From positions 1 to 64,000 of the forward strand of contig AGIG01000030.1 of assembly GCA_000227525.2 (NCBI GenBank): a stretch of 64,000 nt of DNA, in the 5' to 3' direction. Position 1 is the first letter of the stretch, and each line of letters starts with the position of its first letter. The translations under genes were made by a program, and so were the position numbers. The notes under the pieces were generated by a model that worked only from the letters and a program-made list of their open reading frames with translations, ran no database searches and had not been told where the DNA came from. This document shows, piece by piece, positions 1-64,000 of the stretch. This DNA comes from a gamma proteobacterium HIMB30. Lineage in GTDB: Bacteria; Pseudomonadota; Gammaproteobacteria; Pseudomonadales; Litorivicinaceae.

Positions 1-29
1 AAAAATACGAATCAAACTCATCGTTTTTA

Positions 30-49
30 TTTTGCAACCGGTTGCAAAA
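30..49. promoter_or_regulatory. LacI/GalR-family operator (perfect 20-bp palindrome)
   Basis: The 20 bases from 30 to 49 are a perfect inverted repeat centred on the CG at 39-40. The core at 33-46 fits the LacI/GalR-family operator pattern TGNAANCGNTTNCA at every fixed position. It lies about 80 bp upstream of the binding-protein start codon. A TTGCAA at 42-47 could be a -35 element overlapped by the operator, with only a weak -10 candidate (65-70). The sequence shows the palindrome; repression of the transporter operon by a LacI-type regulator encoded outside the window is inferred. Confidence 0.75.
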
Positions 50-130
50 CTCTTCAACGACTATTACTGTTGGCCCTAAGGATTGTCACATGTGTGCTGT
101 TCTTGTCCTAATAAAAATTGGAGTCAACCC

Positions 131-1087
131 ATGAAAAAAATATTTAAGCATTTAGCAGTAGCTTCAACTCTCGCTGTAGCATCGCTCACTGGTGTTGTTG
201 CAAACGCCGCGGGGCATGGCAACGAGCGTTATGTACTTGTGTCTCACGCACCTGATTCAGATAGCTGGTGGAACACCATCAAAAACGGAATCGCGCTCGC
301 TGGAGACCAGATGGGCGTGGAAGTCGAGTATCGGAATCCACCAACCGGAGACCTAGCTGATATGGCTCGTATTATCGAGCAAGCAGCAGCATCTAATCCT
401 AATGGCATCATCACCACACTCGCGGATTACGATGTTTTATCGGGCCCTATCAAGGAAGCAGTCGCGTCTGGCGTCGATGTGATTATCATGAACTCTGGAA
501 CCCCCGAGCAAGCACGTGAAGTTGGCGCGTTAATGTATGTCGGCCAGCCAGAGTATGACGCAGGCTACGCTGCCGGTCTGAGAGCCAAAGGCGACGGTGT
601 GAAGAGCTTCCTGTGTGTAAATCACTACATTAGCAGCCCATCGTCGACAGAACGATGCAAAGGTTTTGCTGATGGATTGGGTATCGACCTCGGTAACCAG
701 ATGATCGACTCAGGACAAGATCCGTCTGAAATTAAGAATAAGGTACTCGCATATCTTGACGCGAATCCAAAAACTGATGCGGTTTTAACGCTAGGTCCAA
801 CCTCAGCTGATCCAACACTCTTAGCACTTGACGAGAATGGCATGGCGGGTGATATCTACTTCGGTACGTTTGATCTTGGTACTGAAATCGTTAAGGGAAT
901 CAAGAGTGACGTTATCCAGTGGGGTATTGATCAACAACCATTCCTCCAGGCGTATCTTCCGGTTGTAGTCCTCGCTAACTACCATCGTTACGGCGTGCTA
1001 CCCGGTAATAACATCAATTCAGGTCCCGGTTTTGTCACCAAGTCAGGACTGACGTTGGTTGAAAAATTTGCTGGCGAGTACCGCTAA
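131..1087 (+). CDS. Periplasmic sugar/polyol-binding protein of a CUT2-type ABC transporter
   Basis: The solute-binding component captures a sugar or polyol in the periplasm and delivers it to the permease encoded next. The 318-residue product starts with a classical signal peptide: basic MKKIFKH, a hydrophobic stretch, and an Ala-Asn-Ala cleavage motif at residues 24-26. The mature part has the two-lobed ribose-binding-protein (Peripla_BP_4) pattern, with an early SHAPDSDSWWN segment typical of the ligand-binding N-lobe. The ATG at 131 is preferred to an upstream TTG at 83 because it has a GGAG ribosome binding site at 119-122 and gives an intact signal peptide. It is the first gene of an operon with permease, ATPase and iolB, so myo-inositol or a derivative is a reasonable substrate guess. 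The ligand cannot be read from the sequence. Confidence 0.9.
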   Translation: MKKIFKHLAVASTLAVASLTGVVANAAGHGNERYVLVSHAPDSDSWWNTIKNGIALAGDQMGVEVEYRNPPTGDLADMARIIEQAAASNPNGIITTLADYDVLSGPIKEAVASGVDVIIMNSGTPEQAREVGALMYVGQPEYDAGYAAGLRAKGDGVKSFLCVNHYISSPSSTERCKGFADGLGIDLGNQMIDSGQDPSEIKNKVLAYLDANPKTDAVLTLGPTSADPTLLALDENGMAGDIYFGTFDLGTEIVKGIKSDVIQWGIDQQPFLQAYLPVVVLANYHRYGVLPGNNINSGPGFVTKSGLTLVEKFAGEYR

Positions 1088-1109
1088 ACTAACTTTCAGT
1101 TAGATCAAT

Positions 1110-1134
1110 CCGAGGCACCTTCCGGGTGTCTCGG
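1110..1134 (+). promoter_or_regulatory. Intercistronic mRNA hairpin between binding protein and permease genes
   Basis: Bases 1110-1119 and 1125-1134 form a 10-bp stem (nine Watson-Crick pairs and one G-U) around a 5-nt loop, inside the 64-nt gap after the binding-protein gene. No U-tract follows, so it does not look like an intrinsic terminator. Hairpins in this position stabilise the upstream message in other binding-protein-dependent operons, giving an excess of binding protein over permease. That role is inferred here. Confidence 0.6.
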
Positions 1135-1151
1135 CTACAAGGATCAGTCGA

Positions 1152-2261
1152 ATGAGTGATTCAACTCAAGATGAACGAATTAAAAATATATCCCCACTAC
1201 GACAAGCTCTAGTTCGGCCGGAACTCGGAAGTATCGCCGGCACCATTATCGTCTTTCTGTTCTTTGGTTTCCTGGCCTTCGACAGTGGTATGTTTAGCCC
1301 CCGCGGAGTCCTCAACTGGTCAACTGTCAGCGCACAATTCATGATTATTGCGGTGGGTGCTTGCCTCCTCATGATCGCCGGAGAGTTTGATCTATCGGTC
1401 GGATCCATGATTGGATTCGCGGGGATGATGATAGCCATATTTTCAGTCACTCTTCAGTGGCCTGTATGGATCTCGATTTGCGTTACATTTGTATTATGTA
1501 CTGCGTTGGGAGCGCTCAACGGGTATATCGTCATCCGAACGGGTCTGCCTAGCTTCATCGTTACTCTCGCCTTCTTGTTTATTCTTCGCGGATTCACAAT
1601 CTTCTTTCCTCAACTAATTGAGAGGAAGACGATTATCGGGGGAGTCTCCGATGCTGCAGATGGCGATTGGCTCGCATCTCTATTCGGTGGAAAGGTGGGT
1701 GAACCCGTCTTCGTTTGGCTCGCTGATCTTGGATTAATCGACGTTTTCGAGCGTGGAAGTCGAGCTGGGCAGCCGGTCGTCGATGGAATCCCTGCGCTCA
1801 TTCTGTGGGCAATCGGTTTGGTCATTTTTGGGCACTTCGTATTAACACGGACCCGCTTCGGTAATTGGATTTTCGCCTCTGGAGGTGACTCGCAGGCGGC
1901 ACGTTATGCCGGTGTCCCGGTCAATCGGGTAAAGATTTTAATGTTCATGTTCTCAGCATTTTGCGCATGCGTCTTCGCAACATGTCAGGTCATGGAATTC
2001 GGGTCAGCCGGAGCAGACAGAGGTCTCCTAAAAGAATTCGAAGCCATCATCGCTGTTGTCATCGGAGGAGCTTTATTGACAGGTGGCTATGGAAGTGTCA
2101 TCGGGGCCGCTCTCGGTGCTTTGATCTTCGGCGTGGTTCAGCAAGGGCTATTTTTTGCCGGAGTAGAAAGCTCTCTGTTCCGTGTCTTTTTGGGCGTCTT
2201 GTTATTGGCGGCTGTGATTCTCAATACATATATTCGCCGAATTATTACAGGAGAAAAATGA
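1152..2261 (+). CDS. Sugar/polyol ABC transporter permease (RbsC/FrcC-like)
   Basis: This is an inner-membrane permease of the BPD_transp_2 (ribose/fructose importer) family, 369 residues with roughly eight to ten hydrophobic segments. A Gly-rich stretch near the C-terminus (about residues 296-330, AVVIGGALLTGGYGSV) and the GEFDLSVGS segment near residue 77 are typical of this family. A hydrophilic insertion of about 55 residues (about 155-210) makes it longer than RbsC and similar in length to FrcC-type permeases. The ATG at 1152 has an AAGGA ribosome binding site at 1139-1143. Its TGA stop overlaps the ATG of the ATPase gene (ATGA at 2258-2261), which suggests translational coupling. It should dimerise or pair with the ATPase to import the ligand of the preceding binding protein. 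Confidence 0.9.
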   Translation: MSDSTQDERIKNISPLRQALVRPELGSIAGTIIVFLFFGFLAFDSGMFSPRGVLNWSTVSAQFMIIAVGACLLMIAGEFDLSVGSMIGFAGMMIAIFSVTLQWPVWISICVTFVLCTALGALNGYIVIRTGLPSFIVTLAFLFILRGFTIFFPQLIERKTIIGGVSDAADGDWLASLFGGKVGEPVFVWLADLGLIDVFERGSRAGQPVVDGIPALILWAIGLVIFGHFVLTRTRFGNWIFASGGDSQAARYAGVPVNRVKILMFMFSAFCACVFATCQVMEFGSAGADRGLLKEFEAIIAVVIGGALLTGGYGSVIGAALGALIFGVVQQGLFFAGVESSLFRVFLGVLLLAAVILNTYIRRIITGEK

Positions 2262-3040
2262 CCATGGATCCATTGTTCGAAATGCAGGATGTAGAGAAAC
2301 ATTTTGGGACGGTCATAGCTCTTGGGGGTGTCAATTTTTCTGTTTCGGAAGGTGAGTGTCATTGCCTGCTGGGAGATAATGGCGCAGGTAAATCGACGCT
2401 GATCAAGACAATGTCAGGAGTACACGCACCGACATCCGGGCGTCTTCTGATGCGAGGCCAAGAAGTTCGGTTCGAAGATCCTCGGCAAGCTATCAGCCAA
2501 GGTATCGCAACGGTATATCAGGATCTGGCAATGATCCCGTTAATGAGTGTTAGTCGAAACTTTTTTATGGGTAATGAACCAATAAAGAGACGCTTCGGTT
2601 TCAACCTATTCGATCATGAGCGGGCCGACAAAGTCACCATGGACGAGATGCGTAAAATGGGTATTAATTTGCGTGGACCACACCAAGCGGTGGGGACCTT
2701 ATCAGGTGGTGAGCGACAAACGGTGGCTATCGCTCGCGCGGTATATTTTGGTGCAAAAGTACTGATTCTCGACGAACCAACATCGGCACTCGGCGTCCGA
2801 CAGACAGCAAATGTTCTTGCCACTGTAGATCGGGTCCGTAAAAACGGAATCGCGGTCGTTTTCATAACCCACAATGTTCGTCATGCGCTCGCCGTTGGTG
2901 ATCGATTCACGGTATTAAATCGTGGCAAAACACTGGGCACCGCCAATAAAGGCGAAATAACACCAGAAGAGCTCCAGGATTTAATGGCGGGCGGACAAGA
3001 GCTTGTTGAACTCGAGTCTTCCTTGGGAGGTACCGTATGA
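2258..3040 (+). CDS. Sugar ABC transporter ATP-binding protein (single-domain, FrcA-like)
   Basis: This cytoplasmic ATPase energises the importer. Within 260 residues there is a Walker A motif (GDNGAGKST, residues 39-47), the ABC signature LSGGERQ (148-154) and a Walker B/D-loop region ending LDEPTSALG (171-179). Ribose-type ATPases usually carry two fused ABC domains (about 500 residues). This one has a single domain, as in the FrcA branch, which agrees with the FrcC-like permease. The ATG at 2258 overlaps the permease stop by 4 nt and follows an AGGAG at 2249-2253; a second ATG at 2264 is also possible. Its own stop overlaps the iolB start (ATGA at 3037-3040). Confidence 0.9.
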   Translation: MTMDPLFEMQDVEKHFGTVIALGGVNFSVSEGECHCLLGDNGAGKSTLIKTMSGVHAPTSGRLLMRGQEVRFEDPRQAISQGIATVYQDLAMIPLMSVSRNFFMGNEPIKRRFGFNLFDHERADKVTMDEMRKMGINLRGPHQAVGTLSGGERQTVAIARAVYFGAKVLILDEPTSALGVRQTANVLATVDRVRKNGIAVVFITHNVRHALAVGDRFTVLNRGKTLGTANKGEITPEELQDLMAGGQELVELESSLGGTV

Positions 3041-3831
3041 CCTCGTTATTGGTCAAACCCAGCGCAAGATACGGAACCGTTATAGATATAACGCCAGAAA
3101 ATGCAGAATGGAGCTTCGTCGGCTTCAAAGTCGTTAAGCTCAAAGCCCAAGAGACCCACGAGTTCGAAACTAATGATAGAGAGTTTTGTTTAGTTCCGAT
3201 CACAGGAACATTTGATGCGCAACTTAGCGATAGCCGATTTGATGCTGTCGGCGGACGAGAGAACTTATTTGACCAAGAATTAACCGAGCATTTGTATGTG
3301 CCAGAACAGGAAACTGTAAAGTTAACCGCTCTAGACGAGCTCGAGCTGGCCCTCTGCTCTGCGCCGGGCGGATCATCTTTACCTGCTCGCCGGATAAAAA
3401 AATCAGATCAAACACAGAGTGCCCGCGGACAAGGCAGCAATACACGCTACATTCAGGATATCTTGCCGGAAACCCAGCCAGCACACTCCCTTCTTGTAGT
3501 CGAGGTTTTCACTCCAGCCGGACACTGGTCGAGCTACCCCCCCCACAAGCATTGTGTTGACAATATCCCTATCGAATCGGCGTTGGAAGAAACCTATTAT
3601 CATCGCGTTAACCCACCACAAGGCTTCGCTTTTCAACGCGTGTATACCGATGACCGATCAATCGACGAAACGATGGCTGTTGAGAATGGAGACTGTGTCA
3701 AAGTACCAGAGGGATACCACCCAGTCGGTGCAGCGCACGGTTATGATAACTATTACCTAAACGTAATGGCTGGACCAAAACGCGTCTGGCACTTTAAAAA
3801 CGATCCGGAGCATGAATGGATGATCAAATAG
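3037..3831 (+). CDS. iolB: 5-deoxy-glucuronate isomerase IolB
   Basis: IolB converts 5-deoxy-D-glucuronate to 2-deoxy-5-keto-D-gluconate in myo-inositol catabolism. The 264-residue product shows the cupin-type KduI/IolB signature: a PPHKH metal-binding segment near residues 168-172, a downstream EETYYHRVNP motif, and a conserved C-terminal HPVGAAHGYDNYYLNVMAGP region. The length is typical of the family. The start overlaps the ATPase stop by 4 nt and the end overlaps the dioxygenase gene by 16 nt, so it belongs to the transporter operon. No other iol gene (iolA, C, D, E or G) is in the window; they may lie to the left or elsewhere. The presence of IolB is the main reason to suspect an inositol-related substrate. 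Confidence 0.92.
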   Translation: MTSLLVKPSARYGTVIDITPENAEWSFVGFKVVKLKAQETHEFETNDREFCLVPITGTFDAQLSDSRFDAVGGRENLFDQELTEHLYVPEQETVKLTALDELELALCSAPGGSSLPARRIKKSDQTQSARGQGSNTRYIQDILPETQPAHSLLVVEVFTPAGHWSSYPPHKHCVDNIPIESALEETYYHRVNPPQGFAFQRVYTDDRSIDETMAVENGDCVKVPEGYHPVGAAHGYDNYYLNVMAGPKRVWHFKNDPEHEWMIK

Positions 3832-4820
3832 TTATCCACCATGACCAGAATGTAAGTGTAGACGAAATTCAGGAGCGGCTAGAGAATGGCGCCGGCGCCC
3901 TAATTATTCGAGGCGCCTATCAAGATCTAGCGTTGTTGGATTCAGTCTCGGACGCATTCTCTGAGCGAATACAAAGCGAGGGTAACCATGCAGCGGATCA
4001 TTTTGCTTCAGGTTCGAATCGACGGCTCTGGAACTCCCTCAACAAGTTAGCTGAAGATGCTCCTCATCTGTTTGCAGAATATTATGGCAACGAATGGTTG
4101 CATCGAGTCAGTGAGGCTTGGCTTGGCCCGCTATATCAGATCACCGCACAAGTAAACGTTGTAGTTCCCGGTGGCGCACCGCAGACCGGACACCGCGACT
4201 ACCACCTGGGCTTCTACCCTGAATCCCTTGTGGCAGAGATGCCTGATCTTATCCGCCGAGCCTCGTCAAAACTTACGCTTCAGGGCGCGATCATTCACTG
4301 CGACGTCCCGGTGGAGATGGGGCCAACTAAACTTTTACTTGGATCACAAAACGACAGCGATGGTTACCTCACCTACCGCCGGCCTGAAGAGCAAGAGCGA
4401 TTCGAACGTGAGTTCAGTCAAATTCCATTCAAAAAAGGGGATTTGGTTTTCTTTAATCCGAGCATCTTTCATGCGGCCGGTGGGAACAAGACCTCAAATC
4501 CAAGGCTCGTCAACTTACTGCAGATTTCGTCAGCCTTGGCAAAGCCCATGGAACACCTCGACTTCCCAGCTCTTGTGAGATTTGTCTATCCACACTTATT
4601 GAATAATACAGACAGAAACTTAGTTTCACGCGCAATCCGTGCGATGGTCGATGCATACCCATTTCCGAGTAACCTCGATCTAGACCCACCTAGTGACGAT
4701 TGGCTCGGTGAGCTTGAAACTACCTGGCTACTTAAAGCTTGGGAAACGAAAAGAAGTCCCTCTGAAGTTTTAAGCGATTACACAAATCGCCGGAATCGGC
4801 GTGTCTACCGTAGCGCATAG
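3816..4820 (+). CDS. Phytanoyl-CoA dioxygenase (PhyH) family Fe(II)/2-oxoglutarate oxygenase
   Basis: This protein is predicted to hydroxylate a small molecule using Fe(II) and 2-oxoglutarate. In the 334-residue product the iron-binding facial triad is visible: His126 and Asp128 in a GHRDYHLGFYP segment, and His219 in a PSIFHAAGG segment. Arg230 is placed to bind 2-oxoglutarate. A hydrophilic C-terminal extension of about 100 residues follows. The ATG at 3816 lies inside iolB and has a GGAG at 3807-3810. It is the last gene of the transporter/iolB operon, so its substrate is probably the imported compound or a catabolic intermediate. The substrate is not identifiable from sequence; oxidative O-demethylation of a methylated inositol is only a hypothesis. 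Confidence 0.85.
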   Translation: MDDQIVIHHDQNVSVDEIQERLENGAGALIIRGAYQDLALLDSVSDAFSERIQSEGNHAADHFASGSNRRLWNSLNKLAEDAPHLFAEYYGNEWLHRVSEAWLGPLYQITAQVNVVVPGGAPQTGHRDYHLGFYPESLVAEMPDLIRRASSKLTLQGAIIHCDVPVEMGPTKLLLGSQNDSDGYLTYRRPEEQERFEREFSQIPFKKGDLVFFNPSIFHAAGGNKTSNPRLVNLLQISSALAKPMEHLDFPALVRFVYPHLLNNTDRNLVSRAIRAMVDAYPFPSNLDLDPPSDDWLGELETTWLLKAWETKRSPSEVLSDYTNRRNRRVYRSA

Positions 4821-5045
4821 CTTATTAAACTACGTCAGCTGACCAACTTCATGACAAGCTAAGAGTTAATAGTCGAGGTTAAAACCTGACGAACGTTCAT
4901 GCGCGCCATTATTTTGCAAAAAGATTTCGTTATTCTCGTTGGTCAAAGCTGGAAAAGCGTTTGCCGACTGGAAAGACCTCGCGATGAAAGCCAGATGTTC
5001 GCAAAACTTTGTTTCAGAGGTGGACAAATATGGCCCATTAGGAAA
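4821..5045. other. Non-coding gap between the catabolic operon and tRNA-Lys
   Basis: These 225 bp hold no convincing gene. A short inverted repeat, AGGTT/AACCT with a 2-nt loop at 4876-4887, is too weak and lacks a U-tract, so it is not called a terminator. The stretch separates the + strand operon from the 3' end of the - strand tRNA-Lys gene and is where an integration junction would be expected if the operon was acquired. No integrase remnant or second copy of the tRNA end was seen here. Confidence 0.6.
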
Positions 5046-5121
5046 TGGTGGGTCGTGCAGGATTCGAACCTGCGACCAATTGGTTAAAAGCCAACTGCTC
5101 TACCAGCTGAGCTAACGACCC
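5046..5121 (-). tRNA. tRNA-Lys (anticodon UUU)
   Basis: Read on the - strand, the 76 nt fold as a standard cloverleaf. The acceptor stem GGGTCGT pairs with ACGACCC, the D-arm contains AGCTCAGCTGGTAGAGC, the anticodon loop CTTTTAA carries TTT, and the T-arm contains GGTTCGAATCC. Discriminator A and an encoded CCA (5048-5046) follow. The TTT anticodon reads AAA/AAG lysine codons. It sits directly after queC, as in Pseudomonas. Confidence 0.98.
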
Positions 5122-5157
5122 ATGCTCAAGGATTAGAGGCAATCCGATAGGCCGTGA

Positions 5158-5185
5158 ATGATACCCGCCGAGGCGAATTTGGCAA
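5158..5185 (-). promoter_or_regulatory. Sigma-70-type promoter of tRNA-Lys
   Basis: On the - strand a -35 TTGCCA (5185-5180) and a -10 TATCAT (5163-5158) are separated by 16 nt. Each matches its consensus at five of six positions. The bases just downstream of the -10 (TCACGGCC) are GC-rich, like the discriminator of stringently controlled stable-RNA promoters. Initiation near 5150 would leave a 5' leader of about 30 nt to be removed from the tRNA precursor. Confidence 0.6.
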
Positions 5186-5203
5186 GTCACTTCGCGGATT
5201 TTT

Positions 5204-5905
5204 TTAGATTTTCGGAGAAATTCCGTCCTGATAATGAGTTGGGTCTGGTAGCCCTGCATCCATAAACCCTTTTCTCCGCAATCGACAGGCATCACAGGCC
5301 CCACAAGCTGCGCCATATTCATCCGCCTGATAACACGAAACCGTCAAGCCGTAATCAATACCGAGTGATGAACCGGCAGAGACAATGTCTGATTTGGACA
5401 TAGTCATGAGTGGGGCTTCAACAGACCAACGATCGCCACCATCAACCGCTGCTGTCGCAACGTTAGCCAAGCGCTCGAATTGTTCAATGAAAGCAGGACG
5501 ACAATCAGGATAGCCAGAATAATCAACCGCATTGGCGCCAATAAAAAGATGGCTGGCACCAATCACTTCACCATATCCTAAGGCGATTGAGAGAAACACA
5601 GTGTTTCGTGCCGGGACGTAAGTCACTGGAATCCCGGTATTGGCGACCCCTTCCACCGGCACATCAATGTCGTCACTGGTTAACGCAGAACCACCGATCG
5701 ATCCGAGATCGAGCCGAATGACCTTATGCGGGTGATCACTGAATGCGTCTGCAATTCGAAAGGCAGCCTTCAGCTCTGAATTGTGTTTTTGGCCATAATC
5801 AAAGCCGATGGTATAACAGTCAAACCCACGTGCTTTGGCCATCGCGAGAACCGTTGCTGAGTCCAGACCGCCCGATAGCAGAACCACCGCTTTGGATTTA
5901 CTCAT
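5204..5905 (-). CDS. queC: 7-cyano-7-deazaguanine (preQ0) synthase QueC
   Basis: QueC converts 7-carboxy-7-deazaguanine, ammonia and ATP to preQ0, the precursor of queuosine in tRNA. In the 233-residue product an ATP-pyrophosphatase loop SGGLDS (residues 11-16) opens the protein. Zinc ligands Cys191, Cys201, Cys204 and Cys207 lie near the C-terminus. The ATG at 5905 overlaps the queE stop by 4 nt (ATGA) and has a purine-rich GGAGAGGAGAG just upstream, so it is preferred to an in-frame start seven codons earlier. It is the last protein gene of the tol-que transcription unit, before tRNA-Lys. It works directly on the product of queE. Confidence 0.95.
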
Positions 5906-6555
5906 CGACCACTCTCCTCTCCCCAAATTTGCTTATGCAGTTGGAGCTGCATTCGGTATGGATGTCTCGATGATAAAATCAGTGATGCAAGCTGTTTCAA
6001 ATCAATCTCATCGTAGGATGGAGAAACCCACACCGCGCCCGCTTGAAAGACCGATGGATGCTGATCACAGAATAGCTCAAACCATCGAAAATCGTCGTCG
6101 CTGGTCACCACCACTTTGATCTGATCTTTAGGCTGGATCAGTGCCAAATTTGACAACAAGTTCTTCGACGATTCACCAGAGCCGGGGGTCTTGAGATCGA
6201 GGACGATTGATACTCGCTCATCAATCCCAGTGATATTCATTGCGCCTGAGGTCTCTAATGAGACTTCAAGCGCTGCATCGCAGAGTCTTCGTAGCAGCGC
6301 CCAGCAGTTCGGTTGTGCGAGTGGCTCACCGCCTGTCACACACACTCTTGAAACACCGGTGTCGAGTACCTCTCGAACAAGATCATCGATCGATCGTTGC
6401 GTACCACCCTGGAAAGCGTATTCACTGTCACAATAGACACACCGCAACGGACAACCTGTTAAGCGAACAAAGGTTGTTGGCAAGCCAGAGGTCAGTGCCT
6501 CACCCTGGAGGCTCGTAAAGACCTCGGTGATCCGGAGGCTCAAAGGCGCTGTCAT
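5902..6555 (-). CDS. queE: 7-carboxy-7-deazaguanine synthase QueE (radical SAM)
   Basis: QueE uses S-adenosylmethionine radical chemistry to contract 6-carboxytetrahydropterin to 7-carboxy-7-deazaguanine in queuosine biosynthesis. The 217-residue product has the [4Fe-4S] cluster motif at Cys35, Cys39 and Cys42 (CPLRCVYCD) and a glycine-rich SAM-binding GGEP segment near residue 77. The length is normal for the proteobacterial enzyme. It begins 7 nt after the cpoB stop and overlaps queC by 4 nt, so the two queuosine enzymes are probably translated together. No queD or queF is in the window. Confidence 0.95.
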
Positions 6556-6562
6556 CTAGGCC

Positions 6563-7309
6563 TCAGTTGATCTTTTCAAGCTCGCGTGAAGCAAGTCCTG
6601 CTTCAACACTCTCCGGCGCTTGCGTAATCACTTCTTGGAGAATTTTCCGTCCGTTCATGACATCTTGATTCTTCAACAACAATTTACCGAGCTTGACCTT
6701 GACTTGAAGGATTCTGCGATACTCAGGAGCAGCCAATGTGATTGACTTAAATGCCTCAATCGCCTCCTCGTCGCGACCAAGAACATCGAACACTTGACCA
6801 CGCCAAAATCGTGCATCGAGCACTAGGTCACTGTTAGGGTAGGTTTCGATAAATGATTCCATCGCGGCAAGTGCTTCCTCAAACTGCCGCTCACGAATCA
6901 ACTGAAATGCTGCATTATATGCATCCTGATCGGACACCTCAGGCGTCACCGGAGGCGAGGCGACCACATTACCGGCAGTAGCGCCTGGAGACGGATCGGA
7001 TGCTGTCGTCGATCCCTGAGCCGGGCCTGCTGCCACAGCCTCCTTCTGAATCCGGACCAGCTCACCAAGCCGTTGATCGAGGTCCAGATATCGCGTTTTC
7101 TGATCAGATGACATCTGTCCGAGTTGATAAGACAACTCTTCCATCAAACCACGAAGCGCTTGAGTTTCCTGCCGTAACTGCTCGATCTGCAGCAACAACT
7201 CACCCTGCGCCTGTCGTAATGACTCACCATTCACAGGCTCTTGAGCATACGAAACGAAAGACGCCGCAGTCATTACAACGGCGGCGCCTGCAGTCTGAAG
7301 TAACCGCAT
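6563..7309 (-). CDS. cpoB: Cell division coordinator CpoB (YbgF), TPR protein
   Basis: CpoB is a periplasmic protein that links the Tol-Pal machine to peptidoglycan synthesis by PBP1B during outer-membrane constriction. The 248-residue product has a signal peptide ending near SYAQ, an N-terminal coiled coil (about residues 35-80, rich in Gln, Glu and Leu), a Ser/Pro/Gly-rich linker, and C-terminal tetratricopeptide repeats from about residue 130. The ATG at 7309 is chosen over a TTG one codon upstream; the pal stop at 7313-7315 immediately precedes it. Its place directly after pal matches the conserved tol-pal order. Confidence 0.93.
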   Translation of the reverse strand: MRLLQTAGAAVVMTAASFVSYAQEPVNGESLRQAQGELLLQIEQLRQETQALRGLMEELSYQLGQMSSDQKTRYLDLDQRLGELVRIQKEAVAAGPAQGSTTASDPSPGATAGNVVASPPVTPEVSDQDAYNAAFQLIRERQFEEALAAMESFIETYPNSDLVLDARFWRGQVFDVLGRDEEAIEAFKSITLAAPEYRRILQVKVKLGKLLLKNQDVMNGRKILQEVITQAPESVEAGLASRELEKIN

Positions 7310-7312
7310 CAA

Positions 7313-7882
7313 TTACTGATAAATCAGCTCAACACGACGGTTACGCGACCATCCGTTGTCGTCACGTGAGAGTGACAGCGGACGCTCTTCACCGTAACTG
7401 ACCGTTTCGATCTGCGAGCGGTTCACACCTTGAATCACGAGATACCGGGCAACCGCATTCGCGCGACGCTCACCCAGTGCCAAGTTGTAGGCCCGAGTCC
7501 CACGCTCATCGGCGTGACCTTCCAAACGAACTTTTGCCGCACGAACCGAAGCCAAGTACTTCGCGTGCGCATCCAAGTCATCCAGTGCGTCTTGACTGAG
7601 GTCAGACTTATCAAATCCAAAGAAGAATAGAGTATCTGCAGCCATCGCGTTGTTACGCAGTTGTTCGCCCATGATCTCGGCCCGATCTGCAGCCTTGGCC
7701 TCTTCTTGTGATTTTTGCTGCTTCGCCAAGAACTCAGCCTGACGCGCCTCACGAGCTGCTCGTTCCGCATCAGTTTCGATCTTAGATGGTCCTGCGGACT
7801 CATTCACTTGACCAGCACAACCTGCAAGCACTGCCAGCACTACCGCAATCCCTACAGCCTTCGCCTGCTTCAAAACACTCAT
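7313..7882 (-). CDS. pal: Peptidoglycan-associated lipoprotein Pal
   Basis: Pal is anchored in the outer membrane and binds peptidoglycan as part of the Tol-Pal system. The 189-residue product has a lipoprotein signal with lipobox LAGC (Cys at about residue 22), a charged Glu/Lys/Ala-rich spacer, and an OmpA-like C-terminal domain. That domain contains the diaminopimelate-binding region around EGHADERGT and YNLALGERRA. The ATG at 7882 is preferred to an in-frame start eight codons upstream because it gives a normal lipoprotein signal and follows a GGGGTGA-type ribosome binding site. It lies between tolB and cpoB. Confidence 0.95.
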   Translation of the reverse strand: MSVLKQAKAVGIAVVLAVLAGCAGQVNESAGPSKIETDAERAAREARQAEFLAKQQKSQEEAKAADRAEIMGEQLRNNAMAADTLFFFGFDKSDLSQDALDDLDAHAKYLASVRAAKVRLEGHADERGTRAYNLALGERRANAVARYLVIQGVNRSQIETVSYGEERPLSLSRDDNGWSRNRRVELIYQ

Positions 7883-7930
7883 TCCGTCACCCCTATTCGA
7901 CTTCAATGAAAATTACACTATCTTGTTTTT

Positions 7931-9217
7931 CTAGTTAAAAAACGGGCTCCATGCAGGTTCCCGAACACTCTCACTCACGGAAGGTAACCGAACTCGCACC
8001 CTCCCGTCCATTGAAACAAGGCCTAACAAGCCCTTTCCTTCATCTGAAGTTGCATAAATTAACATAGTTCCGTTCGGTGCGACACTCGGCGACTCATCTA
8101 AATCAGTCTCGGTAAGGATTCTCAATTCACGTGTTTTCAGATTCAATCGCGCAATATGAAAACGCTCATTGGTCCGATGAACGAAAACAATACTTTCGCC
8201 ATCAGGCGTAAAACTGCCATTGGAATTGTAGTCACCATCGAATGTCACCCGCTTCACCGTTTTATCCGCCACGTTCATGAGATACAACTGCGGCTTACCG
8301 CCACGGCTCGATGTAAACAGAATCGAACGTCCGTCCGGTGACCACGACGCCTCTGTATCAATCGCGAAATGATTCGTCATACGATCAATCTCACCGGTCC
8401 TGAGATTCGCCACATAAATTTCGGGATTTCCATCACGTGATAGTGTCAAAACCAACTTGCGACCATCAGGGCTGAACGATGGTGCACTATTCAAACCCGG
8501 GAAATCCGATACTTTCTGCACCTCACCAGAAGCCAATGTCTGCACGTAAATCCCTGGGCGCTTACCCCTGAAGCTCATGTAAGCCACACGCGAACCATCA
8601 GGTGACCATTTGGGCGATAAGATCGGCTCAGACGACTGAAAAATAGTCCGTGGCCGACCACCGTCCGCGTCTGACAATATGAGCTTGAAGGTTTGGTCTT
8701 TTTCAGACCGTCGTTCGGCTGAAACGTAAAGCAGACGTGTTGAGAAAATTCCCTTGATTCCGGTTAACGCCTCATAAATTCGATCTGAAATATAGTGTCC
8801 TATATCTCTCAATGATTCCGGTGCTCCCGGGATGCGCTCTGCAAACAGCACCCGCTCACCAAACACATCATGTAATCCGTAACGAACCAACAGGCCTTCA
8901 GCATCACGCTCGACCGAGCCAACGACAGTATATTCAGAGTCGATCGCTCGCCAATCTCGATAAAAAATCTGATCCTCGGGCCCTGGTAATGACAACATTG
9001 TGTCGCGACGGACCCGGACAAACTGGCCACTCCGTTCTAGATTCGATTCAATAAGTCTCGCAAGATCGACGTCGAAAGCCCCAGAACTTTTCACTCGAAA
9101 CGGCACGACAGCAATTTTGATTGGGTTCTCCACACCGCGCGTGATCTCAATCACGAGCTCCGCTCGTGCTGGCATTGCCACCATAAATGCCATTGCTAGC
9201 CAGATAAATAAACGCAT
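7931..9217 (-). CDS. tolB: Tol-Pal system protein TolB
   Basis: TolB is a periplasmic beta-propeller that binds Pal and the TolA C-terminus. The 428-residue product begins with a signal peptide (cleavage near PARA). It has an N-terminal alpha/beta domain, then repeated propeller blades marked by recurring SPDG or TPDG segments (for example WSPDGSRVAYMS, FSPDGRKLVLT, WSPDGRSILFT, FTPDGESIVFV). The ATG at 9217 shares one base with the tolA stop (TGATG); a TTG one codon upstream is less likely. A 48-nt gap separates it from pal. Confidence 0.96.
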   Translation of the reverse strand: MRLFIWLAMAFMVAMPARAELVIEITRGVENPIKIAVVPFRVKSSGAFDVDLARLIESNLERSGQFVRVRRDTMLSLPGPEDQIFYRDWRAIDSEYTVVGSVERDAEGLLVRYGLHDVFGERVLFAERIPGAPESLRDIGHYISDRIYEALTGIKGIFSTRLLYVSAERRSEKDQTFKLILSDADGGRPRTIFQSSEPILSPKWSPDGSRVAYMSFRGKRPGIYVQTLASGEVQKVSDFPGLNSAPSFSPDGRKLVLTLSRDGNPEIYVANLRTGEIDRMTNHFAIDTEASWSPDGRSILFTSSRGGKPQLYLMNVADKTVKRVTFDGDYNSNGSFTPDGESIVFVHRTNERFHIARLNLKTRELRILTETDLDESPSVAPNGTMLIYATSDEGKGLLGLVSMDGRVRVRLPSVSESVREPAWSPFFN

Positions 9218-10251
9218 CAATCCTCCGGTCTGAACTTCACAGTCAGTGATCTAAATTTCTCTTCAAAAGTCGCGGCATCAAATTGCTTGACCTCATCAAA
9301 GGGTGCCGCTCTTTTCACGGCAGTCAATGCCGAACGGTCAAACAATACATCACCACTGGTCTTCACAATACGAACATCCACCAGTTCTCCATTAGATGCT
9401 AATGACATTCGTAAATACACCTCAAGCCCGCCCTTAAATGCAACAGGCCGTCGCCACGCGCGAGTAATCCGCGTCGTCATTGCATCAAGCACATTGGCAG
9501 CCGCTTTTTCTGATGCCAAGGCATTTAATACCGCTAATTCCGCTTCATCTTTTTTCTTTAATTCTTCAAGCGCTCTCGCTTCAGCTTCAGCTTGCTTGAA
9601 AGCTTCTTCTAACGCTTTTTCTTTTTTCAGCCGTGCCACCTCGAGTTCAGCTGCTTTTTTCTCTGCGTCTTGCTGTGCTTTTCGAGCCGCTGCGGCTTTC
9701 TTCTTCGCCTCTGCTTTCGCCTTCGCTTCAGCAACCGCTTTTTGCTTCGCCGCTTCTGCTTTCTTCAATTCCGCTTGTTTCTTGGCTTCCGCTTGTTTCT
9801 TGGCTTCTTCCGCCTTTTTTAGTTCCGCCTGTCGCTTGGCTTCCGCTTGTTTCTTCGCTTCTTCAGCCTTTTTTAATTCTGCCTGCCGCTTGGCTTCCGC
9901 CTGTTTTTTGGCTTCTTCTGCTTTCTTGAGTTCCGCCTGCCGCTTAGCTTCAGCTTTCATTTCCGCCTCTTTGCGGGCCTTTTCTTCCTGTTTCTTCTTT
10001 TCTTCTGCTTTTTTTCTCGCTTCCTCCTGACGTCGTTTCTCTTCCGCGTCGGCTTTTTTCTTCTGGGCCCGAGCTTCTGCCGCTGCCGATGGTGCAAAAG
10101 TCAGTTCGGTTGCCTGAATTACAACCACAGGCGGTGGCGTAATCGTTTTCGCTTCCGGGGAAACCGCGATAAAAAACGTTGATAACAGAATGATATGCAG
10201 GCCGATGGCGAGCATCAGGGGACGAACCAGATTCTCGCCCCGACGATCCAT
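9217..10251 (-). CDS. tolA: Tol-Pal system protein TolA
   Basis: TolA spans the periplasm and couples the proton-driven TolQR complex to TolB and Pal. The 344-residue product has one N-terminal transmembrane helix (about residues 11-30), then a long Lys/Ala/Glu helical domain (about 57-250) predicted as coiled coil. A compact C-terminal domain (about 255-344) follows and shows the TonB-like pattern of a tandem-beta energy transducer. Four near-identical 18-residue repeats occupy residues 100-171. The ATG at 10251 shares one base with the tolR stop. Confidence 0.95.
   Translation of the reverse strand: MDRRGENLVRPLMLAIGLHIILLSTFFIAVSPEAKTITPPPVVVIQATELTFAPSAAAEARAQKKKADAEEKRRQEEARKKAEEKKKQEEKARKEAEMKAEAKRQAELKKAEEAKKQAEAKRQAELKKAEEAKKQAEAKRQAELKKAEEAKKQAEAKKQAELKKAEAAKQKAVAEAKAKAEAKKKAAAARKAQQDAEKKAAELEVARLKKEKALEEAFKQAEAEARALEELKKKDEAELAVLNALASEKAAANVLDAMTTRITRAWRRPVAFKGGLEVYLRMSLASNGELVDVRIVKTSGDVLFDRSALTAVKRAAPFDEVKQFDAATFEEKFRSLTVKFRPED
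9739..9954 (-). repeat. Four tandem 54-bp repeats within tolA
   Basis: Residues 100-171 of TolA are four successive copies of an 18-residue Lys/Ala/Glu unit of the form AEAKRQAELKKAEEAKKQ. The first three are identical at protein level and the fourth has a few changes. At DNA level the copies differ at several third positions, so they are not a very recent expansion. Copy-number change here would alter the length of the periplasm-spanning rod without a frameshift. Confidence 0.8.
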
Positions 10252-10679
10252 TAGGGTGTCTCCGCTACCAAACCGATGGATGTCACTCCGACACCCTGAA
10301 GCGCAGCCATGACCTCCATCACTCTGCCATAATCAAGACCTTCGTCTCCTCGCAACTGTACGGGTGTCCCTGGCTTCGCAGCCAACACTTTCATCACTCG
10401 ATCCTTAACCACACCCAGCGTTACCGGGGTCTCACCATTTCCGCCAATGTTAATGAATAACTCACCGGTTCCATTCATCGAGACGACCAATGGCTCCTCA
10501 TCTGTATCCACAGGCAGCGGATCGGTCGATGCCTCAGGCAGCTCAATCGGCACACCAGGCGTTAACATTGGTGCGGTGACCATGAAAATCACCAAGAGCA
10601 CCAACATTACGTCGATGTAGGGGACGACATTAATTTCAGAGACCAATCGTTTCCGATTACGTCGCGACACACGCGCCAT
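10251..10679 (-). CDS. tolR: Tol-Pal system protein TolR
   Basis: TolR is an ExbD-family inner-membrane protein that forms the proton channel with TolQ and also contacts the periplasm. In the 142-residue product a single transmembrane helix spans about residues 19-37 and contains Asp23, the conserved proton-relay aspartate, in a PYIDVMLVLLVIF segment. The rest is a periplasmic domain. The start shares one base with the tolQ stop and the stop shares one base with the tolA start. Confidence 0.96.
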   Translation of the reverse strand: MARVSRRNRKRLVSEINVVPYIDVMLVLLVIFMVTAPMLTPGVPIELPEASTDPLPVDTDEEPLVVSMNGTGELFINIGGNGETPVTLGVVKDRVMKVLAAKPGTPVQLRGDEGLDYGRVMEVMAALQGVGVTSIGLVAETP

Positions 10680-11359
10680 TATTCACCCCGCTGATGGACG
10701 CGCCGATGCAGAATTGCCGCAAACTCATCCGAGAAATTTTCATAGGTCATGGCCAGACTATCGACCTTCGCGTTGAAACGGTTGTAAGCAATCACCGCCG
10801 GAATCGCAGCAAACAAACCAATCGCTGTCGCAACCAAGGCTTCAGAAATCCCTGGTGCCACCGTCGCCAACGTTGCCTGCTTGACAGCTGCCAGTCCACG
10901 AAACGAATTCATGATCCCCCAGACCGTCCCAAACAGGCCAATGTATGGGCTGATTGATCCAACCGTCGCGAGAAACGGAAGGTGTGCTTCGAGACGCTCC
11001 TCTTCCTTTGCGCGCGCAACTCGCATTGCGCGATGGACTCCCTCCATCACCGCATCGGGATCTGATTTCACATCCTGCCGTAGACGCGTGAATTCTTGAA
11101 ATCCCGCCTTAAAAACTGCCTCGAGTCCGATCAAGTTTGGTGAGTTTGCTACCTGTTTATACAGACCGACCAGCTCAGCTCCGCTCCAAAATGTATCCTC
11201 AAAGAGTCGTGCATGTTTTTGTGCCCGTGATAACACCCGGGTTCGTTGAAAGATCACAACCCAAGAGAAAACAGACGCAAGCACCAAAGTCGCCATCACC
11301 AGCTGCACAACGGGGCCAGCTTGTAACACCAGACTTAATATAGAGAGTTCTTCAGACAT
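10679..11359 (-). CDS. tolQ: Tol-Pal system protein TolQ
   Basis: TolQ is the ExbB-like inner-membrane component that, with TolR, converts the proton gradient into movement of TolA. The 226-residue product has an N-terminal transmembrane segment (about residues 12-34), a large cytoplasmic loop, and two further helices around 125-150 and 160-190. The conserved ISPYIGLFGTVWGIM and APGISEALVATAIGL stretches are present. The ATG at 11359 is taken rather than a TTG four codons upstream; it overlaps the ybgC stop by 8 nt. Confidence 0.95.
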   Translation of the reverse strand: MSEELSILSLVLQAGPVVQLVMATLVLASVFSWVVIFQRTRVLSRAQKHARLFEDTFWSGAELVGLYKQVANSPNLIGLEAVFKAGFQEFTRLRQDVKSDPDAVMEGVHRAMRVARAKEEERLEAHLPFLATVGSISPYIGLFGTVWGIMNSFRGLAAVKQATLATVAPGISEALVATAIGLFAAIPAVIAYNRFNAKVDSLAMTYENFSDEFAAILHRRVHQRGE

Positions 11360-11771
11360 CGATGGTTCCAATCGTTTGTTGTAATGTATTGCGTAATGTA
11401 TCAGGCAACACGCGAGGCTTCAGAGTATCCATGCTGACGGCGACAACTTCTACCTCAGCGTTCACCAAATTCATGCCATCATTCGCGCGATTTGCTGACT
11501 GGGAAAATAATACCCGGGTTGGTCGAATCGATTTCACCACGCACGAAATCGCCAACACATCGTCAAGCCTCGCTGGTGATTGATAGTCAACAGCAATATG
11601 ACGAACGACGAAAATCAGGTTGTTTTCAATTGTTACCGACTGCTCGATCCCGATACTCCGTAAAAAATCAGTACGAGCACGTTCGAAAAATTTCAGATAG
11701 TTCCCATAAAACACGATGCCACCGGCGTCAGTGTCTTCGATATACACGCGAACTGGAATCTCAAAGCTCAT
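11352..11771 (-). CDS. ybgC: Acyl-CoA thioesterase YbgC
   Basis: YbgC is a hot-dog-fold acyl-CoA thioesterase that opens the tol-pal operon in most gammaproteobacteria and is linked to phospholipid metabolism. The 139-residue product has the family's active-site segment EDTDAGGIVFYGNYLKFFE near the N-terminus, with the catalytic Asp at about residue 14. The ATG at 11771 overlaps the ruvB stop by one base; a TTG one codon upstream is possible but less likely. It overlaps tolQ by 8 nt. Confidence 0.94.
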   Translation of the reverse strand: MSFEIPVRVYIEDTDAGGIVFYGNYLKFFERARTDFLRSIGIEQSVTIENNLIFVVRHIAVDYQSPARLDDVLAISCVVKSIRPTRVLFSQSANRANDGMNLVNAEVEVVAVSMDTLKPRVLPDTLRNTLQQTIGTIDV

Positions 11772-12790
11772 CAAGAATCCTGGAACAAATCGTCTGCGCC
11801 ACCATTCAATCCAACCACCTGATATCCCGCCTGTGTCAGTGTTCTTCCACGTGGCGTCCGGTGCAGATAGCCCTGTTGAATCAAGTAGGGTTCGATCACC
11901 TCTTCGAGTGTACCGCGTTCTTCACCAAGCGATGTGGCCAACGACTCAATCCCCACAGGACCTCCATTAAAGTGGTTGGCAAGCACTGACAAGAGTTTTC
12001 GATCCATCTGATCAAAACCGTGTGCGTCCACATGAAGTAAATTCAATGCATCATCAGAGACCTGTTGTGTGATCACACCATCGGCACGGACTTCAGCAAA
12101 GTCGCGCACACGCCGTAACAATCGATTCGCAATACGGGGTGTGCCACGCGACCGCTTTGCGATTTCAGAAGCACCGTCAGCTTCGCACTCGATACCCATC
12201 AACCTTGCGGATCGATTCACAATGTTTGCGAGATCGGCTTCTGAATAAAACTCTAGCCGCTGAACGATACCGAAACGATCACGCAGTGGGCTTGTCAAAA
12301 GACCAGCACGAGTTGTCGCACCAACCAGTGTAAAAGGCGGCAAATCAAGCTTGATTGAACGCGCAGCCGGCCCTTCACCAATCATGATATCGAGCTGGTA
12401 ATCCTCCATCGCCGGGTATAGCACCTCTTCGACCGAGGCGGACAGTCGGTGGATTTCATCAATAAAGAGCACATCGCCAGCTTCAAGATTGGTCAAAATC
12501 GCAGCTAAATCACCGGCACGCTCAAGCACAGGGCCCGACGTTGACTTCAACGATGCACCCATTTCATGCGCGATGATGTTGGCAAGCGTTGTCTTACCCA
12601 ACCCTGGCGGTCCAAAAATCAATGTGTGATCAAGTGGCTCTGACCGATTCCTTGCTGCATCAACGAACAATTGCATCTGATCACGAACTTTCGGTTGCCC
12701 ATCATACTCAGCCAATGTTTTCGGTCGGACGGCACGCTCGATGCGCGCGTCTTCAGGCATCGAATCTCCTTCGATAATCCGTTCGCTCAT
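11771..12790 (-). CDS. ruvB: Holliday junction branch migration helicase RuvB
   Basis: RuvB is the hexameric AAA+ motor that, with RuvA, migrates Holliday junctions during recombinational repair. The 339-residue product has Walker [10 protein letters not shown] near residues 60-68, Walker B FIDEIHRL near 108-115, a sensor ATTRAG motif, and a C-terminal winged helix with [20 protein letters not shown]. Length is typical. Start overlaps the ruvA stop by 4 nt. The gene lies in the aspS-yebC-ruvCAB-ybgC-tol run. Confidence 0.97.
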
Positions 12791-13371
12791 GGTGTTCTCA
12801 GCATTTGTTTCAGACTCGAGCGAATCAATGTTTCAGGAGTGGCTTGCGGATCCTTGGGGAGTGCGTTAATCGCCTTACGCGCCTCGGTTTCTTTGTATCC
12901 AAGCGCAATCAGTCCAAGCACGGCTTCTTCAATCGGTGATGAGTCAGTAAGCGACTGCGTGTGTCCCGTTGAAGTCATGCGTCCACGCAATTCAACCAAT
13001 AGACGCTCAGCTGTTTTCTTGCCAACACCGGGCAGTCTCGTCAGCGTTGCTACGTCATCACGCTCAACCGCCGCAGCCAGTTCTTCTCCTGAAAGGCCGG
13101 ATAACACACCAATGGCGAGCTTCGGTCCGACGCCGGAAATCTTAATTAAGATCCGAAATGATTCGCGATCATCATGGGTTAAAAATCCGAACAAAAGTTG
13201 TGCATCCTCACGCACGACAAAATGCGTCAGTATTGTCACTGTTTCACCGACGGTCGGTAATTCGCAGAGCGTACTGATGGGGCATTCGATCTCATATCCA
13301 ACACCGCCGACGTCCACTAGAGCGGTCTGCTGCTCAATTCCCAATAACGTGCCTGTTATCCGGCCAATCAT
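12787..13371 (-). CDS. ruvA: Holliday junction DNA helicase RuvA
   Basis: RuvA is a tetramer that holds the four-way junction flat and loads RuvB. The 194-residue product has an N-terminal OB fold starting MIGRITGTL, helix-hairpin-helix motifs in the middle ([15 protein letters not shown] and [16 protein letters not shown], about residues 76-130), and a C-terminal RuvB-interacting domain after a linker. Start and stop overlap ruvC and ruvB by 4 nt each. Confidence 0.97.
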
Positions 13372-13916
13372 TTCTGACTCTCCTTCAGCCGCCAGCGACT
13401 ACCAGCCCGTGAACGCGACGATAAACGAAACCGAGCTTCTGCTCCCATACCATCTTTACTGTAGCCGGCACAGAGCGCAATACCGAGAGCATCAGCTGCA
13501 TCTTCGCCAGGATTATCAGGCAAATTCAGAATCCGAATCACCATATTCTGGATTTGAGTTTTCGTCGCCTGCCCCTGACCACAAATGGCTTGTTTGACAG
13601 TTTTTGCGGCGAACTCTTTGACTGGAATTGAGGCGCTGCCTGCGGATAATAAGGCAACACCACGAGCCTGACCTAACTTCAGCGCCGACTGAAAGTTTTT
13701 CGCCAGGAACACTTCTTCGACTGCACATTCCGTCGGTTTTAATCGTTCGATCACGTCAGACAAGCCTCGGTGCAGGATGAACAGACGCTCAGACATATCA
13801 CCAGATCCGAGGCGGAGGATTCCAGATTCGAGATAGGTCACGCGACTGCCCTCGATCTCGATCACACCCCATCCAGTTTTAATGGAGCCAGGATCGATGC
13901 CGAGGATTCGTCGCAT
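13368..13916 (-). CDS. ruvC: Crossover junction endodeoxyribonuclease RuvC
   Basis: RuvC cuts Holliday junctions symmetrically. The 182-residue product has the four acidic catalytic residues of the family: Asp7 in GIDPGSIKTG, a Glu in AVEEVF near residue 67, and two Asp in the C-terminal EDAADALGIA segment. The ATG at 13916 shares one base with the yebC stop. It forms a translationally coupled set with ruvA and ruvB. Confidence 0.97.
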   Translation of the reverse strand: MRRILGIDPGSIKTGWGVIEIEGSRVTYLESGILRLGSGDMSERLFILHRGLSDVIERLKPTECAVEEVFLAKNFQSALKLGQARGVALLSAGSASIPVKEFAAKTVKQAICGQGQATKTQIQNMVIRILNLPDNPGEDAADALGIALCAGYSKDGMGAEARFRLSSRSRAGSRWRLKESQK

Positions 13917-14659
13917 TAGCCGAGTAACTCAAGCAACTCATCAGTAAAATTGGCATTGGTGTAGACGTTTTGCACATCATCCAAGTCTTCAAGCATATCA
14001 ATCAGCTTCATCACTTTCGGCGCACTCTCTTCATCCAATTCAGCCGTGGTTGATGGGACCAAAGCGACCTCCGCAGAGACAATCTCAATACCGGATGCCA
14101 GTAACGCGTCTTTGACGTCGACCACATCATTCTGCGTCGTCGCCACATCAATTAACCCATCATCTTGGCCAATAACATCTTCAGCACCTGCGTCAAGAGC
14201 AGCTTCCATCACCAAATCTTCATCGGCGTTATCAATCAGAATCTGCCCACGTTTGGTAAACAAATACGCAACCGAGCCATCGGTTCCCAAATTGCCGCCA
14301 CATTTACTAAACGCATGACGCACTTCAGCCACCGTTCGATTCTTGTTATCGGTCATCACTTCAACCAAGACAGCAACACCGCCTGGACCATAGCCTTCAT
14401 AAACCAATTCTTCGACGTTGTCGTTGTCGCCGCCTCCAGCACCCCGATCAATCGCACGCTGGATGGTATCTTTAGTCATGTTGGCGGATAACGCTTTGTC
14501 AACAGCTGCCCGTAACCTTGGGTTATCAGCAGGTTCACCGCCGCCCATCTTCGCTGCAACCGTGATTTCACGAATGAGTTTGGTAAAAATCTTACCGCGC
14601 TTGGCGTCTTGGGCTGCCTTCTTATGCTTAATGTTGGCCCATTTACTGTGACCTGCCAT
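13916..14659 (-). CDS. yebC: YebC/PmpR family protein (TACO1-like)
   Basis: This is a member of the YebC/TACO1 family. Relatives were first described as DNA-binding regulators, and newer work assigns some of them a role in relieving ribosome stalling at proline stretches. The 247-residue product starts with the invariant [14 protein letters not shown] segment and carries the GYGPGGVA motif near residue 90. Length is normal. Its position between aspS and ruvC is conserved in gammaproteobacteria. It overlaps both neighbours by one base. Confidence 0.95.
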
Positions 14660-16434
14660 TACATCGACTCCGTTTTATCCTGACGAATTCGCACACCCAC
14701 TTCCTTTAACTGGTCAGAGCTAACAACACCCGGTGCATCAGTCAACAAACAGGTCGCAGACTGTGTTTTCGGGAATGCGATCACGTCGCGAATTGAAGTC
14801 GCACCCAACATCAACATCACAAGGCGATCGAGGCCAAATGCCAAACCGCCATGTGGTGGAGCACCGTAACGCAACGCGTCCAATAAGAAGCCGAATTTCT
14901 CTTTCTGCTCTTCCTCGGCGATGTTCAGCACCTCAAACACCGCCTGTTGCATTGCTTGGTCGTGTATACGAATCGATCCACCGCCAAGCTCGGTCCCATT
15001 CAACACCATATCGTAAGCGCGGGATAATGCATTGAGTGGATTTGCTTTCAGAGACGCTGGATCCACGGTTGGCGCTGTGAATGGATGGTGTAAGGCAGTG
15101 ACCTGTCCGTCTCCAGCATCCTCAAACATCGGAAAATCCACAATCCAAAGTGGTGCCCACTCATGCGTCAGCAGCTTCAAATCATGACCCAACTTCACGC
15201 GTAGTGCGCCAAGTGCATCCGATACGATGCGCGCTGAATCTGCTCCGAAGAACAAAATATCGCCATCTTTGGCGTCGACGCGAGAGATCAAGGACATCAC
15301 GACATCATCAGGCATGAATTTCAGGATCGGGCTCTGTAATCCGTCTAAGCCTTCGGCCAACGCATTCACCTTCACCCATGCCAATCCTTTGGCACCATAT
15401 TGGCCGACAAACTTGGTGTAATCGTCGATTTCCTTTCGCGAGATTGTCGCACCACCTGGGACCTTCAACACAGCCACGCGACCGCTGGGATCATTGGCAG
15501 GACCGCTGAACACCTTAAAGTCCACAGACGCCATCAAGTCTTGAATATCGACAAGCTCCAGCGGAATCCGTAAATCCGGCTTATCGCTTCCAAATCGTGC
15601 CATCGCTTCCGCGTATGACATCCTCGGGAAATCACCCAGATCTACATCCATCTCGGTTTTGAAAAGTTCACGAATCATCGACTCGGTCAGATCCATCACC
15701 GTGTCTTCATCAGCAAACGACATCTCGAGATCGATCTGTGTAAATTCAGGTTGACGATCGGCGCGCAAATCTTCATCCCGAAAACACTTCGCAATCTGAA
15801 AATAGCGATCGAGACCCGCAACCATTAACAGTTGCTTGAATAACTGGGGTGACTGCGGGAGCGCAAAAAACTCACCTTTATGAACCCGAGATGGTACCAG
15901 GTAGTCTCGCGCTCCTTCCGGTGTCGCCCGTGTCAAAATAGGCGTTTCGGTATCGACGAAGCCATTGTCTGATAAGAAATTCCGGACGAAGGTCGTGACG
16001 CGAGATCGGAGCATTAAATTCTCGAGCATCTCTGGACGTCGAAGATCCATATAACGATGCTTCAGCCGCACTTCCTCGCCGACCTTTGCATGTTCGTCAA
16101 GCTGAAAAGGTGGTGTATCTGCTGTATTCAAAACGCGTACTTCGCGGCCGAGTACTTCGATCTCGCCTGTTGGCATCTCTGCGTTCACGGTCCCTTCCGG
16201 GCGAGTTCGCACAAGTCCTGTCACTTGCATCACCCACTCTGACCTTGCACGATCAGCGGTTGCAAATGCCTCTTCAGTATCAGGATCCACGACAACTTGA
16301 AGTAGTCCCTGACGATCGCGCAAATCAAGAAAGATCACGCCGCCGTGATCGCGACGACGGTGGACCCAACCACACACTGTGATTGTATCGCCGATGTGTT
16401 CCGCATTGAGTTCGCCACAATAGTGGGTACGCAT
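14659..16434 (-). CDS. aspS: Aspartyl-tRNA synthetase
   Basis: AspRS charges tRNA-Asp. The 591-residue product has an N-terminal OB-fold anticodon-binding domain ([21 protein letters not shown] near residues 20-40). The class II catalytic core has motif 2 ([17 protein letters not shown] near 219-235) and motif 3 ([12 protein letters not shown] near 537-548). The bacterial GAD insertion lies between them. Length is typical of the bacterial type. Whether it also charges tRNA-Asn cannot be decided here. The gene starts 26 nt after the FmdB-like gene and overlaps yebC by one base. Confidence 0.97.
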
Positions 16435-16460
16435 GGATATCGATTCCTTTTTCAGATGGC

Positions 16461-16727
16461 CTAAGCAGCCGATTCGGTATTCTTTGAAGTGGTTGTTTTG
16501 GTGTCTGAGGACTTGGCTTCACCGGCCAAATTTTTCTTCTTGTCGCCCGTCTTAAAATCCGTTTCGTACCAACCACCACCGGTCAGACGAAACCCTGCTG
16601 CACTGATCTTCTTTTTGAGTTCAGGCATGCCACATGCCGGGCAATCGACCAGCGGTTCGTCTGACAATTTTTGTAAAGCATCATGCGATTGGCCGCATGC
16701 TGCACATTGATATTCATAGATTGGCAT
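16461..16727 (-). CDS. FmdB-family zinc-ribbon protein
   Basis: This is a small putative regulatory zinc-ribbon protein of the FmdB/CxxC_CxxC_SSSS family. The 88-residue product starts MPIYEYQC. Two CxxC pairs (CAAC and CPAC, about 20 residues apart) would bind one zinc, and a Gly-rich [13 protein letters not shown] segment follows. The C-terminus is low-complexity Lys/Ser/Thr. The ATG at 16727 is chosen because the family starts exactly there; upstream in-frame codons show no similarity. It commonly precedes aspS in gammaproteobacteria. The molecular role is unknown. Confidence 0.9.
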
Positions 16728-16762
16728 ATTGACCCCAGGCAGTTCGTTGCCAAAAACGTGAA

Positions 16763-16791
16763 AGTATACCGGTCCTTGAGCCATCCAAGAA
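16763..16791 (-). promoter_or_regulatory. Putative sigma-70 promoter for the FmdB-like gene/aspS/ruv/tol run
   Basis: On the - strand a -10 TATACT (16768-16763) lies 17 nt from a weaker -35 TTCTTG (16791-16786). It sits in the 97-nt gap downstream of pncC and about 30 nt ahead of the FmdB-like start codon. This is the first sizeable gap upstream of the tightly packed run that ends with queC, so it may drive much of that unit. The -10 is good; the -35 is poor. Confidence 0.45.
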
Positions 16792-16824
16792 CCCGAAATT
16801 CGAAATTGGGGCATTCAAATGATG

Positions 16825-17325
16825 TTAAAGCGCATCATCATCATGAGAAAGACGCTCAAGGAGAATTGATAGCGCCTCGATCACGGTACGATCACGAATC
16901 TCAGAGCGACTGCCATCGAGCGATAACTTTTGGCTGAAAACACTGACGGAATCTGCAACTGACACCCAGACTGTCCCCACCGGCTTGTCTTCGGTCCCGC
17001 CATCTGGTCCAGCAATTCCCGTTGTGGAGACCGCCCAATCCGATCCAGTCAGCCGCTGAATTCCGAGCGCCATTTCCGATGCGACCTCCTCACTGACTGC
17101 ACCAACCGATGCCAATGTCTCATGGTCCACGCCGAGTAGCTGTTCCTTGACAGAGTTCGCATATGCCTGGATTCCACCTAAAAAGTAGCTTGATGATCCT
17201 GGACGATCGGTCAAGGCTGCACCCAACAGGCCACCAGTACAGCTCTCAGCCACTGAAACCGTCTGGCGCGTCTCAGTCAGACGCTCATGTACGCCATCTA
17301 AAATCGTCGAAAGTTCTGAAGTCAT
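16825..17325 (-). CDS. pncC: Nicotinamide-nucleotide amidase PncC (CinA C-terminal domain)
   Basis: PncC deamidates nicotinamide mononucleotide to nicotinate mononucleotide in NAD recycling. The 166-residue product is a stand-alone CinA C-terminal domain. It shows SVAESCTGGLLGAALTD near residues 27-43, the STTGIAGPDGG motif near 103-113, and KPVGTVWV. The ATG at 17325 is preferred to a GTG four codons upstream and has AGGTGG ahead of it. It is divergent from mutS with only 34 nt between the start codons. Many gammaproteobacteria have recA downstream; here the next genes downstream are the FmdB-like gene and aspS. Confidence 0.93.
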   Translation of the reverse strand: MTSELSTILDGVHERLTETRQTVSVAESCTGGLLGAALTDRPGSSSYFLGGIQAYANSVKEQLLGVDHETLASVGAVSEEVASEMALGIQRLTGSDWAVSTTGIAGPDGGTEDKPVGTVWVSVADSVSVFSQKLSLDGSRSEIRDRTVIEALSILLERLSHDDDAL

Positions 17326-17347
17326 ACACCAATCCACCTGTTTTCTT

Positions 17348-17353
17348 TAGAAT
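17348..17353 (+). promoter_or_regulatory. Putative -10 element of mutS, predicting a leaderless mRNA
   Basis: TAGAAT at 17348-17353 matches the -10 consensus at five of six positions and ends 6 nt before the mutS ATG. Normal spacing would start transcription at or next to the ATG itself. No Shine-Dalgarno sequence precedes the ATG, which agrees with a leaderless message. No good -35 is visible, so the call is tentative. Confidence 0.35.
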
Positions 17354-17359
17354 GCCACG

Positions 17360-19942
17360 ATGAATCAAAAAGCCCCACCGCCTCAGCATACGCCGATGAT
17401 GCAGCAATACCTCGCGATAAAGGAACAACATCCAGCGTCGCTGGTATTTTATCGAATGGGTGATTTTTATGAGTTATTCTTTGATGATGCAAAGACGGCT
17501 GCTCAGGTGCTCGATATTACCCTGACCAGCCGTGGCCAATCGGCGGGCGAGCCAATTCCAATGGCAGGCGTGCCCTATCATGCGGCGGAAAACTATCAAG
17601 CTCGGTTGCTCAACGCGGGCTTTGCTGTGGTCGTCTGCGAACAAGTTGGTATTCCTGGGGAGACAAAGGGGCCTGTTGCTCGCGAAGTCACGCGCATTCT
17701 CACACCGGGCACAGTCACCGATGATGCGTTTGTTGACTCAGGTCAGGAACTCTGGGTCGCCTCACTCCATAGTCATGGACTGACTTACTCGGTGGCGTTG
17801 GGCTCTGTCTCACGTGGTGAAATTTTGATTTACGACCAGCTCGGTCGCCAAGCCATCGACAGCTTGTTTACGCGCATTGAACCCAAAGAGTGTCTCACAC
17901 AGAACGCAGATCTGTTTCCATCTGAGATTCGTCAAGTTGAGGTGGCGCCATGGCACTTTACGCTCGAGCAACTGTCCAGAGAGATCGAGCGAACCTATCA
18001 AGTCACTGATGCCAGAGGCTTAGGGTTGAGTGACGTGAGCGCCCAGGGTCTCGAGGCGACAGCTGCACTGCTCACCTATCTCCATGATACGCAACGGACC
18101 GAGCTCACTCATTTCGCAAGGCCCAAGCTCATCCGAGATGATAACCGAGTCGTACTTGATCAAACCACACAGAAAAATTTAGAACTGATCCGAACATTAA
18201 AAGGTGAACGGAAACACACGCTGTTGTGGGTGCTTGATCGAACCTCAACCGCCATGGGAAGTCGCGAGCTGACGCGCTGGATCACCGCACCGTATCGCGA
18301 GATAACCATTCCAAACCAACGATTGACCCATATTCGAGAGCTCATTGATTCAGGACTCATCACCGCAATCACCTGCCACCTCAAACGGATTGGTGATCTC
18401 GAACGCATTGTGGCCCGAATCGGTCTCAGATCTGCAAGGCCTCGTGATCTGACACGACTACGTGACAGCCTCAAAGAGCTCCCAGAACTGAAAACGCGAC
18501 TCAGTCAATCAAACTATCCGTCGGTAAGTCAGCTTGGTGCCTCGGTCTTACTGCTTGAAACGATTCATCAATTGCTCGATCGCGCGCTTGAATTGGAGCC
18601 ATCAGTAGTCATCAGTGCTGGTGGCGTCATTCGAGAGGGTTTCGATCATGAGCTCGACCAACTTCGTCGATTCTCACGAGATGCATCGAGTCTTTTGATC
18701 GAAATGGAGGAGACCGAGCGGGCGAACTCAGGGATCACTGGTCTCAAGCTCGGCTACAACCGAGTCCATGGCTACTATTTCGAAATCTCCAAAGCGACAC
18801 TCGCGACCCAAGAAGCACCACTTCATTTTCAAAGGCGCCAAACGCTCAAGAACGCTGAACGCTTCACAACACCTGAACTCAAAACCTTCGAAGACAAAGC
18901 ATTGTCGGCAGAAAGCCAGGCCTTAAGCCGCGAACGGCATCTTTTTGATGAGTTATTGAATCCATTGACTGATGCGATTAATGATCTCAAAACACTCGCT
19001 CAGATGTTAGCTGAACTCGATGTTCTCACCAGTCTCGCATTGGTCGCGAGTCATGAACGTTGGGTCGAGCCTGTGCTGTCAGAATCGGTCGAAATACAGA
19101 TCACTAACGGCCGTCATCCAGTCATCGAACAAGCGAGTACTCAACCTTTCGTACCCAACGACACACAACTCACAACGGAGCAGTCACTTGCGTTAATCAC
19201 CGGTCCGAACATGGGTGGAAAATCGACCTACATGCGACAAACAGCGCTCATTACACTGCTTGCGCGCATCGGAAGTTTTGTTCCAGCCGATCATGCATCC
19301 GTTGGCCCTGTTGACCGAATTTTTACGCGGATTGGAGCCTCTGATGATCTTGCGGGTGGTCGCTCTACCTTCATGGTCGAGATGACAGAAACAGCTGCGA
19401 TTTTGGCCGAAGCAACAGACCAATCGCTTGTGTTAATGGATGAAGTCGGACGAGGCACCAGCACCTTTGACGGGCTTGCGCTCGCGTGGGCCTCAGCTGA
19501 GGCGCTCGCAAGGCGGCGCGCACTCACACTGTTTGCAACCCATTACTTCGAACTCACGCACTTGCCTGACAATGAGTCATCGGCCTTTAACGTGCATCTC
19601 ACAGCACAAGTGACTGGCGATCAAATCGTTTTTCTACATCGTGTGATGGAGGGTCCTACGTCGCAAAGTTACGGGCTCCATGTCGCACGACGTGCGGGAG
19701 TACCGGATGAAATCATTGGGCGCGCTGCCGCATACCTCGCCGAACTCGAATCTCAACAGGTCATATTAAATCAACAACCAACACCGCAATCCGATTTATT
19801 TGATCAACCACCCGACCCACTTGTGAGCCACTTGGCCCATCTCGACCCAGATGACTTATCACCCCGAGAAGCCTGGGCCACACTTGAGACGCTGGTACTA
19901 AAAGCACGGGAAGCACTTGGCGATTCAGATGCAAACACATAG
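17360..19942 (+). CDS. mutS: DNA mismatch repair protein MutS
   Basis: MutS recognises base mismatches and starts methyl-directed repair. The 860-residue product has an N-terminal mismatch-binding domain with the FYRMGDFYE motif (Phe and Glu, near residues 30-38) that wedges into mismatches. Connector, lever and clamp domains follow. The C-terminal ABC-type ATPase has Walker [10 protein letters not shown] near residue 615 and Walker [11 protein letters not shown] near 694. The short C-terminal tail is of the tetramer-forming type. No ribosome binding site precedes the ATG. In E. coli mutS sits near rpoS-nlpD; the same neighbourhood is kept here with fdxA in between. Confidence 0.97.
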
Positions 19943-19969
19943 AATCACGGCCGCACAAAGGAGAGATCT

Positions 19970-20296
19970 ATGACATTTGTTGTTGTTGATAACTGTATTC
20001 GCTGTAAATACACAGACTGTGTGGAAGTCTGTCCAGTGGATTGTTTCTATGAAGGCCCGAATTTCTTAGTCATCAACCCCGATGAATGCATTGATTGTGC
20101 ACTCTGTGAACCGGAATGTCCTGCCGGTGCGATTCTGTCAGAAGATGAACTGGCAGAGGATCAGAAAGTCTTTATCGAAATCAACGATGAGCTCTCCCGT
20201 GTTTGGCCAAATATCACAGAAAAGGCCGATCCACTCCCCAATGCCGAAGAGTGGGATGGCGTGCCAAATAAAATTGATCACTTGGATCGCGGCTGA
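19970..20296 (+). CDS. fdxA: 7Fe ferredoxin FdxA
   Basis: This is a small electron carrier of the Azotobacter FdI type with one [3Fe-4S] and one [4Fe-4S] cluster. In the 108-residue product the N-terminal half has Cys9, Cys12-less-regular spacing ending CPVDCF, and the second cluster motif [12 protein letters not shown] lies near residues 38-49. A C-terminal extension ending in an acidic/Trp-containing stretch is typical of the family. GGAGAG lies just upstream of the ATG. The gene follows mutS by 27 nt, and its TGA stop abuts the converging rpoS stop with no base between them. Confidence 0.93.
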
Positions 20297-21097
20297 TTAA
20301 TCAAAAATTGCAGCATCCGCCGGTATCCGTCCTGCCTCGACCATCCGGCGGAGCAAACGAAGCGCTTCGACCTGAATTTGTCGAATCCGCTCTCGTGTAG
20401 TACCTAATCGCTCACCAATTGCCGATAATGTTTCCCTGTCACGACCATCCAAACCGTAGCGTCGTATCACAACCATCCGCGGAAGATCAGGGAGCAGGTT
20501 AAGCCAGGCGGCGACATTCTCGTGATCTTCCTGACTCACAGCCAGCTCCTCTGGACTCGGCGCACCTGACTCCAGTAGATCAACACCCGTCGATCCATCT
20601 GAACCCTCAACCACCTGATCGAGTGAGACAATTTGCTCACTTGGGTTGAACCAGTGATCCATGTTGCGCTTTGCACATCCGGGCAAGGTCTCATTTTCAG
20701 CTTCAATCGCCTTCCGTTCCTGACGGAATTCACGCTGTTTATGGATCGGGGTTCGGATAGTTTTCACTTGATTCATGAGTGCCCGCTCAACGGCTTGACG
20801 AATCCACCAGGCTGCATAGGTGGAAAAGCGATAACTCATTTCAGGATCATATTTATCGACTACACGCATCAAACCAAGATTCCCTTCTTCCACTAAATCG
20901 GCAACATCCAGCCCACGGCCGCGATAGCGACCAGCCAAACTGATCACCAGTTTCAGGTTTCTCTGAATGAATTCCGTGCGGGCTTTGTGACAACCCTTCT
21001 GTACAAGACGACCCAGATCAAGTTCCTCCTTGGCAGTCATCAGTTCATGTTGGTTGAGATGGTTTAAGTAAGTTGCATTGGATAGTGAATCAATCAT
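20297..21097 (-). CDS. rpoS: RNA polymerase sigma factor RpoS (short form)
   Basis: This is a group 1/2 sigma-70-family protein, called RpoS from its place after nlpD and from the general-stress subfamily core. In 266 residues, region 2 (about 40-118) contains NLKLVISLAGRYRGRGL, DLVEEGNLGL and RFSTYAAWWIRQAVERALMNQ. Region 4 (about 200-255) contains RRYGLDGRDRETLSAIGERLG and TRERIRQIQVEALR. E. coli RpoS has 330 residues. Here region 1.1 is missing and the stretch between regions 2.4 and 3.2 (about 119-165) is around 20 residues shorter and poorly conserved. AAGGAGA precedes the ATG at 21097 and lies in a possible hairpin. Function in stationary or stress response is inferred. Confidence 0.82.
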   Translation of the reverse strand: MIDSLSNATYLNHLNQHELMTAKEELDLGRLVQKGCHKARTEFIQRNLKLVISLAGRYRGRGLDVADLVEEGNLGLMRVVDKYDPEMSYRFSTYAAWWIRQAVERALMNQVKTIRTPIHKQREFRQERKAIEAENETLPGCAKRNMDHWFNPSEQIVSLDQVVEGSDGSTGVDLLESGAPSPEELAVSQEDHENVAAWLNLLPDLPRMVVIRRYGLDGRDRETLSAIGERLGTTRERIRQIQVEALRLLRRMVEAGRIPADAAIFD

Positions 21098-21102
21098 AAC
21101 GA

Positions 21103-21119
21103 TCTCCTTGTTTCGGAGA
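21103..21119 (-). promoter_or_regulatory. Hairpin covering the rpoS ribosome binding site
   Basis: In the mRNA sense (- strand), UCUCC (21119-21115) can pair with GGAGA (21107-21103) around a 7-nt GAAACAA loop. The 3' arm is the Shine-Dalgarno sequence of rpoS, whose ATG begins at 21097. The stem has only five pairs and would be marginally stable, so it could act as a switch needing a helper RNA or protein. That is an inference; in other bacteria rpoS translation is controlled by leader pairing and small RNAs. Confidence 0.4.
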
Positions 21120-21165
21120 GACAGTTATATTCATTCTCGATCGGACTGCGTGATGGACTGAAGGA

Positions 21166-22002
21166 CTAAGACCTGCGCTTTGGTAGTAATGCAACCGGAT
21201 TGACTGGCTTACCCTGTTTTCTGATCTCAAAATGCAGCTTCACCCGATCGGTTCCCGTGGATCCCATCTTTGCGATCACCTGGCCTGCCTGCACCACGTC
21301 GCCAACCTTTACAGCCAAACTCTGGTTGTGACCATATGCGCTCAACAGCTTCCCTTGATGGCTAATGATCACCAGATTGCCGAAACCAACCAATCCGTCA
21401 CCGGCATACACTACGCGGCCACCAGCGGCTGCTTTGACTGGGGAGCCCACTTGACCACCAATCTGAATCGACCGACTAAACCGTGTCTTTTCAGAATACG
21501 CTTCAAGAATCGGTCCGTTCACAGGCCACTGCCAGCCAGTAAACTGAGGCACTGGCCTCGCTTTAGCTTTGGGCTTAGGTTTTGGTTTAGGGGCAACCTT
21601 TGGCTTTTGTGCCTCTGCTGGCTTCTGGATTGGCTCAGGCTCAGCCTTGATCGGTGGTGGGATTACGGATTTTGGCTGAGGTTTCGGTTTGGGTTCAGGT
21701 TCAGGTGGAATCTCGCCCTTCAGTGACAGTGACTGTCCAGGGATGATTACATCAGAATTTAGTTGGTTACGGCGACGTAAAGTGTCTGGGTCTTGATCAA
21801 AGCGCCATGCAATTGAAAATAGCGTGTCACCGCGTCGCACCACGTAGCGCGACCCGGGTTCTTCTGCATCGAGATTTCCAGTATCAATCGTCGTAACGTC
21901 TGGCTTCACGCGCTCAAGTGGGCGCGCCAGATTATCGGTTGGCACTTCATAAGGTGCTGAACAACCAACCAGTAAACCGATTATGATCCATCCATGTCTC
22001 AT
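21166..22002 (-). CDS. nlpD: Murein hydrolase activator NlpD (lipoprotein)
   Basis: NlpD is an envelope lipoprotein that activates the amidase AmiC for daughter-cell separation. In 278 residues there is a lipoprotein signal with LVGC (Cys about residue 14), a LysM peptidoglycan-binding domain (YVVRRGDTLFSIAWRF, about 48-92), a Pro/Lys-rich linker, and a C-terminal M23/LytM domain (about 155-275). The LytM domain keeps HFEIR but has lost the first metal-ligand motif (SIQIGG where active peptidases have HxGxD). It is therefore degenerate, as in other NlpD proteins. The ATG at 22002 forms ATGA with the upstream stop and gives a proper lipoprotein signal; longer in-frame readings are rejected. 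Confidence 0.93.
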   Translation of the reverse strand: MRHGWIIIGLLVGCSAPYEVPTDNLARPLERVKPDVTTIDTGNLDAEEPGSRYVVRRGDTLFSIAWRFDQDPDTLRRRNQLNSDVIIPGQSLSLKGEIPPEPEPKPKPQPKSVIPPPIKAEPEPIQKPAEAQKPKVAPKPKPKPKAKARPVPQFTGWQWPVNGPILEAYSEKTRFSRSIQIGGQVGSPVKAAAGGRVVYAGDGLVGFGNLVIISHQGKLLSAYGHNQSLAVKVGDVVQAGQVIAKMGSTGTDRVKLHFEIRKQGKPVNPVALLPKRRS

Positions 22003-22877
22003 CGAGTCGCAGTCCCGTGATCTGTCGAGAACTTCAAAGCCAATGATGCCAATGCGAAACCACTCAGTCCAAATGCCAATGGGATCCATAACAGTTCTTG
22101 AGTCGGTAACAGTAAAATCAACGAACCGTCGTCTCCCGCACCTTGCCAAGGCCATACTCGGACCAATGCACCGAAAACCACACCTGTTAGACAACTCAGG
22201 ACTTCCGTTTGGTATCGAATTAATAAGGCTTTGATCAAATGTGCCATCAATAGAATGCCGATTGCACCACCGCCGATGAACAAGAGTAAGATCCTGAGAT
22301 CAAAGGCACTGACCGCGCCAATCAACGCTGGATATAGCCCTGTCAGTAACAATAAAAAGCTCCCTGAAATCCCGGGTAGTAACATCGCGGATAACGCCAT
22401 CGCGCCCGCGAGCGGCCAAACCCATAATCCAGGATCGGCGGTTTGCGGTGTTTGCAGTCCGATACTCAAGGCGATCAATACCCCAAAGATCAGGAGACCC
22501 CAATCTTTTGTTCGCATCGCGGATCGTAAATCGGATAACAGTGCAATACCCATTGCAATCACAAGTCCAAAGAAAAAGCCCCAGACGCGTTCGGGAACCA
22601 AATCAAGCCAATCCTTGATCCAATGCGCAAGTGTCAACAGCGACATCAGAATTCCAATCAGTAGTGGCAATACAAAGGCACCGTCCAACCGAACCCATAG
22701 GCCGCGTAAACCATCGTTTCGAAACACAGACCACAACTCAGGTGTGACGGCAGTCAATACTGCCAGCCACCGCTCATAAATTCCTGTAAGAAAAGCCACG
22801 GTGCCGCCGGACACTCCGGGGACAGCATCAGCAGCACCCATTGCGAGTCCACGCAGCCAGATCGACACCCAACTCAT
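21999..22877 (-). CDS. DUF368 polyprenyl-phosphate transporter (PopT-like)
   Basis: This is a polytopic inner-membrane protein of the DUF368 family, whose members (PopT) recycle undecaprenyl phosphate across the cytoplasmic membrane. The 292-residue product has about eight hydrophobic segments and two inverted family motifs: GAADAVPGVSGGTVAFLTGIYE near residues 14-35 and MLLPGISGSFLLLLTGLY near 166-183. It lies between pcm and nlpD, overlapping both by 4 nt. In E. coli nothing separates these two genes. With uppS and cdsA in the same gene run, a role in lipid-carrier recycling fits well. The function is taken from the family. Confidence 0.85.
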   Translation of the reverse strand: MSWVSIWLRGLAMGAADAVPGVSGGTVAFLTGIYERWLAVLTAVTPELWSVFRNDGLRGLWVRLDGAFVLPLLIGILMSLLTLAHWIKDWLDLVPERVWGFFFGLVIAMGIALLSDLRSAMRTKDWGLLIFGVLIALSIGLQTPQTADPGLWVWPLAGAMALSAMLLPGISGSFLLLLTGLYPALIGAVSAFDLRILLLFIGGGAIGILLMAHLIKALLIRYQTEVLSCLTGVVFGALVRVWPWQGAGDDGSLILLLPTQELLWIPLAFGLSGFALASLALKFSTDHGTATR

Positions 22878-23515
22878 GCCAAACCTGCCAATGCGGGAAC
22901 AAAAAATGCGGTATCAAGAGGAACCTCGTTGATGATCTCTCCATCACGGATATACAAAATCAACTGTTGACGCTGATCGAGCCCGACCGGTGCGATCAGA
23001 CGTCCACCGTCAGCCAGTTGCTCAAACAATGTCTCAGGAACTGACTCAGGGCAAGCGGCGAGAATGATGCCGTCAAACGGTGCAAAATCCGGCCAACCGA
23101 GCAATCCGTCACCATGTCGAATCACCACATTTTCGAGCTCAAGCGCATCCATGCGCTTCCGGGCTTCAGTCGCCAAAGGTGCAATGCGTTCAATCGCAAA
23201 CACTTGATTCGCTAAATGACACAAGAGGCCTGTCTGAAATCCAGAGCCAGCACCGACTTCGAGCACACGATTCAACTGACGACCACCGCGCAATAACTCC
23301 AACATACGCGCGACAACAGATGGCTGCGAGAGGGTCTGCTGATAGCCTAGTGGCAATGTCACGTCGGTGTAGGCTGAATCAGCAACGGCGGGATCAACAA
23401 ACAAGTGCCGCGGCACACGACGAAATGCATCAAGCACAAAAATATCGTTAATACCCAGGTCACCGAGTTTTTCAACAAGACGGCTTTGACCGCGCTCATG
23501 AAGCAGCTCGTGCAT
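22874..23515 (-). CDS. pcm: Protein-L-isoaspartate O-methyltransferase
   Basis: Pcm repairs isoaspartyl residues in aged proteins using S-adenosylmethionine. The 213-residue product has the family segment LGYQQTLSQPSVVARMLELL near residues 56-75 and the SAM-binding motif LEVGAGSGFQTGLL near 85-98. A CPESVPETLFEQLADGGRLIAPVG segment follows. It overlaps truD by 20 nt at its start and the DUF368 gene by 4 nt at its end. In the common order surE lies between truD and pcm; there is no room for it here. Confidence 0.93.
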   Translation of the reverse strand: MHELLHERGQSRLVEKLGDLGINDIFVLDAFRRVPRHLFVDPAVADSAYTDVTLPLGYQQTLSQPSVVARMLELLRGGRQLNRVLEVGAGSGFQTGLLCHLANQVFAIERIAPLATEARKRMDALELENVVIRHGDGLLGWPDFAPFDGIILAACPESVPETLFEQLADGGRLIAPVGLDQRQQLILYIRDGEIINEVPLDTAFFVPALAGLA

Positions 23516-24560
23516 GTGCCTCCTGCAAGTTCCCTAATTCATTGAACAGTGCTGTCGCAAACGAGCCCTTCGGCAACCAAAACGACAACTCGAGTGTATG
23601 CGCTGACACCTCAGCTTCCAACTGCTTTGGCATGAATCGGACAGCGCGTCGCTCCTCATCCCGAAAAACTCCAGACATCCATGCAAAGAGTTCTGGATCG
23701 GTCTTCAGTATCGAACATTCAAAGGCCGCCTGTTCGATCGATGTTTTTGTTTGCCGTCCGGCCATCGGAGCAGTGGGATCCAAGTCTCCGGTCACGATCC
23801 GCTCCCGAACCGATTCCAACTCGCTGTCAGACACCATGAAATGACTTCCTCGACCGGCCAATGCGACGACATCACCGACCGTGACCTCGAGCCACTGATC
23901 TTGACGTAAACGCGCGGCAACGATCGTATTAAATCCTGCGGAACGTGCCGCAGATGCAGCCATTCCATCCTTTGGATGAAGTCGCCGCCGACCTGCCGGA
24001 TCGCGTCGCGCGAAGCGCCGTGCCGCTTCAAGATTTGATCCTGAACGACCAAATCGCTGCAGTCCAAAATAGTTAGGTACGCCCTCGGTCGCAATCGATT
24101 GAATTCGTTCTTCCAGATCACCGATTACCGAACCACGGAGTCTGATCTCAAACCGATTCCCCGCAAGTTGCCCAATTTTTAATTTACGTTGATTCCGCGT
24201 GAGTCTTAACACCTCAAGCGATTCATCGACCACGCCCTCTTCAATGACAGCTGTTTCCGGGAGACTGATCCACTGGGTCGCGACCGCGTGTGTATCTTTT
24301 TTACCGGCATAGCCGAGATCTTTGCGTGACGTCTTTGCGAGGTGCGCCAAACGCGATGTCGCTTCCTCGGTCGAGAGTCCACGCTTACGAATCAGCGCCC
24401 AAAGATGCGGTCCAGTACCTGCTGGTTCAAATCCTAGATCTTCGGTGACGACAAAATCAGAGACCTCAGTTCGGTATGCACCTGCGAAGACTGCCTCACC
24501 GTGCGCCGTCGGCAGGTGCGCTAAATCGATGGATTGTGATCCGTAAACGAGCGAGCTCAA
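23496..24560 (-). CDS. truD: tRNA pseudouridine(13) synthase TruD
   Basis: TruD isomerises U13 of tRNA-Glu to pseudouridine. The 354-residue product has the catalytic Asp89 in the GYAGKKDTHAVATQW motif, the VPNYFGLQRFG segment near residue 155, and the C-terminal FWLPKGSFATALFNEL motif. The start codon is TTG at 24560. It forms a TTGA overlap with the ispF stop, and no downstream ATG would preserve the N-terminal fold. Length matches the family (E. coli 349 residues). Confidence 0.94.
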   Translation of the reverse strand: MSSLVYGSQSIDLAHLPTAHGEAVFAGAYRTEVSDFVVTEDLGFEPAGTGPHLWALIRKRGLSTEEATSRLAHLAKTSRKDLGYAGKKDTHAVATQWISLPETAVIEEGVVDESLEVLRLTRNQRKLKIGQLAGNRFEIRLRGSVIGDLEERIQSIATEGVPNYFGLQRFGRSGSNLEAARRFARRDPAGRRRLHPKDGMAASAARSAGFNTIVAARLRQDQWLEVTVGDVVALAGRGSHFMVSDSELESVRERIVTGDLDPTAPMAGRQTKTSIEQAAFECSILKTDPELFAWMSGVFRDEERRAVRFMPKQLEAEVSAHTLELSFWLPKGSFATALFNELGNLQEAHARAAS

Positions 24561-25033
24561 TGGGCGCGCATCAGAACGGCGGCCATGACAGCAACGCCCT
24601 CACCACGACCAATGAAACCAAGCTGTTCGGTTGTTGATGCTTTCACCGAAACGCGATCCACAGGCGTCTCGAGCACATCAGCAATACACTGGCGCATCGC
24701 CTCGCGAACGGGTCCGATTTTCGGTACTTCACACACAATCGTGATATCAAGATTGGACACGGAATATCCTTTCAGCAAACACAATTGCCGAACTTCGCGG
24801 GTCAAAGCAGCAGAATCTGCCCCTTTAAATTTGGAATCGGTATCAGGGAACAACAAACCAATATCCCCAAGTGCCAAGGCACCCAGCATCGCATCCATGA
24901 CGGCATGCAAGACGATATCCCCATCACTGTGTGCGACCAGCCGATAATCACACGGAACCCAGAGACCACCGAGGGTCATTCCATCACCGGCCTCCAGCTC
25001 GTGAACGTCGAAACCCTGTCCGATACGAATCAT
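24557..25033 (-). CDS. ispF: 2-C-methyl-D-erythritol 2,4-cyclodiphosphate synthase
   Basis: IspF is the fifth enzyme of the MEP isoprenoid pathway and makes MEcPP. The 158-residue product has metal ligands Asp9 and His11 in GQGFDVHEL. The VAHSDGDIVLHAVMDAMLGA segment carries the third His, and the C-terminal KASTTEQLGFIGRGEG motif is present. Start overlaps the ispD stop by 4 nt (ATGA). The pathway's dxr lies 18 kb upstream in the same gene run. Confidence 0.96.
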   Translation of the reverse strand: MIRIGQGFDVHELEAGDGMTLGGLWVPCDYRLVAHSDGDIVLHAVMDAMLGALALGDIGLLFPDTDSKFKGADSAALTREVRQLCLLKGYSVSNLDITIVCEVPKIGPVREAMRQCIADVLETPVDRVSVKASTTEQLGFIGRGEGVAVMAAVLMRAH

Positions 25034-25756
25034 AGCGATGCGCCCTCCCGCGCAGATAAAAGCGCTTCGATTAACTCAAGATCCTCAGGATAGGTCAGTT
25101 TGATATTGGAGCGTCGACCACGAATCAACCATGGCAAACGTCCATTGGCTTCCATCGCCTGAGATTCATCTGTCACCACCAAACCTGACTGCTTTGCAGC
25201 CTGGAGCGCATCAGACAGCTCGCCCAACCGAAACACCTGCGGCGTCATGGCATGCCATAACCCGGTGCGATCAACAGTCTCCGCGATACAGCTATCGGAC
25301 TCCTCCGGACACGGATTGATTTGATCCACCCGTTTGAGCGTATCGGCTGCTGGAATACCCAACACGACACCCGGACACGTCGATGATTCGATCGCATCAA
25401 CCAACCCATGCAACTCATGTTGAGTAATCAATGGTCGCGCGGCGTCGTGCACAAACACCCAATCATCAGCGTGCGCACCCTGTGCTTGTATCCAATCAAG
25501 TCCCGCTTGAACACTATCAGCCCGCTCTGCGCCGCCCTGAATCGAATACACACAATCATTATTCGATAGAGCCAATTCATCAAACCGACGATCATCAGGT
25601 GGAACAGGAACGACCACTGCCTTAAATACCTTCGTCTTCAGAAATGCCGCTAATACATGGTCGAGCACAGGGCGACCTGCCACCGGCATGTACTGTTTTG
25701 GCACCTGCGAGCCAAACCGAAGACCCTTACCACCGGCGGGAATGACAGCCCATAAG

Positions 25757-25764
<8 letters not shown>
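25030..25764 (-). CDS. ispD: 2-C-methyl-D-erythritol 4-phosphate cytidylyltransferase
   Basis: IspD activates MEP with CTP in the MEP isoprenoid pathway. The 244-residue product has the nucleotide-binding N-terminus IPAGGKGLRFGSQVPKQY (residues 8-25) and the VFVHDAARPL motif near residue 104. The C-terminal segment around TYPEDLELIEALL is typical of IspD. It overlaps ftsB by 8 nt at its start. The CTP it uses is made by pyrG, encoded a few genes upstream. Confidence 0.96.
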
Positions 25765-29842
<4,078 letters not shown>

Positions 29843-29903
29843 CTACAATCCTTTTGGTAAGACCGCCAACGGTATGACGGAAATGTCGTCTTGGGATGGG
29901 AGA

Positions 29904-31214
29904 TTAGGATACAGTGGAATCACTTGTATTCCTAGCGACAAAGCGCCACTGCCATTGTAAAGAATGCGGAATCAATCCCTCGTCTCTGCAATCGATTGCA
30001 CCCCAGCCAATGATTTGATCAGAAATCGCGATTAAAGGCGTTCGCTGGCGTAACCACGGGGGAAGACCGAGCGTCTGTGCGAGCTGTTTCAGACTTTGCA
30101 TCGGACGCTTTCGCCCCAGTCGGAAACTCCGCCCTTTAACACCCCAAAAAACAGCCACATCCTCAGATGCTGCCCCGGTTCTCAGTGACAAAACGCCATT
30201 CGGAAATTCAAATTCAACCGACTGATTCGGCCCAATTTTTTCAGACCGCACACGCTCACTATCAGCCTCACCGCCTAAGATCTTGTGATCAACCCAGTGG
30301 AGTTTGCCGCCCCATTTTCGAATCACAACATTTGAACTGATCGGCACTTCCGGTAGACGATCATCCGATGCATCCACACACTGTCTCGCAAACTCCGAAA
30401 TCTGTTGTGCCGATGGCGCGTATCGGCCATGTGCTTGGGCAAAAAAACGAACCTGCCAAGCGATGAGTGATGGTGTTGACGCAACAGCAACAGAATCGAC
30501 ACCAAGGACAGGCAAATGCTCACCTAAGGTCTCACCGGCACGAAACACATGTTCCGTCGCAACTTTCGACAGGTGCAGAAGTTGGTCCCGAGCTGCTGGA
30601 GCAACGCGTGACAACGCAGGTAGAAACTGAAGCCTGATGTAATTGCGTAAGTGTGTTGGATCCTGATTCGAAGGATCAACAACGTGTCTGAGATTCCGCG
30701 CCCCCAAGACGTATTTTAACTGTTGTCTCGACAGTGACAACAATGGGCGAATTAAAACGCCTAAGCCGAACGGTCGAGTGACGGGAATTCCAGCCAAACC
30801 AATGAGCCCAGACCCCTGAGACAATCGGATCAACAGCGTTTCAACTTGATCGTCACGGTGATGCGCTGTCATCACAACTTCACCCTGTTCAACCTCGCTC
30901 ATCACCGCGTCATACCGAGCTTTCCGCGCACGTGCTTCAAAATCAGGGCCTAACTCAAGATCCAGGTGATGCGCTCTAAATGCGAAGCCTCTGCGCTCTG
31001 TTTCAGTTTTGACAAACTGAAGCCATTCCCCTGCCTCGACTGCCACACCATGGTCACAATGATGAATAATCACCTCTCGCATGACCATTTTTGAAAAATC
31101 AGCAACTAGCGCAAGCAGTGCCATCGAGTCAGCGCCACCGCTAATCATCAGATGAACGCGATGGTCAGGTCCTGGCCAATGAGGCCGAATGAGTCCCTCA
31201 GCTGCGACCGACAC
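29904..31214 (-). CDS. tilS: tRNA(Ile)-lysidine synthase TilS
   Basis: TilS modifies C34 of the tRNA-Ile CAU anticodon to lysidine so that it reads AUA. The 436-residue product has a PP-loop ATP-binding motif [10 protein letters not shown] near residues 25-34, the HHCDHG segment and the conserved [19 protein letters not shown]. The usual central and C-terminal substrate-binding domains follow. The GTG at 31214, 17 nt inside accA, is taken as the start because the first internal Met is only two residues before the PP-loop. The ribosome binding site is weak. Confidence 0.93.
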
Positions 31215-32154
31215 CGAATTGCATCAATTTCTGGTAACGAGCCTCTAACAATTGTTCGTCAGACAAGCCGCCCAAAATATCCAGTTGCGCTTCAATCGCA
31301 TCGCCTAAGGTGGTGGCCGCCTGTTCAGGGGCTCGATGTGCACCACCGAGCGGCTCACGAACCAACTGATCCACCAACCCAAGTGAAAACAGTCGGTCTG
31401 CTGTGATCCCCATCGCTTCAGCAGCTTCAGGGGCATGTGCCGCACTCTTCCATAAAATAGAGGCACAGCCTTCAGGTGAGATTACAGAATAGGTTGAGAA
31501 TTCGAGCATCAATAGCTTATCGCACACACCAATCGCGAGCGCGCCGCCAGAACCGCCCTCGCCAATGACCGAAGTCACAATCGGGGTCTTCAATCGCGCC
31601 ATGACGGCTAAGCTTTTTGCGATCGCTTCACTCTGACCGCGTTCCTCAGCATCAATTCCAGGATATGCGCCTGGGGTATCAATAAAAGTCAGCACTGGCA
31701 TCTTAAAACGTTCAGCCATTTGCATCAGACGCTGACCCTTACGGTAGCCCTCAGGCCGCGGCATACCAAAATTCCGTGCCACCTTTTCCTTCACAGTCCG
31801 GCCTTTTTCATGTCCTACGACCATCACAGGTCGCCCGCGGAATTCGCCAATTCCCCCGACAAGCGCTTGGTCATCACCAAATAGCCGATCACCGTGTAAT
31901 TCATCAAATCCATCGATTAGGTTGTGCACATAATCGAAGGTGTAGGGACGCTTTGGATGTCTGGCAAGTTGTGCTTTTTGCCAAATCGAAAGATCCGAGA
32001 AAATTTTTTCCGTCAGTGTTTTTGATTTTGCCTGCAGCCGTGCCACTTCTTCGGCGATATTGATTCCAGATTCGGTGGATAGATGTCTCAACTCGTCAAT
32101 TTTTGAGTCAAGGTCCGCAATCGGCTGTTCAAAATCAAGATAATTTGGATTCAT
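31198..32154 (-). CDS. accA: Acetyl-CoA carboxylase carboxyltransferase subunit alpha
   Basis: AccA with AccD transfers the carboxyl group from biotin to acetyl-CoA, making malonyl-CoA for fatty acid synthesis. In 318 residues there is an N-terminal helical segment ([20 protein letters not shown]). The crotonase-like core follows, with [23 protein letters not shown] near residues 161-183 and [13 protein letters not shown] near 204-216. ATG at 32154 overlaps the dnaE stop by 4 nt, the usual dnaE-accA arrangement. No accD is in the window. Confidence 0.97.
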
Positions 32155-35100
32155 GCGTGTTGCGGTGTCCTTGCAGAAAATTCAAGCCTGACCCGGTCCT
32201 GGCCGAGTAACGCTTGTAATTCCAATAATAACGAATCTTCGGGGTGTACTTGATAATTTTCACCGAGCACCACTTCCCCTCGCGCCTGATCGCCATTGTA
32301 CGCGATAACGACCGGACACTCACCGCCCAAATGTGGCCGTATTGTCGACAGCAGTGTTTTCACAAACTCTGGCGCCTGAGTTTCAAGATGAATTTTGAGC
32401 CCAGAGGCGGACTGCTTCCGCGCATTCTCGAGCGTGTCGACCCGATTCGCTCGCATTTTCAATCCATTGGTGAATTCATCAAAACTGACATCCCCCTCGA
32501 CGACCACGAGCGAATCATCAGCCAATTTTTCGCGACAGTCTGCAAATAAATCAGCGAAAACCGTGACATCCATGCGCGCCGTTCGATCATCCAGCGTCAC
32601 AATACCAAAGGACTCTCCGCGCTTATTACGAATCACACGAAGACTCACTACAAGACCTGCAACGCGAACCGAGTCTTTGGTTCGCTCCAAGTTCTCCAGT
32701 GCTTGAGCACCCAGTCCTTGCAGATCATCGGCATACCAATCAATTGGGTGTCCTGTCAGATAGAGACCCAGCGTGTCTTTCTCGCCACGCAGAACATCGC
32801 GCTCACTCCAACGCGCAGTGTTGCGATGATGCTGATAGGGATCGCTGCCCGACTGCGATTCAGCGTGACCACCGAGTCCGAACATGTCGTCCATGCCAAC
32901 AGCTTCGTTACGCGCCTCCTGATCAGCCTGTCCAACTGCGTCTTCAAGTGATGACATCAGAATCCAGCGATGTTCATTGAGCGAATCAAATGCACCTGCT
33001 CGAATTAAAGCCTCAAGTGCTCGACGATTGACTTTGCCCGATCCAACGCGACGGCAAAAATCAAATAAATCAGTAAACGGCCCACTCGCGTCGCGCGCCT
33101 CAACCAGTTGTGCAATCGGCCCTTCACCCAATCCTTTAATGGCTCCGAGACCATAAATCACTTCACCGGCTTTGACCGAAAATTTAAATGAACCGGCATT
33201 GACATCTGGTGGTCTCACAACAAGATCCATGCGGCGACACTCCTCAATGAGTGGCACCACTTTATCCGTGTTATCCATATCCGAAGACAACACCGCAGCC
33301 ATAAACTCTGCGGGATAGTACGTTTTCAAAAACGCAGTTTGGTAAGACACCAAGGCATAAGCAGCCGAGTGCGACTTGTTGAATCCATAACCTGCAAATT
33401 TTTCCATCAAATCAAAGATTGCGTTGGCAAGTTGGCCGTCGATCCCTCGATCACCAGTCCCTTTCAAAAAGATTTCGCGCTGCTTCTCCATCTCTTCGGG
33501 CTTTTTCTTACCCATTGCCCGACGCAAAAGATCAGCCCCACCCAATGAATAATTGGCCAGCACCTGAGCGATCTGCATCACTTGTTCCTGATACAGGATC
33601 ACGCCGTATGTGTTCTTCAGAATTGGCTCGAGATCTGGATGTGGGTATTCAACCTTGGCACGACCGTGCTTTCGGTTAATGAAGTCGTCCACCATGCCCG
33701 ATTGCAGCGGACCCGGCCGAAATAGAGCGACCAAGGCGACAATGTCTTCGAAGGAATTTGGCTTTAATCGACGAATCAGCTCTTTCATGCCCCGTGATTC
33801 GAGCTGAAATATCGCTGTCGTATCGCCTCGACACAACAACTGAAACACCTTGGCATCATCCATTGGTATCCGCTCGATGACTGGCGCCTGACCTTGTGTG
33901 CCTTGAATTAATCCGAGCGCCCAGTCAATGATGGTTAAGGTTCGAAGACCGAGGAAATCAAACTTCACCAGACCTGCTGCTTCAACATCATCTTTATCGA
34001 GCTGTGTCACCAAACTCGAGCCATCTTCAGCCGACAATAACGCGGTGAAGTCTGTGAGCTTTCCGGGCGCAATCACAACACCACCGGCATGCTTACCCCG
34101 ATTCCTCGAGAGCCCTTCGAGCTTGATGGCCATATCCCAGACTTCACGGACCTCATCGTCATGTTCGATAAGTTCCTTTAATTGTGGTTCTGCCTCAAAT
34201 GCCTTATCCAAAGTCATTCCAACTTCAAATGGGATCAGTTTGGCCAAGCGATCACCGAGGCCATAAGGTTTCCCCTGAACACGGGTCACATCACGTACCA
34301 CCGCTTTGGCTGCCATCGAACCAAAGGTGACAATCTGACTCACAGCATTTCGACCATAGCGTTCAGCCACATAATCAATCACACGATCCCGACCATCCAT
34401 ACAAAAATCGACATCAAAGTCAGGCATGGATACTCGCTCTGGGTTCAAAAATCGCTCAAACAACAACTCATGTTCGATTGGATCAAGATCAGTAATCTTC
34501 AGTGCCCAAGCCACAATCGAACCGGCACCTGATCCTCGTCCCGGACCGACCGGAATGGCATGGTCTTTGGCCCACTGAATAAAGTCAGCAACGATTAAGA
34601 AATAGCCGGGAAATCCCATTTGTAAAATCACGTCGACTTCGAAATCGAGTCGTTCCCGATAGGCTGATTCGTCGAGTGTTTGTCCATAGCTTTCTGCAGC
34701 TTTCAAACGATCACTCAGTCCGTCATGAGAATATTGTCTGAAAAACTCATCAAGCGTCATTCCCTCAGGGACCGGATACTCAGGCAAGAAGTACGAACCA
34801 AGCGTTAGTTCAACACCACAGCGTTTGGCAATTTGTACGGTATTCGCGACTGCGTCTGGCAAATCAGAGAAAAGTTCCGCCATTGAATCCTGAGGCTTCA
34901 ACCACTGTTCAGGCGTATGACGATACAAGCGCCGTTGATCATCCAGGGTCACACTGTCATGGATACAGACCCGTGTCTCATGCGCCTCAAAATCATCTGC
35001 CTCCTGAAAACAAGCCACATTGGTTGCGACCAATGGAATCAGTCGTTGATCGGCTGCCTGAACGGCATACTGGGCAAGTGCTGTCTCACCAGATAATCCA

Positions 35101-35603
35101 ACACGAGTTAACTCGACATACAATCGGTCAGCAAACACCGCATGGTATTTGTCCAATACCGCATCGGCTTTATCAACTTGCCCCGCAGCCACCAAGCGGC
35201 CAATCTCGCCCTCGGTTGCACCGGTCAAGCAGATGAGTCCAGCCGAATGTTCGACAACCCATTCCCATTCTAGAAGGGCATAGTCACCTTCCTGACCCTT
35301 GAGCCATCCGAGTGACAATAATTCCAGCAGATTTTTGTAGCCCTCCTGATTCATTGCGATCAGGGTTAAGCGACCAAACCCATCGGCACCTTTGACCCAG
35401 CAATCTGCCCCAATAATCGGCTGCACACCTTGCGACAAACAGGCCCGATAAAACTTCACCAGTGCAAATAAATTCGACTCATCAGTCAAAGCAACTGCTG
35501 GCATTCCATACTGCGCAACTTGACCAACAAGCTCCTTGACTCGGAAAAGCCCATCAACCAACGAATATTCAGAATGCGTCCGTAAATGGACAAACTGGGT
35601 CAT
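32151..35603 (-). CDS. dnaE: DNA polymerase III subunit alpha
   Basis: DnaE is the replicative polymerase subunit. The 1150-residue product starts with a PHP domain ([15 protein letters not shown]). The polymerase core has the catalytic acidic motif [15 protein letters not shown] near residues 397-411, followed by the [15 protein letters not shown] and [15 protein letters not shown] segments. Helix-hairpin-helix and OB-fold domains occupy the C-terminal third ([19 protein letters not shown]). Length matches DnaE1 of gammaproteobacteria (about 1160). It overlaps rnhB and accA by 4 nt each. Confidence 0.98.
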
Positions 35604-36172
35604 GCGTTCTCCAATATGCGTTTGACCGGACCAAACGAGCGTCGATGGATTGGCGATACACCCAGCAGTTCCAACGCTTCGATGTGTGCCTTGGTTGGAT
35701 AACCTGCATGCCCTTCCAGACCATATCCTGGATAGATTTCAGCCAAAGCAGCCATCTCCTCGTCGCGTGCCACTTTAGCAAGAATTGACGCCGCTGAAAT
35801 GGCCGCAATCAATCCGTCACCACCAACCACCGCCTGTGCACGTCCCTTGAGTCCATCAGGCACTCGATTCCCATCGATTCGAATCGGTGCATCAAATTCA
35901 CCAAGCCCTTCGACCGCTCGCTCCATCGCCAACATCGTCGCATGCAGGATATTCAGCGTATCAATTTCTTCCACTTCGGCCCGCCCAAAGCTGATCTCGA
36001 GCGCCTTATCACGGATCAATGGAATCAGTGCCTCACGCTTCTTTGGCGATAGCTTTTTCGAATCATCAAGCTCAACAATCCCATGATCATCGGGCCATAA
36101 CACCGCACATGTCACCACCGGCCCTGCCAGTGGGCCGCGACCAACTTCATCAACACCAACCAGCACACTCAC
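35600..36172 (-). CDS. rnhB: Ribonuclease HII
   Basis: RNase HII removes ribonucleotides and RNA from RNA-DNA hybrids. The 190-residue product has Asp8 and Glu9 in the [14 protein letters not shown] motif and the [11 protein letters not shown] segment. The later [18 protein letters not shown] region carries the remaining acidic metal ligands. The start is GTG at 36172, overlapping the lpxB stop as GTGA; the N-terminus then aligns well with the family. The lpxB-rnhB-dnaE order is conserved. Confidence 0.95.
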
Positions 36173-37281
36173 GACAGGTATTCCAAAATAGCCGCAGCTG
36201 CATGATCAGTCACATCACCACTGAGGGATTCATGAATCGTCTGCGCTTCCGTCAGAAACTGTGCTGTCGGGCCTTCGTTGAGCATAGGCGTTATTGCATC
36301 AACAATTGAATGTACCGAGGCATCACCTTGGATGAATTCTGGAATCAATGCCTGCTTCGCAAGGAAGTTAGGCAAGGTGACGAACTCCGTTTGCAGTTGG
36401 CCTTTAACCATCCAGTAGGTCCATGGATTCATCCGGTAAGCGGCCACTGTCGGGCGTCCTGTTAAAACCGCTTCCAGTGCTGCAGTTCCCGACGCGAGCA
36501 ATATCGCTGTCACCGCGCCCATGACCTGCCTTGACTGGCCATGTACCACACAAATAGAGCGCTCGCCGATCATCCCCTGGATCAGTGCGTATAACTCATC
36601 GGTGGCCGCGGGGATCACTCCCATTAAATCAGGCGTCTCGGCGACCAACCGATCAAATGCCTCTAAAAATAACGGTAATAGTCGTTTGACTTCAGACTGA
36701 CGACTTCCGGGTAGTAGACCGAGTAGTGGTCCAACCAAAGGTAAATCAAGTGCGGTCCGAAACCCCACGGGATCTGGATTGAATTCGATTTGCTTGGCCA
36801 GAGGGTGGCCGATGAACTGACAGCGAAGGCCAGAACCTGCGTACAGCTCTGGCTCAAAAGGGAACAGGCACAATAGAAGATCCAGTTGTTTTGCAATCTT
36901 CGGAATACGGTTTCTGCGCCAAGCCCAAACAGATGGACTGACAACATGAATCGCGGGAATCCCTTGCGATTTTGCGTGTGCACACAGCGGCAAATTGAAA
37001 TCAGGGGCATCGCATGTGATCAGTGCTGTCGGCCGTGATATTGACACGTAGTGCTTCATTTGCCGACGAATCGATAACAGCTCGGGAAGTCGAGGCAAGA
37101 CCTCCATCACGCCCATGACTGATAATCGATCCATCGGAAAGAGCGGATAGGTTCCAGCTTCGACCATCTGAGGGCCGGCGATACCACTGTATACTGCTGA
37201 CACTGACTCAGAAACGCGAGAGAGAATGGGTGCGAGAATCTGGTCGCCGGACACTTCTCCAGCAGCAACGCAGATCTGCAT
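36169..37281 (-). CDS. lpxB: Lipid-A-disaccharide synthase
   Basis: LpxB joins UDP-2,3-diacylglucosamine and lipid X to make the lipid A disaccharide at the inner face of the inner membrane. The 370-residue product opens with the [15 protein letters not shown] motif. It has DAPDFNLPL and [12 protein letters not shown] segments near residues 91-125 and a GT-B fold C-terminal half with [14 protein letters not shown] near 258-271. Start shares one base with the lpxA stop. It completes the lpxD-fabZ-lpxA-lpxB set. Confidence 0.97.
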
Positions 37282-38057
37282 CAGCGAACGATGCCTCGTT
37301 GCGATGACTTCAGGCTGTCTAAAAACGTATCAACTTCAGCACAGCCCACATTGTTTTGATCCAATTCAGCAATCGCTTGATCGAGAGTTAGACCACGACG
37401 ATACACAGTCTTATACGCCTCTCGGAGGCGGTTAATGACATCGGTATCGACACCGCGCCGACGCATGCCCTCGACGTTCATTCCATGTGCTTCCGCGCGA
37501 TTCCCCGAACAGGTGACAAAAGCTGGAATATCTTGAAGAACAACCGTACCCGCGGCCGTCATTGCATATTGACCAATGCGACAGAACTGGTGGACGAGTG
37601 TTCCGCCGCCGAGAATAGCTCCATCACCGACATGAACATGTCCAGCCACAGCGGTGTTATTCGCCATGATGATGTTGTCGTCAATCACGCAATCATGTGC
37701 CACGTGGACATAGCACATCAGCAGATTACGCGAACCAATCGTGGTGATACCACGGTCCTGCGAAGTACCGCGATGTAAGGTAGCCCCCTCTCGAATGACA
37801 TTGTCATCGCCAATGATCAGCTCTGTTCGCTCACCTCTATATTTTTTGTCTTGGCAATCTTCACCCACGGACGCAAATTGGAAGATACGGTTTCGGGCAC
37901 CGATAGTGGTGGGGCCTTTTAGAATCGCGTGTGGGCCAACGACTGTTCCCTCACCGATGGTGACCTCAGGTCCAATGATGGCAAACGGGCCAACCTCAAC
38001 GTCTTCAGCAAGTTCTGCCTTTGGGTCAACCAGCGCCTGTGGATGAATCGCAGTCAA
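37281..38057 (-). CDS. lpxA: UDP-N-acetylglucosamine acyltransferase LpxA
   Basis: LpxA starts lipid A synthesis by acylating UDP-GlcNAc. The 258-residue product is a left-handed beta-helix with hexapeptide repeats over the first 180 residues. The catalytic His lies in the [12 protein letters not shown] segment near residue 121, and a helical C-terminal domain follows. The start is TTG at 38057, forming TTGA with the fabZ stop. The next Met is far inside the helix, so TTG is well supported. Confidence 0.96.
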
Positions 38058-38494
38058 ACCGTCCTATCCGCGCACATAATGGTGGCAGTACACACGGTCT
38101 CACCGTCGACACTTGCGCGACACCCAAACTTCCAAACGCCCGCTCGAACACGCAAAACCTCGGCTTCCAAGACAAGCTGGTCACCGGGAACAACCTGACG
38201 CTTAAACCGCACATCATCACAACCAACAAAAAGGTAAATTGACCCCTCAGCTGGTTTTTTGTCCATGGTCTTGAATCCGAGGACGCCGGCTGCTTGAGCC
38301 AGCGCTTCAATGATCAGAACACCCGGCATGACTGGATGATCGGGGAAGTGGCCATTGAAGAAATCTTCATTACATGTGACGTTTTTGATCGCCTTCACAC
38401 GTTTTTCGAGTTCTAGTTCAACGACACGATCCACTAATAAAAAGGGATAACGATGCGGTAGGTATTCACGGATTTCCTTGATATCCAGAAGCAT
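38054..38494 (-). CDS. fabZ: 3-hydroxyacyl-ACP dehydratase FabZ
   Basis: FabZ dehydrates 3-hydroxyacyl-ACP in fatty acid elongation and competes with LpxA and LpxD for their acyl substrate. The 146-residue product has a hot-dog fold with the catalytic His in [13 protein letters not shown] near residue 50 and the Glu in [11 protein letters not shown] near 64. Start shares one base with the lpxD stop. Its place between lpxD and lpxA is conserved and allows coordinated control of saturated fatty acid and lipid A synthesis. Confidence 0.97.
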
Positions 38495-39474
38495 TACGAG
38501 TCCTTACTCTTCACATTCAGTTGCTTTTCAAGCACCTGTATTCGACGCGCCATTGCGTCCAATTGCCGAAACCGAACGGCGCTTTTCCGCCAGTCGTCGG
38601 CTTTCATGACACCGCCAGCACCACCTAAATATGCCCCAGGTACAGTGATTGATTGAGTCACCAGCGCGTTCGCACCGATGTGTACTTTATCACAGACAGA
38701 CAAATGTCCTGTAAAACCTGTCATCCCTCCGACGGTCACATCACTGCCAATCACAGTCCCACCAGCGAGGGCGACATAGCCAGCCATCGCAGTTCGCTGA
38801 CCGATCCGACATCCATGCGCGATATGGACTTGATTATCGAGCTTAACGCCATCCTCGATCAGGGTGTCATCCAGCGCACCACGATCAATGGTACATCCTG
38901 CGCCAATCTCAACATCATCGCCAATCATGACTCCGCCCAATTGTCGAATTTTGATCCATCCATCCGGTGATTTGGCAAAGCCAAATCCGTCATACCCAAT
39001 GACTGTTGCCGCACCGACGATGCAATCGAGACCGATTTGTGTGTTTGGATAAATGGTCACGTTCGGGCCGATGACAGATCCCGCACCGATGACGACCTCG
39101 CGTCCGATCACTGCGTTCGCTCCAATTGATACGTCATCGGCGATGACTGCAGTCTCATCAATCACTGCAGTTGGATGAACTCCTTGGGCAAACGGAAGCC
39201 CACGCTCATCAAATAAAACAGACAGTTCAGCATAGGTTCGATATGGGTCAGCCGAAATCAATCCACGACTGATCTCCTCAGCAACTGCACGTGATACGAC
39301 AACAGCACCTGCTCGAGAATTTTTCAGTTCAGCGCGCCGAGCGTCGTTGGATAAAAAGCTCAGACTGGTTGGCGTCGCGCGAGCGAGTGATGCAAGCGCT
39401 GTGACTTCAAATGATCCATCCCCCACTAACTCAGTCGCCGTTAACCGAGCGAGCTCAGCCAGTGTGTACCCCAT
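38494..39474 (-). CDS. lpxD: UDP-3-O-(3-hydroxyacyl)glucosamine N-acyltransferase LpxD
   Basis: LpxD adds the second acyl chain in lipid A synthesis. In 326 residues there is an N-terminal uridine-binding domain (about 1-100). A left-handed beta-helix of hexapeptide repeats follows (about 100-290), with the catalytic His in the [12 protein letters not shown] segment near residue 231. A C-terminal helix ends in Lys/Glu residues. Start shares one base with the bamA stop. In E. coli the chaperone gene skp separates bamA and lpxD; here it is absent. Confidence 0.97.
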
Positions 39475-41780
39475 TAAAAAGCGGAACCGATGGAGAACTG
39501 GAAGCCTTCAGTTTCGTCACCTGATTCACTGTTCAATGCTGACGCATAAGTAAATGACAACGGCCCGATTGGCGTCATCCACGCAAGCGCAAGACCTGCT
39601 GAATAACGGAGATCCTCAAGCTTCGCACTGTCTGCATAGACCTGACCTGCGTCGCTGAATAATGACAAGCGCGCTTGGTCCGTTTCTTTGACGCCCGGCA
39701 TTGGGAATTGCAGTGCCGCGGTTCCGGTCAATAAGACATTACCACCGACCTGTTCACCTTTGTTATCGATAGGCCCTAGGCTGTTGTACTTGTATCCACG
39801 AACTGTCCGAATACCGCCGGCGAAAAAGTTTTTCAAAAACGGCAAGCCGTCAGAGTCGCCAAATCCATCACCATATCCAACCCGAGTCTTGAACTTCAAA
39901 CTGACGTCTTCCTGATCGAGCACTGGAATGTATGCCTCTCCGAGATAGCTCGCGGTGTAATACTCAAGGTCTGATCCAGGAATCGATAGATCAAAGCTCA
40001 GTCGATGCCGCGTACCTGCGGTTGGTAGAAATGCCTTGTTCAACGTGTTGTAGTTGTACGCTGCACCCCCTTTATATTCGACAAAGTCAGCACTTGTGGC
40101 TGAGCTACTATAGCCCTCGCTGGCAAAGAACGTGTTGATGTAGCTGGCTCGCGATCCACTGGCTTTGGCGTCAAGATTGGTGTTTTGAACGGCGAAGTTC
40201 GTACTCACCCGAGCCTCATCGCTGATTGGGTACCCGAATGTGAGGCCAAGGCCCGTTTCATCGGTCGAGTAGTCTGCAGTCCCCGTGTCGTCGAAATCGG
40301 TCTTCGCAAAGTAGAGATCCACTCCTCGACTGACCCCATCAATGGTGTAGTAAGGATCTGTATACGAAAAGCGCGCCTCTTTGGTTGAACTCGAGCTCTG
40401 CAGACTGAATGACAGTGCATTGCCTGAACCAAGGAAATTTTTCTGGCTAACGGCTGCCCCCAGTAACACACCCTCGCCCTGACTGAAGCCAACACTGGCT
40501 GACAATGACCCCGATGCTTGCTCTTTCACTTCATAGATCACATCAACTTGGTCTGGCTGATCTGGAACAGGACGGGTCGATGCACGAACCAAGCTAAAAA
40601 AGCCAAGGCGCTGCAAATTGATCCGTCCTTTCTCAATGGCGGCTGCTGAGCTCACTGAGGCTTCAAGCTGCGGGATTTCACGACGAAGTACCACGTCTGA
40701 GGTATCGGTATTACCTCTGAACTCAACCCGACGCACATAGACCAGTGGTCCGGGCGTTACAACCAGAGTGACGTCAACTGTCTGTGTCTCATTATTGATT
40801 TCAGGAACCGCTCGAACCTGAGCACGCGCATAACCGGCATCACCAAGCTTTTCACTCATGGTACTTACTGCGTCGTTAACCAAACGACGGCTGAATATTT
40901 CGCCAGTTTGTAGGGTCATTTCTTCGACCGCAGAAGACAAATCGATTGGCTGATCACCACCGACATTCACTGACCCAACACGAAACTCACTACCCTCATT
41001 GACCGTAATCGTGATGAACACATCTTCTAAGTTTTCGGATAGCTCGACCTGTGGCTCGGAGACATCAACATTGACATAGCCACGGTTCAGATAATAAGAC
41101 CGGATCGCCTCGACGTCTGCGTTCAGTTTTTCCGTTTCATAGTTATTGGATCCTGAGAACCACGTAAATAAACCCGCCTCAGTGAGTGACATTTCATCCA
41201 ACAACACATCATCGTCAAACGCCTCATTACCAACAATTGCGATGCGAGAAATGGTTGCAACCGAGCCCTCAAAGATCGAAATTTTCAAGCCAACGCGATT
41301 GCGGTCTTGCTCGATGATTTCGGAATTGACTGTCGCATCATAGCGTCCACGACTGGTGTATTGTCTTTGAATCGCTTGTTCCAGTTGATCAAGGGTCGCA
41401 CGCTTTAAGACATCACCTTCAACGATTCCCGCTCGTCGCAAACTATCCAGTAGGTCCTCAGTCTTAATCGCTTGGTTACCCTCAATATCGATACGTGATA
41501 CGGCGGGCCGCTCGGTCACCTCGATGACTAACACATCACCTTCTGCACGCACTTCCACCTGATCAAAGAATCCCGTCTCAAATAACGCGCGGGTTGCGAG
41601 CGAGATATCCGCATCCGTTACCCGGTCACCGGGCTGAATTGTGAGTGCATCAAAAACCGAACCCGATGACACGCGTTTCAATCCATCGATACGGATATCT
41701 GACGCTTGGAAGGGGTCGACTGCGTGAGCAGACATTGCAAGGGTGAGCGCAAGTGCGCTCAGCGGTAAAGTACAACGCAT
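39474..41780 (-). CDS. bamA: Outer membrane protein assembly factor BamA
   Basis: BamA is the core of the machine that folds beta-barrel proteins into the outer membrane. The 768-residue product has a signal peptide ending AHA (residues 18-20), five POTRA domains over about residues 21-405, and a C-terminal Omp85 beta-barrel. The barrel's VRGY motif (TVRGYKYNSLGP) matches the family's VRGF lid motif, and the protein ends in Phe, the outer-membrane signal. ATG at 41780, 24 nt after the rseP stop. Confidence 0.97.
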   Translation of the reverse strand: MRCTLPLSALALTLAMSAHAVDPFQASDIRIDGLKRVSSGSVFDALTIQPGDRVTDADISLATRALFETGFFDQVEVRAEGDVLVIEVTERPAVSRIDIEGNQAIKTEDLLDSLRRAGIVEGDVLKRATLDQLEQAIQRQYTSRGRYDATVNSEIIEQDRNRVGLKISIFEGSVATISRIAIVGNEAFDDDVLLDEMSLTEAGLFTWFSGSNNYETEKLNADVEAIRSYYLNRGYVNVDVSEPQVELSENLEDVFITITVNEGSEFRVGSVNVGGDQPIDLSSAVEEMTLQTGEIFSRRLVNDAVSTMSEKLGDAGYARAQVRAVPEINNETQTVDVTLVVTPGPLVYVRRVEFRGNTDTSDVVLRREIPQLEASVSSAAAIEKGRINLQRLGFFSLVRASTRPVPDQPDQVDVIYEVKEQASGSLSASVGFSQGEGVLLGAAVSQKNFLGSGNALSFSLQSSSSTKEARFSYTDPYYTIDGVSRGVDLYFAKTDFDDTGTADYSTDETGLGLTFGYPISDEARVSTNFAVQNTNLDAKASGSRASYINTFFASEGYSSSATSADFVEYKGGAAYNYNTLNKAFLPTAGTRHRLSFDLSIPGSDLEYYTASYLGEAYIPVLDQEDVSLKFKTRVGYGDGFGDSDGLPFLKNFFAGGIRTVRGYKYNSLGPIDNKGEQVGGNVLLTGTAALQFPMPGVKETDQARLSLFSDAGQVYADSAKLEDLRYSAGLALAWMTPIGPLSFTYASALNSESGDETEGFQFSIGSAF

Positions 41781-41804
41781 GTATGAACTTCCTAGTTCGA
41801 CGGC

Positions 41805-43136
41805 CTATAACCGCATCAAATCATTATAAAACGCAAAAAACATCAGACCCATCAACAATGCCATACCGATTCGGATCCCTTGCATCTGCACCTGTTCTGA
41901 GACTGGTTTACCTCGCAGCCATTCCACTGCGAAAAACACCAAATGCCCACCATCAAGCACTGGAATCGGCAGTAAGTTCAAAACACCAAGGCTCACGCTC
42001 AAATAGGCAATAAAGCTCAGGTAGGCATACCACCCTGAACTCGCTGAATCCCCTGCCACTCTAGCAATGGTCAAGGGACCACTCAAGTTCTCTGGCGACA
42101 GCGCACCTGAGATCATTTTTCCAATCGACTCAATCGTCAACCAACTCATCTCGATTGTTCGCTCAACACCAACCCATAGGGCTTTCACTGGGTTTTCCTG
42201 AACCGTACGGATTAATTCAGGTGGCAGTGGTTTGACGACAGGCGCAACACCCAGGAAACCGTAGGGACCATTCGGGCCCTCACGCGTCTCCGGCACCACC
42301 GTCAAGGTCTGAGTTTGCCCAGCTCTTTCAACTGTCAAATCGGTTGACAGCCCGTACGCGCCCTTGATCACAGCGACGAAGCCAGACCAATCAGCGACCG
42401 ACACCCCGTTGACTGCGGTGACTCGATCACCAACTAAGAGGCCTGCAGCCTCACCTGCCCCACCTGGAATCACCCGCGCAAGTTCCGCATCGATCGGTGG
42501 TGACCAGGGTCTGACGCCAAACGCAACCAAGGGGCTTTCATCGGTGATTAAATCATCCGGGACTGGCATGGTGACTGTATTCACAATGCTTGAATCCAAG
42601 GGGCGCAAGCCAATTTGAACCGTATTCTGATCGCCAATTACATCAACCATGGCGATCGAAATTCGTTCCCACGATTCCATTGGACGTCCATCGAAGGACA
42701 CAACCTCCGCTGGTAGCCGCGTTTTGGTCGCGGTTTCGCCGGGAAGTTCGCCTGCCACTGGAACAGGAGTCTGCACACCAATCATGCTGATTAACGCATA
42801 AACAATCGCCGCAAAAATAAAATTAATCCCCGGACCGGCGGCGACGATCGCAAACCGCTGACCCACCGTTTTTTGATCAAATGCCTCTGTGCGCTCTTCC
42901 TCAGACAGTGTTTGCTCACGACCATCGAGCATCTTCACGTATCCACCAAGAGGGATCGCTGCAACGCAAAATTCAGTGCCCGATTGGTCTTTCCATGTAT
43001 ACAAGGCGCGCCCAAACCCGACCGAAAAACGAAGAACCCGAACTCCACATCGTTTCGCCACCCAGTAGTGACCAAACTCGTGCACTGTCACCAGTACACC
43101 CAAGGCAACAATGGTTGCGAGAATCGTGGTAATCAT
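41805..43136 (-). CDS. rseP: Site-2 metalloprotease RseP
   Basis: RseP cuts the anti-sigma factor RseA inside the membrane during the envelope stress response and clears remnant signal peptides. The 443-residue product has a zinc-binding VHEFGHYW motif in the first transmembrane helix (residues 18-25). Two PDZ-like regions follow (about 110-300), and a C-terminal NLLPIPVLDGGHL motif near residue 392 carries the third ligand. About four transmembrane helices are evident. ATG overlaps the dxr stop by 4 nt; the dxr-rseP-bamA order is conserved. Confidence 0.97.
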   Translation of the reverse strand: MITTILATIVALGVLVTVHEFGHYWVAKRCGVRVLRFSVGFGRALYTWKDQSGTEFCVAAIPLGGYVKMLDGREQTLSEEERTEAFDQKTVGQRFAIVAAGPGINFIFAAIVYALISMIGVQTPVPVAGELPGETATKTRLPAEVVSFDGRPMESWERISIAMVDVIGDQNTVQIGLRPLDSSIVNTVTMPVPDDLITDESPLVAFGVRPWSPPIDAELARVIPGGAGEAAGLLVGDRVTAVNGVSVADWSGFVAVIKGAYGLSTDLTVERAGQTQTLTVVPETREGPNGPYGFLGVAPVVKPLPPELIRTVQENPVKALWVGVERTIEMSWLTIESIGKMISGALSPENLSGPLTIARVAGDSASSGWYAYLSFIAYLSVSLGVLNLLPIPVLDGGHLVFFAVEWLRGKPVSEQVQMQGIRIGMALLMGLMFFAFYNDLMRL

Positions 43137-44311
43137 ACGCGCTCCGTAATCCAGTTTTCAGCGGTCTGACGGCTCATGCTATCAACTGCAAGAACATCAT
43201 CAATAGAGGATATAGGCTGCCTCGCCGACTGATTCAAGCAATCGGACACAAGTTCAGTAATTTCAGTGAAGCCGATTTGTTGCTTCAAAAAGGCGTCAAC
43301 GGCAATTTCATTCGCTGCGTTCAGCACAATCGGTCGATCGCCTCCCTCAGAACTGGCTTGCCGGGCAAGGGCTAATGCAGGAAACATTGCATGATTCACA
43401 GGCTCAAAGTGAAGCTTCGATAATTTTGTCAGACTCAAGCGTTCGACATTGATGTCCAGACGCTCGGGGAAACCGAGTGCATGCGCGATGGGGATCCGCA
43501 TGTCGGGACTACCCAGTTGAGCGAGCATTGAACCATCGACAAATTCCACCAATGAGTGCACTGTCGACTCCGGGTGAATCACCACATCGATCGATGTTTC
43601 AGGAACATGAAACAAGTGAGTCGCCTCAATGAGCTCAAGCCCCTTATTCATCAGCGTTGCCGAATCGACAGAGATTTTTCGACCCATCGACCAGTTTGGA
43701 TGTGCCACTGCTTGATCTGGTGTGGCATCCATCATGGCGTCGATACTCCACTCACGAAACGGTCCACCCGAACAGGTTAAAACCAATTGTTTCAACCCAG
43801 GAATTGACTGGCCAACCGTATAGGACTGAGGTAGGCACTGAAACATCGCATTATGTTCAGAATCAATTGGGAGGAGTATTGCACCATTGGCTCTGGCTTC
43901 AGCCATCATCAATTCACCACCCATCACCAGTGCTTCTTTGTTGGCCACGCAGACTCGCTTACCCGCTCGTACCGCGGCGTACGTTGAGACCAGTCCCGCA
44001 CCACCAACGATAGCCGCCATCACCACATCAACCTCTGATGCACTCGCCGCTTCAGCCAATGAATGCTCCCCAAATGCGAGCGATCCATTGAAATCTTTCG
44101 GAAGCTGTTCCATCAAGGCATTGGCTTCCGACTGATCAGTCAAAATCACATGCTTTGGCTGAAACCGTTCAATGATTCGCACCAGCGTCTCAATCGAGCG
44201 GTGCGCACTGACCACTTCGAGATGAAATCGCTCTGGATGCGCCTCGATCACAGACAGCGTTGACTCACCAATGGAGCCGGTTGCCCCGAATAAAGCGACA
44301 CCAACCGTCAT
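43133..44311 (-). CDS. dxr: 1-deoxy-D-xylulose 5-phosphate reductoisomerase
   Basis: Dxr makes 2-C-methylerythritol 4-phosphate, the committed step of the MEP isoprenoid pathway. The 392-residue product has an NADPH-binding N-terminus (LFGATGSIGESTL), the NKEALVMGG motif near residue 125 and metal-binding LPIDSEHNA near 149. The flexible-loop segment SGGPFREW near 185 and NPNWSMG-like HPNWSMGRKISVDSATLMNKGLE-type segments near 208-230 follow. The ATG at 44311 overlaps the cdsA stop by 4 nt and is preferred to a TTG four codons upstream. Confidence 0.96.
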   Translation of the reverse strand: MTVGVALFGATGSIGESTLSVIEAHPERFHLEVVSAHRSIETLVRIIERFQPKHVILTDQSEANALMEQLPKDFNGSLAFGEHSLAEAASASEVDVVMAAIVGGAGLVSTYAAVRAGKRVCVANKEALVMGGELMMAEARANGAILLPIDSEHNAMFQCLPQSYTVGQSIPGLKQLVLTCSGGPFREWSIDAMMDATPDQAVAHPNWSMGRKISVDSATLMNKGLELIEATHLFHVPETSIDVVIHPESTVHSLVEFVDGSMLAQLGSPDMRIPIAHALGFPERLDINVERLSLTKLSKLHFEPVNHAMFPALALARQASSEGGDRPIVLNAANEIAVDAFLKQQIGFTEITELVSDCLNQSARQPISSIDDVLAVDSMSRQTAENWITERV

Positions 44312-45141
44312 AGCAAAGGCCAACCCGTGAGATAAATACTTAAGGCAAAAATCGGTGTTGCAGCGGTCAATGAATCGATACGGTCCATGACACCACCATG
44401 ACCTGGGAGCAACGAACTTGAGTCTTTGACTCCTTGTTCGCGCTTGATCAAGCTTTCAAATAAATCACCGAGCACAGAAAATAATACGGTCATTGCGACA
44501 ATGCCGATTAATACCGCCCACGCGATGGGTGAAAATAAATGATCTGCCGGTTCCCCAAGTGAAGCACCCATCATCCCGACAGCCAGAGCGACGACCATCC
44601 CTCCAACCAGTCCAGCCCAGCTCTTTCCGGGGCTGACGTCCGGTGCAAGTTTTCTGTTCCCAAACTGACGGCCAACAAAATAGGCACCAACATCGGCTGC
44701 CCAAATGATCGTGACCAGTAATGCGATCAATAACACATGCGCCTCATGACGCCGTAAAAACAGTAACGCAACATAAGCGGGTATCAGGACCAGTAGTCCA
44801 AAGCCAAGCTTCATTTGCTTGCCGCCAATCTGCTCCTTACTCCGTGGATACATGACGACAATTGCCGCGGCCGCAATCCAAAAAAGACAACCGATCCCCA
44901 AGAGCATCGGCACATAGACATTTGGTAATGCGTAACAGCCAATCAAAATACAGCTGAAGACGATCAATAGCACCCCTGTCAGTACCTGCCCAACCAAGCC
45001 AGACAAACGGATCCATTCCCAGGCACCGACCAAGACGATCAGACCGACACACATTGCAAAGGCATCCTCGGGAAGTACAAATAAGATCAGCAATGCAACC
45101 GGCAGCATTACCAATGCGGTCAGGATCCGCGCTTTTAGCAT
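44308..45141 (-). CDS. cdsA: Phosphatidate cytidylyltransferase
   Basis: CdsA makes CDP-diacylglycerol, precursor of all phospholipids. The 277-residue polytopic membrane protein has about seven to eight transmembrane helices. The C-terminal family signature has the pattern S-x-x-K-R and D-x-x-x-LLPGHGGVMDRIDSL (about residues 226-258), containing the catalytic Asp. The start lies 2 nt after the uppS stop. Confidence 0.96.
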   Translation of the reverse strand: MLKARILTALVMLPVALLILFVLPEDAFAMCVGLIVLVGAWEWIRLSGLVGQVLTGVLLIVFSCILIGCYALPNVYVPMLLGIGCLFWIAAAAIVVMYPRSKEQIGGKQMKLGFGLLVLIPAYVALLFLRRHEAHVLLIALLVTIIWAADVGAYFVGRQFGNRKLAPDVSPGKSWAGLVGGMVVALAVGMMGASLGEPADHLFSPIAWAVLIGIVAMTVLFSVLGDLFESLIKREQGVKDSSSLLPGHGGVMDRIDSLTAATPIFALSIYLTGWPLL

Positions 45142-45143
45142 CG

Positions 45144-45869
45144 TTAAACAGCGACCTGTTCAGAGGTTTTTCCAAAGCGCCGTTCTCGACCGGCATACTC
45201 CAGAAGACAAGCGTCAAGCGCTTCACCATCAAAATCGGGCCACAATACATCGCTGAACACGAGTTCTGCATATGCCGACTGCCAAAGTAAAAAATTCGAA
45301 ATCCGACGCTCACCACCGGTCCGAATCAACAGATCCACCGTGGTTTGCCCTGATAAATTCTGAGACTGCTCAAAGAGTTGTTCGTCAATTGCATCCAACT
45401 CCAGTGTTCCATCGCTCACACGCGCAGCAAGTCGCTTTGCTGTATCTGCGATATCCCAACGCCCACCATAATTTGCGAGGATATTCAGTTTGAGACGAGT
45501 GCCTTGAGCTGTTGCTTGCTCGGCATGTGCCATGGCTTCAATGAGGGAATCCGGGAACCGAGATCGATCACCAATCACTTCGATCGCAATCTTGTTCTCA
45601 ATGAGTTCCGGGACTTCATCATTCAACGACTTTTCGAACAACCGCATCAGGCCATCCACTTCAAGTTTTGGTCGGTTCCAATTCTCACTCGAAAATGCGA
45701 ATACAGACAGGGTATGCACCCCGCGCTCGATACATTTTCGGATCACGCGACGCAATGCATCTGCACCTGCGGCATGTCCTGCAAGCTTGCGCTTGTGATG
45801 ATGTTTTGCCCAGCGGTTATTGCCATCCATAATGATGGCGATATGACCTGGAATTCGAAGCTCCGCCAT
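45144..45869 (-). CDS. uppS: Undecaprenyl diphosphate synthase
   Basis: UppS elongates farnesyl diphosphate to undecaprenyl diphosphate, the lipid carrier for peptidoglycan and O-antigen. The 241-residue cis-prenyltransferase has the IMDGNNRWAK motif with the catalytic Asp near residue 15. It also has FAFSSENWNRP near 69-79, the LNILANYGGRWD segment, and RTGGERRISNFLLWQSAYAE-type C-terminal binding residues near 185-204. A 5-nt gap separates it from frr. Its substrate comes from the MEP pathway genes in the same run. Confidence 0.97.
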   Translation of the reverse strand: MAELRIPGHIAIIMDGNNRWAKHHHKRKLAGHAAGADALRRVIRKCIERGVHTLSVFAFSSENWNRPKLEVDGLMRLFEKSLNDEVPELIENKIAIEVIGDRSRFPDSLIEAMAHAEQATAQGTRLKLNILANYGGRWDIADTAKRLAARVSDGTLELDAIDEQLFEQSQNLSGQTTVDLLIRTGGERRISNFLLWQSAYAELVFSDVLWPDFDGEALDACLLEYAGRERRFGKTSEQVAV

Positions 45870-45874
45870 GAACC

Positions 45875-46432
45875 TCAGACTTCCATCAGATCTGCTTCTT
45901 TTTCCTGCAGTAACTGATCAATCCGTTTAACCATCTCGTCTGTCAGTTTCTGAATTTCATCACCGGCACGACGATCATCGTCCTCGGTAATTTCTTTCTC
46001 CTTAAGCAGATCTTTCACATCGGCAAGAGCATCTCGTCGGATGTTTCGCACGGCAACTTTTGCTTGCTCAGCTTCGGCACGCGCCTGCTTGGTATAACCC
46101 TTTCGCGTTTCTTCGGTGAGTGGCGGCATTGGAACGCGAATCACGTCGCCTGCCGACGCAGGATTCAATCCAAGATCCGACTTCATAATTGCCTTCTCGA
46201 TGTCACCGACCATTGGCTTCTCCCAAGGGGTCACCGCCAGAGTTCTCGCGTCTTCAACCGAAATGTTGGCAACCTGGCTAACAGGAACCTCTGACCCATA
46301 ATAATCAACACGAACCGCATCTAAAATTGATGGATGGGCACGACCGGTCCGAATTTTTGCAAAAGCGTGCCCTAAGGACTCCACTGACTTATCCATGCGG
46401 GATTTGGCGTCCGCTTTAATCTCATTAATCAC
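45875..46432 (-). CDS. frr: Ribosome recycling factor
   Basis: Frr, with EF-G, splits post-termination ribosomes. The 185-residue product is the usual three-helix bundle plus hinge domain, with [13 protein letters not shown] near residues 26-38 and the [34 protein letters not shown]-type C-terminal helix (about 128-162). The start is GTG at 46432, overlapping the pyrH stop as GTGA and preceded by AAGGAA at good spacing. Confidence 0.97.
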
Positions 46433-47169
46433 GAATCAGTTCCTTCATCAATCAAAGTACCCTCGTTCTCTCCTCGAATGATTGAAACAAGCGCACCTTG
46501 TTTATTCATATTAAATACTCGAACCGGCATCGAATGATCACGAACCAAACAAATTGCAGTTAAGTCCATCACACCCAACTGTTTAGCCAGAACAGTCTCG
46601 TAGTCCAAAACGTCGTATTTTACCGCATTTGGATTACTCACGGGATCAGAATCGTATACGCCGTCCACTTTAGTGGCCTTCAATACCAAATCACAATCCA
46701 CTTCAATAGCGCGCAGGCAAGCTGCCGAGTCAGTTGTAAAAAATGGATTCCCCGTTCCAGCAGCGAAAATCACCACATCATTCTGATCGAGATAACGCAT
46801 CGCACGGCGACGATCGTAATGCTCAACCATGCCACTCATTGGTATCGCACTCATCACGTGGCTCGCAATTGACGACCTTTCGAGTGAATCACGCATCGCA
46901 AGTGCATTCATCAAGGTCGCGAGCATCCCCATATGATCGCCAGTCACACGGTCTAACCCAGCCTTATGCAATTCAGCACCTCGGAACAGATTTCCGCCAC
47001 CAATCACCAGGCCGACCTGGACACCGATTCCGACGAGTTGACCAATTTCGAGAGCCATCCGGTCGAGCACTTGTGGACTGATACCGAATCCATCTTCACC
47101 AGCAAGCGCTTCGCCTGACAGTTTCAGTAAAATCCTTGAATAACGCACTGAACGTTCACCTTTGGCCAT
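46429..47169 (-). CDS. pyrH: Uridylate kinase
   Basis: PyrH phosphorylates UMP to UDP in pyrimidine synthesis. The 246-residue amino-acid-kinase-fold protein has the [12 protein letters not shown]-terminal motif, [12 protein letters not shown] near residues 53-64, [14 protein letters not shown] near 78-91, and [20 protein letters not shown] near 138-157. ATG at 47169 is preceded by GGAGGAA, which directly follows the U-tract of the upstream terminator. It heads the 26-gene run ending at rpoS. Confidence 0.97.
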
Positions 47170-47178
47170 ATTTCCTCC

Positions 47179-47206
47179 AAAAAAAAAGGCCGCTTGAGCG
47201 GCCTTT
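47179..47206 (-). terminator. Rho-independent terminator after tsf
   Basis: Bases 47185-47193 and 47198-47206 are a perfect inverted repeat (AAAGGCCGC/GCGGCCTTT) around a TTGA loop. On the - strand it is followed by nine consecutive T residues (47187-47179). This is a strong intrinsic terminator for the rpsB-tsf transcript, 14 nt after the tsf stop. Only about 10 nt separate the U-tract from the pyrH start codon, so pyrH needs read-through or a promoter upstream of the terminator. Confidence 0.93.
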
Positions 47207-47219
47207 CTGCGTTTCAGAA

Positions 47220-48080
47220 TCAGTGACTGCCTCTGGCTTGAGCCATCACTTCTTCCGCGAAATCGACTTCTTCTTTCTCGATGCCTTCGCCCACTTCAAA
47301 GCGAACCATACCTGTCACCGTTGCACCAGCAGATTTTGCCAACTGCCCAACTGTTTGATCTGGATTCTTCACAAAAGGTTGCTCGACGAGACTGATTTCA
47401 GCCAGGAACTTGCGGATTCGACCACCAATCATCTTTTCGATGATCTCAGCAGGCTTCCCTGAGTTCTCCGCCTGAGCGGCAAAGATTTCCTTTTCCTTAT
47501 CAATCACAGCTGGATCAACATCGTCTGGATTCACGACCATTGGGTTCACTGCTGCGACGTGCATTGCGATGTCTTTGGCCAGTTCTTCTGAACCACCATC
47601 GAGGCCAATCATCACACCGATCTTCTCATTCGAGTGAACGTATGCGCCAACCACTGATGCGCTGATTTTTGCGATACGACGAACGGTGATGTTCTCGCCA
47701 ATCTTTTGCACCAGCGCGGAACGCGCACTCTCGAGGTCGCCATCCATTAACGCAGCAACATCTGTCGAGTCAGTCGAACCCGCCTTCGCGATCACTTGAT
47801 CAGCAAAAGCTGAAAAGTTGTCATCTCGGGCCACAAAATCTGTTTCTGAGTTGACTTCCAACAGCGTCCCTTGACCACCGTTGACCGCGACACGGACAAC
47901 ACCGTCTGCCGCAACCCGGCCCGCTTTCTTGGCAGCCTTCATACCAGATGACTTACGCAGGTTTTCAATTGCCAGTTCAAGATCACCGTCGGCTTCGACC
48001 AGTGCTTTTTTACATTCCATCATGCCAAGGCCTGTGCGTTCGCGCAGTTCCTTAACCATTGAAGCTGAGATAGCAGCCAT
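47220..48080 (-). CDS. tsf: Elongation factor Ts
   Basis: EF-Ts exchanges GDP for GTP on EF-Tu. In 286 residues there is an N-terminal UBA-like domain with the [19 protein letters not shown] motif (residues 9-27). The core [13 protein letters not shown] segment near residue 77 holds the key Asp-Phe that inserts into EF-Tu, and two subdomains follow. It lies 25 nt after rpsB, the standard rpsB-tsf operon, and ends at a strong terminator. Confidence 0.98.
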
Positions 48081-48105
48081 GCTGAATCCTCTCTAAATCA
48101 AAAAA

Positions 48106-49134
48106 TTATGCGTCTTTTGCTGCGTCTTCAGCCGCATCGGCAGCCGGAGCGTCCTCAGCAGCCGCTTCCTTCGGCGACGCCTTCTTTGACGCTGCTTTCT
48201 TTGCAGGTGCTTTTTTCGCAGGTGCCTTCTTGGCCGGCACTTCCTCGGCGGCAGCTTCAGCAGCGGCTTCAGCAGCAGGAGCTTCTTCTACAGGTGCAGC
48301 TTCAACAGCTGTCTCTTCTGCAGCGGGCTTCTTCGGTGCGGCTTTTTTCGGAGCAGCCTTCTTCGGCGCAGCTTTCTTTTCAGTCACTTCGACCGCTGGT
48401 GTGTCCTCAGCCACGTCGTCGGCAACTTCAACATAATCACTCTTACCGAGGCTTTCGGCAGCGCCTTCGATACACGCATCAGCGATCGCAGATGAATACA
48501 ATTCGATCGCCCGAATCGCGTCATCATTTCCTGGAATGACGATGTCAACACCGTCTGGATCCGAGTTTGTGTCAACGATCCCAATCACAGGAATTCCGAG
48601 TTTATTCGCTTCCTGAATCGCAATGTTCTCGTGGTTTACGTCAACAACAAAAATCGCATCTGGAAGACCACCCATGTCTTTGATACCACCAATCGAACGA
48701 TCCAACTTCTCAAGCTGGCGTGATAGGTCGAGTGCTTCTTTCTTCGAAATCTTCTCAAGCGTGCCGTCGCCCATTTTCGCTTCGAGTTCTCTTAAACGCT
48801 TGATCGACTGACGGATGGTTTTCCAGTTAGTCAGCATGCCGCCCAACCAACGATGGTTGACGAATGGCTGTCCTGCACGCTCGGCTTGCTCTTTCACGAT
48901 CTTCGCCGCCGCACGCTTGGTGCCGACGAACAGTACTTTGTTCTTGTTTTGGGCCATGCCACGAACGATCGCAACTGCCTTATCCAACGCAGGCACTGTC
49001 AGTTCGAGGTCGATGATATGAATCTTATTGCGGGCACCAAAGATAAACGGTGCCATTTTTGGGTTCCAGTAACGAGTCTGGTGTCCGAAGTGTGCGCCTG
49101 CCTTCAGCAGATCGCGCATGCTGACGTTTGCCAT
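48106..49134 (-). CDS. rpsB: Ribosomal protein S2 with long Ala/Lys-rich C-terminal tail
   Basis: S2 is a structural protein of the 30S ribosomal subunit. Residues 1-230 are a normal S2 domain: [22 protein letters not shown] at the start, [14 protein letters not shown] near 94-107, and the [13 protein letters not shown] segment near 181-193. S2 usually ends near residue 240; here the reading frame continues to 342. Residues 235-342 are low-complexity: two lysine-rich blocks of [12 protein letters not shown] type (253-270 and 302-322) are separated and followed by Glu/Asp/Ala-rich stretches. The lysine blocks resemble histone H1-like and AlgP-type tails. The frame is intact and followed by tsf. 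ATG at 49134; the promoter and leader are listed separately. Confidence 0.97.
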
Positions 49135-49239
49135 GTTGTATTCCTTATCAGGGGTTCAATCAAATGCGATACGGCCCCTGCCATGACCTTATACAAGGCA
49201 CCCCATGACAGGTTGGTGACAGCACCGCGAGTTTTTGCG
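49135..49239 (-). promoter_or_regulatory. 5' leader of rpsB (possible S2 autoregulatory region)
   Basis: If transcription starts about 7 nt after the -10 box, the rpsB message has a leader of about 105 nt, long for so compact a genome. It holds several GC-rich complementary patches, for example GGGGCC near the start codon and CGCCGCAAAAACTCGCGG further upstream, that could fold. In other gammaproteobacteria the rpsB leader binds S2 for autoregulation; the same role here is inferred. Confidence 0.35.
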
Positions 49240-49245
49240 GCGCGA

Positions 49246-49274
49246 AGTATAACAACTTTCTACTGGAATGCCAC
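49246..49274 (-). promoter_or_regulatory. Promoter of rpsB-tsf
   Basis: On the - strand a -10 TATACT (49251-49246) lies 17 nt from a -35 GTGGCA (49274-49269, four of six consensus positions). A GC-rich sequence (TCGCGCCGC) follows the -10, as in growth-rate-controlled promoters of ribosomal genes. The element lies in the 176-nt region shared with the divergent map gene. Confidence 0.6.
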
Positions 49275-49283
49275 ATCTGGCAT
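49268..49283. repeat. Inverted repeat in the rpsB/map divergent promoter region
   Basis: ATGCCA and TGGCAT form perfect 6-bp arms around CATC. The left arm covers the putative rpsB -35 element and the right arm runs into a CATACT at 49281-49286 that could be the -10 for map. It might be a binding site acting on both genes or chance; no known regulator motif is recognised. Confidence 0.35.
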
Positions 49284-49310
49284 ACTACGCGCCTAATTTA
49301 AGGAGTCACC

Positions 49311-50096
49311 GTGACCCATAGCATCCAAACACCCGCTGATATCGAAGGCATGCGCGTCGCTGGCAAGCTTGCCGCCGACTGCCTTCTCATGATCGAACAA
49401 TATGTCAAACCGGGAGTGACCACTGGTGAGCTTGATCGCATCTGCCACGACTACATTGTCAATGAACAGCACGCCATTCCAGCACCACTCAACTACCGCG
49501 GTTTTCCGAAATCAATCTGTACCAGCATCAACCATGTGGTTTGTCACGGCATCCCAGATGATGGCAAAGAGTTAAAGCGCGGCGATATCATCAATATCGA
49601 TGTGACCGTGATTAAAGATGGCTACCACGGCGACACGAGTAAAATGTACACCGTCGGCGAGATTAAACCCTTCGCTGACCGTTTAATCAAAATCACTCAA
49701 GAGTGCATGTATCAGGGAATCGAGCTCGTCAAACCGGGTGCACGACTTGGTGATATCGGTTTCGCAATCCAAACTCACGCGGAAAATCATTATTACTCGG
49801 TGGTTGAAGAATTTTGTGGGCATGGGATCGGTAAAGTGTTCCACGAGGACCCTCAAGTTCTGCACTATGGCCGGCCCGGTACAGGTGCTACCCTCAAAGA
49901 GGGTCTGACCTTCACGATCGAACCGATGATTAATCAGGGCAAGCGACACACGCGAATCCTTTCAGACGGCTGGACTGCTGTTACCAAAGACAGAAAATTA
50001 TCTGCGCAGTGGGAACACACCGTGCTGGTGACCCCAACCGGATATGAAATCCTGACCTATCGGGAAGGTGACGAAAGCTTCCCTAGGGTCGGTTAA
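49311..50096 (+). CDS. map: Methionine aminopeptidase, type I
   Basis: Map removes the initiator methionine from new proteins. The 261-residue pita-bread-fold product has five metal ligands visible: Asp in DIINIDVTVIKDGYHGDTSK (two Asp, near residues 96-108), His in EFCGHGIGKVFHEDP near 171, Glu in FTIEPMI near 204, and Glu in QWEHTVLVT near 235. The start is GTG at 49311 with AAGGAG at good spacing. The stop shares one base with the glnD ATG (TAATG). The rpsB-map divergence and map-glnD-dap order match Pseudomonas. Confidence 0.97.
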   Translation: MTHSIQTPADIEGMRVAGKLAADCLLMIEQYVKPGVTTGELDRICHDYIVNEQHAIPAPLNYRGFPKSICTSINHVVCHGIPDDGKELKRGDIINIDVTVIKDGYHGDTSKMYTVGEIKPFADRLIKITQECMYQGIELVKPGARLGDIGFAIQTHAENHYYSVVEEFCGHGIGKVFHEDPQVLHYGRPGTGATLKEGLTFTIEPMINQGKRHTRILSDGWTAVTKDRKLSAQWEHTVLVTPTGYEILTYREGDESFPRVG

Positions 50097-52759
50097 TGAG
50101 CTTGATCACAGGTACGTTGTCGACGGAACTTGGAAGCCCCACAGATCTGAGTCCGAGTGGGATACGCGAGTATTTGAAATCCCAACATGAGCTTTTGGCT
50201 GATGCGTTTGCTCGCGGGATTTTCATTGATTATTTGCTCGGCGCGCGCGCGATGGTCATGGACCGTATTTTGAGCACTTTATGGAATGACGCTGGTCTCA
50301 ATGATCAATCCTTAGGTTTATTCGCGGTTGGCGGCTATGGCCGTGGTGAACTTCATCCATTCTCAGACATCGATATTTTGATCTTGGGAGAACAAGCGGC
50401 GATTGCCTCAGCGACCGAAGCCCTCACAACCTTCACTACCCGATTATGGGACTTTAATCTCGACATTGGGCATTCAGTTCGATCCTTTGAGGACTGTCAG
50501 ACCCTTGCGCGTGACGACATCACCATCGCAACGAGCCTGATTGAATCTCGACCGATCAGCGCCAACATTGAAATGCTCAGGGATTTAGAAGCACTTGCAT
50601 TCGACGACTCAAACTGGACCACCGAAGCGTTCTATCGCGCGAAAGTCGCCGAACAAGAGGAGCGCTATGCAAAACATGACGACTCTGATAATCGACTCGA
50701 ACCGGATATCAAAAACGCACCCGGCGGACTGCGGGATCTACACACCATTATCTGGGTTGTCAGGAAACATTTCAGAACCACGCGACTGATTACATTGGTC
50801 GACGAAGGGCTTTTAACACAAACTGAATTTCGTCTACTCGACGAAGCAGAACAGTTCGTCAAGCGCGTACGCTTTGCGCTTCATCTCGCAGCTAACCGAT
50901 CACAGAACCGATTGTTATTCGATCTGCAAGAGAATGTTGCAGACATGATGGGATATCACGCAGACGACAGCAAAAAGCGGATCGAGGCGTTCATGAAGCA
51001 GGTCTACCGAATGACGCTGCGAATCGGTGAATTCAATGACATGTTGCTACAGAGCTTCGAAGAAACGGTGCTGAAAGACCCCTCTGATGCAATCGTGACA
51101 GAGATCAATAGCCGTTGGCATATTCGTAACCAGCATCTCGAATTAATTCATCCCAACGGGTTTGAGCGCCATCCGTCAGCATTGCTCGAGGCTTTTGTTC
51201 TTCTCGCTCAAAACCCCGAACTCAAGGGCCTTCGCGCATCGACCACACGTCAGATGTACACGGCTCGACATCTCATCGATGACGCGTTTCGAAATGATTT
51301 GGTCAACATTAGCTACTTCATGGAGCTCATGCGCTACCCCGAAAAACTACCCGAAGTACTGAGGCGGATGCGTTACTACGGGATTTTAAGTCGCTATATC
51401 CCAGAATTTGGGCCAATCATGGGGCTGATGCAGCATGACTTGTTTCATATCTACACAGTCGATGCGCATACACTGCAATTAATCCGAAATATCACACGTT
51501 TTTATACCGGCGTGGTTGAGGAAGACTACCCACTTGTGAGCCGTTTGACACAGCGCCTGCCAAAAATCGAGCTGCTGTATCTGGCCGCGCTGTTTCATGA
51601 TATCGCTAAAGGACGCGGTGGAGACCACTCAGAACTGGGCGCCGTAGATGCTTACAATTTCTGCAAACATCACCGATTGTCGGAATACGATTCAAGACTC
51701 GTCAGTTGGCTCGTCAACAAACACCTGTTGATGTCAATGACAGCACAACGAAAGGACATTTCAGACCCTGACGAATTGAAAGTATTTGCTGAAATCGTCG
51801 GTGATCAACGTCGCCTCGACTACTTGCTGTGCTTAACGGTTGCTGATATCACAGCAACAAACCCTGAACTCTGGACCAGCTGGAGAGCTACCCTGCTTCG
51901 TCAGTTGTACCATGGCACAACAGACTTCCTGACACGCGGGCTTGATTCGCTCCCAGGACGTGTGGCCTACATCGAAGAAACCAAACAAGATGCACTGACT
52001 TTAGTCCGCCCATCGATCCGATCGCGCGCCGATGCATTTTGGAATCAATGGTCACAAGAATATTTCGTCAGCCATTCATCGGATGAATTGGCATGGCATC
52101 TTGAGACTTTGATTGATGTCGAAAACGACGAAACAGTCATTGCGCTCGCAGCGAATCAAACGCTCACGGATATTGGATCAACTCAGGTGCTGGTTTCAAC
52201 ACCTAACCGGGTTCATCTATTCGCTGACCTGACCGCTTGTTTTTCAGATCTTGGCCTCTCGGTCCTCGACGCGAAGCTGCATACTAGTGATGCCGGCCGA
52301 TCGATTGATATCTTTATCATTCAGCATGACGCGACCTGCCAGCCTGTGACTGCATCAGATGATCAAGAACGGCTCTTACGCGGTTTAGAACAAGCAGCGC
52401 TTGGCCAATACGTCGAAAACGCCGGAACACGCCGAACACCCCGTGCGCACAAGTATTTCAATTTGCCCGCCAACGTATCGATCAGACCAGATCTCGAGGG
52501 AAAACGCACATTGATTGAGCTTGTTGCGCCAGATCGGGCCGGCCTCTTAACCACGGTTGGACGTGTCTTTGCAGAGTTTGGACTCGATCTCTCAACCGCT
52601 AAAATCGCAACATTAGGCGAGCGGGTGGAAGATGTGTTCTATGTGACCGACAGTCGTGGCAACAATCTGTATGATGACGACTTTATTCACCGGCTCAAAG
52701 AACGTCTGGAACACGAACTCAATGCCCTCAGTGGAGCTTTGTCAGATGCTGAATCCTGA
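50096..52759 (+). CDS. glnD: Bifunctional PII uridylyltransferase/uridylyl-removing enzyme GlnD
   Basis: GlnD senses glutamine and adds or removes UMP on PII proteins, controlling nitrogen metabolism. The 887-residue product has an N-terminal nucleotidyltransferase motif GGYGRGELHPFSDIDIL (residues 79-95, Asp91 and Asp93 catalytic). A central HD hydrolase domain has LFHDIAKGRGGDHSE near 499-513. Two C-terminal ACT domains (about 695-775 and 805-880) sense glutamine. Length is typical. It overlaps dapC by 14 nt. Confidence 0.97.
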   Translation: MSLITGTLSTELGSPTDLSPSGIREYLKSQHELLADAFARGIFIDYLLGARAMVMDRILSTLWNDAGLNDQSLGLFAVGGYGRGELHPFSDIDILILGEQAAIASATEALTTFTTRLWDFNLDIGHSVRSFEDCQTLARDDITIATSLIESRPISANIEMLRDLEALAFDDSNWTTEAFYRAKVAEQEERYAKHDDSDNRLEPDIKNAPGGLRDLHTIIWVVRKHFRTTRLITLVDEGLLTQTEFRLLDEAEQFVKRVRFALHLAANRSQNRLLFDLQENVADMMGYHADDSKKRIEAFMKQVYRMTLRIGEFNDMLLQSFEETVLKDPSDAIVTEINSRWHIRNQHLELIHPNGFERHPSALLEAFVLLAQNPELKGLRASTTRQMYTARHLIDDAFRNDLVNISYFMELMRYPEKLPEVLRRMRYYGILSRYIPEFGPIMGLMQHDLFHIYTVDAHTLQLIRNITRFYTGVVEEDYPLVSRLTQRLPKIELLYLAALFHDIAKGRGGDHSELGAVDAYNFCKHHRLSEYDSRLVSWLVNKHLLMSMTAQRKDISDPDELKVFAEIVGDQRRLDYLLCLTVADITATNPELWTSWRATLLRQLYHGTTDFLTRGLDSLPGRVAYIEETKQDALTLVRPSIRSRADAFWNQWSQEYFVSHSSDELAWHLETLIDVENDETVIALAANQTLTDIGSTQVLVSTPNRVHLFADLTACFSDLGLSVLDAKLHTSDAGRSIDIFIIQHDATCQPVTASDDQERLLRGLEQAALGQYVENAGTRRTPRAHKYFNLPANVSIRPDLEGKRTLIELVAPDRAGLLTTVGRVFAEFGLDLSTAKIATLGERVEDVFYVTDSRGNNLYDDDFIHRLKERLEHELNALSGALSDAES

Positions 52760-53930
52760 TTTGCACCGGTTAAAACCGTATCCGTTCGAGCAACTGGCAG
52801 CACTCTTTGCCGATGCCAAAACACCCGACGACCTCAAACCGATTCCGCTGTCCATTGGTGAACCGCAACACACACCACCGCAGTTTGTCTTAGATGCATT
52901 GGTTGAGCACATGGGGCTCATTGCAAAGTATCCAACGACACGAGGAACAGACTCGCTGCGTCAGTCCATCGGGACCTGGTTGAATCGTCGGTTTTCGCTC
53001 GAAAATGATCCGTTAAATCCTGATACAAACGTCATTCCGGTCAATGGCACCCGTGAAGCGATCTTTGCGGCAGTCCAAGCAGCGGTCGATCGACGCGCTG
53101 GCGGCACGGTTGTGATACCAAACCCGTTCTATCAGATCTATGAGGGTGCGGCATTCATGGCTGGATTAAGCCCTCACTATCTTCCGATCACGGAATCCGG
53201 GCAGCCGGATTATCATGCAGTACCCGATGCCGTCTGGAAGGACTGCCAATTCTGCTTCATTTGCACCCCAGGTAACCCAACAGGGACTGTGATCGATGAG
53301 GCAACACTCGCGATGTTGATCGAGAAAGCACACCAATTTGATTTTTGGCTCGCTTCTGATGAATGCTATTCGGAAATCTATCGAGACACCCCACCAGCAG
53401 GGCTTCTCGAGGTTTGCGCGACAACCGGAAATACCGAATTCAAAAAGTGTCTGGTGTTTCATAGTTTGTCAAAGCGCTCGAACCTGCCGGGGCTTCGATC
53501 CGGCTTTGTGGCCGGTGACGCGGACTTTATTGCACCCTTTTTAAAATACCGAACCTATCACGGTTGTTCGATGTCGATGGCTGTACAAAAAGCGTCGGAA
53601 CTTGCGTGGGCAGATGAGGCACACGTGATCGAAAATCGCGCGCTCTATACTCGAAAATTCAAGCAAGCCGCTGAGATCTTGGGCGATCGAATGAATACCA
53701 GCGATCCTGGTGCCGGTTTTTATCTATGGGCCAAGACACCGATGGCTTGTGATACCTTTAGTCGGGAGTTGTATGAAGCGACTGGTGTCACTGTGCTACC
53801 GGGACAATATCTTGGCCGTGAAGTGAACGGCATCAATCCAGGCGCGGGGTTTGTCAGAATGGCGTTGGTTGCCGAGCCGGATACCTGCCGGGAAGCACTC
53901 GAACGTATTCAATCATTTATCACGGGGTAA
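52746..53930 (+). CDS. dapC: Succinyldiaminopimelate transaminase DapC
   Basis: DapC is a PLP-dependent aminotransferase that makes N-succinyl-LL-diaminopimelate in lysine and peptidoglycan precursor synthesis. The 394-residue fold type I product starts MLNPDLHRLKPYPF, characteristic of DapC. It has CTPGNPTGTV near residues 176-185, an SDECYSEIY segment near 205, and the PLP lysine in SLSKRSNLPGLRSGF near 242. The ATG at 52746 lies within the glnD end and has GGAG at 52733-52736; longer in-frame readings are not supported. It forms a set with dapD and dapE. Confidence 0.95.
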   Translation: MLNPDLHRLKPYPFEQLAALFADAKTPDDLKPIPLSIGEPQHTPPQFVLDALVEHMGLIAKYPTTRGTDSLRQSIGTWLNRRFSLENDPLNPDTNVIPVNGTREAIFAAVQAAVDRRAGGTVVIPNPFYQIYEGAAFMAGLSPHYLPITESGQPDYHAVPDAVWKDCQFCFICTPGNPTGTVIDEATLAMLIEKAHQFDFWLASDECYSEIYRDTPPAGLLEVCATTGNTEFKKCLVFHSLSKRSNLPGLRSGFVAGDADFIAPFLKYRTYHGCSMSMAVQKASELAWADEAHVIENRALYTRKFKQAAEILGDRMNTSDPGAGFYLWAKTPMACDTFSRELYEATGVTVLPGQYLGREVNGINPGAGFVRMALVAEPDTCREALERIQSFITG

Positions 53931-53933
53931 TCC

Positions 53934-54290
53934 ATGGCATTGACAGTGTACGGAATCAAAAACTGTGACTCCATGAAAAAGGCGTTTCAATGGCTTGAAG
54001 CCAATGGCGTGGCGTATGACTTTGTTGATTTCAAAAAAGATCCGCCATCAGCCGATGCGGTTGAGGCTTGGCTTGACGGTGTCGGTGATGCGTTAGTCAA
54101 CACGCGTGGGCCCAGTTATCGTCAACTCCCAGATGCAGTGAAAGATCAATTCACCGGCACGACTCGCATCCAAGCCATCGTCGACAAACCCACCCTGATC
54201 AAACGGCCGCTAATGGTCAATGGTCGCGCAATGACCGTCGGCTTTAATCCTGATCAGTGGACTACCATCCCGAATTTATTAAAAGCTTAA
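53934..54290 (+). CDS. ArsC/Spx-family protein (YffB-like)
   Basis: This is a small thioredoxin-fold protein of the ArsC/Spx/YffB family. The 118-residue product has a single active-site-like Cys in YGIKNCDSMKKAFQWL near residue 11 and the family's KRPLMVNGRAMTVGF motif near 90-104. It lacks the extra Cys pattern of dedicated arsenate reductases. It lies between dapC and dapD, a position conserved in Pseudomonas, where its role is unknown. A link to lysine biosynthesis is contextual only. Confidence 0.88.
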   Translation: MALTVYGIKNCDSMKKAFQWLEANGVAYDFVDFKKDPPSADAVEAWLDGVGDALVNTRGPSYRQLPDAVKDQFTGTTRIQAIVDKPTLIKRPLMVNGRAMTVGFNPDQWTTIPNLLKA

Positions 54291-54300
54291 GGATATCCCC

Positions 54301-55341
54301 ATGGAATGTTTTGCATTTGGACTTGGTGTTGGACACCAAAACTCAGACGATCAGTGGCTCGATACATATTATCCCAAAGCACTGTGCCGACCGGATCCTG
54401 CTGTTGTCCGCATTATTGCGGATGTATTTGGTTGGGATGGTTCAAATCTGACCCGTCAAATCGCGGCTGATGATTTGGATGATTTCTTGGAAGCACTTGA
54501 GGACAGTAACGACGGCGATGCCGAGGGTCTTCTTAAAGCGCTGACACCGCTTGCTGGAACAGAACAACCGCTGGTGATTTGTGCACTCGCGACTGACGAA
54601 AAACCAGAAACCGTGCCAGAGGTCTATTTAAAGCTGTCGATGATTTCGATGCGCAAGATTCAACCACATGGGACCAATCTTGATGGGATGTTTGGGTTAC
54701 TGCCGAACGTTGCCTGGACCAGCCAAGGCCCAATTGATGTCAAGGAACTCGCTCATGCACAGACGCGCGCTCGGGCCTATGGCGAGGTCCTGACCGTACA
54801 CTCTGTTGATAAGTTCCCCCGCATGACCGATTACGTCGTTCCACATGGTGTGCGTATCGGTGATGCATCGCGGATTCGCTTGGGTGCACATTTGGGTGAA
54901 GGCACGACAGTGATGCACGAAGGCTTTATCAATTTCAATGCGGGCACACTGGGTGTCTCGATGGTTGAAGGCCGTATTTCAGCTGGCGTTGTGGTCGGCG
55001 ATGGATCAGATCTTGGTGGTGGATCATCAACCATGGGTACGTTGTCCGGTGGCGGAAACATCATCATTTCTGTCGGCGAACAATGCCTCTTAGGCGCCAA
55101 TGCAGGCCTCGGAATTCCACTGGGAGATCGCTGCACCATCGAATCGGGTCTGTATTTGACAGCCGGATCTAAAGTCAAGTTACTCGACAAAGATGGACAA
55201 GCGGTCGGCACGGTCAAGGCGCGCGAATTAGCGAATACAGACGATTTATTATTCCGTCGAAATTCAGTGACTGGTGAAATCGAATGCTTGGCTAATAAGT
55301 CGGCGGTTGCGCTCAACGATGAGCTACACGCCAATAACTAA
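54301..55341 (+). CDS. dapD: Tetrahydrodipicolinate N-succinyltransferase DapD
   Basis: DapD succinylates tetrahydrodipicolinate in the diaminopimelate pathway. The 346-residue product is of the long (Pseudomonas/Actinobacteria-like) class, not the 274-residue E. coli class. An N-terminal domain (about 1-160) precedes a left-handed beta-helix with hexapeptide repeats (about 170-270, for example GVRIGDASRIRLGAHLGEGT). Glycine-rich GGGSSTMGTLSGGG marks the substrate site. AAGGAT lies ahead of the ATG. Confidence 0.95.
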   Translation: MECFAFGLGVGHQNSDDQWLDTYYPKALCRPDPAVVRIIADVFGWDGSNLTRQIAADDLDDFLEALEDSNDGDAEGLLKALTPLAGTEQPLVICALATDEKPETVPEVYLKLSMISMRKIQPHGTNLDGMFGLLPNVAWTSQGPIDVKELAHAQTRARAYGEVLTVHSVDKFPRMTDYVVPHGVRIGDASRIRLGAHLGEGTTVMHEGFINFNAGTLGVSMVEGRISAGVVVGDGSDLGGGSSTMGTLSGGGNIIISVGEQCLLGANAGLGIPLGDRCTIESGLYLTAGSKVKLLDKDGQAVGTVKARELANTDDLLFRRNSVTGEIECLANKSAVALNDELHANN

Positions 55342-55349
55342 GGATTGTC

Positions 55350-56501
55350 ATGAACTGCCCTGTCCTTGAACTGACTGAAGAACTGATCCGGCGCGAATCG
55401 GTGACACCCAATGATGCCGGCTGTCTCGATATTCTGGGTGCGCGACTTGAGCGTCTCGGTTTCGAGCTTGAGCGTATGGATCGCCAAGGTGTCTCAAATT
55501 TGTGGGCAACCTTTGGTAATCAAGGACCGATGGTGTGCTTCGCGGGACATACTGATGTCGTTCCAACCGGTAATCTCGATGAGTGGACGTCCGATCCGTT
55601 CATTCCAACGACAACGTCGGAGGGAACTCTTCGAGGGCGTGGTGCAGCGGATATGAAATCTTCACTGGCGGCAATGGTCGTTGCCTGTGAAGAATTTCTA
55701 CAACGCACACCAACGCCAGCCGGACGAATTGGTTTTCTGCTAACAAGCGATGAAGAGGGACCAGCAACCGATGGCACTGTGGCAGTTGTTGAAGAATTAA
55801 CCAGACGTCAAATGCAGTCTGGCCAACTTGAAATCGATTATTGCATTATTGGTGAACCGAGCTCAAAAGATTCACTGGGTGACGTTGTTCGGGTGGGACG
55901 ACGTGGATCGCTCAATGCAACGATCACCGTGCACGGGATCCAAGGTCACGTTGCCTATCCAGAATTGGTGGATAACCCAATTCATCACACATCTCGCCTG
56001 ATCGCTGACCTCGCGTCCACCGACTGGGATGGCGAAGCAAACGACTATTTCCCACCGACAAGCTTTCAGGTATCCAATATCAGTGCTGGGACAGGTGCAA
56101 CCAACGTGGTGCCGGGATCTGCCAGCTTCCGATGCAACTGGCGCTTCTCGACCTCAACGTCAGCAAAGCAAATCGAACAGAAAGTGGAGCAACTCATTGA
56201 GGATCTGACCATGGAAGCCTCAATTGAATGGAAATTGTCGGGGGAGCCGTTTTTGACCACTCACGGAGCCTTAACTCAAGCCACCAGTCGAGTCATTCAT
56301 GCAATGACCGGACTCGATACCGACCTGTCAACCGGCGGCGGCACATCTGACGGACGGTTCATTGCAAAACTCGGATGCGAGTTGGTTGAGTTAGGCCCGG
56401 TCAACCGATCGATTCATAAAATCGACGAAGAAGTCAAAATCGAGGATCTTCCGCGTTTAAAAGACCTCTATCAGGGTTTGCTGGTTGAACTGATCGGCTA
56501 G
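55350..56501 (+). CDS. dapE: Succinyl-diaminopimelate desuccinylase DapE
   Basis: DapE removes succinate to give LL-diaminopimelate. The 383-residue M20 metallopeptidase-fold product has His67 and Asp69 in CFAGHTDVVP and Asp in RGRGAADMKSSLA near 101. Catalytic Glu lies in LLTSDEEGPA near 135 and the GTSDGRF segment near 340. It starts 8 nt after dapD. Its TAG stop directly abuts the stop of the converging cold-shock-domain gene. It is the last gene of the map-glnD-dap unit. Confidence 0.96.
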   Translation: MNCPVLELTEELIRRESVTPNDAGCLDILGARLERLGFELERMDRQGVSNLWATFGNQGPMVCFAGHTDVVPTGNLDEWTSDPFIPTTTSEGTLRGRGAADMKSSLAAMVVACEEFLQRTPTPAGRIGFLLTSDEEGPATDGTVAVVEELTRRQMQSGQLEIDYCIIGEPSSKDSLGDVVRVGRRGSLNATITVHGIQGHVAYPELVDNPIHHTSRLIADLASTDWDGEANDYFPPTSFQVSNISAGTGATNVVPGSASFRCNWRFSTSTSAKQIEQKVEQLIEDLTMEASIEWKLSGEPFLTTHGALTQATSRVIHAMTGLDTDLSTGGGTSDGRFIAKLGCELVELGPVNRSIHKIDEEVKIEDLPRLKDLYQGLLVELIG

Positions 56502-56930
56502 TCAATCAACCAGATCAACGTCCTCGGCCTGCGGTCCTTTGCCCGAACGACCGAGCACGTAATTGACTGTCGCACCTTCACGTAACAGATAACGGTTCCG
56601 TCCACGAATTGAGCGGTAATGAACAAACACATCTTCACCATCTTCACGCGTGATGAAGCCAAATCCTTTGGTCGAGTTAAACCACTTCACAGTACCTTCT
56701 TCACGTGGACCCGTCGGGACTGATTCGAAGCGACGGTTTGCGATCACAGACTGCAAAGCACCCTGTGCGAACAGAACCACCACGATAACAATCGCGATCA
56801 ACACACCGGCTTCTGTTTCTGAGCCGGCTTCTGGTTCCATTCCAAAGGATGGCAATAAGAACATCAAAACCAGTGAACCAATGATCGATAAAACAAGTGA
56901 CAAGAATAGTTGGCCAATCGGCTTACGCAT
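56502..56930 (-). CDS. Membrane-anchored cold-shock-domain protein
   Basis: The 142-residue product has two N-terminal transmembrane helices (about 7-27 and 41-62) joined by a short acidic loop. A basic stretch and a CspA-type cold-shock domain (about 77-140) follow. The nucleic-acid-binding motifs are intact: KGFGFI (88-93, RNP1) and VFVHY (101-105, RNP2), plus VKWFN. The most likely topology puts the domain in the cytoplasm, tethering an RNA- or ssDNA-binding module to the inner membrane. The ATG at 56930 with GGAG just upstream is preferred to a TTG six codons earlier. Function unknown. Confidence 0.88.
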   Translation of the reverse strand: MRKPIGQLFLSLVLSIIGSLVLMFLLPSFGMEPEAGSETEAGVLIAIVIVVVLFAQGALQSVIANRRFESVPTGPREEGTVKWFNSTKGFGFITREDGEDVFVHYRSIRGRNRYLLREGATVNYVLGRSGKGPQAEDVDLVD

Positions 56931-57018
56931 GAGAAACTCCAAAAGCAAAGAATGTCGGTTGTGTTAGCAATAGCACAGTAGGTTAGTTGTTGGGTCTAGC
57001 GGAGCAATTTACAAGACG

Positions 57019-57234
57019 ATGAGCCAAGACACGACTGTCGCTGATCTCGAATTTCGCATTGCATATTTAGAGGATCAAATCGACGCACTGAATCGTGAAT
57101 TGGTGCGTCTCAATCGCGATCGCGACCAACTCACCGAAGAGCTTCACGCCCTAGCCAATGTCGTCCGGCCACTGATCGAACAGATGTCACAACTCGGTGC
57201 CAGCGATGATTCTGCACCGCCACCACACTACTGA
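57019..57234 (+). CDS. slyX: SlyX family coiled-coil protein
   Basis: This is a small protein of unknown function. The 71 residues are almost entirely a predicted coiled coil (about residues 7-55, heptads of Leu and Ile with Glu/Arg), and the end is Pro/His-rich (APPPHY), typical of SlyX. It is divergent from the cold-shock-domain gene and 12 nt ahead of apt. The ribosome binding site is distant (GGAG about 14 nt from the ATG). Confidence 0.88.
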   Translation: MSQDTTVADLEFRIAYLEDQIDALNRELVRLNRDRDQLTEELHALANVVRPLIEQMSQLGASDDSAPPPHY

Positions 57235-57246
57235 ATAGGAAGATGC

Positions 57247-57771
57247 ATGAATAATGATGTCATTAGTCGCTTGATCCGGACCTACCCAGATTTTCCAAAA
57301 CCCGGGATCCTCTTTTATGACGTCTCCTCCATCATCGAGAACGTCCAAGGACTTCGTTTGGTCGTTGAATCACTGACGCAACTGGTTGAAGAGACACAAC
57401 CAGACGTGCTCGCAGCAATTGATTCAAGAGGATTCTTATTTGCTCCGCCAGTCGCTCTCGCCTGCGATATCGGCGTTGTTTTAGTCCGGAAATTCGGAAA
57501 ATTACCTGGAGATACCTTTGATGAGTCGTATGGCCTGGAATATGGGGAGGATGTTCTCAGTCTCCAGAAAGATCGCCAACTTCAGGGACAAAAAGTACTG
57601 ATCATTGACGATCTTCTAGCCACCGGTGGAACACTTGCAGCCACCGAAACGCTTCTGGAAAAAGCAGGCGCTACAGTGCTTGGCTCGGCCGTCATCATCG
57701 AACTGGATGGACTTGATGGACGCGCGCGTCTTAAGTATCCCGTATCGAGCTTAACGCAACTCGCCGGATAA
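57247..57771 (+). CDS. apt: Adenine phosphoribosyltransferase
   Basis: Apt converts adenine and PRPP to AMP, recycling adenine released by MTA phosphorylase among others. The 174-residue type I phosphoribosyltransferase has the FPKPGILFYDVSSI N-terminal motif, AAIDSRGFLFAPPVA near 57, and the PRPP loop VLIIDDLLATGGTL near 117-130. Its 3' end overlaps the convergent mtnA gene by 21 nt. Encoding it beside an adenine-releasing MtnP pathway makes functional sense. Confidence 0.95.
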   Translation: MNNDVISRLIRTYPDFPKPGILFYDVSSIIENVQGLRLVVESLTQLVEETQPDVLAAIDSRGFLFAPPVALACDIGVVLVRKFGKLPGDTFDESYGLEYGEDVLSLQKDRQLQGQKVLIIDDLLATGGTLAATETLLEKAGATVLGSAVIIELDGLDGRARLKYPVSSLTQLAG

Positions 57772-58800
57772 CACTGATTGGATATGACGGATTCCGTCTG
57801 ATGTCGACGGTACAATCCCGTGCTCAGTGATGAGACCCGCAACCAACTCACTTGGTGTCACATCAAACGACGGATTTAACACCTTCACCTGAGACGGCGC
57901 CCATTGTTTGTCCTGATACCCAGTGAGCTCCTCCGCTGCACGCTGCTCAATTGGAATCAAATCACCAGAGGCGGTTGAAAAATCAATGGTCGAAACTGGA
58001 CACGCTACATAAAACGGTATGGCATGGCGCTTGGCCATCGTCGCGACCGTGTAAGTTCCAATTTTATTCGCCACATCGCCGTTTGCTGCAACCCGGTCAG
58101 TGCCCACCACCACCATATCGATCAATCCTTGATCCATTGCATAGCCGACCATGTTATCCGCCATCAAGGTGACCGGGATCTGATCTTGCATCAATTCCCA
58201 AGCTGTCAAGCGCGCACCTTGCAAATAAGGTCTCGTCTCACAGGCATAGACTGAAATGTTCTCAAAATCCCGAGACGCCGACCGAATTACACCCAACGCA
58301 GTCCCATATCCCGCAGTCGCGAGCGCACCGGCATTGCAATAGGTCAAAATACGCATGTCGTCGCGGCAAAGACTCGAGCCATGGTCTCCAATCCTCTGGT
58401 TGATGGAAACATCTTCCAACTCGATCGCTTTTGCTTCTTCAAGGAACGCATCAATCACCACGCGAACAGGTGATGAACGTAACTGATCAATGAGCGCGGT
58501 CATGCGATCAATGGCCCACATCAAGTTAACCGCTGTCGGACGGCTGGCGCGAAGTGTTGCGATTTTTTGCAATACTAACTCCCAATCCACCGCAAGATCA
58601 CTGCAGGAGTCCTGCACTGCTCTAGTGACGCCATAGGCCGCGGCAACGCCAATCGCAGGCGCACCACGCACCACCATGTCCTGAATTCCTGCCGAAATTT
58701 CCTCAGCTGACCCACACTTCACATAAGTGACTTCATTGGGAAGTGCCCGCTGGTCCAATAAATAAAGCGCATCATCGGCCCAATACATCGTTTCAACCAT
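57751..58800 (-). CDS. mtnA: 5-methylthioribose-1-phosphate isomerase MtnA
   Basis: MtnA isomerises 5-(methylthio)ribose 1-phosphate, and often 5-deoxyribose 1-phosphate, to the ribulose 1-phosphate form. The 349-residue eIF2B-like product has VVRGAPAIGVAAAYG near residues 43-57, catalytic Cys155 in LTYCNAGALAT, and Asp235 in VGTDRVAANGDVANKIGTY. The ATG at 58800 overlaps the aldolase stop by 8 nt and is preferred to a TTG seven codons upstream. It is the third gene of the mtnP-aldolase-mtnA operon. Confidence 0.95.
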   Translation of the reverse strand: MVETMYWADDALYLLDQRALPNEVTYVKCGSAEEISAGIQDMVVRGAPAIGVAAAYGVTRAVQDSCSDLAVDWELVLQKIATLRASRPTAVNLMWAIDRMTALIDQLRSSPVRVVIDAFLEEAKAIELEDVSINQRIGDHGSSLCRDDMRILTYCNAGALATAGYGTALGVIRSASRDFENISVYACETRPYLQGARLTAWELMQDQIPVTLMADNMVGYAMDQGLIDMVVVGTDRVAANGDVANKIGTYTVATMAKRHAIPFYVACPVSTIDFSTASGDLIPIEQRAAEELTGYQDKQWAPSQVKVLNPSFDVTPSELVAGLITEHGIVPSTSDGIRHIQSVLSGELR

Positions 58801-59464
58801 TGAGCACCCCTTTGCTTTCAAATTGCAGTTTATTGATTCGATAGTCCTGAAATTTCTCGATCACTTGTTGCATCTCTTCATCACTCAGAAGGCACACTAA
58901 GCCAGTCGACCGTGCGATCAGATACTGTTTACACAGCGATTCAATTTCTAACGCGATTGTATAGGCCTCATCCAAAGAACGGCCCCAAGCGATTAGTCCA
59001 TGGTTCGCGATCAAACACGCTTTACGATCCTCAAGCGCCGCTAAGATATTTGATGAGAGCTCTTCAGATCCGAAGAGTGCATAGTCGCAACACTTGATGC
59101 GGTCTCCTCCAGCGATCGCGACCATGTAGTGAAATGCCGGCAAATCCTCCCGCAGGCAAGCGAGCGCTGTCGCATATTCGCTATGTGTGTGGATGATCGC
59201 CTGAGCCTCGCCTTGTGTTCGATAGATGTCCTGATGAAACCGCCACTCAGATGACGGACGATGGTTCTTGGAATGGCTCCCATCAAACTCAACCGCCACA
59301 AAATCACTCTGATTCAGTGCGTGAATCTTGCTTCCAGAGGGAGTAATCAAAAACGAGTTCTCATCGCGTCGGAGCGACAAGTTACCTTCGCTTGACCGAA
59401 TGAGACGATGATCTGCAAGCTTCACCCCAATGGCGACGGCCTGTTCTAAGATCGCGTCATCCAT
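58793..59464 (-). CDS. Class II aldolase, FucA-like (probable DHAP-shunt aldolase, Ald2 type)
   Basis: This zinc-dependent aldolase of the class II aldolase/adducin family has 223 residues and is very close in pattern to L-fuculose-1-phosphate aldolase. Glu73 (SSEWRFH), His92 and His94 (IIHTHSEY) and His155 (IANHGL) fall at the same positions as the catalytic Glu and zinc ligands of E. coli FucA. An FHYMVAIAGGD segment follows the FucA pattern. Between mtnP and mtnA, it is best read as the aldolase of the dihydroxyacetone-phosphate shunt. That enzyme splits 5-methylthioribulose 1-phosphate or 5-deoxyribulose 1-phosphate to DHAP and an aldehyde. MtnB dehydratase belongs to the same superfamily and is the main alternative. 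Confidence 0.85.
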   Translation of the reverse strand: MDDAILEQAVAIGVKLADHRLIRSSEGNLSLRRDENSFLITPSGSKIHALNQSDFVAVEFDGSHSKNHRPSSEWRFHQDIYRTQGEAQAIIHTHSEYATALACLREDLPAFHYMVAIAGGDRIKCCDYALFGSEELSSNILAALEDRKACLIANHGLIAWGRSLDEAYTIALEIESLCKQYLIARSTGLVCLLSDEEMQQVIEKFQDYRINKLQFESKGVLNG

Positions 59465-59473
59465 GGCGAGCTC

Positions 59474-60328
59474 TCACGGATCGAGTATGCACTGCAATTG
59501 ACTCACGAGCTCAGGGTCTTGCGCATGCTCGGCAGTGATTTTTGCATATGCATTGGCCTCTGAACACGCACACGGACGCGCGCACAGGCTATTGACCTGA
59601 CTCAACGCCGCGACAATCGACTTTGACTTGTCACTGTTACTCGTTAAGGTTGCGATCACTTGATCCACGGTCACCGCATCATGATCTGGATGCCAACAAT
59701 CATAATCCGTCACCATTGCCAGCGAGCTGTAGCACATCCCGGCCTCTCTCGCGAGTTTCGCTTCTGGCATATTGGTCATGCCAATCACATCGCAACCCCA
59801 CGAACGGTACAAATTAGACTCCGCTTGCGAGGAGAATTGCGGACCTTCAATCGCCACATAGGTTCCACCAGCATGCACTGAGACATGCGCTTGCTGTGCT
59901 GCTTCAAGCACCCGTTGGTTGAGATTCGAACAGACTGGATGCGCCATGGAGACGTGACCTACACAGCCATTGGCAAAAAACGAATTCACACGTTGCACGG
60001 TTCGATCGATATATTGATCAACCAGAACAAAATCACCGGGCGCATGTTCTTCCTTTAATGAGCCAACTGCGCTCACAGACAAAATACGTCTAACACCCAA
60101 TGACTTCAAAGCCCAAATGTTCGCCCGATAGTTGATCCCGGTCGGCGACAGTCGATGTCCGCGACCATGACGTGGCAAGAATGCAAATTGTTGATCACCG
60201 ATGACCCCAGTCAGGATTTCGTCTGAGGGCTCTCCAAAAGGAGTCTTTACAGCCACCCAATTTGACTCACGCAGACTATCGATGTCGTAAACGCCACTAC
60301 CGCCGATGACTCCAAAAACCTCACTCAT
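59474..60328 (-). CDS. mtnP: S-methyl-5'-thioadenosine phosphorylase MtnP
   Basis: MtnP phosphorolyses methylthioadenosine (and often 5'-deoxyadenosine) to adenine and the ribose 1-phosphate derivative. The 284-residue PNP/MTAP-family product has GVIGGSGVYDI near the N-terminus, a PRHGRGHRLSPTGINYRAN segment near 53-71, and the ATDYDCW-like VTDYDCWH motif near 215 that marks adenosine rather than inosine specificity. The ATG at 60328 with AAAGGTGG upstream is preferred to a TTG six codons earlier. A Cys-rich CARPCAC patch near the C-terminus is also seen in relatives. It is the first gene of the salvage operon. Confidence 0.93.
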   Translation of the reverse strand: MSEVFGVIGGSGVYDIDSLRESNWVAVKTPFGEPSDEILTGVIGDQQFAFLPRHGRGHRLSPTGINYRANIWALKSLGVRRILSVSAVGSLKEEHAPGDFVLVDQYIDRTVQRVNSFFANGCVGHVSMAHPVCSNLNQRVLEAAQQAHVSVHAGGTYVAIEGPQFSSQAESNLYRSWGCDVIGMTNMPEAKLAREAGMCYSSLAMVTDYDCWHPDHDAVTVDQVIATLTSNSDKSKSIVAALSQVNSLCARPCACSEANAYAKITAEHAQDPELVSQLQCILDP

Positions 60329-60366
60329 GATCACCACCTTTGCCAATCATTCCGACCATACAACGA

Positions 60367-61365
60367 TCAACCCTGGACTGCTCGTTGGGTTGCCTTTTTT
60401 TGATGTCGCTTACGTCTCGCATCCATTTGTCGCTTCTCAAACGTCTGAACATCCATTCCAACGTGACGCTCACCTCGAGATTCCGCTAACTCAATCTGCT
60501 GTTGGCGCATCCGAAACCGTTCTCTCTGGGTATCCGAATATTCATCGACACAGTGATGGCACTGAACCCCCATCACAAACTCCGGTCGCGTTTTATCGTC
60601 TTTCGTAATTGGACGGCGGCAAGCATGGCATTGGTCAAATTCACCTGGTTCGAGTTGATGGTTCACCGTGACGCGGTTATCAAAAACGAAACATTCGCCT
60701 TCCCATGTACTCTCGGTATGCGGCACTTGTTCGAAGTAATTCAACACTCCGCCCTTGAGGTGATAGACCTCTTCAAAGCCTTGCTCGAGTAGATAACTTG
60801 TTGATTTTTCACACCGAATCCCTCCGGTGCAAAACATAGCCACCTTTTTATGCTTCTTGGGATCTAAATTGTCAGCCACCCACTCTGGAAACTCACGAAA
60901 GGTCTTGGTTTCCGGATTGATCGCACCCTTAAAGGTGCCGACCTCATATTCGTAGTCATTACGGGTATCAATAGTGATAGTTTCTGGATCAGTAATCAGC
61001 GCGTTCCAATCCTCTGGCATCACATAACGTCCGACCTTCATTTTTGGGCTGATTCCCGGAACACCCAGTGTGACGATCTCTTTTTTGAGTTTGACCTTCA
61101 TGCGATAAAACGGCACACCTTCAGCGTCCATTAATGACTCTTTATATTCCAGGCGATCAAAACGCCCATCGGCGTCAAGCCATTGTTTGACCGCATCAAT
61201 TCCCTCACGAGTCCCAGCAATGGTCCCGTTGATTCCCTCTTCAGCAAGCAATAACGTGCCTCGTAATCCATGACTGATACAGGTGTCCAGCAATGGGGCA
61301 CGGATCGTCCGATAATCGGGGAGCTCGACAAACTGATAAAGCGCCGCGACAACCAACTGGTTCAT
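60367..61365 (-). CDS. trhO: tRNA uridine(34) hydroxylase TrhO (YceA), rhodanese family
   Basis: TrhO hydroxylates U34 of certain tRNAs towards 5-carboxymethoxyuridine. In 332 residues there is an N-terminal acylphosphatase-like domain (about 1-95). A rhodanese domain with catalytic Cys179 in [15 protein letters not shown] follows, then a C-terminal region with CHAC and CHHC pairs likely to bind zinc. The basic C-terminus is Lys/Arg/Gln-rich. The ATG overlaps the bolA stop by 4 nt, so the two genes are translated together. Confidence 0.94.
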
Positions 61366-61682
61366 CGTGGATCCTTCTTCATCCCACCATGACAGGGTGG
61401 TGATGACAGGCGCTCAGGGCTGTCTGCCCACTCAGACTCTGTGAAGCATTGCATCGCCAAAGCATGTACGCCCTGCTTGAGTGCTTCATCAGCCGCTTTG
61501 TATACCAGTTGATGGCGCTTCACACGCGATAAGCCATCAAACGCCTCGGAGACAATCACAAGCCGAAAATGGGTTTCTGAATTTTTAGGGACATTATGAC
61601 CATGACTCTCATTATCCAAATCACAGACTGATGGATTGAGCGCATGGACCAAGGATTCTCGAAGTAAGTTTTCTAATTTCAT
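61362..61682 (-). CDS. BolA family protein
   Basis: This BolA-like protein would pair with a monothiol glutaredoxin to handle iron-sulfur clusters; E. coli BolA also affects morphology. The 106-residue product has the family core: [23 protein letters not shown] (His and Cys-loop region, about 28-50) and [17 protein letters not shown] near 53-69. The C-terminal tail ends [12 protein letters not shown]. The ATG at 61682 lies 7 nt after a perfect -10 box and lacks a ribosome binding site, so the message may be leaderless. A GTG eight codons upstream would place the -10 box inside the gene and is rejected. Confidence 0.88.
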
Positions 61683-61688
61683 CGGGTA

Positions 61689-61694
61689 ATTATA
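61689..61694 (-). promoter_or_regulatory. Perfect TATAAT -10 box of bolA
   Basis: On the - strand TATAAT (61694-61689) ends 6 nt before the bolA ATG, so initiation at the usual distance would fall on the ATG. No convincing -35 is present at 16-18 nt spacing. The position predicts a leaderless bolA-trhO transcript. Confidence 0.45.
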
Positions 61695-61773
61695 CTGAAG
61701 GTGCACTGAATTAGGTGACTATTCATCACAGGAATTCAGACGCATCCGCTGTTGGTGGATTTCAATCGACGCG

Positions 61774-62844
61774 CTACAACAGACCGAGGCGCTCGCCTTG
61801 ATAGGCGCCACTCCGTACCCGTTGCCACCACGTTTCATTGGCCAAAAACCAATCGACGGTTTTGGAGAGTCCTGATTCAAACGTTTCCACAGGAGTCCAG
61901 CCAAGTGCCGCCTCAATTTTCGATGCATCAATTGCATAGCGCTGATCATGACCGGGTCGATCGGTCACAAACCGAATCAGCTCTCGGAAACTGTCAAGCC
62001 CTTGGGGCTTCTGTTCAATACGCGCATCCAACAGATCACAGAGCGTTTCAACCACCTGTCGATTCGTTCGTTCATTATGACCACCGATATTGTAGGTCTC
62101 ACCGATGGTTCCTTCGAAAACAACCTTGACCAAAGCGCGAGCGTGATCCTCAACATAGAGCCAATCTCTGATCTGATCACCACGTCCGTAAACAGGAATC
62201 GGCTTCCCTTCAATGGCGTTTAAAATTGCCAATGGAATCAATTTCTCGGGAAAATGATACGGGCCATAATTGTTGGAACAATTGGTGATCACGACTGGAA
62301 GCCCAAAGGTTCGATGCCAAGATCGCACCAAGTGATCACTCGACGCCTTCGATGCCGAATAGGGCGAGCTTGGCTGATACGGAGTGTCTTCAGTAAAGGG
62401 CGCATCGACACCAACTAAATCGCCATACACCTCATCGGTTGAAATATGGTGGAATCGAAATGCGTCACGGGCGTCACCCGGCAATTGCGCAACATAGTGC
62501 CGTGCGACTTCAAGCAACGTATAGGTGCCCATGATGTTGGTTTTGATAAAAGCGGACGGACCGTCAATGGATCGATCAACATGGCTCTCTGCTGCCAGAT
62601 GCATGACGTGTGTCGGCTGATAGTGTTCAAACAGCCGTTGCATTTCGTCATGATCGCAGATGTCGGAATGCGCAAACTGATAGTCAGGCGAATCAGCAAT
62701 CGTCGCCAGTGAATCGAGATTCCCCGCATAAGTCAGCTTATCGACATTCAGTACAGACGCTTTCGTTTCACCGATCAAGTGCCGCACCACAGCAGATCCG
62801 ATAAAACCGGCACCGCCGGTCACCAAAACCCGTTGTTGCATCAT
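61774..62844 (-). CDS. rfbB: dTDP-glucose 4,6-dehydratase
   Basis: RfbB makes dTDP-4-keto-6-deoxyglucose, precursor of rhamnose and other deoxysugars of surface polysaccharides. The 356-residue extended SDR product has the NAD-binding [14 protein letters not shown] motif, [11 protein letters not shown] near residue 83, and the active-site [12 protein letters not shown] segment near 131-142. YxxxK follows in [15 protein letters not shown] near 159-165. ATG at 62844 (a second ATG follows directly). No rfbA, C or D lies in the window; it stands alone between nqrM and bolA. Confidence 0.93.
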
Positions 62845-62884
62845 GACAGCTCAATCAATTGCCGGCCAGACATGTCGCCGTTCA

Positions 62885-63151
62885 TCAGACTTCGGTCACC
62901 TTATCATTCAGTCGACGTCGCGATGCGTCCTTCACAGACGATACACCGACAACGCTTTTGTCATTGATTGCCTGCTCACACTTGATCGGGTCACCACCAC
63001 AAATCGCGCATTCACTCTCTTCGCCATTGATCCGTCCAATCCCACCACAACTTCCCGAAATCGGGCGGCGTCCCATCATGACACCGACCGCCATGATGGC
63101 GACCAAGAATGCAAACACCCCAAAAACCGTGAGAAATAGGCCTATCGTCAT
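62885..63151 (-). CDS. nqrM: Na+-NQR maturation protein NqrM
   Basis: NqrM helps insert the iron centre into the Na+-translocating NADH:quinone reductase. The 88-residue product has one N-terminal transmembrane helix (about 4-26) and four cysteines: Cys35 in SCGGIG, then Cys48, Cys51 and Cys58 in a CAICGGDPIKC segment, the family's metal-delivery motif. The ATG overlaps the apbE stop by 4 nt. The nqrABCDEF genes should lie to the right of the window. Confidence 0.92.
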   Translation of the reverse strand: MTIGLFLTVFGVFAFLVAIMAVGVMMGRRPISGSCGGIGRINGEESECAICGGDPIKCEQAINDKSVVGVSSVKDASRRRLNDKVTEV

Positions 63152-64000
63152 TCTGCTTCTCCTGCCAGTAACCGCTCGAACCGTGGCGTTTGTTTCACCA
63201 CGAAGCCGTTGTCAGAACGTTCAATAAACAGTGCTGACAGATTCCGCGAGACTGCCAACTCAAATCCTTTCTCTGGGCCCAAGACTAACAGTGTCGTTGC
63301 CCAACCATCAGCCATCGCGCATTCCGAATCAGCAACTGTGACTGATGCCAATTGATGGTTCACCGGGCGACCCGTCGACGGATCAATGGTATGCGAATAG
63401 GCGACGCCATCAATCTCTCGGTAATTACGATAATCGCCTGAGGTCGCCAAAGCCACATTTTTGAGCGACAACAGCTGTTCTACTGCGCGTTCGCCTTTCA
63501 GTGGTTTCTCAATCGCAATCTTCCAACCAAGGCCGTCTTTATCACCCTTGACCCGGATTTCACCACCAATTTCCACGAGAAAATTGGCATAGCCCTGATC
63601 ATCAAGGAGCTCGTACAGCTGATCAACACCCAGCCCTTTGGCGATGGCAGACAAATCGAGGCGCCGTTGAGAACGTTTCATGATGGCAGCACCCCCATCC
63701 ACCTCGGGCGCTCGAACCGAAATAGCAGAAAAGCCAGTTTGCGCCTTTGTCTCTTCAATCAGTGCATCCGATGGTAAGGCCTCAACGCCTGCGTCAGGTC
63801 CGAATCCCCATAAATTGACGATAGGGCCGACGGTCGGATCAAAAGCCCCATTGGAAATATCTGAAAACCCAAGAGCCTTAGCCGTCGTTATCGCAAACAG
63901 ATCGCTCACTGGAAACCAAGTGTTCAGATCCTCTGATTGATTGAATTGAGAAATCTCACTACTCGGGTCGTAGGTCGACATTTGTCGATTCACCTCAACC
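63148..64000 (-). CDS. apbE: FAD:protein FMN transferase ApbE (5' end outside the window)
   Basis: ApbE attaches FMN covalently to Thr residues of NqrB and NqrC. The visible 284 residues cover most of the fold: STYDPSSEISQFN, the GAFDPTVGPIVNLWGFG segment, DLSAIAKGLGVDQ, LVEIGGEIRVKG, ATSGDYRNY, and HTIDPSTGRPV with the Mg2+-binding DGWATTLLVLG region. The reading frame stays open to position 64000, so the lipoprotein or signal-peptide N-terminus is missing; codon GTG at 63991-63993 is internal. It overlaps nqrM by 4 nt, consistent with a downstream part of an nqr operon. Confidence 0.93.
   Translation of the reverse strand, partial: VEVNRQMSTYDPSSEISQFNQSEDLNTWFPVSDLFAITTAKALGFSDISNGAFDPTVGPIVNLWGFGPDAGVEALPSDALIEETKAQTGFSAISVRAPEVDGGAAIMKRSQRRLDLSAIAKGLGVDQLYELLDDQGYANFLVEIGGEIRVKGDKDGLGWKIAIEKPLKGERAVEQLLSLKNVALATSGDYRNYREIDGVAYSHTIDPSTGRPVNHQLASVTVADSECAMADGWATTLLVLGPEKGFELAVSRNLSALFIERSDNGFVVKQTPRFERLLAGEAE

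Follow-up and report, generated by a model that had tools for sequence, protein, structure and literature searches.

A probable P4-type integrase island for inositol catabolism at the 3' end of tRNA-Lys in gamma proteobacterium HIMB30

Genes between the contig end and queC

The window, that is the whole stretch of DNA analysed here, comprises the first 64,000 bases of contig C7 from a genome of 2.17 Mb in 36 contigs (G000), and its left edge is base 1 of that contig. Near this edge an operon at 131-4820 reads toward tRNA-Lys(TTT), the sole tRNA gene that ARAGORN detects in the 64-kb window. The following features were assigned.

1-130, no strand: contig end inside the island described below, between the importer operon and a divergent lacI gene (blastn against contig C18 of relative G018)
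131-1087, plus strand: periplasmic sugar-binding protein (PF13407, 136 bits; closest to a rhizopine-type model)
1152-2261, plus strand: sugar ABC importer permease (PF02653, 154.1 bits)
2258-3040, plus strand: sugar ABC importer ATPase (PF00005, 113.6 bits)
3037-3831, plus strand: iolB, 5-deoxy-glucuronate isomerase (TIGR04378, 334 bits, cut-off 205)
3816-4820, plus strand: PhyH-family dioxygenase gene (PF05721, E 2.3e-22)
4912-5028, plus strand: N-terminal remnant of an inositol-monophosphatase gene (tblastn, blastn; colinear with the intact PhyH-adjacent gene of G005 and G008)
5029-5045, no strand: 17-bp junction between tRNA end and gene remnant
5046-5121, minus strand: tRNA-Lys(TTT), the probable attachment gene, 3' end to the left (ARAGORN)
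5204-5926, minus strand: queC, the last conserved backbone gene before the tRNA (match in 48 of the 57 genomes searched)

The sugar-binding protein scores 267.6 bits against the rhizopine-type model NF052284, which is under the cut-off of 420, and the PhyH protein of the window matched no NCBIfam family. Behind queC, away from tRNA-Lys, lie queE and the tol-pal genes, both named by eye. ARAGORN and the domain profiles thus confirm the arrangement described in a first-pass annotation of this DNA, in which tRNA-Lys adjoins queC and turns its 3' end toward an operon of ABC importer, iolB and PhyH. The 225-bp gap which that annotation had noted between the PhyH stop and the tRNA is also found, at 4821-5045; however, it is not empty, since it holds a gene remnant of 39 residues. 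Within 4912-5028, 19 of these 39 residues are identical to the start of an inositol-monophosphatase-family protein of G005, whose intact gene is PF00459. The tblastn score is 82, whereas none of 500 shuffles exceeded 43 and none of 392 other stretches of the window exceeded 48; the similarity extends to the nucleotide level (blastn, 72.7% over 77 bp, E 9e-5). In blastn comparisons of the 225-bp gap with G018 and G004, matches occurred only next to PhyH and none fell in the remnant. As the remnant stops 17 bp short of the tRNA, the tRNA-side end of the island appears to have been trimmed back. By eye and unscored, the 17-bp junction resembles what comes after the far-edge repeat of the window's genome. 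A palindrome resembling a LacI-family operator, again seen by eye, is close to the contig break in 1-130, which separates the importer operon from the divergently oriented lacI gene.

Extent and gene content of the island

Within the genus, synteny breaks off sharply at tRNA-Lys. In pairwise comparisons of 13 genus genomes, the 500 bp preceding tRNA-Lys matched in 78 of 78 pairs and the first 500 bp following it in two of 78, bearing out the earlier view of a conserved backbone on the right and a non-conserved left side. Because the window starts at the end of contig C7, the far side of the island is invisible from it, and it was found on contig C3 instead. When PhyH and IolB were searched in 57 genomes, the operon turned up beside queC and tRNA-Lys in three genomes (the window's own, G018 and G004), and at a different locus in G005 and G008. 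A test for family-wide synteny between operon and tRNA-Lys came out negative: PhyH occurs in five of the 25 family genomes searched (22 of the genus including the window's own, three of a sister genus; many incomplete), three times at tRNA-Lys and twice elsewhere.

Contig C18 of G018 carries tRNA-Lys and the entire island, and so does a single contig of G004, which matches the G018 island over 14,853 bp at 99.2% (blastn here and below, with matches of up to 60 bp dropped). The window covers 4,893 bp of the G018 island at 98.7% and the end of contig C3 in the same genome covers 9,930 bp at 98.9%. On C18 the window match ends at 10885 and the C3 match begins at 10895, leaving 9 bp between them. 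Judged by these alignments, the operon at 131-4820 is the tRNA-proximal third of an inositol island of about 14.9 kb, the remainder of which lies at the end of C3; the C3-C7 join rests on relatives, not on reads. That the window begins at a contig end might raise the suspicion of an assembly or binning artefact. However, two relatives hold tRNA-Lys and the whole island on one contig each, and both island parts of the window's genome match one of them at nearly the same identity, which leaves an artefact barely credible.

The remainder on C3 encodes a LacI regulator, IolE-, IolD- and IolC-like proteins, a second IolB-like protein, a class II aldolase and three Gfo/Idh/MocA-type dehydrogenases, two of them scanned and the third read by eye. 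The iolB, iolC and iolD assignments exceed their family cut-offs; the IolE-like protein reaches 174.9 bits against a cut-off of 290, and the two IolG-like proteins scanned are both below theirs. We predict from these assignments that the island serves inositol import and oxidation by the Gfo/Idh/MocA dehydrogenases, followed by IolE-, IolD-, IolB-, IolC- and IolJ-like steps. The methylmalonate-semialdehyde dehydrogenase step of the pathway would be supplied from elsewhere in the genome, where a gene above cut-off lies at C7:97468-98901.

At the other locus, in G005 and G008, the operon is 71% identical at the nucleotide level over 14.4 kb and comes after an iron-type ABC importer and the inositol-monophosphatase gene (named by eye except for PF00459); in G005 this set is preceded by pho-type genes, again by eye. 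G005 has queC and tRNA-Lys on another contig, with no operon match within the 2 kb compared there, and G008 gave no queC match. PhyH overlaps iolB, and the pair is kept together at both loci. The dioxygenase might act on a modified inositol. Relatives of PhyH are present in 47 plasmid records, all below 60% identity, five of which were viewed. In Agrobacterium and Shinella the gene is found in the vicinity of sugar ABC importers and of MocA- or IolE-type genes, in Ruegeria and Pantoea it lies beside or near a LacI regulator with no inositol genes in view, and the Caballeronia record carries no annotation. The notion of PhyH as a plain inositol gene was dropped.

Repeat, integrase remnant and scar at the island ends

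On the far side of the island, G018 ceases to align with G004, G000 and G019 at its positions 20824-20827, exactly at a copy of the tRNA T-arm. The copy is identical to the tRNA at 17/19 positions in G018 and G004, 15/17 in G000, 17/18 in G019 and 11/11 in a scar in G012, the five repeats being related sequences rather than independent ones and those of G000, G018 and G004 a single shared inheritance. By local alignment, the repeated stretch in G018 and G004 corresponds to tRNA positions 53-71 (window 5051-5069), close to the span of 5046-5065 guessed in the first-pass annotation. A score as high is reached by at most 0.35% of 20,000 random 130-bp windows, tRNA genes included. Of the two things expected on the far side at first pass, a direct repeat of the tRNA end and an integrase gene, a short and imperfect repeat is thus present, but the island of the window's genome yielded no recognisable integrase; the only PF13356 match of this genome is on contig C32.

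A trace of an integrase is found at the near edge of G018. Here, the last 46 bp of tRNA-Lys are present once more in identical form, followed by a 77-aa frame that represents a PF13356 arm domain (84.8 bits, cut-off 27) and then meets a stop. The domain begins about 175 bp past the tRNA 3' copy, on the tRNA side of the island, and G018 alone has it among the three carriers at tRNA-Lys; an integrase with its catalytic domain was recognised in no carrier's island. In G018 the interval between this remnant and the operon holds, at L053:5930-5975, what looks by eye like the 3' portion of a further tRNA on the opposite strand. No two of the three carriers have the same near edge, and in G004 4.9 kb with two caspase-domain (Peptidase_C14) genes separate tRNA-Lys from the operon. 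None of them therefore shows the near end in its original, intact form, and the arm domain left in G018 might come from a different element.

Both ends meet in G012, where pieces of them are fused within about 250 bp beside tRNA-Lys (87% over 171 bp, 84% over 91 bp). In G019, the sequence past the far edge resembles tRNA-adjacent sequence (91% over 33 bp in G011, 84% over 38 bp in G004), as would be expected if an insertion had pushed the old flank outward. A similar near end (81% over 327 bp), with an in-frame TAG in its arm domain, also occurs in G020 at tRNA-Asn; a 30-bp match to the far-end query follows 13.8 kb onward, with caspase-domain genes between. This far-end match is short and the tRNA-Asn repeat at it was read by eye only. 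Peptidase_C14 genes recur beside tRNA genes: the two at tRNA-Lys of G004 are in L055:2726-5695, and three were scanned in the tRNA-Asn element of G020, in L100:6975-15635.

The dissimilar near edges, the caspase-domain genes of G004 and the piece of the monophosphatase gene in the window, which neighbours the operon at the other locus in G005, would also fit a different course of events, namely that homologous or illegitimate recombination brought the operon into a region that was variable beforehand, the repeats and the integrase remnant being left from other, older elements around it. However, the far edge is homologous in four carriers and bears the tRNA repeat, and both end sequences are found jointly in G012 and, in less complete form, at another tRNA in G020. 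We therefore regard this course as improbable.

A broader and rather doubtful proposal is a family of non-autonomous islands that share two ends, carry unrelated cargo at different tRNAs and would still be moved between species of the genus in trans by a helper integrase. The near end of such islands would consist of TGACGGTAT-type repeats and a P4 arm domain, the far end of the same repeats and a tRNA copy, with inositol genes as cargo at tRNA-Lys and caspase-domain genes at tRNA-Asn. The 22 genus genomes, many of them incomplete, contain no intact close relative of the G018 integrase, the best intact one reaching 42-45% identity, and this speaks against movement in trans today. As a helper, the sole P4-type integrase of the window's genome was considered and rejected, being just 31-32% identical to the G018 remnant. 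Virus-borne copies were dropped as well: viral contigs yielded no PhyH relative and two arm-domain relatives at 44% and 61% identity, and nearly all arm-domain matches are below 60% identity (270 of 271 phage records, 463 of 477 plasmid records).

Recent movement and the tRNA-Lys hotspot

To date the island relative to its surroundings, synonymous divergence was compared between carriers. For 14 island genes (4,796 codons), dS is 0.034 between G000 and G018, 0.048 between G000 and G004 and 0.026 between G018 and G004. The corresponding backbone values are 0.207 (13 genes, 2,986 codons), 0.504 (12 genes, 2,428 codons) and 0.425 (11 genes, 2,309 codons), and within each of the three pairs single-gene values of island and backbone do not overlap at all. 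G019 was excluded, because its contig holds only part of the island and two rows hit paralogues (iolB1, iolG1). Island dS is thus six to 16 times below backbone dS, indicating that the island moved recently; homologous recombination alone could account for these low values. Composition was not used as evidence of foreignness, as GC content and codon use are close to those of the backbone. The cassette has 49.0% GC, as compared to 50.1-51.9% in 12 other 4.8-kb blocks, and two of the four cassette genes tested are ordinary in codon use. The other two deviate more than 43 of 44 backbone genes, so that the compositional check suggested at first pass gives little support.

The backbones of G000, G018 and G004 are 88-95% identical, and these three are more similar among themselves than to the remaining genomes that were aligned with G018, as might be found if the operon had been native at tRNA-Lys in an ancestor and was later lost by most relatives. 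However, the sparse distribution of PhyH with two of its five occurrences at another locus, the low dS of the island and the tRNA repeat at its far edge all speak against such a history, making it very unlikely.

Taken together, we favour the explanation that a P4-type integrase element placed the island of about 14.9 kb for inositol catabolism at the 3' end of tRNA-Lys, the cassette in the window being its tRNA-proximal third (probability about 0.86). Arrival by insertion at the tRNA end, as put forward in the first-pass annotation, is supported by features read directly from the aligned genomes: the boundaries on both sides, the far-edge repeat, the integrase remnant in one relative, the scar of two ends in another and the low divergence of the island. 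Mechanistically, an element with a P4-type tyrosine integrase would have inserted the inositol genes at the 3' end of tRNA-Lys by a crossover in the T-arm/acceptor half, which would keep the tRNA whole and leave a short tRNA repeat at the far edge. An integrase of the G018 type presumably did the inserting. The integrase side would have eroded afterward, differently in each genome, and in the window's genome a deletion probably ended inside the inositol-monophosphatase gene and took away the island's capacity to move on its own. Spread by homologous recombination may continue, and the recent transfer may have taken this route or have been driven by an integrase. The locus may thereby illustrate how an island becomes fixed, that is by erosion of its integrase side while the far edge stays.

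tRNA-anchored catabolic islands are a well-known class of element, of which this is a well-bounded but ordinary example. Bacteria commonly acquire new capabilities by insertions at tRNA gene ends. We take queC to be the neighbour of tRNA-Lys PA0976.1 in Pseudomonas aeruginosa too, and the tRNA-Lys of the window therefore probably occupies the same chromosomal site. PA0976.1 is reported as the insertion site of PAPI-2 and also of PAPI-1 (PMC4243448), which bears out the statement in the first-pass annotation that a tRNA-Lys of this species takes up PAPI-2-type islands. Integration at a tRNA-Lys is what these islands share with that of the window; however, they are integrative conjugative elements, whereas the present island has about 15 kb and a P4-type integrase remnant in a relative. 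No conjugation or partition genes were recognised among its 14 genes, 13 of which were profile-scanned and the last read by eye. P4-type (Arm-DNA-bind_3) integrase islands and phages are resembled by the G018 arm domain after a tRNA copy and by the tRNA repeat at the far end, but here the catalytic domain is lost and the 22 genus genomes hold no intact close relative.

In Salmonella, the inositol-utilisation pathway was gained as a unit with the island GEI4417/4436. The same appears to hold for the inositol island of Aeromonas hydrophila (PMC3835674). Both differ in their hosts from the present case, in which a PhyH dioxygenase lies within the unit. 'Ca. Methylopumilus' (Methylophilaceae) has an additive flexible genomic island marked by tRNA-Lys(CTT) repeats (PMC10872708). 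The likeness consists in small-genome aquatic bacteria, metabolic cargo and recurring copies of the last 20 bp of tRNA-Lys; the tRNA-Lys isoacceptor (CTT), the bacterial family and the cargo are different. For Pelagibacterales, another study reports transfer of a phnCDE-UbiE operon beside a tRNA and a tyrosine recombinase (PMC12416821), likewise an operon moved between marine plankton lineages and located next to a tRNA of the recipient, although operon and lineage are other ones. A further report concerns islands of Phaeobacter (PMC10256201). Among the open-licence papers listed for Litoricola or for inositol islands at tRNAs, none deals, by its title and the opening of its abstract, with the present island.

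The hotspot itself extends beyond the genus. Of 50 queC matches in the searched genomes, 30 were made into loci, and in 25 of the 29 loci outside the window's genome the distance from queC to tRNA-Lys is no more than 1.5 kb, including 10 of 13 from other families of the order; among the remaining four, one locus is truncated where its contig ends and in another tRNA-Lys follows at 3.3 kb. Thus, queC and tRNA-Lys are retained in other families of the order and the cargo behind them moved recently between species, which makes the locus a bounded case of one trait exchanged at a tRNA hotspot of a marine lineage. A conserved block behind the variable region (matches of up to 300 bp dropped) is in line with tRNA-Lys at a distance of about 15.1 kb in G012 and 26.7 kb in G001, and of about 71 kb in G000 provided that C3 and C7 are joined. 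It is inverted and about 120 kb away in G014, represented by weak matches only on another contig in G020 and by one weak match each in G018 and G004, and without a match in G005. Since the block is absent, weak or rearranged in these five other genomes searched, the far side of the hotspot is not conserved genus-wide. The variable region that holds the island also contains, outside its far edge, a purine-breakdown-like cluster (G000:C3:251786-260329), of which molybdopterin dehydrogenase subunits and a polysaccharide-deacetylase-family protein were scanned and allantoinase and urate genes named by eye.
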